DNA from: Planctomycetota bacterium
GTDB lineage: Bacteria > Planctomycetota > GCA-002687715
Length of the DNA stretch: 35,315 bases
Assembly: GCA_002683135.1 (NCBI GenBank)
Contig: NYSS01000049.1
Location: 8,036 to 43,350, forward strand
Direction of reading: 5' to 3'
Each line of letters opens with the position of its first letter. Within the stretch, counting starts at the first letter, position 1. Below the pieces are notes generated by a model. The model was given only the letters and a program-made list of their open reading frames with translations, did not search any database and was not told the DNA's origin. Positions 1 through 35,315 of this stretch are shown piece after piece. The position numbers and the translations under genes are program-made.

Positions 1-348
1 CTCGTCGCGCGGGCGATGGCGCAGCAGGCGCCCACGCTCCTCATCGACGAGCCCACCAGCTCCCTCGATCCAGAGCATCAGCTCGGGGTCTTCTCCCTCT
101 TGCGTCGCCTGGTTGAGGAGGAGGGCCGGAGCGCCATTGTCGTGACCCATGACCTGAACCTGGCGGGGCAGTTCGCGACCTCCATCGCGCTCATGGCGGA
201 TGGCAAGATCGCGGCGGCAGGAACCCCGCGAGAGATTCTGCTCCCCGAGGTCCTCGAGCCGGTCTATGGGTCCCACTTCCGGTTCGGGACGTGGCCGACG
301 GCGGGGGGCGGCGCGGAGCGGCCTTTCGTCGTACCCTGGGTTGAGTGA
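1..348 (+). CDS. ABC transporter ATP-binding protein, 3' fragment (iron/cobalamin FecE/BtuD type)
   Basis: This is the C-terminal part of an ABC ATPase; the gene begins before the window. The frame is open from base 1 and ends in TGA at 346-348. It carries a Walker B block (LLIDEPTS), the D-loop SSLD, and the H-loop in VTHDLN. The Walker A and most of the signature motif lie outside the window. The stretch after the H-loop (ALMADGKIAAAGTPREIL) is typical of ATPases for iron-siderophore, haem or cobalamin importers, in which it is followed by a short tail. The partner permease and binding protein are not visible, so the substrate is unknown. The ABC ATPase identity is sure; the importer subtype is inferred from the tail sequence. 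Confidence 0.9.
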   Translation, partial: LVARAMAQQAPTLLIDEPTSSLDPEHQLGVFSLLRRLVEEEGRSAIVVTHDLNLAGQFATSIALMADGKIAAAGTPREILLPEVLEPVYGSHFRFGTWPTAGGGAERPFVVPWVE

Positions 349-454
349 GATCGGGGAAGGCCCGGGCCTTCCCCGTATAGAGATCGAGAGAAACCGCGGG
401 CTTCGCCGTTGGTTGACCCCCCGTCGGACGTCCTCCGCCCAGGAACCCAGCGTC

Positions 455-2488
455 ATGAGTCGTATCCTCCTACTCGCCACCGTTTCCTTCCTCCTCGCTC
501 CGGCCGTCCTCGCTCAACCGGACCCGCCGCCCAACAAGCGCCGCGCCGAGGTCCTCAAGCGGTTCGACAAGAACAAGAACGGCCGGCTCGATTCCAAGGA
601 GCGCAAGGCTGCCATGGCGTGGCTCAAGGAGAACCGGGACAAGTTGCCGCCGGTCGAAAATCGCGGCCCTGGAGGCGGGCCGCCCCCGCCGGACATGTTC
701 GATAACCCGGGTGGTCGCCCCCCCGGCGGCAGGTCCGGCAGGACCGCCCCCGGTGGCGGAGGCCGTGGCCGCAATGTGCAGGATCGCGTCACCCGCGTGG
801 CCGATCAGTTCGACGCGAACAAGGACGGGCTCCTCGAGCGCGCTGAGCGTGACAAGGCCCGCGCCCATCTCGCTGAGCGGGGGAGCGGCCGTGGCCGTGG
901 TGGTCGTGGCGGCCGGGGTGGCCGGGGGGGCCGCGGCGGTCGCGGTGGTGGCCGCGGTGAAGATGAGCGCGCCGTCGTCGAACCCCATCAAGTCACGAAG
1001 GGGTCAGTGAAGCGCTATCCCCAAAAAGGCCTGTACGACGGGGGCGTGTTGCGGACGTTCTTCATCGACTTCGAGGAGGGTGACTGGGCCACCGAGCTCG
1101 GTGCTTTCTATCGCACCGATGTTGAGGTCCCGGCCAAGGTCACCGTCGATGGGAAGGCCTACAAGGACGTGGGGATCGCGTTTAGAGGTAACTCTTCTTA
1201 CTTCGGTGTCAGCGGCAAGAAGAAGTCGTGGAACCTCCGATTCGACGCCACCCACGCCGACCAGAACATCTACGGATACCGCACGCTCAATCTGTTGAAC
1301 GGTCATTCGGACCCGTCCTTCCTGCACGCGCTCATGTTCACCCAGATCTCTCGGGAGTACATGCCGGCCCACTACTGCAACCTGGTCAAGCTCGTCGTCA
1401 ACGGGGAGAGCTGGGGCATCTACGTCAATATCCAGCAGTACAACAAGGACTTCCTGCGGGACTTCTACGGCACCCGCCGTGGCGTGCGCTGGAAGGTGCC
1501 GGCGGGCGCCGGTAGCGCGCTGAATTACACCGAGGACCTCGAGGCGTACAAGCGCTCCTTCGACATGAAGACCAACTCGGGAGGTGACGAGGCCTGGAAG
1601 GCGCTGCAGGAGCTCTCCCGCGTGCTCGCGAAGACCGGCGACGAGGCGGCCCTGCGCAAGGTCCTCGACATCGATGAAGCCCTGTGGTTCATCGCCCTCG
1701 ACAACATCCTCATGGACGGGGACGGCTACGTTTCCCGAGCCAGCGACTACAACATCTACCGCGACACCAAGGGCCGTTTCCACTTCCTCCCGCATGACAG
1801 CAACGAGTCGTTCAAGACCGGCAGCGGCGGACCCGGAAGTCGCAGCTACCCCCGTGACGAGCGCCTGAGTCCGCTGTTCGGCGGCGACATGAACGACCGA
1901 CCCCTGGTCAAGGCCCTGCTGGCCATCCCGCATGTCCGCGCGCGCTACCTCGCCCACGTCAAGACCATCGTCGACGAGTGGATGGACTGGGATAAGGCCA
2001 TGGGGCCCGCGTTTCAGGCGTACCACGACCTCATCGCTGACGAGGTGAAGCGCGACGACAAGTGCCTCTATGGTTACGCGGCTTTCAAGTCGAGCCTGGA
2101 GGGTCGCTCGAGCGGTCGGTCCCAGTCAGTGCGTAGCTTCGTCGAGTCTCGCCGTGAGTACCTGGTGAACCACGAGACGCTCAGTGGGCCGTGGCCCGAG
2201 ATCAAGTCGGTGGTGGTTGAGGAGGGCGGCGCCGAGGTCGTGGTCAAGGTCAGCGGGGAAGTGGAGGTCGACCAGGTGCTGCTGCACGTCGCGAACGGCC
2301 GTAACGTCCCGTACGACGCGGTGGCCCTGAAGAAGACCAGTGGCGGGAACTGGCGCGGAGAACTGCCTGCCGTCAAGAAGGGCCGGCAGTACTGGTACGT
2401 CGAGGCCCGGACGAAGGAGACCGGCCGTGCGGTGTTCCATCCGCGCAAGGCCGAGTCGGCGCCCAATATTCGCAAGGCGAAGAAGTAG
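455..2488 (+). CDS. Secreted CotH-family kinase with EF-hand pair and RGG-rich linker
   Basis: This predicted exported protein has 677 aa. The ATG at 455 was chosen because it opens a clear signal peptide (MSRILLLATVSFLLAPAVLA) and has AGGAA upstream; the frame extends further upstream without coding character. Two EF-hand loops are visible at about residues 38-49 (DKNKNGRLDSKE) and 120-131 (DANKDGLLERAE), so calcium binding is likely. A Gly/Arg-rich stretch spans about 144-168. From about residue 185 to 570 it matches CotH kinases, with a basic FRGNSS/KKSWNLRF block, LVVNGESWGIYVNIQQ, and a DNILMDGDGY...DYNIY region followed by FLPHDSN. CotH proteins are secreted atypical kinases that phosphorylate other secreted proteins. 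A beta-rich C-terminal domain follows. Convergent with the next gene, which also carries an RGG tract. The target is unknown. Confidence 0.85.
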   Translation: MSRILLLATVSFLLAPAVLAQPDPPPNKRRAEVLKRFDKNKNGRLDSKERKAAMAWLKENRDKLPPVENRGPGGGPPPPDMFDNPGGRPPGGRSGRTAPGGGGRGRNVQDRVTRVADQFDANKDGLLERAERDKARAHLAERGSGRGRGGRGGRGGRGGRGGRGGGRGEDERAVVEPHQVTKGSVKRYPQKGLYDGGVLRTFFIDFEEGDWATELGAFYRTDVEVPAKVTVDGKAYKDVGIAFRGNSSYFGVSGKKKSWNLRFDATHADQNIYGYRTLNLLNGHSDPSFLHALMFTQISREYMPAHYCNLVKLVVNGESWGIYVNIQQYNKDFLRDFYGTRRGVRWKVPAGAGSALNYTEDLEAYKRSFDMKTNSGGDEAWKALQELSRVLAKTGDEAALRKVLDIDEALWFIALDNILMDGDGYVSRASDYNIYRDTKGRFHFLPHDSNESFKTGSGGPGSRSYPRDERLSPLFGGDMNDRPLVKALLAIPHVRARYLAHVKTIVDEWMDWDKAMGPAFQAYHDLIADEVKRDDKCLYGYAAFKSSLEGRSSGRSQSVRSFVESRREYLVNHETLSGPWPEIKSVVVEEGGAEVVVKVSGEVEVDQVLLHVANGRNVPYDAVALKKTSGGNWRGELPAVKKGRQYWYVEARTKETGRAVFHPRKAESAPNIRKAKK

Positions 2489-2547
2489 CCCGCGGGTCGC
2501 GGACGGGCCGCCCGCCGATCATCTCGACGAGCGGCTTCGCGCGCTGA

Positions 2548-5500
2548 CTATCCGTCGTGCTCTTCGTCGCCCCCGAGCTCGGCTTCGAGGCGCTCCGCCT
2601 CTTCCTGCAAGGTGATCCAGGACGGGTCCGGATGCTCCGGGTCGATCTCGACCGTGAGCGAGTGGGACTGGGTCTCTCCGTCGACGATCAGGCGCGCGCC
2701 GAAGGTCCCGGGGCGCACCCGCCGTCCACCGCCACGACCACCGCGACCACCGCGGCCACCGCGGCCACCGGCGTTGTTGTTGCTGGCGGGCGGCGCGCCG
2801 CGCAGGTCCCACGTCGCGTTGTGCAGGCCGGCGTCGGTGCTGACCTCGATCGTGCGGATCACCTTGGCGGTGCCATCGACGATTTCGATCTTGGCTGACG
2901 TGGCCTTCTTCTTGAGGTGGTAGGTGAGGGTCGCGCCGGTCGGCGGGTTCTCGCCGACGAAGCGGCGGTTGGTGCCGCCGGTGGAGGTCCCGCTCTTCCA
3001 GATGACCGCGCTGACGGGCTTGTAGAAGTGAACGCCCTTCGCCATGACCTTTTCGGTCATCTGGCGGACGGCGTTCACGTTGGTGATCCAGAGGCTGCGG
3101 CCGTGGGTCCCGGCGACGACTTCGCCGGACGGCACGTTGATGGCGAAAGCGTGGACGGCGACCGTCGGCAGGTTGCCGTTGAGGCGCGTCCAGTGCTTGC
3201 CGCGGTTGATGGAGACGTAAGCGGAGAACTCCGTGCCCAGATAGAGCACGTCCTCGTTCACCGGGTCTTCCGCGATGGTCCGCGTCGAGCCGGCGCCCTC
3301 CGGCAGCGAGCCGGTGAGGGAGTGCCAGGTGTCGCCTGCGTCGTTCGTCATCAGCGCGTAGGGCGCGTCATCGTCGCTGCGATGGCCGTCCAGGGTGACG
3401 TAGGCGCGCTTCGCGTCGTACTTGGACGCGACCAGTTCGCTGACCCAGCGGGGGCCCGGGACGATGGCGGCGATTGGAGCTCCGGCGGGCTTCTTGTCGG
3501 TGGCTCCGGCGGGCTTTTCGCCATCCTTGACGGCTACGGGCTTGCCGCTGACGGTCTCCCCGGCGTCAGCCGAGGGGATGCCGACCTTGAAGCAGTCGAT
3601 CCAGTTGGTGCCGCCGTCACGGGTGACCCAGAGCGCGCCGTCGTCGGTGCCCACGTAGACGATGTTCGCGTCCTTGGGTGACTCGGCGAGTGCGGTCGCC
3701 GCGCCGCGCTCGGTGTTGGTGATCTCCGGTGAGATGTGCTTCATGCCGACGCCACGGTTCAGTGACTTCATCACCACGCTGCCGGCCGTGTAGACGATCT
3801 TGTTGTTGTGATCGGAGATGAGGTACGGGGTCTCCCAGTTGAAGCGGACGCGCGGCGTGTTGGAGCCGCCGCTCCCGCGACCACCACGGGCGCGCAGGCT
3901 GCCGCGCGCGCCGGTCTCCAGGTCGCGCCAGCCCGGAGGTCCGTTCTGGCTCTGGCTGTAGACGATGTTCGGGTTCTCCGGATCGACGAGGCAGCGGAAT
4001 CCGTCACCGCCGCCGATGCGGATCCAGTCGTGGTTACGCTGCCCGGTTCCGGCAGTCCGGCTGGGCGCTCCCCAGCTGCCGTTGTCCTGCAGGCCGCCGA
4101 ACACCCAGTAGTTGCGCTCCTGGCTACAACCCACGTGATAGAACTGGCCGATAGCGGTGTGATTGAGGTGATCCCAGTTCTTGCAGGCATCGTAGGTCAC
4201 ATAGATGCCGCCGTCGCTGCCGTGAATGATGTGGTCGCCGTTGTTGGGGTTGATCCACTCGGCGTGGTGGTCCGAGTGGACGCCGCGCCCTGCGTTGCGC
4301 TCGAATTTCTCGCCCCCGTTGGTCGAGCGATACAGCGACGTCCCGAGGACCATGATGTTGTCGGCGTTGGTGGGGTCGACCCGGATCTGGCTGTAGTACA
4401 TGGGACGCGGGTTGAGCGTGTTGACACGCGTCCACGTTTCCCCGGCGTCCGTTGACTTGTAGACGCCGCCATACTCGTGTCCGTTCGGACCCTGCCGGTC
4501 TTGCATGTTCGCGGCCTGGCCGCCCAGCGTTCCGGTGAACGGCGAGCGCGCGCCCTTGGGCCACTTGCCGAGGGTGACCTCGACGACGACGTCCTTCTTG
4601 TCACGGACGACCTTGAACGGGACCGTGTCTCCGGCCTTGTGGTTGTGGCATTGCTTGTCGACGTCATTCGAGCTATGGACCCGATGATCGCCGATCGAGA
4701 GGACCACGTCGCCCACCTTCAGCCCGGATGTCTTGGCCGGCGTATCCTGGGGCTTCTGGCCGCTCCCCGAGCCGCCTCGGCCGCGACCACGGCCCTGAGA
4801 GGCGCCGAATCCGGAGACCTTCACGCCCGCGTCCACCGCCTCGACTCGGAGGCCCAGGAACGGCGCGTCTTCGGGTTGCTTCGCGATCATCTCGCTCTCG
4901 ACGATCGCCATGACCACGTTCGGGTCCTTGCGGTACCAGTCGATGCCGACCCGTCCGAAGTCGCACGTGGGCAGGCCCTTCGTCATGCGCGTCCATGTCT
5001 TGCCAGCGTTCGTCGTCTTCCAGATCCCGCTACCTGGTCCGTACTTCTTGGACGGATCGTTGGTGTCGAACCCGTCGCGCTCGCGCTCGTAGGTCGCCAT
5101 GAGCAGCGTGTCCGGGTCGGTCGGATGCATGTCGATGTCGATGACACCCGTCATGTCGTCGATGTAGTGGCTCTTGTTCCACGTCTTGCCGCCGTCGGTC
5201 GTCTTGTAGAGGCCGCGCTGCTCGTTGGGGCCGTAGAGGCGTCCGAGGGCGCCGACGTACACGATGTCCGGGTTCGTGGGGTGGATCACGATGCACCCGG
5301 TCTGAAAGCTCTGGCGGAGCCCCATGTTCGTCCAGGTCTTGCCGCCGTCGGTGGACTTGTAGACGCCGTCGCCGTAGGAGACCGAGTTACGAGGGTTGCC
5401 CTCGCCGGTGCCGACCCAGACGATGTCCTTGTTCGACTGGGAGACGCACACGCTGCCGACGGAGACCGTCGACTCATGGTCGAACTGGTGCTCGAAGGTG

Positions 5501-5727
5501 ATGCCGTTGTTGATCGTCTTGAGGAGGCCGCCGGATGCGGTCCCCGCCCACCAGATGCTGGGTTCGTTCTCGTAGACGGCAAGGCTGATGATCCGGCCAC
5601 CCATGGTGGACGGTCCGATGCTGCGCCAGTGCGTGTCGTCAGCCCACGACGTGGGAAGCTCCTGCGCAGTGGAGGTGGACGCGGCGAGCAAGACGAGGGT
5701 GACAAGGAGGATCGACGGGCGGGACAT
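2548..5727 (-). CDS. Secreted sortilin/VPS10-like BNR-repeat protein with an inserted PDZ domain
   Basis: This exported protein has 1059 aa. The ATG at 5727 is preceded by GGGAGAAG at good spacing and opens a signal peptide ending near AQ-22. The body is a beta-propeller with several BNR/Asp-box repeats: GVYKSTDGGKTW (about 121-132), GLYKTTDGGKTW (172-183), GIWKTTNAGKTW (234-245) and GVYKSTDAGETW (421-432). A PDZ-like module (about 288-388: GLRVEAV, then SGLKVGDVVLSIGDHRV) sits between propeller blades, and its front loop carries GRGRGRGGSGSG. The C-terminal part has a beta-sandwich (TWDLRGAPP) with an RGG-rich loop and ends in a short acidic helix. The family is common in planctomycetes and acidobacteria; its substrate is unknown and I assign no enzymatic activity. 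It is divergent from the gene at 5825. Confidence 0.8.
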   Translation of the reverse strand: MSRPSILLVTLVLLAASTSTAQELPTSWADDTHWRSIGPSTMGGRIISLAVYENEPSIWWAGTASGGLLKTINNGITFEHQFDHESTVSVGSVCVSQSNKDIVWVGTGEGNPRNSVSYGDGVYKSTDGGKTWTNMGLRQSFQTGCIVIHPTNPDIVYVGALGRLYGPNEQRGLYKTTDGGKTWNKSHYIDDMTGVIDIDMHPTDPDTLLMATYERERDGFDTNDPSKKYGPGSGIWKTTNAGKTWTRMTKGLPTCDFGRVGIDWYRKDPNVVMAIVESEMIAKQPEDAPFLGLRVEAVDAGVKVSGFGASQGRGRGRGGSGSGQKPQDTPAKTSGLKVGDVVLSIGDHRVHSSNDVDKQCHNHKAGDTVPFKVVRDKKDVVVEVTLGKWPKGARSPFTGTLGGQAANMQDRQGPNGHEYGGVYKSTDAGETWTRVNTLNPRPMYYSQIRVDPTNADNIMVLGTSLYRSTNGGEKFERNAGRGVHSDHHAEWINPNNGDHIIHGSDGGIYVTYDACKNWDHLNHTAIGQFYHVGCSQERNYWVFGGLQDNGSWGAPSRTAGTGQRNHDWIRIGGGDGFRCLVDPENPNIVYSQSQNGPPGWRDLETGARGSLRARGGRGSGGSNTPRVRFNWETPYLISDHNNKIVYTAGSVVMKSLNRGVGMKHISPEITNTERGAATALAESPKDANIVYVGTDDGALWVTRDGGTNWIDCFKVGIPSADAGETVSGKPVAVKDGEKPAGATDKKPAGAPIAAIVPGPRWVSELVASKYDAKRAYVTLDGHRSDDDAPYALMTNDAGDTWHSLTGSLPEGAGSTRTIAEDPVNEDVLYLGTEFSAYVSINRGKHWTRLNGNLPTVAVHAFAINVPSGEVVAGTHGRSLWITNVNAVRQMTEKVMAKGVHFYKPVSAVIWKSGTSTGGTNRRFVGENPPTGATLTYHLKKKATSAKIEIVDGTAKVIRTIEVSTDAGLHNATWDLRGAPPASNNNAGGRGGRGGRGGRGGGRRVRPGTFGARLIVDGETQSHSLTVEIDPEHPDPSWITLQEEAERLEAELGGDEEHDG

Positions 5728-5824
5728 GGTCTTCTCCCGAGGCTACGATGGGGACTAGGACAAAAGTGATGGACCATCCATACTACATCGGACCGACTGA
5801 AACTGCCGATTCGCGGAGCGCCGT
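5728..5824. promoter_or_regulatory. Divergent promoter region
   Basis: These 97 bases separate two genes read in opposite directions, so both promoters must lie here or in the flanking coding ends. A short inverted repeat, GATGG-A-CCATC, lies at 5769-5779 and could be an operator. I do not see convincing -35/-10 boxes. Ribosome-binding sequences are visible on both sides: GGGAG before the minus-strand gene and GGAG at about 5816-5819 before the plus-strand gene. Confidence 0.4.
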
Positions 5825-7012
5825 ATGAACGTTGTTGGGCTCCTCCTCCTCTCGCTGGCTGTTTCCTTGATCGTGGACCCGGTCGTGGGGCAGCAGGTGA
5901 CGCTCATCGAGAGCCCCGCGGGGACCTCCAGCGGGCAGCCCCACCTGGATCGGGGCGTGGACGGGATCGTCCGTATGTGCTGGGTCGAGACCGACGAGCG
6001 GTCGGCGCGCCTGCGCTTTTCGGCCTTCAGCCCCGAGGGGTGGTCTGCGCCGCGAACCATCGCCGAGGGAGACCGTTGGTTCGTGAACTGGGCGGACGTT
6101 CCTTCACTGGCTGCTGACGCGGACGGCAACCTCCTCGCGCACTGGCTCGAACGGCTCGGTGATGGATCGTATGCGTATGGGGTGCGGATGCGGATCTCCA
6201 CCGACGGGGGGACGACCTGGGGAGCTCCCTTCTGGATTCACGATGACAGGAGCGCCCAGGAGCACGGGTTCTGCAGCATCCTGCCGAAGGCGAAGGTGGG
6301 GCAGATCCAGGACATCACGCCCGGTTTCTGGGTGGTGTGGCTGGACGGTCGCGACATGCCGAAGACCGACGAGATGACGTTGCGGGCGCGCACCGTCGGC
6401 ATCGACGGCAAGTTGGGAAGAGAGGCCGTCCTCGACCCGCGCGTCTGTGAGTGTTGCCCCACCGCGATCGCCCGTGGTGGCGACGGTCTCCCGCTGATGA
6501 CCTACCGGGACCGCAGCGGTAAAGACGTCCGTGACATCGCGGTCGCCCGGCATGGGTTGTTCGGTTGGGGCAAGCCAGCGATCCTCCATGACGACCGCTG
6601 GACGCGGCCGGGCTGACCGGTGAATGGGCCCGCGCTGGACGCGCGGGGAAATCGCGTCGCGGCGGCTTGGTTCACGCGTGGTGGCGGGGCTCCCAAGGTC
6701 ATGTTTGCGGTGTCTTCCGACGGTGGTCAGTCGTTTGGTAAGGCGCGGCAATTGCCAGCCAAGGACCCGATCGGTCGCTGCGGTGTCGCCGTTCTGGCGG
6801 ACGGGTCGGTGGCCGTTTGCTGGCTCGACCTCGTGAACAACGTCGCCGAGCTGCGGGCATCGCTGGACGGTGAGAAGATCATCACGTGTGCGAAGACGTC
6901 CGCTGGCCGGGCGTCCGGTGTCCCGGAGATCGTCGCCGAGGGCAAAGGGGCGCTCATCGCGTGGCGTGATGTCTCCAAGCGCCGTGTCCTGACGGCGCGC
7001 GTGGTCTGGTGA
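5825..7012 (+). CDS. Secreted sialidase-fold BNR protein with one in-frame TGA (candidate Sec264, or a nonsense mutation)
   Basis: The frame starts at ATG 5825 (GGAG seven bases upstream) with a signal peptide ending near VVGQQ. It runs to TGA 6614-6616 (263 aa), continues in the same frame without another stop to 7012, and would give 395 residues. The part after the TGA (PVNGPALDARGNRVAAAWFT, then FAVSSDGGQSFGKA) is plainly the rest of the same fold, so the two halves are one gene. Asp-box motifs RISTDGGTTW and AVSSDGGQSF mark sialidase-like propeller blades. A cysteine cluster VCECCPT lies in the first half. As I recall the family, relatives read G-C-P-V-N-G-P where this gene reads G-TGA-P-V-N-G-P, so the stop replaces a conserved Cys. 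Either selenocysteine is inserted, or this is a one-base nonsense change (TGC or TGT to TGA) or sequencing error. Function beyond a secreted BNR protein is unknown. Confidence 0.7.
6614..6647 (+). other. In-frame TGA followed by a bSECIS-like hairpin
   Basis: TGA at 6614-6616 is followed by a perfect 7-bp stem, CCCGCGC (6629-6635) with GCGCGGG (6641-6647), closing a 5-nt loop TGGAC (6636-6640). The loop begins 19 nt after the TGA and has G as its second base. The bacterial SECIS consensus, as I recall it, asks for a loop 16-37 nt after UGA with a G among its first two bases, so the geometry fits. The stem is all G/C in a GC-rich gene, so chance occurrence is a real alternative. No Sec machinery gene lies in the window. 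Confidence 0.4.
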
Positions 7013-7131
7013 TGCTCTCGCGCCAGGTCTCCGCCCTCTCGGGTTCGGCGCCGGGGCCGGCGACGGAAGACCATCGTGTGAGGGCGGGTTCTGCCACAGG
7101 CGGCTACCATGGCGAGGTCCGGAGAAGACTC

Positions 7132-8136
7132 ATGGATCTTGTGCGCATGATGGCCCTGTTGCTGCTGGTGGGAACGGCGGCGGCACAACCGACGGTTCCG
7201 AAGGACACGCTGCCTGAGCGTTTCTGGGAGGCGGGCTGGCCGTTTGGACTCGGGGAGCCGCCAGCGGGTTGGAGTGAATCCCTGGGCGTTGATCGCATCG
7301 CGCTTGGCCGTGCGCTGTTCTTCGACCCGGTCCTCTCGATTGACCGGAGCGTGGCGTGCGCGTCGTGTCATCGTCCCGACGCTGGTTTCGCGTCCCACGA
7401 GGCGCTCCCTCTGGGTGCTGCGGGCAAGCGCGCGCTGCGCCATCCTCCGTCGCTCTACAACCGGGCGCTCGGGACGCTGCACTCGTGGGACGGCAAGGCT
7501 CGTTCGCTCCGGGAGCAGGTCGTCTTGCCCATCTCGAATCCCAATGAGATGGGGCTCGCGCTGGAAGATGGGATCGGCCGCTTGCAGGCGGACATCGGAT
7601 ACGTGAGGCGATTCACGTCTGCCTACGGGGGAGGTCCGAACGAGGAACGGCTGGCGGACGCGCTCGCCCTATTCGTCTCTCGGCTGACCTTGGGGGACAG
7701 CCCGGTGGATCGCTTTCAGGCTGCGCGGGACCGGGCGGCGTTGACCCAGGAAGAGCGGAAGGGGCTCTGGATCTACGAGAGCAAGGGGCGGTGCTGGTCG
7801 TGCCACAGTGGTCCCAACTTCACCGATGAGGCGTTCCACAACTCCGGTATCGGCGTCGTGGACAACCAGCCCGAGGATGGGCGTATGGCGGTCACCGGTG
7901 ATGTGGCGGATCGCGGTGGGTTCCGGACACCGACGCTGCGGGGGCTCCTCCAGTCGGCTCCGTACATGCATGACGGTAGCCTGAAGACCCTCGAGGAGGT
8001 CGTCGCGTTCTACCGACGCGGTGGCAACGACAATCCGTTCCGCGACCCGCGACTCACGCCCTTGGACCTCACGGATGAGGACGCGACCAGCCTCATCGCT
8101 TTCTTGAAGGCGCTCTCGCGCCGCGCTCAGGACTGA
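7132..8136 (+). CDS. Di-haem cytochrome c peroxidase / MauG-family protein
   Basis: This periplasmic protein has 334 aa. The ATG at 7132 is preceded by GGAG (in GTCCGGAGAAGACTC) and opens a signal peptide ending at about AAAQ. Two c-type haem sites are present: CASCH (76-80) and CWSCH (221-225), which is the two-haem layout of bacterial cytochrome c peroxidases and MauG relatives. FFDPVLSIDRSVACASCH, the NEMG block, and YMHDGSLKTLEEVVAFY near the C-terminus are all family hallmarks. The length is normal. Such proteins reduce hydrogen peroxide or oxidise protein side chains, with electrons from small cytochromes. It begins 119 bases after the BNR protein on the same strand and could be co-transcribed with it. 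Whether it is a peroxidase or a MauG-like modifying enzyme cannot be decided from sequence. Confidence 0.9.
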   Translation: MDLVRMMALLLLVGTAAAQPTVPKDTLPERFWEAGWPFGLGEPPAGWSESLGVDRIALGRALFFDPVLSIDRSVACASCHRPDAGFASHEALPLGAAGKRALRHPPSLYNRALGTLHSWDGKARSLREQVVLPISNPNEMGLALEDGIGRLQADIGYVRRFTSAYGGGPNEERLADALALFVSRLTLGDSPVDRFQAARDRAALTQEERKGLWIYESKGRCWSCHSGPNFTDEAFHNSGIGVVDNQPEDGRMAVTGDVADRGGFRTPTLRGLLQSAPYMHDGSLKTLEEVVAFYRRGGNDNPFRDPRLTPLDLTDEDATSLIAFLKALSRRAQD

Positions 8137-8171
8137 GCGATCCCCGACGTGGGTGTCGGTGGAAAAAAAAA

Positions 8172-8250
8172 GAGACGAACACGCTCCGCGGGCTGCGATC
8201 GTCTCAATTTAAATGTGTGATGTTTGTCCGACGAGTCCGCGGAGCGTTCG
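8172..8250. terminator. Pair of mutually exclusive hairpins between convergent genes
   Basis: The spacer 8137-8363 between two convergent genes is locally AT-richer and structured. GAGACGA (8172-8178) pairs with TCGTCTC (8199-8205), followed by AATTTAAAT, and an A-run lies just before it at 8163-8171, so it could terminate transcription in both directions. A second pairing competes: ACGCTCCGCGG (8181-8191) is perfectly complementary to CCGCGGAGCGT (8237-8247), with CGAAC/GTTCG extending it across a 2-nt bulge. The first stem encloses the left arm of the second. Confidence 0.5.
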
Positions 8251-8280
8251 CCACCCTTTACATCGGCCGGGCTGGGAGAG

Positions 8281-8316
8281 GACCTGAGATAAAAAAGCGC
8301 CCGGCGAGGTCTATTT
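8281..8316. terminator. Weak hairpin with T-run
   Basis: GACCT (8281-8285) pairs with AGGTC (8307-8311), and TATTTT follows. The loop of 21 nt is long and contains an A-run, so this is a weak terminator candidate. It lies about 50 bases beyond the stop of the minus-strand acyltransferase gene. Confidence 0.3.
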
Positions 8317-8363
8317 TGCGCGCGGGCCTCAACAGGTGACGATTTGGCACGTCAGGTTGTGGC

Positions 8364-9287
8364 TCAGGCCTGCTCCGTAGGCTCCGGCCGGGTCTTCCAG
8401 CGGCGATGGGTCCAGAGCCACTGGGCCGGTTCAGCGCGCACGTATTGTTCGATCTCGGCCGTGACGGTCTGCATCAGTCGCTCGACCTCGGCGTCTCGCT
8501 CGGCGCCCGGGCGGGGCAGATGGGGTGCGCCGATCTGGAATTCGAACTCCAGGGGACGACCGGTGCGGCGACTCACGATCGTGAATAGGGGGCGTCCGGA
8601 TCGAAACGCGAGGACCGCGGCCGTCGGCGCGGTGGCAGCGGGGACACCGAAGAAGTCGACCCAGACGCGGCGTCCGCTGCGGCGGTTGATATCCACCATC
8701 ACGCCCAGCATGCGGCCCTTGCCGAAGCAGGACACCAGCTCGCGCGTGCCGCCGCGGTTGTCGACGAGCTGCTGACCGTGTCGCGTACGCGCCCCGCGGA
8801 TCCAGCGTTCGAGGTACGGGTTGTCCAGCGGCCGTACCAGGGTCGCGGCGGGGATGTCGAATAAGGGCGACGCGAGCCCGAGAACCTCGTAAGCGCCGAA
8901 GTGGGCCCCCGCGATCACCGCGCCTCCCTCCTTGATGGCCACCTGGAGTTGTTCGAGGGCGTCTCGGTCGGGGACCGTGATGCGGGCCTTGAGGCGGTGG
9001 CCGTTCCTCGGCAGTCGTGCCAGCTCCATGAACGACAGCGTCAGGTTGGCGAGGGATTTCCTCCCGAGCCGGTCGGGGTCCGGCGCCTCGGGGCCGTCGC
9101 CGAACGCGAGCTTGACGTTCTCCCGGACGACCTTTCGACGGCTGCTGATGACGCGGTAGAGGAGCCGACCGATGACGCGAGATGTCGGCGCGAGCATCCG
9201 TGCCGGCATCAACTGGACGCCGAACAAGAAGCCGCGTGCGAGCGCGAACTCAAGGACGTTGCGGAGCCGGCTGCGGCGACGGGCCAT
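8364..9287 (-). CDS. Lysophospholipid / lipid A late acyltransferase (LpxL/HtrB family)
   Basis: This protein has 307 aa from the ATG at 9287 (MARRRSRLRN). The frame is open 36 codons further upstream but that part has no family character. The catalytic HX4E motif is seen as HFGAYE (129-134), and FFGVPAATAPTAAVLAFRSGRPLF matches the conserved central block of lauroyl/myristoyl acyltransferases. The C-terminal PAQWLWTHRRWKTRP is the classic family ending. These enzymes sit on the inner face of the cytoplasmic membrane and add a secondary acyl chain to lipid A or a related lipid. The N-terminal hydrophobic stretch (about 12-45) fits membrane attachment. It stands alone, convergent with the peroxidase gene. 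Acyl chain and exact acceptor are unknown. Confidence 0.85.
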   Translation of the reverse strand: MARRRSRLRNVLEFALARGFLFGVQLMPARMLAPTSRVIGRLLYRVISSRRKVVRENVKLAFGDGPEAPDPDRLGRKSLANLTLSFMELARLPRNGHRLKARITVPDRDALEQLQVAIKEGGAVIAGAHFGAYEVLGLASPLFDIPAATLVRPLDNPYLERWIRGARTRHGQQLVDNRGGTRELVSCFGKGRMLGVMVDINRRSGRRVWVDFFGVPAATAPTAAVLAFRSGRPLFTIVSRRTGRPLEFEFQIGAPHLPRPGAERDAEVERLMQTVTAEIEQYVRAEPAQWLWTHRRWKTRPEPTEQA

Positions 9288-9444
9288 AGGCGACGAAATG
9301 GTAGCAGTCTGCCGGGACTCCGCCGGGGTCCTCTCGACGCCCTTTGGCGGCTGGCGCTGCATTTCACCTGTCAGCCGAGGAGTGGTGGCGGCCAACGGGT
9401 CGGACGGGGCCCTGCAAGAAGGGGGATCAGGGCCGCCAACCAGG

Positions 9445-9458
9445 TAGCCGCGCGGCTA
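9445..9458. promoter_or_regulatory. 14-bp perfect palindrome in the leader of the SDR gene
   Basis: TAGCCGCGCGGCTA is perfectly self-complementary and ends 10 bases before the ATG at 9469. Its place suggests an operator or a translation-blocking hairpin, but it is short and GC-rich, and no regulator lies beside it. Confidence 0.3.
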
Positions 9459-9468
9459 TGCTCATCCC

Positions 9469-10290
9469 ATGACGACACTGAAGGGCAAGACAGTCCTCAT
9501 CACCGGGGCCAGCCGGGGAATCGGCAAGGCCATCGGCGTTCGGGCGGCTCGAGACGGGGCCAACGTCGCGGTCCTCGCGAAGACGGTGGAGCCCAACCCC
9601 AAGCTCCCGGGCACGATCCATGAAGCAGCGGCCGAGATGGAGGCCGCCGGGGGCCAGGCCCTCGCCGTGGCCTGCGATCTGCGTGACGAGGAGGCCGTTT
9701 GCGCTGCTGTCGCCGCTACGGTTGATCGGTTTGGTGGCATCGACGTCCTGGTGAACAACGCGTCGGCCATCTGGCTCGCGGGCATCTCCGAGACGCCCAT
9801 GAAGCGCTTCGACCTGATGCATCAGGTGAACGTGCGCGCGACGTACCTCGCGACCCAGGCCTGTCTCCCGCACCTCGAGCGGGCGGAGAATCCGCATGTG
9901 CTCGTCAACGCGCCGCCCGCCGATTGCGACAGCAAATGGTTCGGGGCGTATCTCGCGTACGCCCTGGCGAAGCACGGCATGAGCCTCTGTGTCGTCGGGC
10001 TCTCTCAGGAGCTGCGTTCCAAGGGGATCGGGGTCAACGCGCTATGGCCCCGGACCACCATCGCGACCGCCGCCATTCAGAACCTCCTGGGCGGTGACGA
10101 CATGGTGCGGCGGAGCCGCCGGCCTGAGATCATGGCTGACGCGGCTCACGCCATCCTCGTGCGGGACGCCAAGACCTGTACGGGGAACTTCTTCATCGAC
10201 GACGAAGTGCTCGCTGAGGAAGGGGTGACGGATCTGGTCCAGTACGCGGTCGATCCGACAGCTGATCTGCAGGGCGATCTGTTCCTCTGA
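9469..10290 (+). CDS. Short-chain dehydrogenase, HSDL2-like
   Basis: This Rossmann-fold oxidoreductase has 273 aa. The cofactor motif TGASRGIG is at 13-20, NNAS at 96-99, and the catalytic pair YALAK at 164-168. The block VNALWPRTTIATAAIQNLLGG and the C-terminal CTGNFFIDDEVLAEEGV match the hydroxysteroid dehydrogenase-like 2 group. In relatives I recall Asn-x-Ser-Pro-Pro before the active-site Tyr; here the sequence reads VNAPPA (146-151), so the usual catalytic Ser appears to be Ala. That may mean altered chemistry or a non-classical substrate. Substrates of the bacterial HSDL2 group are not settled; lipid or acyl-CoA metabolism is a guess. No clear Shine-Dalgarno is seen before the ATG. It is convergent with the flavoprotein operon. 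Confidence 0.85.
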   Translation: MTTLKGKTVLITGASRGIGKAIGVRAARDGANVAVLAKTVEPNPKLPGTIHEAAAEMEAAGGQALAVACDLRDEEAVCAAVAATVDRFGGIDVLVNNASAIWLAGISETPMKRFDLMHQVNVRATYLATQACLPHLERAENPHVLVNAPPADCDSKWFGAYLAYALAKHGMSLCVVGLSQELRSKGIGVNALWPRTTIATAAIQNLLGGDDMVRRSRRPEIMADAAHAILVRDAKTCTGNFFIDDEVLAEEGVTDLVQYAVDPTADLQGDLFL

Positions 10291-10404
10291 GGTCGCCGAC
10301 GCGTCGCCCGGGTGTCTCGATATGGGGCATATACCGCTGATCTGCGGCGCCCCTGTGACTCATATTGGGCGATTTGACGCAGCTCTGGGACAGCCGGGTG
10401 GCTA

Positions 10405-11913
10405 TTACGACAGGACCCGCCGTGCCGTGAGACGGGCGCTGCCCATCCACGGGACCGGGCCTGGGTGGGTACCGGGCCCGCAGAGGAATAGCCCCGGGAG
10501 CGGCGTTGAGTGGTCCGCGCAGGCGACCGAGGGGCGCAGGGAGAGCAGCTGATCCAGGGCCACCTCGCCGTGGTGGACGTGACCCCCTCGCAGTCCCAGC
10601 TCGGACTCCAGGTCGGCAGGAGTGAGCGTCTCCTGGCCGACGATGCGGTTCGTCACGTGAGGTGCGTGCCGCGCCAGGGTGGCGAGGATGCTGGTGGTGA
10701 GGGCGTCGCGTGTCTCGTCGGACCAGCCCTCTCGGAGCTCGAACGGGGCGAAGTGAGCCATGATCGAGACCACGTGGTGGCCCTCGGGGGCGAGCTCGGG
10801 GCTGCCGAGTGAGGGCACGTGGATGTCGAGGATCGGGTGCTCGCTCATCTCCCCGTACTTGATGGAATCGAATGCCCGCTCGAGGTGATCAAGGGAGCCT
10901 GCGGTGCGGACCACGTCGACCGGGCGGTCGTCGTCCCCCACGAATGGAGCCGGTCCTTCGATGGCGAGGTGCATCTTCGCGGTCGTTCCACGGCATCGCC
11001 ATCCCGAGATGTCGCGGACGAGGTTGGGGGGTAAATCCGTCGGTCCGAGGAGATCGAGCAACGTGGTTTGAGGATCGAGGGCGGAGGCGACGACGGCCGC
11101 GTCGACGGTGTCGCCTCGGGCGAGCGTGACGCCCACCGCGCGATCGTCGCGGCAGCGGATGGAGGTCACCCGGCTGTTGGTGCGAACCTCGACGCGGTTC
11201 GCTCGCAGGCAATCCTCGAGCGCGTCGACGACGGCCGACGCCCCGCCGACCACGTCCTGGCCAGCCGTCACCTCCCGGAACAGCAGGGTCGCCGCGGTGC
11301 CGGCGGACCATGGGCCGCCCCACAGCCCCTCCATTGCTGGCGCCGCGATCCCAGCCTTCAGTCCATCGTCCTCGAACCACTCGTCGAGCCAGTCGGCGGC
11401 GCACATGGGCGGCACGCGCAGGAACTCGGTCATGTCCCGTCGCCCCAGCTTGCGCATCTTGGCGCCGAGGCGCAGCGCTGGCCATGCCAGGCGTGGGAGC
11501 GACGCGTCCAGCGGCGGCGCTGGGCTGTCGAGCAGGCTATGGACGACGGGGGACACCTTGTCGATCCACGCGCGCCACGCGTTGAACCGTTCGGCGTCGG
11601 GGCCTGAGATGCCATCGTGGTTGACGGCGATGTCGTCCTGACCTTCCGAGACCAGCAGCGTCGTCGCGTCACGGCGGATCAGTCCGTGGTTCTCAAGCTC
11701 GAGGCGTCGCACCACGTCCCGTTGCAGGCGCGATGCGTCGTGCAGGATGCCGGGTGCGGCGAAGCCGTCGTGGAACGATCGACGGGCGGCGAGGCCACCG
11801 AGGACGTCACTGGCTTCGAGGACGACCACATGTCGTCCGGCCTTGGCGAGCAAGCCGGCGGTCGCGAGACCTTCGATATTGGCGCCGATGATGATCGCGT
11901 CGTAGGTGCTCAT
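10405..11913 (-). CDS. FAD-dependent oxidoreductase, PYROXD2/phytoene-dehydrogenase-like (second copy)
   Basis: This 502-aa flavoprotein is the last gene of a seven-gene minus-strand operon. It starts four bases after the stop of its paralog, which shares its architecture. The N-terminal dinucleotide-binding motif is IIIGANIEGLATAGLLA followed by VVVLEASDVLGG; the second Gly of the usual GxGxxG is replaced by Asn, which is tolerated in some members. The C-terminus (LFLCGPGTHPGPVPWMGSARLTA) matches the second FAD-contact region. Relatives include PYROXD2 and carotenoid desaturase-type enzymes in the flavin amine oxidase superfamily. The paralog pair may form a heterodimer or act on successive intermediates; this is inference. 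The substrate is unknown. Confidence 0.85.
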   Translation of the reverse strand: MSTYDAIIIGANIEGLATAGLLAKAGRHVVVLEASDVLGGLAARRSFHDGFAAPGILHDASRLQRDVVRRLELENHGLIRRDATTLLVSEGQDDIAVNHDGISGPDAERFNAWRAWIDKVSPVVHSLLDSPAPPLDASLPRLAWPALRLGAKMRKLGRRDMTEFLRVPPMCAADWLDEWFEDDGLKAGIAAPAMEGLWGGPWSAGTAATLLFREVTAGQDVVGGASAVVDALEDCLRANRVEVRTNSRVTSIRCRDDRAVGVTLARGDTVDAAVVASALDPQTTLLDLLGPTDLPPNLVRDISGWRCRGTTAKMHLAIEGPAPFVGDDDRPVDVVRTAGSLDHLERAFDSIKYGEMSEHPILDIHVPSLGSPELAPEGHHVVSIMAHFAPFELREGWSDETRDALTTSILATLARHAPHVTNRIVGQETLTPADLESELGLRGGHVHHGEVALDQLLSLRPSVACADHSTPLPGLFLCGPGTHPGPVPWMGSARLTARRVLS

Positions 11914-11917
11914 CGGT

Positions 11918-13501
11918 TCACCATCGCCTCAGCATGGCCTCTGCCGCGTTCTTGCCGGGCGCGCCCATGATCCCGCCCCCCGGATGTGTGCCCGATGCGC
12001 ACATCCACAGGTCCTTGATGGGGGTCTTGTAGCGCGCCCACTGGGCGGTCGGGCGCTGGAAGAACAGCTGTTCCAGTGAGAGCTCTCCGTGAAAGATGTT
12101 GCCCTCTGTTAGCCCGAACTGCTGCTCGAGATCCCAGGGGCTGAGGACCTGCCGGTGCAGGATCAGGTCCTTCAGGTTGGGGCAGTATTCGGCGAGCGTG
12201 TCAATGACCGCATCGCCGAAGGCCTCGCGCTGGTTGGGCCAGTCCTGCGCTCCCTCCTTCAGCTTGTAGGGGGCGTACTGCACGAAGATGGACATCACAT
12301 GTTTGCCCGCTGGTGCGATCGAGGGGTCGGTCAGGCTGGGGATGACCACGTCCATGAATGGGCGTCGAGACCAGGCGCCGTACTTGGCTTCGTCGTACGC
12401 CCGTTCCAGGTAGTCGATGGAGGGAGCGATCGTGATATCGCCACGCAGATGGGGGCCCTCTCCGGGCATCGACACGAAATCGGGGAGCCCGTCGAGGGCG
12501 AGGTTCACCTTGCCCGAGCTCCCGCGCATCTTGAAGCGCTCGATGTCGCCGACGAACTGATCGGGGAGCTTGTCCCTTCCCACCAACTTCAAGAAGGTGA
12601 GGTGCGGGTCGAGACCGGAGACGATCTTCTTCGCGCGCAGCTCGTCACCGTTCGCTAAGACCACGCCGTGCGCCGCGTCACCATCCACCAGGATCTGCGC
12701 GACCGGCGCCTCCGTGCGGATCTCGGCGCCGAAGCTCCGCGCCGCATCGGCGATCGCGTTGCTGACGCCGCCGGTGCCCCCGCGGGAGAATCCCCACGAG
12801 CGATAGGCGCCGTCGATGTCACCCATGTAATGGTGCAGGAGGACGTACGCGGTCCCTGGAGAACGTACGCCCTGGAACGTCCCGATGATGCCGCTGACCG
12901 ACATGGCGGCCTTCAACTCCGGCGATTCGAACCAGCGGTCGAGGAAGTCGGCCGCGGACATGGTCATCATGCGGGCCTGCAGGGTGCGTGCGTCGGTGTC
13001 GAGCTCGCCGAAGCGGCGTCCAAGACGCAGCAGGTCCATGATGGCGCGGAGCCCGGGCCGGCTCGGGTCGGGCGGCGTCATGCTGAGGACGGGCTTGACC
13101 AGGCGTCCCACCTGGCTCATGGCCGCGCCGAACTCCGGATAGGCGTCCGCGTCCCGCGCCGAGAACTGGGCGATGGCGCGGCGTGCTTGGCCCGAATCCG
13201 GACCGCGGTACAGCGCGCGGCCGTCAGGCAGCGGCGTGAAGGTGGACTCCAGGGGGATCAGATCCAGTCCGTGACGCGGCAGGTCCAACTCTCGGATGAT
13301 CTCCGGACGCAGCAGGCTCACGACGTAGGAACAGACCGAGAAGGTGAATCCGGGGAACACCTCTTCTGAGACCGCTGCGCCGCCGAGGACGTGGCGCCTC
13401 TCCAGAACGCAGACGCTCTGCCCCGCTTTCGCGAGGTACGCGGCGCACGTGAGTCCGTTGTGACCCCCGCCGATCACGATCGCGTCGTACGTCGTCCCCA
13501 T
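11918..13501 (-). CDS. FAD-dependent oxidoreductase, PYROXD2/phytoene-dehydrogenase-like (first copy)
   Basis: This flavoprotein has 527 aa. The ATG at 13501 overlaps the stop of the GcvT-like gene by one base (TGATG) and has AGAGGAAG upstream, so translational coupling is likely; in-frame sequence further upstream lies inside the other gene. It has a complete FAD motif, IVIGGGHNGLTCAAYLA, then VCVLERRHVLGGAA, and near the end LWMCASGTHPGGGIMGAPGKNAA. The family is PYROXD2-like, related to phytoene desaturases and flavin amine oxidases. In the operon it probably oxidises a C-N or C-C bond of the same compound that the Mo hydroxylase and GcvT-like enzyme handle; that link rests on gene order only. 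Confidence 0.87.
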   Translation of the reverse strand: MGTTYDAIVIGGGHNGLTCAAYLAKAGQSVCVLERRHVLGGAAVSEEVFPGFTFSVCSYVVSLLRPEIIRELDLPRHGLDLIPLESTFTPLPDGRALYRGPDSGQARRAIAQFSARDADAYPEFGAAMSQVGRLVKPVLSMTPPDPSRPGLRAIMDLLRLGRRFGELDTDARTLQARMMTMSAADFLDRWFESPELKAAMSVSGIIGTFQGVRSPGTAYVLLHHYMGDIDGAYRSWGFSRGGTGGVSNAIADAARSFGAEIRTEAPVAQILVDGDAAHGVVLANGDELRAKKIVSGLDPHLTFLKLVGRDKLPDQFVGDIERFKMRGSSGKVNLALDGLPDFVSMPGEGPHLRGDITIAPSIDYLERAYDEAKYGAWSRRPFMDVVIPSLTDPSIAPAGKHVMSIFVQYAPYKLKEGAQDWPNQREAFGDAVIDTLAEYCPNLKDLILHRQVLSPWDLEQQFGLTEGNIFHGELSLEQLFFQRPTAQWARYKTPIKDLWMCASGTHPGGGIMGAPGKNAAEAMLRRW

Positions 13502-14685
13502 CAGGTCCGCTTCCTCTCCGGGTCGAAGAACGGCCGCTTGACCACGGTCGCCGTGACCTTGTGGCGACGGAACTCCACGGTCTGCTCGATCCTCAGTCGC
13601 GTCCCAGTGGCGGAGTGCGGCGTCTTGACGCTCGCCAGGGCCAGGTTCTTCTTCAGCAGGGGAGACCAGGTTCCCGACGTCGCTTGCCCGACCTGTTCCG
13701 TTCCCGAATACACGGGAATGGGTGTGCGCCACGCCGCGGCGGGGAGGTGCGGTGGTAGGCCGACGCGTTCGTACAACTGTTCGAGCTCCTCCCAATCGAT
13801 ATCGAGGCCGACGAACTGCCAGGTGGGTGACTTGCTAGAGGCGATGAGCGCGTCCTGACCGATGAAAGGTGGCCGGTCCACCTCCACGGTCCATCCGAGC
13901 CCGATCTCCCACGGGGTCGACATGCGGGACCGCACCTGCGCGCGCATGGCGCTGTAGTAGTCGACGTCTTGCAGGATGAACCCTGCCTCGACCCGCGTCA
14001 TGTCGAGGGCATCGAGCCCTGCGGGTTGCAGGGCGTGGTGGCGGCCGGCGCCGGCGATCGCGTCCCAGACCCGCAGGGCCTTGCTGGCCGGTAGCCACAC
14101 TTCGTAGCCGAGGTCACCGGTGTAGCCCGTGCGTGAGATCTCGACGGGGACGCCGTCGATGCTGGTCTGCGTGATGCGAAAGAAGCGTAGGCCATCCACG
14201 GCCCCGTCGGTGGCGTCGTTCAACAGGTCTTTGCTGCGTGGCCCCTGCACGGCGAGCGCCGCCGTCTCCTCGCTGGTGTCGGCGATGTTCACGTCGAACC
14301 CACGGGCGTGACGGTCGAACCAGTGGAGGCTCGGACTCGCGGTAGTGCAGCGCCAGTGGTCGTCGTCGATGCGGGCGATGGTCCCGTCATCGATGAGGAA
14401 GCCGTCGTCGTTGCACAGGGCTGCGTAGGTCACGCGCCCCGGTTTCAGGCGGCTGATGTCGCGGGCCCAGACGTACGACAGGAAGCGCGCGGCGTCAGGT
14501 CCGGTGACCGTGTACTTGCACAGCGGCGACACATCGAGGACCCCCGCCGCGTGTCGGAACGCATGGTATTCGGCCTCGCCGCAGGGGCCGTAGTGACAGA
14601 CGGCCAGGAACCCGGCCCAGGTCTTCCAGGCGTGGCTCTCGCAGAGGGGCGCGGTGCGGGGGTGAAACGGACTCGGACGGGGCAC
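13501..14685 (-). CDS. GcvT-like aminomethyltransferase (tetrahydrofolate-dependent)
   Basis: This protein has 394 aa and starts at GTG 14685, with no strong ribosome-binding site. It has the two-part GcvT fold: an N-terminal folate-binding region with AGVLDVSPLCKYTVTGPDAARFL and YAALCNDDGFLIDDGTIARI (an Asp in this block binds folate in T-proteins), ALAVQGPRSKDLL, SRTGYTGDLGYEVWLPA, and a C-terminal barrel with GQATSGTWSPLLKKNLALASV. No gcvH or gcvP is nearby, so it is unlikely to serve the ordinary glycine cleavage system. Relatives outside that system (dimethylglycine oxidase, sarcosine oxidase, DMSP demethylase) move a one-carbon group to tetrahydrofolate. Here it is translationally linked to two flavoproteins and lies 84 bases after the coxG-like gene. 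Confidence 0.85.
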   Translation of the reverse strand: MPRPSPFHPRTAPLCESHAWKTWAGFLAVCHYGPCGEAEYHAFRHAAGVLDVSPLCKYTVTGPDAARFLSYVWARDISRLKPGRVTYAALCNDDGFLIDDGTIARIDDDHWRCTTASPSLHWFDRHARGFDVNIADTSEETAALAVQGPRSKDLLNDATDGAVDGLRFFRITQTSIDGVPVEISRTGYTGDLGYEVWLPASKALRVWDAIAGAGRHHALQPAGLDALDMTRVEAGFILQDVDYYSAMRAQVRSRMSTPWEIGLGWTVEVDRPPFIGQDALIASSKSPTWQFVGLDIDWEELEQLYERVGLPPHLPAAAWRTPIPVYSGTEQVGQATSGTWSPLLKKNLALASVKTPHSATGTRLRIEQTVEFRRHKVTATVVKRPFFDPERKRT

Positions 14686-14769
14686 ACTCTAGTTAGAATC
14701 GAGATCGTCCTTGGAGTCAAGGCGTCGGTGCCATGATTGGCGACCCCGAGCACCCTCGCCGCCCCCGGT

Positions 14770-15219
14770 TCAGCCGATGAGGTCCCGCAAACGAGTGAAG
14801 AAGTCGTCGGCGAACCTCTGTGCCGCCGCGCCGAGGAGGCGCTGGCCGACGGCCGCGATCACACCTGAGACCTTGGCGTCAGCGGCCCACGTGAGGGCTG
14901 TGCCGTCGCTCCCTGACTCGAGCTTGATGTGCGCCGTTCCGCTGAGGTATCCGACCGGGCTCTTGGCAGCGATGGACATGGCGTAGGAGGCCGGCGCGAC
15001 GATCTCGGAGAGCGAGACCGTGGCCTTGAAGCGCCCCTTGATGGCGCCGATCCCGACCTTGACCGTGGCTGCGTAGCCGCGGACCCCGTCCTCTTGGTCT
15101 GGGAGCTCTTCCAGGGTCTCGCATCCCTTGATGCAACGACGGAGCGTCTCAGGATCGAGGAGTCGATCAAAGAGCGCGTCCGGGGTTCCGTTCAGCTGGG
15201 CGGTGCCCCCTAACTTCAA
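14770..15219 (-). CDS. coxG: CoxG-like SRPBCC-domain protein (CO dehydrogenase subunit G family)
   Basis: This small protein has 149 aa. It appears to start at TTG 15219, which overlaps the coxM stop as TTGA. It matches the CoxG family: GTAQLNGTPDALFDRLLDPETLRRCIKGCETLEEL at the start, then VKVGIGAIKGRFKATVSLSE and a C-terminal helix (GQRLLGAAAQRFADDFF). CoxG is a START/SRPBCC-fold protein found with molybdenum hydroxylases of the CO dehydrogenase family; it is thought to help membrane anchoring or cofactor delivery. The usual C-terminal hydrophobic anchor is absent here, so a soluble role is likely. The symbol follows family naming and does not imply CO oxidation. Confidence 0.8.
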   Translation of the reverse strand: MKLGGTAQLNGTPDALFDRLLDPETLRRCIKGCETLEELPDQEDGVRGYAATVKVGIGAIKGRFKATVSLSEIVAPASYAMSIAAKSPVGYLSGTAHIKLESGSDGTALTWAADAKVSGVIAAVGQRLLGAAAQRFADDFFTRLRDLIG

Positions 15220-16067
15220 GCGGAGCCCCCGGCCCTCGCCGCGGCGGTCTCGAGCGCCCGTCGGGTGAAGACCGCGGCGAGGTGGCTGCGGTAGGCGGAC
15301 GAGGCGTGGATGTCGTCGAGCGGCGTGAAACCGCCGACGGCGTGAGCCGCTGCGGCCTCCAGGCCATCACCGATCGCGGCCTCGACGGCCGCCGCGCGGT
15401 ACGGAGCAGTCGCCACGCCGGTGATGCCGACCCTGGCCGACGTGACCTTGCCGCCGTCAACCTCGACGAGCGCCGCGACCCCACAGAGCGCGAAGCCTGA
15501 CGCCTGCTGCTCCATCTTCAGGTAAGCGCCGCCCTGGGCAGCCTGCGTCGGGACGGTGATCGCGGTGAGGATCTCGCCCTCGGCGATAGCGGATTCCATC
15601 AGGCCCACGAAGAAGTCGGACGCCGCGACCGTGCGTTCACCTGCCGGGCCGACGAGGACCATGGACGCGTCGGCGGCCAGCAGCGCGGCCGGCCAGTCTG
15701 CCGCCGGGTCTGCGTGGACGACGCTGCCTCCGATCGTGCCCGCGTTGCGAACCTGCAGGTCGCCGATCTCGCCGGCGCATTCGCAGAGCATGGAGCAGTG
15801 ACCGCTCACGACGTCGGATTGCTGGATCGTGTCGTGGGTCGCCGCTGCGCCGATGCGCAACGTCCCGTTGTCCACGGCGATCGTGCTCAGTGAATCGATC
15901 TTGCGCAGATCGACCACCATGCCGGGCCGGGCGAGCCTCAGCTTCATGAGCGGGAGCAGGCTGTGGCCGCCGGTGAGGATCTTGGCCTCATCGCCGTGTT
16001 CCTGGAGGAGGCTGAGGGCCTCGTCGAGCGTGGCGGGGGCCGCGTAGTCGAATTCAGCCGGGATCAT
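15216..16067 (-). CDS. coxM: Molybdenum hydroxylase FAD-binding subunit (CoxM family)
   Basis: This 283-aa protein starts at ATG 16067, overlapping the large-subunit stop by one base (TAATG). It is the medium flavin subunit of the xanthine dehydrogenase/CO dehydrogenase family, which passes electrons from the [2Fe-2S] subunit to the acceptor. The FAD motifs are clear: ILTGGHSLLPLMKLRLARP (about 38-56) and IGDLQVRNAGTIGGSVVHADPAAD (about 102-125), the second being the hallmark TIGG loop. The C-terminal CO_deh_flav_C domain follows, ending with the usual helix and Arg-rich tail. Length is normal for the family. Confidence 0.92.
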   Translation of the reverse strand: MIPAEFDYAAPATLDEALSLLQEHGDEAKILTGGHSLLPLMKLRLARPGMVVDLRKIDSLSTIAVDNGTLRIGAAATHDTIQQSDVVSGHCSMLCECAGEIGDLQVRNAGTIGGSVVHADPAADWPAALLAADASMVLVGPAGERTVAASDFFVGLMESAIAEGEILTAITVPTQAAQGGAYLKMEQQASGFALCGVAALVEVDGGKVTSARVGITGVATAPYRAAAVEAAIGDGLEAAAAHAVGGFTPLDDIHASSAYRSHLAAVFTRRALETAAARAGGSA

Positions 16068-18385
16068 TAGTTTGCCTCCTGGATCGCCTGCCACACGCGA
16101 TGTGGGGTCAGCGGCATATCGATGTGCTTCACCCCGAGCGGACGCAGGGCGTCGCAGACGGCGTTGACGATGGATGGCGTGGAGCCGATCGTCCCCGCCT
16201 CACCGACGCCCTTGGCTCCCAGGGGGTTGACCGGGGTCGGCGTCTCGGTGCGGTACGTCTCGAAGCGGGGGAGCTGGAACGCCTTCGGGACCGCGTAGTC
16301 CATCAACGACCCGGTAACCAGGTTCCCGTCGTCGTCGTAGACGACGCGCTCGTAGAGCGCCTGCCCCAGGCCCTGGGCGATGCCCCCGTGGACCTGCCCA
16401 TCGACGAGCATGGGGTTGATGACCTTGCCGCAGTCGTCGACGGCGATGTAGCGGAGGAACTCGATGGTCCCGACCTCAGGGTCGACTTCCACGATGCAGA
16501 TGTGGGTGCCGAACGGGAACGTGAAGTTCTCCGGCTCGTAGAACGCCGTCGCCACGAGCCCTGGCTCCGTATCCGGGGGCAGGTTGGCGGCGCCGTGGGC
16601 GGCGAACGCCACCTCGCCGAACGCCATCGACTTCTCCGGTCCGGTGAACGTCCCGTCCTCGAATGTGACCTGGTCGGTGTCGCAGCCCATCAGGTGCGCC
16701 GCGAACCGGGTCGCCTTGGCGATGACCTGGTCGAGGGCGCGCCACAGGGCGGTGCCGCCGACCGCGATCCCGCGGCTGCCGAAGGTCCCGACGCCGTACT
16801 GCACGACCGAGGTGTCGCCGTGCACGACCTCCACCTTGTCGATGTCGCAGCCCAGTCGGTCAGCCCCGATCTGCGCGAACGAGGTCTCCTGGCCCTGGCC
16901 GTGGGGGGACGTGCCCACGATCAGAGAGGCCGATCCGTCCGGGTGCACGCGGACCGTGGCCGACTCCCAGCCGAAGCCGCCGCACGGCATGCCCTTGCTG
17001 GGTCCCAGGGCGCAGATCTCCACGTAGCTGGAGACGCCGATGCCGACGTAGCGACCGTTGGCGCGGGCCTCCGCCTGCTCCTTGCGCAGCGCGTCGTAGT
17101 CGCAGACCTCGAGCGCCTTGTCGAGGGTCTTCATGTAGTCGCCGCTGTCGTAGCTCAGGCCGGTCGCCGTCTCGTAGGGGAACGTGTCGGGGAAGTTGCG
17201 CCGGCGCACGTCCATGGGGTCGAGGTCGAGCTCGGCCGCCACGCGGTCGACGCAGCGCTCGATGACGAACGTGGCCTCCGGGCGCCCGGCGCCGCGGTAG
17301 GCGTCGGTGGACATGGCGTTGGTGAACGCGCCCTTCACCGTGATGGTGATGTGGGGGATCGCGTACGCGCCGGAGAGCATGAGCCCCGTGATGGCGGGCA
17401 TGGCCGGCGTCAAGAGGTGGTGGTAGGCACCGAGATCAGCCGTCACCTTGTAGTTGAGGCCGTAGATCTTCCCGTCGTTGCCGACGGCGAGGTTGATCTT
17501 GCCGACCTGGCCGCGACCGTGGATGGTGCTGTTGAAGTTCTCGCTGCGCCGCTCGATCCACTTCACCGGGACGCCGCACTGGCCCGCCAGGAAGGCCATG
17601 AGCGCCTCTTCGCGGTACACGTTGAGCTTGCTGCCAAATCCACCGCCCACGTCCGGTGCCACCACGCGCAGGCGGGTCTCGGGGATGCCGAGCATGCCGG
17701 CGGTGAACGTCCGCACCAGGTGGGGGATCTGGGTCGAGGTGTGGAGCGTGTATTCGTCCGTGCCAGCGTCGTGCTGGCCGATGACGCCCCGCGGCTCGAT
17801 GGCGATCGGTGCGAGGCGCTGGTTCACGATGGGTTGGGAGACGACCCGGTCTGCCTTCTTCTTGGCCTCTTCCCATGTGAGCTCACCACCGGCCAGCTCC
17901 CAGTCGAAGGCGAGGTTGCTGCTGAGGCTGTCGTGGATCCTCGGCGCGTCGTCAGCGAGGGCCTTATCGGGATCGACGACCGCGGCCAGGGGTTCCCAAT
18001 CCACCTCGACGGCCTCGAGCGCGTCGAGGGCTTGGCCGATCGTCGCCGCGACGACCGCGACGACGGGTTCGCCGACGAACCGGGCCTTCTTCTCAGCGAG
18101 CACCGGGCACTTGGGAGACTCCACGGTTTCCGGGATCGTGGCCGCGCGTGGGACGCCGCCGATCCACTCCGTGTCTTCGCCTGTGAACACGCCGATGACG
18201 CCGGGCATCGCCTTGGCTGCGGCGACGTCGTACCCGTTAATGCGGGCGTGGGCGAACGGGGAGCGGAGGATTGCGCAGTGATGGAGGTTCGGCAGGTTGA
18301 CGTCGCCGACGTACTTGCCCAGTCCCCGGATGAAGCGCCGGTCTTCCTTGCGCTTGACGGGTTTGCCGATGAACGCCCCACTCAT
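16067..18385 (-). CDS. coxL: Molybdenum hydroxylase large subunit, form II CoxL-like
   Basis: This 772-aa protein carries the Mo-pterin active site. The ATG at 18385 forms an ATGA overlap with the coxS stop. The start ([22 protein letters not shown]) is standard. The motif that separates CO dehydrogenase types reads AYRGAGR (residues 362-368), the form II signature; genuine CO-oxidising form I enzymes have AYxCSFR with the Cu-bound Cys. So this enzyme probably lacks the Cu-S-Mo site and is a hydroxylase for an organic substrate or an uncertain form II enzyme. The C-terminal [22 protein letters not shown] contains the conserved catalytic Glu. No maturation genes (coxD/E/F or xdhC-like) are visible nearby. 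Confidence 0.92.
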
Positions 18386-18846
18386 GAGGAGATCCTCTCT
18401 GCGGCGGTGAGCACCGCATCGACGATGTTCTGATATCCGGTGCAGCGGCAGAGGTTCCCCTCCAGTGCGTGGCGCACCTGCGGGTCGTCCTTGGCCATGC
18501 CCCGTTCGATGACCTCGACCGCCGTCATGATCATCCCCGTGGTGCAGTAGCCGCACTGCAGCCCGTGCTTGTCCCGGAACGCCGTCTGCAACGCGTGCAG
18601 CTCGCCGTCCTGCTCCAGGCCCTCGATGGTCGTGACCTCTTGCCCATCACACTGGACGGCCAGGCGGGTGCACGACTTGATGGCCTTGCCGTCCACCAGG
18701 ACAGTGCAGGCGCCGCACAGAGACGTCTCGCAGCCGACGTGGGTGCCGGTCAGGTCGAGCTCGTCGCGCAGAAGATGGCAGAGCAGGGTCCGCGGCTCTA
18801 CGTCCGCTGATCGCTGCGCCCCATTGACGCGCAGATTGATGTCCAT
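18382..18846 (-). CDS. coxS: Molybdenum hydroxylase [2Fe-2S] subunit (CoxS family)
   Basis: This 154-aa protein is the first gene of the operon. The ATG at 18846 is preceded by AGAGGA and gives the standard N-terminus MDINLRVNG. All eight cluster cysteines are present: C39, C44, C47 and C59 for the plant-ferredoxin-type cluster ([10 protein letters not shown]), and C98, C101, C133 and C135 for the second ([23 protein letters not shown]). It transfers electrons from the Mo site to the flavin subunit. Length is normal. The promoter of the whole seven-gene operon should lie in 18847-19006. Confidence 0.94.
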
Positions 18847-19006
18847 GGGAATCCTCTTCGGGTTCGGGGGACTGGATAGGAGGGGCACTCTACACCGGTC
18901 CGGTGCGTCCGTTAACAGAGTCCTGTGGGCCCCGGGTCCATCGGGCGGTCGCGGCCATCCACGATGTCTCGCGATTCCCGGCGGGCCGGTGCTACTCTTC
19001 CTTCGG
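18847..19006. promoter_or_regulatory. Divergent spacer, presumed promoter region of the cox-like operon and the DCC gene
   Basis: These 160 bases separate the divergent coxS-like and DCC genes. Both must be driven from here unless the DCC gene has an internal start. I see no confident -35/-10 pair or operator. Confidence 0.3.
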
Positions 19007-19447
19007 ATGGCGCACCCGATTCTCTTCTACGACGGCGTTTGCGGCCTCTGCAACCGCACCGTCCAGTTTGTTTTGAGCCGGGATTCCGAGGACCGGTTCC
19101 GTTTCGCCGCCCTGCAGAGCGACCTGGCGGAGGAGACGCTGGAGCGGCACGGTCGGGCTGCGGTCGACCTGGATGCGGTGGCCCTGGTCCTTGATCCGGG
19201 GGCCCGGACCGAGCGGGTGCTCGTTCGCTCACGGGCGATCCTGAAGGTCGTGGGGTCTTTGGGGTGGCCCTGGAAGGCGGTCCTGGTGCTGTGGCCCATT
19301 CCCAGTTTCCTGTTGGACCTCCCATATCGCCTCGTCTCGCTGGTGCGATATCGACTGTTCGGGCGCTATGAGCGGTGCCCTCTGCCCACGCCGGAGCAGC
19401 GCTCGCGATTCCTCGACATCGAAAATAACGGAGCCCGCGAGAACTGA
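19007..19447 (+). CDS. DCC-family thiol-disulfide oxidoreductase-like protein
   Basis: This 146-aa protein starts at ATG 19007 ([16 protein letters not shown]). The family signature DGVCGLC is at residues 9-15, giving a CxxC pair in a thioredoxin-like fold. The [16 protein letters not shown] block and the C-terminal hydrophobic part (about 85-125: [26 protein letters not shown], partly membrane-associated) followed by RYRLFG are typical of DUF393. The function of the family is not well known; a redox role is inferred from the CxxC. The next gene follows within about 20 bases. Confidence 0.85.
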
Positions 19448-19465
19448 CGACGTTTCGTGACCTGT

Positions 19466-20824
19466 ATGGCCATGACACGCAAACACGTCGCAGGTCTGAT
19501 GCTCCTGCTGGTCTCTTCCCTGGCAGCCGTGATCGGTCTGCCGCTGCTGGGCTCGATGGCGAGGTCCGGATCAGCGCGGTCGGTTCCGGTCGTGGTCCGT
19601 TCGGTCATGGGGGGAGCGGAGTTCAACAAGGGGGCGGCGGTGTCCGCGACGATCGAGACGGCGCCCTTCGAGGAGCCCCAGGTCGTCGCGCCGCCGAGGT
19701 CGGTGCCCAGCCCGGCGGACGATGGGCCGTCGCTGGGGACGAAGACGGTTCACCTGTCCGGTGTCGTCATCGACACAGATGGGACGCCGCTCGCCGCGGC
19801 TGAGGTTTCCCTCCTCGTGTTGCGGGCGGATGCCGCGGGGGGGCAGCGCTGGAGCACTCGGATACAGAACGCGACGGCGGGGAGCGACGGCAGGTTCGCG
19901 TTCACGCATTCGGCGCTTGATGCGCGTCGTCAGTACGCCGTGATCGCAGAGTCGGAGCGGTTCTACCAGCGTGACGTGGTCCGCGTCACACCGGGCGCGC
20001 GCGACGTGGAGATCGAGCTGGTTGAGGGGTCGACGATGCAGGGCAGCGTCGTCGGTTGGCGGGGGCCTCCGCTTGCATCCGCCCACTTCGGTCGTGCCCT
20101 CACTGTCGTCGTCCGTGGATTGTCCGGAGCGGTCCGTCACAACACGAGGGTTGATCGTCCGGCCCCGCCTACGATGTACGTCGCAGAGGTCAACAAGGAC
20201 GGCACGTTCTCGTTGCATGGGCTGCCGCCCGGATCGGCGTCGGTCTCCGTGGAGGCCGCGACCTCTGCGCCGCCGCTGGTTCGCTACGAGGGAGTACCGG
20301 TCCCGGAGCAGCGTCCGGTGGTGGACCCACGTATTCAGCCGATCGATCTGCGTGGTGCTGCGCGCTGGGCGACCATCACGGTTCGAGACCCTCGGGGCGC
20401 GCCTCGCTCGGGTGTGATGGTGCGCGTCTTCGTGGCCGACGGATCGCGGATGGCCTTCGCCGGGGCCACCGGGGCCAACGGCCGCTGGGCGTTTCCCGTC
20501 GGAGCTCCGGTCCGTGTGGGCGTCGGCTCTCCGAACACCGCCTGGGCCTCACTTGAGGGTGTGGACGGTGATCGGGAGGTGGTGCTGGGGGCCGGAATGA
20601 GTCTGACGGTTCGATTCGTCGGTGCCGAGGTGCCGACCACCGGGAGTCCGTGGATCCTGGCCACCCTCGAGTATCTCGGACCTGCGGCCGCTCCCGCGCG
20701 GCGGCGGGGCCTCGCGCTGGGCCGTCAGTGCGTTGATGGCGACCCGCTCCGCTTTCTCGCCCCAGGCGCGGGGCGCTACCGTGTCGGCCTGACGGCGGCC
20801 TGGACGAAGCAGCCATTTGGCTGA
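19466..20824 (+). CDS. Membrane-anchored CarboxypepD_reg-like protein, possibly truncated by TGA
   Basis: The gene has several possible starts: GTG 19457, ATG 19466 and ATG 19472; none has a strong ribosome-binding site. The N-terminal KHVAGLMLLLVSSLAAVIGL is a signal anchor, after which the protein is outside the membrane. It has tandem beta-sandwich units of the carboxypeptidase-regulatory type: HLSGVVIDTDGTPLAAAEVSLL, then SDGRFAFTH, KDGTFSLHGLPPGSASV, and ITVRDPRGAPRSGVMVRVF. It stops at TGA 20822-20824, but the same frame then stays open for 45 more codons to TAG at 20960-20962 with coding-like sequence (GVTRVVTLEAGQSTLVVPLD) that looks like the end of the last domain. The TGA may therefore be a nonsense mutation or sequencing error. 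The downstream sigma-factor fusion carries the same kind of domains. Confidence 0.65.
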   Translation: MAMTRKHVAGLMLLLVSSLAAVIGLPLLGSMARSGSARSVPVVVRSVMGGAEFNKGAAVSATIETAPFEEPQVVAPPRSVPSPADDGPSLGTKTVHLSGVVIDTDGTPLAAAEVSLLVLRADAAGGQRWSTRIQNATAGSDGRFAFTHSALDARRQYAVIAESERFYQRDVVRVTPGARDVEIELVEGSTMQGSVVGWRGPPLASAHFGRALTVVVRGLSGAVRHNTRVDRPAPPTMYVAEVNKDGTFSLHGLPPGSASVSVEAATSAPPLVRYEGVPVPEQRPVVDPRIQPIDLRGAARWATITVRDPRGAPRSGVMVRVFVADGSRMAFAGATGANGRWAFPVGAPVRVGVGSPNTAWASLEGVDGDREVVLGAGMSLTVRFVGAEVPTTGSPWILATLEYLGPAAAPARRRGLALGRQCVDGDPLRFLAPGAGRYRVGLTAAWTKQPFG

Positions 20825-21078
20825 TTCTCGTCAGCCCTCCTGGGCGTGACCCGGGTCGTGACGCTGGAAGCGGGCCAGAGCACCCTCGTCGTTCCTCTCG
20901 ACGTTGCAGAGCTCTCCCGGATGGTCGATACGTTCTGTTCGTCCAGCTCGCGCGCGAGGTAGGGCCCCGCATCGGTCGCTCCAGACGGACCGCGCGGCGG
21001 CACCCGTGACAGGGTCGTTACGGATTCGTGCCTAAGATGGGGCACCCCGGCGGCATCCATGTCGTGGGGAACCTGATC

Positions 21079-23511
21079 ATGAGTCCGATCGAACGATCAC
21101 GCTTCGAGACGCTGGTTCGCACGCACCACGAGGTGGTGTTCCGAGCGGCGTTCCAGATCCTGCGGAACGATGACGAGGCCCTGGACGTCACCCAGGAGGT
21201 CTTCCTGTCGGTGCTCGAGGAGCGCCAGCGGCTGGACGAGGCGGACGACGAGGGACGGGTCCTCCGATGGATCGCGGCCAAGCGGGCGCTCATGCTGCTG
21301 CGTGGAGCGAGCCGCCGCCGCCAACGAGAGGATCGAAACGCCATGAACCGCGAAACGACTCGTGATCACGATGACGTCGTCGCCAACGATGAAGCGCAGA
21401 CCCTGTGGGGCTGCGTGTCTGATTTGCCGGAGGACCTGCGTCGCGCCGTCGTGTTGAGATTCCAGGAAGGGATGACCTACGACGCCATGGGCGGCGCGCT
21501 CTCTTGCTCCGGCCCGACGGCCCACGATCGTGTGCGGCGCGCCTTGCAGAGGCTGCGAGAGATGCTGCCGGTCCTCGGCCTCGTCGGCGTCGCCGCCGGT
21601 CTGGAGAAGGCGCTGGCGGCTCAGGTCTTCGTCGCTGTGCCGACGGGACTACGGGGGAAGTTGCTGGCGCTGGGGTCGGCGAAGGCCGCGGCGTTCAGCG
21701 GAGGGGTCACTGCGGGGACGCTGGTGGCTTCGGCGTGTGCGGTCGCCATCGCGGTGGCTGGGGTCTGGATCGGTATCAACCCCGGCGCGGAAACGGCGGG
21801 CTGGAACCCGGACCCCATCGGTAGCGCGGTCGGTCCGCCGACCGCGTCGGGAGAGGATGAGGGTGACAGGGGAGGGACCCGGACCGACCGCTTTCGAGAA
21901 CAGCCGGCCCCCCGTCGTGAGGCGGAGGTGGCTGTCGCGCCCGTGCGCCCGTCTTCGCCTGTCGGCGTTGACGAGGGACCGCTCGCCACCATCACGGGGC
22001 GGGTGGTCGATCCCCAGCACGTTCCTCTCGCGGATATCGACGTGGCGGCGGAGTCCGAGGAACGCGCGGGGAAGTTCGCCAGGCATGTGGTGCGTGGGCG
22101 CACGGATGCGCGGGGCGCCTACCGGATCGCGGTACCGGCTCCGAACGCGGACGGTGACGCGTACAGGTTGGTGTTCTCCCACGCCGATCGCATCACCCGG
22201 CGCGGCGCCGCGTTCACCGTGCGCGCGGATGACGAGTCGCGACGAGACGACCAGCTGCTTGCGCGCAGCTCGGACGATCGGGAGGGGGATTACACTCTGG
22301 ATATCAAGGCCGTGAGCGCTGATGGCAACCCGGTGCCCACCGTGGCCCTCTCCGTATGGCGGCGGCTCGCCACGGAGCAGGGGTTTCGCAGCGTTCATGT
22401 CGGCGGCGCACGGGTTCCGGTGAGCGGTGTCGTTCGCGTCGAGGGCAAGTGGCTTGGCACCAAGATCGTCCGCGTTGACGCAGCTCGCAGCGGCTACATG
22501 CCGCTGGAGGAGTCGTTCCACATCAGCACCCCGGGCGCACACACGCGGGTCGTGGTCATGCGGCGCGGGCTAGAGATCGCAGGGTCCGTTACGGATGTCG
22601 ATGGCGCGCCGATCCCCAACCTTGACGTGTACGGCTACAAGGACCGTCGCGCGGGTTGCCTGACCGACGCGCAGGGTCGCTTTCGCATCGTGGGACTCGA
22701 TCCAGCGATCTGGACGCTGTACTTCGGCGGTGGTGCGTGGTCGCGAGGCGAGATGACGGTCGCGGCGGGACGCGCCGGCCTGAACATCAAGCTGAAGCGG
22801 AAGGACGATCCCACTGACCGCGGTCTTCACCTCGCCGAGCTGCACGGGCACGTCGAGGACGCGGAGACGGGGGAGCGGCTCGCGCTCGACCGCTGGGGCT
22901 TCGATCTCGACGTCCGCGCGGTGCCAGAGAAGCTCGCGTCCTCGTCCACCGAGGATGTCCTCCCGCGTTTCCTCAGTCCGCTGATGGCGCAGCGGGCGCA
23001 GCAGGGCCAGCGGCTCGCAGGGGAGAAGCCGCCTACGAGCTTCCACAAGGACGGCTTGCCTCCGGGTGCCTACGTGATCGACGTGCGCCGCGACGGCTAC
23101 GCGCCCTGCCTGTTCGGCCCGGTCCGGCTCGGGGCGGGGGAGCTGCGTACGGGGATCGTCATGCGGCTTGAGCGTCCAGCGGAAGCGAGGGGTCGCGTCC
23201 TGGCTGCCGACGGCAACCCGGTGGCGGGGGCTTTTGTGTTCACGATCGGGCGCGGTCCGGCGTCTCAGCAGACGCTCGCGGAGCGCGATCGCGCCATCAA
23301 GAAGTCCAAGGGGCGGGGGACCCAGTACTGGGGCGGGTTCGTCAAGACCGATGACGCAGGGTACTTCGCGCTTGGTGGCCTGCCCGCGTCACTTGCCCTC
23401 GATGTCGTCGCGGTTCATCTGGATCACGAGCCCGCCGCCCCGCGGCCCGCGGGGTTGACCGTGGGGCAACAGACGACGGGTCTCGATCTCCGCATGGGCG
23501 CGGTGCGCTGA
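21079..23511 (+). CDS. ECF sigma factor fused through a transmembrane segment to CarboxypepD_reg repeats
   Basis: This 810-aa protein starts at ATG 21079, with GGGGAA upstream. Residues 10-80 are sigma region 2 (FETLVRTHHEVVFRAAFQIL, then DVTQEVFLSVL) and about 108-160 are sigma region 4 (LPEDLRRAVVLRFQEGMTYDAM, then PTAHDRVRRALQRLREML). A hydrophobic segment at about 207-233 should cross the membrane. The rest, about 575 residues, is predicted to be outside: a Pro/Arg-rich linker, then repeated CarboxypepD_reg-like modules (ITGRVVDPQHVPLADIDV; IAGSVTDVDGAPIPNLDVYG with LTDAQGRFRIVGL; ARGRVLAADGNPVAGAFVF with KTDDAGYFALGGLP). Known ECF fusions suggest the outer domain controls release or activity of the sigma part. 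No anti-sigma gene is next to it. The gene before it encodes a similar outer domain without the sigma part. Confidence 0.88.
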   Translation: MSPIERSRFETLVRTHHEVVFRAAFQILRNDDEALDVTQEVFLSVLEERQRLDEADDEGRVLRWIAAKRALMLLRGASRRRQREDRNAMNRETTRDHDDVVANDEAQTLWGCVSDLPEDLRRAVVLRFQEGMTYDAMGGALSCSGPTAHDRVRRALQRLREMLPVLGLVGVAAGLEKALAAQVFVAVPTGLRGKLLALGSAKAAAFSGGVTAGTLVASACAVAIAVAGVWIGINPGAETAGWNPDPIGSAVGPPTASGEDEGDRGGTRTDRFREQPAPRREAEVAVAPVRPSSPVGVDEGPLATITGRVVDPQHVPLADIDVAAESEERAGKFARHVVRGRTDARGAYRIAVPAPNADGDAYRLVFSHADRITRRGAAFTVRADDESRRDDQLLARSSDDREGDYTLDIKAVSADGNPVPTVALSVWRRLATEQGFRSVHVGGARVPVSGVVRVEGKWLGTKIVRVDAARSGYMPLEESFHISTPGAHTRVVVMRRGLEIAGSVTDVDGAPIPNLDVYGYKDRRAGCLTDAQGRFRIVGLDPAIWTLYFGGGAWSRGEMTVAAGRAGLNIKLKRKDDPTDRGLHLAELHGHVEDAETGERLALDRWGFDLDVRAVPEKLASSSTEDVLPRFLSPLMAQRAQQGQRLAGEKPPTSFHKDGLPPGAYVIDVRRDGYAPCLFGPVRLGAGELRTGIVMRLERPAEARGRVLAADGNPVAGAFVFTIGRGPASQQTLAERDRAIKKSKGRGTQYWGGFVKTDDAGYFALGGLPASLALDVVAVHLDHEPAAPRPAGLTVGQQTTGLDLRMGAVR

Positions 23512-23555
23512 CCTTCGCGCTCGCGCGGCGCCGCGGCCGCCGTCGCTCGATGCGG

Positions 23556-24641
23556 TTACCGGGTCCGCGCCCGTAACTCGTGTGCGATCTCGAGTAATCC
23601 GGCGACGTGGCGGCCCATGGACACGTCGTCGCGCGGCTGCCCGCGATCCCGGCGGCAGATCTCTTCGAGGGCGGCGGACAGCGCCGCCGCGTCCCTTGGG
23701 TCGTTAATGACGATGCCCTGGTCGCCGACCTCGTCCCATGCCCCCGCATGGCGCGTCGTCAGCACGGGTAGCCCGGCGGCCAACGCCTCGAGCACCACGC
23801 GGCCACTGGAGTCGTAGAACGTGGGGTGGGCGAGGGCGTCGACGGTGGCGAGGAGATCTGGGACGTCGTCACGGGGTCCGAGGTGGTGTACGCCGCGGGC
23901 CGGAGGTGCGGGATCGCCTCCGACGAGCAGCAGCCGCACATCGTCGCGGGCGAGGCGTCTGTGGGCTGAGATGAGCTGGGGCACACCCTTCAGGCGTGCG
24001 TTGGTTGCGGCGGCCAGGATCAGGGTCGCGTCATCGGGCACGCCCAGGTTCGCGCGGTCGAGCGGCCGGCCCGCACTCACGCGCTCCAGGTCCACCCCGT
24101 TGCGGGCGACGCGGATGCGTGACTCGTCGAGCCCGTACCACCGTCGTCCCTGCTCCGCGACGTATTCCGACAGGGCGACGAGCATCGGGCCGCGGACGTC
24201 CGCGAGGAGCCTTCGTTCGCGACGAACCAGCTCCTTGCGAGCGCCGGTCGTGACGTGAGATGAGAGGAACCTGCGCGCCGGGTTCGGGCGGCTCGCCGCG
24301 CTTCGAGCGTAGGCCTCGGGGTAGATCCCGCCTCGTGGTACGTACAGGTCGCAGCGGACGGGCAGGTGCGAAACGACGACGTGCGTCGATTGGTGAGACT
24401 CGGAGACGCCTTCGGCGGCGCGCAGCAGCGACCGGGTCTGCGCGAGGCGGGTCCCCCCGGAGACGGGGAGCTGCTCGAAGCCCGCGAGCGGGATGTCGTC
24501 TCCCGGGTGGCGCGGCGCGGCGAGGGTGACGCCGGCCCCCGCGGCGGCGAGCGCGGTCAGGCACTCACGGATGGAGCGTTCCTGACCGCCGCGCCGCGGA
24601 TCGAGGCCGCCGGCGATGACCAGCAGGTCAGGCGTTGACAT
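23556..24641 (-). CDS. GT4-family glycosyltransferase (WaaG-like)
   Basis: This 361-aa cytoplasmic or membrane-peripheral enzyme has a GT-B fold. The N-terminal GGLDPRRGGQERSIRECLTAL resembles WaaG-type transferases; the central RVARNGVDLERV and the C-terminal nucleotide-sugar site HPTFYDSSGRVVLEALAAGLPVLTT (with the EX7E-like region) are typical of GT4. The start overlaps the end of the WaaP-like kinase gene by 14 bases, so the two are co-translated. WaaG adds a glucose to the heptose of the LPS core; together with the kinase this suggests core assembly here. The exact donor and acceptor are not known. Confidence 0.88.
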   Translation of the reverse strand: MSTPDLLVIAGGLDPRRGGQERSIRECLTALAAAGAGVTLAAPRHPGDDIPLAGFEQLPVSGGTRLAQTRSLLRAAEGVSESHQSTHVVVSHLPVRCDLYVPRGGIYPEAYARSAASRPNPARRFLSSHVTTGARKELVRRERRLLADVRGPMLVALSEYVAEQGRRWYGLDESRIRVARNGVDLERVSAGRPLDRANLGVPDDATLILAAATNARLKGVPQLISAHRRLARDDVRLLLVGGDPAPPARGVHHLGPRDDVPDLLATVDALAHPTFYDSSGRVVLEALAAGLPVLTTRHAGAWDEVGDQGIVINDPRDAAALSAALEEICRRDRGQPRDDVSMGRHVAGLLEIAHELRARTR

Positions 24642-25362
24642 GGATGTTGGGGTCCCCGCGGGCGATCTTGCGTTCCGCGTGGCGACGGATCTTCATGCTC
24701 TTGCGCCGGACGGCGCGAGCGAGGGAGGCGACCTGCCGTCGTGACGCGTTCGTTCCGAGATAGCGGAAAATGAAGCGGACCCGCGCGAATTCCGACGCGA
24801 CCCGGGCGGGGGTGGAGAAGTCGAGGGCGGCGAGGTCCTTGACGACGCGGTGGCGCGGTACGCGACGCCGGTGCTCGGAGCGCCCCAGATCCACGAGCCA
24901 GAGGGAGTCGTCGGCGCCCACCAGGACGTGGCCGAGGTAGAGGTCCCGGTGATTGACGCCGGCGTCGTGGAGTTGGCGTACCAGGGCGGCGAGAGGCCCT
25001 GCGAACGGGGCGCTGCCGCCGCCGTCAAGGACGCGTCGTTCGAGGGTCTCGACGACGGGCAGCGCGCGGCTGACGAGGGCGGCGGACGGCGGCTGCGCGG
25101 CGAAGGCGACGGGTTCGGGGACGGGCACGCCGGCCTGCCTCAGGTGCAGGAGGACCGCCAGTTCGTTGTCGATCTCCTTGTGGTTGCCGGTGACCCGTTT
25201 GACGTAGAGGTCGCCGATCCGACGGACCTCGTGCCCCTCGACGGCCGCCTTCACCACCTCGCCGACGTCGGCTCGCAGAAGCGCATCCTCTCCTTCGAGG
25301 CCCGCCGCGGCGAGGGCCTGCCTGGCGTCGGTGGGAGGGATGAACTGAGGGCGCTTTCGCAC
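24628..25362 (-). CDS. LPS core kinase, WaaP/RfaP-like
   Basis: This 244-aa protein starts at GTG 25362 (MRKRPQF). It is a eukaryotic-like kinase fold of the WaaP type. It has VKR with a Lys at 55, an Glu at 67 in HKEIDNELAVL, the catalytic loop NHRDLYLGHVLV (137-148, Asp140), and the metal-binding DLG (158-160). WaaP phosphorylates a heptose of the LPS inner core, which strengthens the outer membrane. The gene overlaps the glycosyltransferase gene, as kinase and WaaG-type transferase do in LPS core loci. A strong hairpin lies just upstream, closing the preceding gene. The exact sugar phosphorylated is inferred. Confidence 0.82.
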   Translation of the reverse strand: MRKRPQFIPPTDARQALAAAGLEGEDALLRADVGEVVKAAVEGHEVRRIGDLYVKRVTGNHKEIDNELAVLLHLRQAGVPVPEPVAFAAQPPSAALVSRALPVVETLERRVLDGGGSAPFAGPLAALVRQLHDAGVNHRDLYLGHVLVGADDSLWLVDLGRSEHRRRVPRHRVVKDLAALDFSTPARVASEFARVRFIFRYLGTNASRRQVASLARAVRRKSMKIRRHAERKIARGDPNIHVNA

Positions 25363-25383
25363 GGGGGCACTCTACCAATGCGA

Positions 25384-25415
25384 ACGGGGCCGGGAGCATT
25401 CGCTCCCGGCCCCGT
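25384..25415 (-). terminator. Strong terminator hairpin after the large secreted protein gene
   Basis: A perfect 14-bp stem, ACGGGGCCGGGAGC (25384-25397) with GCTCCCGGCCCCGT (25402-25415), closes the loop ATTC. There is no T-run, so it may need help or simply block read-through. It lies 40 bases after the stop of the 716-aa gene. A near-identical hairpin follows the paralog at 34692-34723. Confidence 0.7.
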
Positions 25416-25454
25416 CGCCAGCGGTAGCGAGCCGAGGCTCGCTCGCGAAGGCCG

Positions 25455-27605
25455 TCAGTTGACGGTGATGTTGTTGCCGGAATCCATGGTGATGGAACTG
25501 AAGCCCGCCGGGCTGCCCCCACCCACCTGTTCGTACACGGCCTGGGTGGCGCCGTAGCTCGTGGTGCTCCCGACCAGGGATGACCACGTCACGCTGTTAC
25601 CGGTGGCGCCACTGCCGGGGCTGAACCCGACGATGGTGCTGGTGCCCCAGCTGCCGTTGACAGTGTGGCTCGCGATGGAGATGTCGCCGTTGGTCAAGAA
25701 GTCGATGTCGAAGTCGACGGTCGCCGACGCGCCCCACTCGACTACCCCAACGAACTGCACGCTCAGGCCCGCGGCGCTGGAGACCGATTGGACGGTGCCC
25801 TGGCCGCTCGGGTTGAGGTCCGACCACTGCCCCGCGATCCTCGGCATCTCGCTGAGGAACTCGCTGACCGACGAGGTGAAGTCGTCGCTGCCGGTGTTGG
25901 CCGAGACCGAGCCGTTCGAGTTGATGTACAGGGTCGTGTAGTTGGTGCCGTAGAGCGCCACGTTGCTGAGGCAATCGTGGGTGCCGCCGGTCCCCAGGGT
26001 GATCGCGATGTTGTCATCGTCGCCGAGGGAGTGGGTGACGGTCGACGCGCTGCACGCGACGACGTCCAGCTCGGCCGCCGCGCTGACGTTGAAGCCGATG
26101 GGCGAACCTGGGTTGGTGATCGCCATCTGCGTGACGATGTCCATCGGCGCGGATGGCGCGGTGAACACGAATGAGGAGCTCGTGGTCGGCTGCCAGTCCC
26201 AGAGCTGGAGCATGGTGGCGCCGAGGTCCAGGTTGACGATCTGGCCGTCCGCGAAGAGGGTGCCGCCACCGCTCGCCGGGAGGGCTGCGCCGCCTTGATA
26301 GAAGATGTCCTGGAGACTGCCGGTGGCGCCGACGTTGCTGCTGTAGTTCACCGTGCCCGAGTCTCCGAAGTTCATCGAAACCTGGATGGGGCCCGTGAAG
26401 CCGTTGTTGGTGAGGCCGTTCATGTCCAACGACGCCGCGGGCTGGTTGGTCATGTAGTCGGGGACCGGCGGCGGCGGCGGAGCACCGAAGGTGAACGACT
26501 GGTTGTTCTTGTAGTGATGCACCGTGATGTCGCCCGGGGCGGTGTCGGAGTCGAAGGTGAACGTGTGGCACGAGCCCCAGCGGAGGGCAGCCCCTTCCGG
26601 GTTGCTGGCGAAGGTGTGCGGGGAGTCCCAACTGACGGCGCCGCCGGCGTGGACGCCGCTCCAGTTGTTCGACTGGAACAGCTCGCCGCTGTGGTAGTCG
26701 GCGTCGAGGAACTGCAGGTTGGTGACGGTCGCGCCTGAGGGCATGGAGATGGAGATGCCGCCGGCCGCCAGATTCGAGTTCAGGTTGTGGAGCGCGAACA
26801 CGTAGCGGTTCATGCCGCCACCGAGGCTGATGATGTTCGTTCCGAGGTAGAAGCGGCCGTCGTTCGGGACGTCGTAGGTCACGACGTTCACGCCCGGGTC
26901 CACGTTGGGCCAGGCCATGATCGCGGGCTGTTGCTGCACGGTCGGACCGGTGAGCGTCATGTCGCCGTTGGCGGAGTTCGACAGCTCGCGGTGCGAGGCG
27001 TTGTTGTTGTGGTTGCCGGCGACCGCGTCGTCATTGGCGACGTACTGAGCTTCGATGTAGAAGCGGGTGCCGGACGGTTGGTTCATCACGAGGGCGCTGG
27101 GGGCGCGCAGCCGCGAACTCGTAGAGTCGGAGATGGTCGCGCCGTAGCTCGGCGGGTAGGTGTAGACGCCGTTCGATGCGTTGACCTCGTTGCGCGGGCC
27201 GAGCGAGCCCTGAGAGCCGTTGCGGCCGGCCGAGTACGGGTCGGAGCAGCCGACGCCGAGGGCTGTGCCGTTCGAGTGCGGGGTGCACGTGCCGCACAGG
27301 TTGCCTTGCAGCGCGAAGAAGCCGTGTTTGAGCCACGACATCCCAAGTTGGCGGAAGACACCGTCGCGCACGCGGTACATCTGCTGGGCGATGATCGGGT
27401 GCTGATTCGTGCTGGAGATCCAGTTCAGCGGGACTGACCCGATGTTGCACGACGTGGTTGCTACGGAATACGCGTGGAAGCCGCCAGCCGGGCTGTAGTT
27501 GTTGAGCGACGGGAGCGCTCCGACGATGACGTCGGCACCTTGGCCGACGCTCACGCCACACATAGCCAGGACGAGGGCGATCGAGACGAGACTGCGAGAT
27601 TTCAC
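25455..27605 (-). CDS. Large secreted protein of unknown function with nidogen-like C-terminal region
   Basis: This protein has 716 aa if it starts at GTG 27605, which is preceded by GGAG seven bases upstream and opens a signal peptide (VKSRSLVSIALVLAMCGVS, cleaved near GQG). The upstream in-frame ATG at 27650 is less likely. I do not recognise the N-terminal part (LNNYSPAGGFHAYSVATTSCN, VPLNWISSTNQHPIIAQQMYRV), which looks like a planctomycete-type conserved secreted domain with paired cysteines (LCGTCTPH). A Pro-rich linker (PPPPPVPDY) separates it from a beta-rich C-terminal part. The last about 130 residues (PRIAGQWSDLNPSGQGTV, VVEWG, FDIDFLTNGDISI, VGFSPGSGATGN) recall nidogen-like extracellular domains. 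The same C-terminal module recurs at 34749-35150. It is Asn/Ser-rich and probably a surface or matrix protein. Confidence 0.75.
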   Translation of the reverse strand: MKSRSLVSIALVLAMCGVSVGQGADVIVGALPSLNNYSPAGGFHAYSVATTSCNIGSVPLNWISSTNQHPIIAQQMYRVRDGVFRQLGMSWLKHGFFALQGNLCGTCTPHSNGTALGVGCSDPYSAGRNGSQGSLGPRNEVNASNGVYTYPPSYGATISDSTSSRLRAPSALVMNQPSGTRFYIEAQYVANDDAVAGNHNNNASHRELSNSANGDMTLTGPTVQQQPAIMAWPNVDPGVNVVTYDVPNDGRFYLGTNIISLGGGMNRYVFALHNLNSNLAAGGISISMPSGATVTNLQFLDADYHSGELFQSNNWSGVHAGGAVSWDSPHTFASNPEGAALRWGSCHTFTFDSDTAPGDITVHHYKNNQSFTFGAPPPPPVPDYMTNQPAASLDMNGLTNNGFTGPIQVSMNFGDSGTVNYSSNVGATGSLQDIFYQGGAALPASGGGTLFADGQIVNLDLGATMLQLWDWQPTTSSSFVFTAPSAPMDIVTQMAITNPGSPIGFNVSAAAELDVVACSASTVTHSLGDDDNIAITLGTGGTHDCLSNVALYGTNYTTLYINSNGSVSANTGSDDFTSSVSEFLSEMPRIAGQWSDLNPSGQGTVQSVSSAAGLSVQFVGVVEWGASATVDFDIDFLTNGDISIASHTVNGSWGTSTIVGFSPGSGATGNSVTWSSLVGSTTSYGATQAVYEQVGGGSPAGFSSITMDSGNNITVN

Positions 27606-27818
27606 ACCCAAACTCCGAATCGGTAGTGGAGGGGAACGGGAATCGTCCATGAGGACGCATCTACGCCCGGTTACGCAGGAAGCGCGAACAGGACCCACAC
27701 ACATTGTGCCCTTTCACCCAGGTTTGATCCAAGGCCGGCTAGGAGCGGAATGGGTTTCTCCCGGCGAAAATGGGTCCTGAAGGCCATTCGTGACCCCGAC
27801 CGGGGCTCGGTGACCGTT

Positions 27819-27838
27819 GAGGGGCGGTGACGCCCCTC
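27819..27838 (+). promoter_or_regulatory. Stem-loop upstream of the double-kinase gene
   Basis: GAGGGGCG (27819-27826) pairs with CGCCCCTC (27831-27838) around GTGA. It lies 50 bases before the ATG at 27889 and could be a leader structure or a terminator for upstream transcripts. Nothing further identifies it. Confidence 0.3.
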
Positions 27839-27888
27839 TATCATGGGCGTTGGTGCGCGCGGTCCTCTGCCGTCGCCTGACCCTGCTT

Positions 27889-29487
27889 ATGTCCTTTGAA
27901 ACAGCCACTTTACGCGATGCTTCGGGGCTTCCTTGGCGGGTCCTGGACTCCTGGCTTGGGCGTCTGTTCCACGGCGACGTCTTCCTGCCGGATGGGCTGA
28001 TCGCCCGTCGGGACGTCCTCAAGCAGTCGGGGAGTCGCGTGGTCGAGGCGGTGACCCTTGCCTCAGGGGAGCGTGTGGTCGTTAAGCGCTATCCCTACAG
28101 GCCGGGTTTGGAAGGTTTCAAGCGGTGGCTCCCGGTCAGCGCCGCCCGGGCGGAGTGGGAAAACGGGCGCATACTGCAGGATCTGGGGCTCCCCTGCGCC
28201 GCTCCGATTGCCTACGGCCGCACGGGCGGGGCCAGCGGCGAGCGAGCAGCTGAGGTGCTGGTCACTGGGTGGGTCGACGACAGCCTCGATCTCGCCGATC
28301 TCTGGAAGCCTGGGGTGTTGCCCCCGGATGCTCGGCGCGCCCTGATCGAGTCCGTTGCCGGGCTGGTGAGGCGGTTGCACAACGCTGGGGTTACCCACCA
28401 GGACCCACACCTGAGGAACTTCTTGGCCCGACGGGCAGGGGCAGGGTGGACCGTGGTGCCGATTGACTTGCGGAGGCTCAAGACGGGGCAACGGATGGGT
28501 ATTTCGGCGCGCGACGCGAACCTGTCGCTCCTGTACCAGACCATGGGGATCGTCGCATCGAAGGCCCAACGGCTCCGGTTCCTGACCACTTACCTCGACG
28601 AGGGCGACGAGGTGGGTCGTCGGGCCCGCGCCTTACGCCTGGAGCAGCAGGGTGAACGGCAGGTGCGTCGCTATCGCCGCCGCCGCTCCGCCGCCGCCTT
28701 GGGCTCCAACTCGCGATTCGAGTTGTACGAAGCCGGTGGTATCCGGTGGCACCTCAGAACAGAGCTCCGCGACGACGAACTCGAGGGTGTTCTGGCGGAT
28801 CCGGAGTCGGCGTTCGACGCCCCGGACGAGGTGCTGAAGCAGGGCCGGAGCGCCCAGGTCATCGTCAAGGATGGTTGGGTCGTCAAACGCTTCTGCGCGA
28901 CGCGCCGGCGGCGGCTCATCCTTGATCGAGTGCTGAGGGGAAAGGCTGCCCGGGCTCTCCGGAGCGCATTCTTGCTGGAGCTGAGCGGTATCCCGACCCC
29001 GAAGGTGGCGGCGTCGGGAAAGCGAGTCGAGGGTGGAGTGGTTCGTTGTAGCTACCTTGTGACACAGCGGGTTACGGCTGCTCGCCACATCGACGTGGCG
29101 ATGGTGGAGGCCGCGCCGGAGGCCAGAGCGGCCCTGATTCAGGCAACCGGGGTCCTCATTGGTGTCCTCCACGCCCAGGGAGCGGCGCATCGCGATCTGA
29201 AGGCGGGAAATATCGTCGTTGGCGGCGACGGGGAGCCCTGGCTGATCGACCTGGACGGGATCAGTCTCCGGGGCACGGTGTCTGCGCCGCGCGCTGCCCA
29301 TGATCTGGCCCGCCTGTTTCGCGACCTCCGGGCGCGGGCAGGTGTTACGTCACTGGAGGAGCGCGATCTGGTCGGCGCGTACGCGTGCGCTGCTCGCTTG
29401 GACGCCGCTGATGTCCCCCCTTTGCTGGCGTCAATCGAGCGGACTCCACGCCTGCGTGCCGGTCGCCGGGCCGACGTCACAGATTGA
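27889..29487 (+). CDS. Protein with two fused WaaP/Kdo-kinase-like domains
   Basis: This 532-aa protein starts at ATG 27889 (MSFETATLRD); a Shine-Dalgarno is weak. It has two complete kinase-like domains in tandem. The first has VVKR (Lys66), a catalytic loop THQDPHLRNFL (169-179, Asp172) with Gln for the usual Arg, and IDLRRL (metal Asp about 192). The second has VVKRF (Lys333), AHRDLKAGNIVV (433-444, Asp436) and IDLDGI (Asp454). A basic region, RRYRRRRSAAA (260-270), links them. Both look like LPS-core (WaaP/KdkA-type) kinases, and both keep key residues, so both may be active, perhaps on two core sugars. I know no characterised family with this fusion; each domain alone is about the normal size. 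Confidence 0.8.
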   Translation: MSFETATLRDASGLPWRVLDSWLGRLFHGDVFLPDGLIARRDVLKQSGSRVVEAVTLASGERVVVKRYPYRPGLEGFKRWLPVSAARAEWENGRILQDLGLPCAAPIAYGRTGGASGERAAEVLVTGWVDDSLDLADLWKPGVLPPDARRALIESVAGLVRRLHNAGVTHQDPHLRNFLARRAGAGWTVVPIDLRRLKTGQRMGISARDANLSLLYQTMGIVASKAQRLRFLTTYLDEGDEVGRRARALRLEQQGERQVRRYRRRRSAAALGSNSRFELYEAGGIRWHLRTELRDDELEGVLADPESAFDAPDEVLKQGRSAQVIVKDGWVVKRFCATRRRRLILDRVLRGKAARALRSAFLLELSGIPTPKVAASGKRVEGGVVRCSYLVTQRVTAARHIDVAMVEAAPEARAALIQATGVLIGVLHAQGAAHRDLKAGNIVVGGDGEPWLIDLDGISLRGTVSAPRAAHDLARLFRDLRARAGVTSLEERDLVGAYACAARLDAADVPPLLASIERTPRLRAGRRADVTD

Positions 29488-29600
29488 AACAACGGTGTGG
29501 AAAGGACTGTCACGTTTCGGGGCTTGACACCTCTGCGTCCAGTGCACCCATTGCAGAACCCGACGTTTTTGCCAGGTGTATTTTTGATGTCTGCGCGTCA

Positions 29601-29645
29601 GCGCCACAGGGTGTCGCAATGTGGCGCATGGGCCTCCTCGAGGCC
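29601..29645 (+). ncRNA. Candidate structured RNA: two adjacent hairpins
   Basis: GCGCCACA (29601-29608) pairs with TGTGGCGC (29620-29627) around an 11-nt loop. It is followed at about 29631 by GGCCTC-CTC-GAGGCC, and then an A-rich run at about 29661. Two strong stems in an otherwise low-structure, low-GC spacer suggest a leader RNA or small RNA. There is no match to a known family that I can recognise. Confidence 0.25.
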
Positions 29646-29863
29646 GCGTTCCCTCGCGCGAAAAAAAATAAACGTCGCATACGACAGAGCGAGTGAACAC
29701 GCGTCGACCTTTGCAAACCACCTGTTCTGTAGGGCATCGGTGACGCGCACTCGCGCTCGTTGAGAAGTACTGTCGACAAACACAAACGACTTGCGTTCGT
29801 GCTGCGCGCACTGCGTGAAGGAAATGGGGTTGACCGTTCCGCGCCACGTGGAAAGATGCTCGC

Positions 29864-29918
29864 CGCGCTCGTCGTTGCATTCCCCCCCAGTAAGTACCGC
29901 GCGCTCGTCGTCGCCTTC
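29864..29918 (+). repeat. Imperfect 19-bp direct repeat before the yaaA-like gene
   Basis: CGCGCTCGTCGTTGCATTC (29864-29882) recurs as CGCGCTCGTCGTCGCCTTC (29900-29918), with two mismatches and centres 36 bp apart. A shorter related piece, CTCGTCGCTGCAT, lies inside the start of the gene. These could be regulator-binding sites. Confidence 0.3.
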
Positions 29919-29933
29919 CACAACACATTCAGA

Positions 29934-30731
29934 ATGTCGCAGAAGAAGATTCGAATTCTCGTCGCTGCATCGGACCGCAAGCAATCTGGCGGTACGGAGG
30001 CGTACAGCTTCAGGGAGGCGCAGGAGGAGCGGGCTTGGAACCGTTTTCCTTCGATCACTCCTGCCCGTGACGAGGCCGTTCGCGAGTTTTTGTCCGCGAT
30101 TAACGGGCAGGGGCATGGGGAGGAGGTCTTGCGCCTCGCCGGTGCTCGTCTCGCTCAGGCGACGGAGAAGAACCTCGCGTTCTGCCATGGGCGCCTGCTG
30201 CCCGTCCTGGAGCGGGAGCGCGGGCCCCTTTTCTCGGCGTTAGGGGCCCTGTCGCCGGATCTGGTGCGCCGTCTGAGCGACGAGATGGTCGTCGTTTGCC
30301 CGCTCCTCGGCATCCTTGCACCGACTGACATGGTGCCCGAATACCGGTGTCCTGTCGGAGCGCAGATCCCTGGTTGGGGTTCCCTCCACACGCATTGGAA
30401 AAAGCACCTGGGGCCGGTCCTTGGGCGCCTTTGCCGCAACCGCCGCGTCTTTTCGTTCCTGCCGAATCGGCTGCGTGCCTTGTGGACGCCGGGGAGCAGC
30501 GTAGACGAGTTCATCAGCATCCAATTTGCGACCCGTCGTACGGATGGCGGGTTGCGAGTCGAGAACGCGGGCGCTGGAAAGCTCGCGGGCGCCATGATCA
30601 GGGCCATGTTGGACGAGGACTTGCTGGACCCATCTCAGCTGATGTCCTGGAAGGCCCCCTCGGGCCACGTGTATTCCGCGGTTCACAGCGAGCGGTCCGA
30701 AGGTCGTTGGGGCATGGTGTTCGTTCGCTGA
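29934..30731 (+). CDS. YaaA-like (DUF328) peroxide-stress protein
   Basis: This 265-aa protein starts at ATG 29934 (MSQKKIRILV). The frame is open upstream but that part is low-complexity and not like the family. The length is close to that of YaaA (about 258). The MSQKKIRILVAASDRK start, LLGILAPTDMVPEYRCPVGAQI (like YaaA PYRLEMGT), THWKKHLGPVLGRL and the end WKAPSGHVYSAVHSERSEGRWGMVF fit DUF328. YaaA lowers free iron and protects DNA under peroxide stress in E. coli. A role here is inferred from family. It has a long, odd leader, and a strong inverted repeat lies after it. I am moderately sure of the family. Confidence 0.6.
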   Translation: MSQKKIRILVAASDRKQSGGTEAYSFREAQEERAWNRFPSITPARDEAVREFLSAINGQGHGEEVLRLAGARLAQATEKNLAFCHGRLLPVLERERGPLFSALGALSPDLVRRLSDEMVVVCPLLGILAPTDMVPEYRCPVGAQIPGWGSLHTHWKKHLGPVLGRLCRNRRVFSFLPNRLRALWTPGSSVDEFISIQFATRRTDGGLRVENAGAGKLAGAMIRAMLDEDLLDPSQLMSWKAPSGHVYSAVHSERSEGRWGMVFVR

Positions 30732-30749
30732 TCGTCCTGTCCGGAGGGC

Positions 30750-30833
30750 TGAGCGCGCTTCTCCGGTCCCGATGAGGTATCGACCTAGGTCGGTGCGGGG
30801 AGGGTTTGTCGGGGCCGGTGAAGCGCGCTCAGT
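30750..30833. repeat. 84-bp imperfect inverted repeat with a palindromic tip
   Basis: The outer 12 bases, CTGAGCGCGCTT (30750-30761), are perfectly complementary to AAGCGCGCTCAG (30822-30833). Pairing continues inward (CCGG with CCGG, CCCGA with TCGGG) to about 28 bp with about five mismatches or wobbles. The tip holds a perfect 12-bp palindrome, CGACCTAGGTCG (30782-30793). It fills the spacer between the yaaA-like and rluA-like genes, with 18 and 17 bases left on either side. Confidence 0.65.
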
Positions 30834-30850
30834 GCGCTACGATCCCGTCC

Positions 30851-31516
30851 ATGCCCCCGCTGACCGTGCTCCATGAGGACGAGCGCCTGCTCGTCTGCGC
30901 CAAGCCCCCGAACCTCTTGACGGTCCCGCCGCCGGGTGGGAGTGGCGAGGGCGAGGATACGCTGGCCGGCCGGCTGCTACGGGAGGGCCACGGCAGGCTG
31001 TTTCCTGTCCATCGGCTGGACCGCGAGACCTCGGGCGTGGTGGTGCTCGCCCGCGACAAGGAGGCCCGAGACGCACTCATGGACGTCTTTAAGCGGCGCG
31101 AGGTGCGCAAGGGATACATCGCTTGGGTCCAGGGACACCCGGAGCCGCCGCACGGCGTGCTGCGGTTCCCGATCAAGGATCTCGGTGTTCGTGCCATTGT
31201 CGCGCCTGATGGCCAACCAGCCGAGACTCGTTATCAGGTGAAGGCGCGCCTGGGGCCGTGCGCTCGGATCGAGATCGATCTGCTGACCGGCCGTCACAAC
31301 CAGATCCGCATCCACTTCTGCCACATTGGTCACCCCCTGGTGGGCGAACGTAAGTACGCGCGAGGCAAGGACGCGACGGTCCGTCACAAGCGCGCCGCCT
31401 TGCACGCATCCTGGCTTCGGTTGCTCCATCCCTTCGGAGGTGAACGGGTCCACGTCCGGGCTCCGGTTCCTCAGGACCTGCGCAACCTGGAGGAGCGTCT
31501 GCGCGGTCATCTCTGA
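30851..31516 (+). CDS. RluA-family pseudouridine synthase
   Basis: This 221-aa enzyme starts at ATG 30851 (MPPLTVLHEDERLLVCAKPP). It has the catalytic motif HRLDRETSG (residues 54-62), whose Asp57 is the active-site Asp of pseudouridine synthases. VCAKPPNLLTVP, KGYIAWVQG, and LLTGRHNQIRIHFCHIGHPLVGERKY are the family's other motifs. It lacks an S4 RNA-binding domain, so it is of the short RluA/TruC-like type, and probably modifies tRNA or rRNA. The start lies close after an 84-bp inverted repeat. Confidence 0.92.
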   Translation: MPPLTVLHEDERLLVCAKPPNLLTVPPPGGSGEGEDTLAGRLLREGHGRLFPVHRLDRETSGVVVLARDKEARDALMDVFKRREVRKGYIAWVQGHPEPPHGVLRFPIKDLGVRAIVAPDGQPAETRYQVKARLGPCARIEIDLLTGRHNQIRIHFCHIGHPLVGERKYARGKDATVRHKRAALHASWLRLLHPFGGERVHVRAPVPQDLRNLEERLRGHL

Positions 31517-31616
31517 CCGAGGGCCGGAAAGACCATTTTTTGCTTCCGGTCTGTTCTCGCAATCAGATCAAGGGTGTGGAGCCCGGGATGTACCGGGTGC
31601 CATGACAATTTGAACA

Positions 31617-31697
31617 TCCGATCCGCGGGGATCGGAACGCGGTACAGGGAACAGATTGGAGGCCACTCCCTCTCACGAGGGTGTGGCTTCCGATTTT
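31617..31697. terminator. Stacked hairpins between convergent rluA-like and mlaFE genes
   Basis: A first stem, TCCGATCC (31617-31624) with GGATCGGA (31629-31636), closes GCGG. A second, larger one, GGAGGCCAC (31658-31666) with GTGGCTTCC (31683-31691, one G-T wobble), encloses CCCTC-TCAC-GAGGG (31668-31681) and is followed by GATTTT. The second resembles an intrinsic terminator for the plus-strand gene. A weaker stem (CCGGAA/TTCCGG, 31524-31549) lies just after the rluA-like stop. Confidence 0.6.
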
Positions 31698-31715
31698 ACC
31701 GGGTCACCTGGCGAA

Positions 31716-33308
31716 CTAAAATTCGAGGAAGGCGAAGACCATGTGGACGATCAGCACGAAGACCGTCGCGTGGATGATGGTCGAGGTGACGCCGGCCGCA
31801 ACCGCCGCTCCCGAGGCTTTCTCCCGCATGCCCACGTGGTAAGCGATCGCGGCGGTGCCGAGGGCCGAAATCAGGAGCTTGCCGAGTACCCAGAGGCTGC
31901 CGCCGGGGAAGGGGCCCCAATCCCACCCGACGAGCCGGTGGAACTCCTCGTTGAACGCGAACGGCCCGTGTCCCGGATGGGTTCCGAGGAAAACGGCGAC
32001 CGCAGCGATGCGCGCGACCGCGTAGGAGATAGCGAAGAGCAACGGGATACCGATGAGGCTGGAGATCCCCAGGCCGGTGAGCAGGTAGCGTTCAGGGCGG
32101 ATGCCATGACTCCGCAGGGCGTCCGCCTGGCGCGTGAGGACGCGGTTGCCAACGTCGGAGGCGATCGCGGCGCCGGCGCGCGACGCGAACAGCAGCGTCG
32201 TGATTCCCGGGATCACCACGCGGTACAGCGCGAATCCCAGTGACCCGATGAATTCCTCGACGAGGACAGGCTCCGTATAGCCCTGGAGAGGCAGGAGCGC
32301 GAACATGAAGAAGGTCGTGATGAAGCCGCAGATCAGTCCGGCGAGCGCCAGAAACGGGATCGCCGATCCTAGTGTCCCGAGGCGCAGGTAGCGCCAAAGG
32401 AACCGCAGCCCCCACTTGCGTGAGGGGTAGCGCGGGATCAGGTGGACCAGCGTGCGAGCGGCGCCGATGACAAAGTCGCCGGTGCCCTCCAGGAACCCGA
32501 CCACGGATCGCCGCAGCCACGGCGCGGGCTCCCGCCGTTCGGGATCAGCGGCGCGCCAGCCGCGGAGGGCGGCGAGGGCGTTATCGACCTCCGAATCGGC
32601 GACCTCCCGCAGGCTCCGTTCCCGAGGATCGAGGAACAGGACCCGGTCGGCGATCTCCCTGAGGGAGACGATGTCGTGGGTGACCACGATGGAGGTCATG
32701 CCGTGCCGATCGTGCGCCTCGCGGATGCGCCGGGCCACGTCCACGCTCATGGCGGGGTCGAGCCCGGAGGTGGGCTCGTCGTAAAACAGGAGCTGGGGGC
32801 CAAACGCCATGGTGCGAGCGAGGGCGAGCCGTTGCTTCATGCCGCCTGACATTTGGGCGGGGTAGAGGTTGCCCGGGAGGCCGAACTCTTCCAGGAGTGC
32901 GTCCGCGGTAGCCCGACGGTCCCTCGCGGGGGTGCCTCCGTTCGACGCCGTCGGTGTGGCCTGATGATCGAGCCCGAACATGATGTTGCCCCTGGCGTCG
33001 ACGTCATCCAGGAGCGCGAAGTCCTGAAACACGATCCCGGTGCCGGGGATTCCCGCGCCGCCGTCGCGGTTCGTGGCGTCGTGTCCGAGGACCTGCACCG
33101 TGCCGGTCGCCGTCACGGCCCCGGCCGGGCGCAGCAAGCCGGAGAGCAGCGCCAGCGTCAGGGACTTTCCGGTCCCGCTCGCACCCACGAGCAGGACGAG
33201 CTCTCCTCGGGCGATCTCCGCGCAGGCGTCCTCGAGCAGCGCGCGATTCTGTACGCGGAGCTGGAGGTTCTGGATGCGAATGGCCGGATCATTGGGGGGC
33301 TCTGTCAC
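31716..33308 (-). CDS. Fused Mla-type transporter: MlaF ATPase joined to MlaE permease
   Basis: This 530-aa protein joins two proteins that are separate in the Mla system. Residues 10-250 are an ABC ATPase: Walker A GASGTGKS (42-49), Q-loop GIVFQDFALLDDV, signature MSGGMKQR, Walker B LLFYDEPTSGLDP and H-loop VVTHDI. Residues 280-530 are an MlaE-type permease (FIGSLGFALYRVVIPGITTLLFASRAGAAIASDVGNRV, ending GVTSTIIHATVFVLIVHMVFAF) with several membrane spans. It overlaps the upstream MCE-like gene by four bases (ATGA). The complex should move phospholipid between the inner and outer membranes. A single ATPase-permease chain would dimerise. The fusion is unusual against the textbook system; no MlaB-like gene is visible. 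Confidence 0.85.
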   Translation of the reverse strand: MTEPPNDPAIRIQNLQLRVQNRALLEDACAEIARGELVLLVGASGTGKSLTLALLSGLLRPAGAVTATGTVQVLGHDATNRDGGAGIPGTGIVFQDFALLDDVDARGNIMFGLDHQATPTASNGGTPARDRRATADALLEEFGLPGNLYPAQMSGGMKQRLALARTMAFGPQLLFYDEPTSGLDPAMSVDVARRIREAHDRHGMTSIVVTHDIVSLREIADRVLFLDPRERSLREVADSEVDNALAALRGWRAADPERREPAPWLRRSVVGFLEGTGDFVIGAARTLVHLIPRYPSRKWGLRFLWRYLRLGTLGSAIPFLALAGLICGFITTFFMFALLPLQGYTEPVLVEEFIGSLGFALYRVVIPGITTLLFASRAGAAIASDVGNRVLTRQADALRSHGIRPERYLLTGLGISSLIGIPLLFAISYAVARIAAVAVFLGTHPGHGPFAFNEEFHRLVGWDWGPFPGGSLWVLGKLLISALGTAAIAYHVGMREKASGAAVAAGVTSTIIHATVFVLIVHMVFAFLEF

Positions 33309-34627
33309 CGATCCTCTCCGATGACACCGGTGAGGATCGCCTGGTCTGACAACTGGATCGCGTCTCCGTCGCTCTCGAGTACTAGATAGTGCTCATCCTT
33401 CTTGAGGACGACGCGCCGCAGAACGCGGACGAGTTGGTGATCCATGCCCTCGCGATCGGCGCGCGTCAGGATCTCCTCAAGCGCGCCTTCGAGCAGCGGT
33501 TCGGCCGCACGCCACAGGTCGTCGAGGGGCTTGCGCAGCTCTTCAGAATCGAGAGCTTCGACCAATTTATTGTGGAGCTGCGCGTTTCTGACGATCCACG
33601 TGTCGACGACCGCCCCCAGGAAATCCTGGAACGCATCATGAGCCAGCGTGTGTTTGAACGCACGATCAAAGGCAGCTTGTACGGAGGGCTCTTCGAATCC
33701 CTCGACGACGGCGCTTCCTGCCTCGCGGAAGGCGGTAGGGGCGTGTTTCTTGAAGACCGGTAGGGCCTTCTTCTCGAGCAGGCGAGCCAGCTGCCTCGCC
33801 ATCTCCTCCTTCTGGGCAGCGCCGAACACGTCCTTCGTTGCGATCCAACTCAGCGACATCATGTCCGCGAAGCTGACCGTGGCCCAGATCTCGGCGCCGA
33901 TCGTCCCGGCTAACGGGCCCAGGCGCTCTTCGAGGCGGGTCATGAACTCGCGCTCGAGGACGGGGCCAAGGTCCTGGCTGAAGACGTCCGCCACGAACGC
34001 CTTGACGAAGAGCTGGCGTTCGGCGTCGTGCTGCTTGAGGGCGTCGGGCAGGTCCTCGCCGAGGAGCGAGCCGATGTCGCCGACGAGTCGGAGGAGGTAC
34101 GGGCGCAGCGCGGTCATCGTCTGTTCTCGTCGTTTTCCCCACAGCCCGGCGAGCTCTTCGAGGACCTCGTCGCGCATGTCAGGCGGCACGAGCGTCTTCA
34201 GGACCCACGCGAGATTGCCGTCCGGGTTCATCGCGATGACACGGGTGCCGCTCCCGAAGTTGCGTGCCACCGAGGGGTCCACATCGATCCCGACCGTCCA
34301 GGGTGCCGCGGCCGCGACGGAGGCGATGCGACCCTGCAGTGCGAACGCTTCCCCTTCGACCGAATAGACGGGGTCACCGATGGAGAGGTCCGGCTTGATC
34401 TCGAATCGCGCCTCGACGCGATGCAGGCGCCTCGAGACGTGATCTCCGAGCCGTACCGAGAGCGTGCGGATACCGGGGACGTCCGCGAGCAAGACCGTGA
34501 CGGTCGTCGCGACCGCCACGATGAAGCCGAGCCCGAGCCAGGCGCGGCCCTTCACGCGCGTTCTCGTTGCTGCTGTCGGTTGACGACCTCTTCCATGCTC
34601 GCTGCTCCGGGGCCCTCGGCGGCCCAT
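33305..34627 (-). CDS. MCE/MlaD-like membrane-anchored protein
   Basis: This protein has 440 aa if it starts at ATG 34627; GTG 34555 (VKGRAWLG) is an alternative that removes an Arg-rich leader. One membrane segment (about 30-48, LGLGFIVAVATTVTVLLAD) precedes a beta-rich domain (EIKPDLSIGDPVYSVEGEAFALQGRIASVA) that resembles MCE/MlaD domains. The remainder is mostly helical and charged, with repeated Leu/Glu-rich segments (EELAGLWGKRREQTMTALRPYLLRLVG). MlaD rings in the periplasm bind lipid for the MlaFE transporter, and the stop overlaps the MlaFE fusion gene, so that role is likely. The MCE match is weak by eye, and the long helical part may form the tunnel seen in longer MCE proteins. Confidence 0.55.
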   Translation of the reverse strand: MGRRGPRSSEHGRGRQPTAATRTRVKGRAWLGLGFIVAVATTVTVLLADVPGIRTLSVRLGDHVSRRLHRVEARFEIKPDLSIGDPVYSVEGEAFALQGRIASVAAAAPWTVGIDVDPSVARNFGSGTRVIAMNPDGNLAWVLKTLVPPDMRDEVLEELAGLWGKRREQTMTALRPYLLRLVGDIGSLLGEDLPDALKQHDAERQLFVKAFVADVFSQDLGPVLEREFMTRLEERLGPLAGTIGAEIWATVSFADMMSLSWIATKDVFGAAQKEEMARQLARLLEKKALPVFKKHAPTAFREAGSAVVEGFEEPSVQAAFDRAFKHTLAHDAFQDFLGAVVDTWIVRNAQLHNKLVEALDSEELRKPLDDLWRAAEPLLEGALEEILTRADREGMDHQLVRVLRRVVLKKDEHYLVLESDGDAIQLSDQAILTGVIGEDR

Positions 34628-34691
34628 GGGAGCATACGGGAGCCCACGCAGGAGATATGGGAATCGGGGAGAACCGCTCCGTCAACGCGAA

Positions 34692-34723
34692 CCGGGCCGG
34701 GAACCCGATGGCTCCCGGCCCGG
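34692..34723 (-). terminator. Strong terminator hairpin, twin of the one at 25384
   Basis: CCGGGCCGGGA (34692-34702) pairs perfectly with TCCCGGCCCGG (34713-34723) around a 10-nt loop. It lies just after the stop of the truncated secreted-protein gene (34749). Sequence and surroundings closely resemble the hairpin after its paralog, so the terminator was probably duplicated along with the gene. Confidence 0.65.
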
Positions 34724-34748
34724 CCGCGCAGAGGCAATGTGGAATTGC

Positions 34749-35150
34749 TCAGTTCACCGTCAGGCTATTGGACGGCGTGAGGGTGGCGGAGGAGAAGGAG
34801 GAGGTCGTTCCGCTGGTTGAATCCTCGTAGATCGCGTTGTTGGCGGGATAGGTGGGCGAGCCGCCGATGAGTGAAGAGAAGGTCACATAGCTGCCTGCGG
34901 CGCCGTTACCCGGGCTGAAGCCGGTGACGGTCGGGGTTGCCCAGCCAGCGCCCACCGAGCGATTTTCGATGGAGACATTGCCGTTGGCCCAGAAGACCAC
35001 GTCGAACGACGCGGTCGGCGGGTTGGGGACGCCCCACTCCGGCAGATTGGCGAAGCTGACGACCGTGTTGCCGCAGGCCTCACTCCAGTCGACGGTGCCG
35101 CCCACCGTCGGGTTCAGGTCGGACCAATGTCCGGCGATGCGTGGCGGTCC
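34749..35150 (-). pseudogene. 5'-truncated paralog of the large secreted protein (C-terminal module only)
   Basis: Read on the minus strand, PPRIAGHWSDLNPTVGGTVDW continues to VTGFSPGNGAAGSYVTFSSLIGG and ends SNSLTVN, which matches the last about 130 residues of the 716-aa protein (PRIAGQWSDLNPSGQGTV to SGNNITVN). The match stops at about 35150; the frame goes on to a TGA at 35271-35273 through unrelated sequence rich in Arg and Ala. A GTG at 35105 could serve as a start but would leave no signal peptide. Either the gene was cut by an insertion or rearrangement, or the sequence here is misjoined at an assembly end. It still has its own terminator. Confidence 0.6.
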
Positions 35151-35315
35151 CTGCGCTTCTGCTGCCCGGCTGCGGAGCTGCCGCTGCGCATGTGGGCGCG
35201 CTCGAGCGCCAGTAGGCGTCCCAGCGGCGTCGCAGCGCCTCGGCGGGCCAGCATACAGAATTTCAATAAGTCATGTTTCAGGAAACTGGATGCTAGGTTT
35301 CTGGATGATAAGTTT
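35151..35315. other. Unrelated terminal sequence with AT-rich tail
   Basis: Beyond the break in the truncated paralog the sequence has no counterpart in the intact copy. It is GC-rich to about 35250 and then turns sharply AT-rich. It holds no gene I can support. It ends in a short tandem repeat. Confidence 0.5.
35286..35315 (+). repeat. Two tandem 15-bp units at the window end
   Basis: CTGGATGCTAGGTTT (35286-35300) is followed directly by CTGGATGATAAGTTT (35301-35315), differing at two bases. The array may continue beyond the window. Just before it, GTTTC-AG-GAAAC forms a small inverted repeat. The composition is unlike the rest of the window. Confidence 0.6.

Follow-up and report, generated by a model that had tools for sequence, protein, structure and literature searches.

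A 2026 compilation lists 119 prokaryotic selenoprotein families and subfamilies in its Table 1, which also covers the families of Haft and colleagues; most characterized selenoproteins are thioredoxin-like, and the bSECIS element is modeled as a hairpin with a loop of 3–9 nt, a stem of 4–16 bp, a G in the first two loop positions, a distance of 16–37 nt from the UGA, and a minimum free energy of at most −7.5 kcal/mol (PMC13188914). The gene described here, found in a window of 35,315 nucleotides (the whole stretch of DNA that was analysed), resembles these systems in its exchange of selenocysteine (Sec) and Cys among relatives, its downstream bSECIS-type hairpin, the presence of SelA, SelB, SelD, and tRNA-Sec, and its further conserved Cys residues. 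It differs from them in its scaffold, a beta-propeller, as no sialidase, BNR, or propeller family appears among the 119 families of Table 1. Sialidases and BNR-repeat proteins (GH33; BNR_2) have the propeller fold in common with the window protein, which has a weak BNR_2 match, whereas the conserved centre of the window family consists of CxCC and [C/U]P together with D174, R228, and a Trp. A likeness of another kind concerns the methanethiol oxidase MtoX (SBP56), a Cu-dependent enzyme of the periplasm from a different family that is linked to mauG in many genomes and for which Cu binding through conserved His has been proposed (PMC5739008). The window gene is likewise followed by a MauG-like gene, although this is a functional analogy only, the SBP56 domain being absent among the Pfam hits of the window protein at E up to 1. 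Based on comparative sequence evidence, the in-frame TGA of the window gene almost certainly encodes Sec. The gene and its surroundings comprise the following features:

200–2488, + strand: CotH kinase-domain protein with a weak EF-hand match
2548–5727, − strand: large Sortilin/VPS10 and PDZ protein with BNR repeats, divergent, upstream of the selenoprotein gene
5825–7012, + strand: candidate selenoprotein gene, 395 aa with the TGA read through, predicted secreted beta-propeller
6446–6457, + strand: C-x-C-C motif (C208, C210, C211), presumed partner of Sec264, each Cys invariant in 124/124 aligned rows
6614–6616, + strand: in-frame TGA, proposed Sec codon, residue 264 in the motif G-U-P-V-N-G-P
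6629–6647, + strand: bSECIS-type hairpin CCCGCGC / loop UGGAC / GCGCGGG, 19 nt from UGA to loop
7132–8136, + strand: MauG/di-haem cytochrome c peroxidase-like protein with a signal peptide, after a 119-nt gap downstream of the selenoprotein gene

The first-pass annotation had described a single TGA splitting an otherwise intact 395-codon gene, with coding in the same frame on either side, and both the reading and the coordinates are confirmed. Codon 264 is the only internal TGA of the 395-residue reading, the rest of the gene is intact, and codon-position GC follows the same coding pattern before (0.66/0.51/0.84) and after (0.69/0.56/0.79) the TGA. A possible ribosome-binding site (GGAG, 5815–5818) precedes the gene, the product of which begins with a signal-peptide-like helix. 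The cysteine trio CECCPT already recognized in the first half corresponds to C208, C210, and C211. None of the other split ORFs in the window looked like a Sec candidate.

Relatives were collected from a genome contig scan (80 loci) and from 392 surveyed genomes belonging to the phylum of the window, 79 of which had a match; few further sequences came from searches at class level. Within the order, three genomes each carry a relative that is interrupted by a single internal TGA. When the relatives are aligned and TGA is read as a residue, column 264 contains Cys (TGC/TGT) in 107 of 124 rows and TGA in the remaining 17, and nothing else, in agreement with the first-pass annotation, which gave Cys for relatives at this very spot (GCPVNGP). 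One gene accounts for two of the TGA rows (L020 and L102), so that the 17 rows represent 16 distinct loci, the window and 15 further ones, and all the TGA forms seen belong to Planctomycetota. They spread over two subfamilies: the main family (GUPVNGP) holds 10 of the 16, and the other six belong to a remote subfamily (mostly UPMDAP) that shares only ~21–25% identity with the window protein; W-L-D-x-R, C-x-C-C, R, [C/U]-P, and W are invariant in both. The remote-subfamily loci with Sec at the same place (L128–L133) come from six Planctomycetota genomes. In a maximum-likelihood tree built without column 264, the distribution of Sec and Cys needs five changes, at least four of them forced by well-supported branches, and two sister sequences within one genus-level group carry different residues (Sec in L131, Cys in L139). 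To judge from these sequences, Sec and Cys have switched several times in Planctomycetota, at least four to five times according to the tree, which does not fix the direction. The Cys form L139 shares its genus-level group with L129 and L132 as well as L131.

The AlphaFold2 model of the window protein is a confident propeller (pLDDT 93.7, pTM 0.90). The best PDB folds retrieved by Foldseek are L-rhamnose-glucuronate lyase and sialidases (TM 0.5–0.6, ~10–16% identity), the matches with sialidases (E ~1e-9, TM ~0.5) indicating a sialidase-type propeller fold, and a viral structure library yielded generic propeller matches only. The initial label of a sialidase-fold protein consequently holds for the fold and not for the family: nothing points to sialidase activity or membership, and membership was rejected on the score against Pfam BNR_2 (PF13088), which at 27.0 bits lies below the cut-off of 31.4. 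In the model, C208–C211 follow strand 201–207, the last of one blade, and Sec264 lies between strand 252–255, the last of the next blade, and strand 270–274. CxCC and Sec264 would thereby occupy equivalent blade-to-blade loops of neighbouring blades and are expected on the same face, a proximity that we deduce from topology. The model of the remote subfamily (pLDDT 88.9) repeats this layout and places C193–C196 after strand 186–192 and Sec250 before strand 256–259. All four residues of the centre, C208, C210, C211, and C/U264, are invariant.

No single conserved operon was found around these genes. Their neighbours differ by lineage and therefore constrain the function only weakly. A MauG gene directly adjoins one family member only, the window gene. 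Downstream of the Cys forms of Bacteroidota/Rhodothermota lies a gene of the VKOR-DsbA (thioredoxin) fusion type, present at 10 clustered loci of which one representative was typed (L021, L024, L028, L029, L037, L039, L048, L050, L057, and L071). In the Acidobacteriota set, the 84 neighbouring ORFs include five E1-E2 ATPases, five HMBD, three YHS, and two HMA domains, and two outer-membrane efflux proteins; a P-type ATPase family occurs within 4 kb of the Cys form at six Acidobacteriota-like loci (L038, L044, L053, L059, L062, and L063), the typed member, L059, having an HMA domain. A molybdopterin oxidoreductase adjoins members of one Planctomycetota family. All these neighbour counts stand without background rates.

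The four invariant Cys/Sec residues and the varied neighbours together suggest an extracytoplasmic centre, either for thiol/selenol redox chemistry or for binding a soft metal. That the window protein is a selenoprotein and also bears a thiol/selenol centre of some kind is, taken jointly, highly probable. With regard to the role of this centre, we incline towards redox chemistry rather than metal binding. The VKOR-DsbA, MauG-like, and molybdopterin oxidoreductase genes among the neighbours speak for redox. The hairpin that follows the UGA would direct SelB and tRNA-Sec to insert Sec at residue 264 ([C/U]PVNGP). In the exported beta-propeller all four thiol/selenol groups should point towards one side, where residue 264 and the CxCC motif would most likely make and break a selenenylsulfide or disulfide as part of an extracytoplasmic redox centre.

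A soft-metal site is possible, if rather doubtful. The protein would still be a selenoprotein, but its three Cys and Sec would form a thiolate/selenolate site for Cu(I) or another soft metal, used for sequestration or for copper-dependent oxidation. The invariance of all four ligands would suit such a site, as would the E1-E2 ATPase, HMBD, YHS, HMA, and efflux genes near the Acidobacteriota Cys forms, the recurrence of the P-type ATPase in six loci, and the MauG-like gene after the window gene, which recalls the linkage of MtoX with mauG. However, no metal-related genes were noted next to the Sec forms, the neighbour genes come with no background rate, and thiol redox is the better match for the VKOR-DsbA neighbours. 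Keeping thiol/selenol redox as the favoured role of the window protein, we tentatively suggest for the family at large that it comprises widespread extracytoplasmic propeller enzymes with a Cys3-Sec/Cys4 cluster on one face, in which Sec and Cys are interchanged and which may carry out an undescribed soft-metal or organosulfur redox reaction.

Both readings of the centre assume that the TGA is a genuine Sec codon. A TGC is converted to TGA by a single-base change, and the assembly consists of 209 contigs with an estimated contamination of 5.2%, so a nonsense mutation or a sequencing or assembly error in an ordinary Cys gene has to be weighed; we regard it as extremely improbable. TGA occupies the same codon in the fifteen other loci, which as independent homologs contradict mutation or read error, and occurs in no other aligned column among 43,567 residues (124 rows, query residues 31–386). 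Every TGA is confined to one codon, a pattern that random error or decay would not produce. Conservation downstream is undiminished: the window protein shares 45.6% identity with the remaining Sec relatives upstream of the TGA and 42.1% downstream, compared with 43.1% and 37.8% on the two sides of codon 264 among Cys-Cys pairs. The half after the TGA is thus as conserved as in the Cys homologs and displays no decay.

The genome that harbours the window also has the machinery for Sec insertion, which likewise speaks against a mutated Cys gene. All four of its components are present: selA (523 bits) and selB (332 bits including a neighbouring match in frame), both above their family cut-offs, a tRNA-Sec gene (73.8 bits versus a gathering score of 47, with the anticodon tca according to ARAGORN), and a selD that is itself a Sec protein (...SACGGUAAKAD...), its ...CGGUAAK... 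matching the UxxK motif listed for SelD (PMC13188914). The latter gene is located as follows:

L001:373–1458 (G000:C184): selD, selenoprotein (ACGGUAAK), downstream of selA and just upstream of tRNA-Sec

Standard ORF calling places the start of this selD too late. Contig C184 carries selA, selD, and tRNA-Sec in one group, and its local GC content is the same as in the window (0.67 each). Both tRNA-Sec and a selA above the cut-off are present in 14 of the 16 TGA genomes, the one with the window included. The other two are drafts: in G005, which is 77% complete, neither selA nor tRNA-Sec was found, and G279 has a selA fragment at a contig end and no tRNA-Sec was found in it. Within Planctomycetota the machinery is uninformative as a discriminator between Sec and Cys, as nearly all the genomes tested have selA whichever form of the gene they carry; outside this phylum, selA is lacking in 27 of 50 sampled Cys-carrying genomes.

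The hairpin downstream of the TGA is exactly as first described, with a perfect 7-bp stem (6629–6635/6641–6647) and a TGGAC loop (6636–6640) that starts 19 nt after the TGA. With this 5-nt UGGAC loop, stem, and spacing, and a folding energy of −21.2 kcal/mol over 47 nt, it falls within the limits of the bSECIS model. Taken alone it is marginal, both against synonymous-codon shuffles (p = 0.053) and against dinucleotide shuffles (z = −1.25), and we dropped the window hairpin by itself as proof of Sec. Across the family, we scored for each gene the best uninterrupted stem with a loop starting 14–26 nt after the codon. The 16 TGA genes reach a median stem score of 18, compared with 11 for 105 Cys genes (p = 1.2e-7, kinship ignored), and the difference persists when the TGA genes are compared with Cys genes of GC over 0.6 (p = 4e-7, related sequences treated as independent); mean GC is alike in the two gene sets (0.67 and 0.68). 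Synonymous-codon shuffles gave a Fisher combined p = 8e-6, again with related sequences treated as independent. A G within the first two nucleotides of the loop is found in 12 of the 16 hairpins and absent in four. A general reassignment or readthrough of UGA without SelB or SECIS, for instance by a suppressor tRNA, is hardly credible: a suppressor inserting Cys at this Cys-equivalent residue would also preserve function, but the same gene terminates in TGA (7010–7012), the ground on which general reassignment was rejected, the genome has a canonical Sec system with a Sec-containing SelD, and hairpins are enriched in the TGA genes over the Cys genes.

The family appears to be absent from published inventories of selenoproteins. 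No model of NCBIfam release 20.0 (June 2026) matches the window protein; the PDIAV-lipoprotein model of that collection, which does not match it either, recognizes 4 of 50 family members. The deep-Sep paper (PMC12013277) contains no such family, and none is named in the selenoprotein passages of a Planctomycetes genome paper (PMC4807772). An earlier automatic prediction is possible among the unlisted candidates of a 2026 groundwater study cited in PMC13188914.

The window gene and its relatives would add to the known selenoproteins a family built on a beta-propeller, a fold not found among the listed prokaryotic ones, and they reveal in a ‘sialidase-like’ protein a four-residue thiol/selenol centre that is absolutely conserved in several phyla. 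Standard gene calling cuts such genes in two, and Planctomycetota annotations need correcting in this respect. As far as sequence comparison can tell, the use of Sec argues strongly for a catalytic or metal-binding residue 264, and it would therefore offer a direct way into the function of this large unannotated family.
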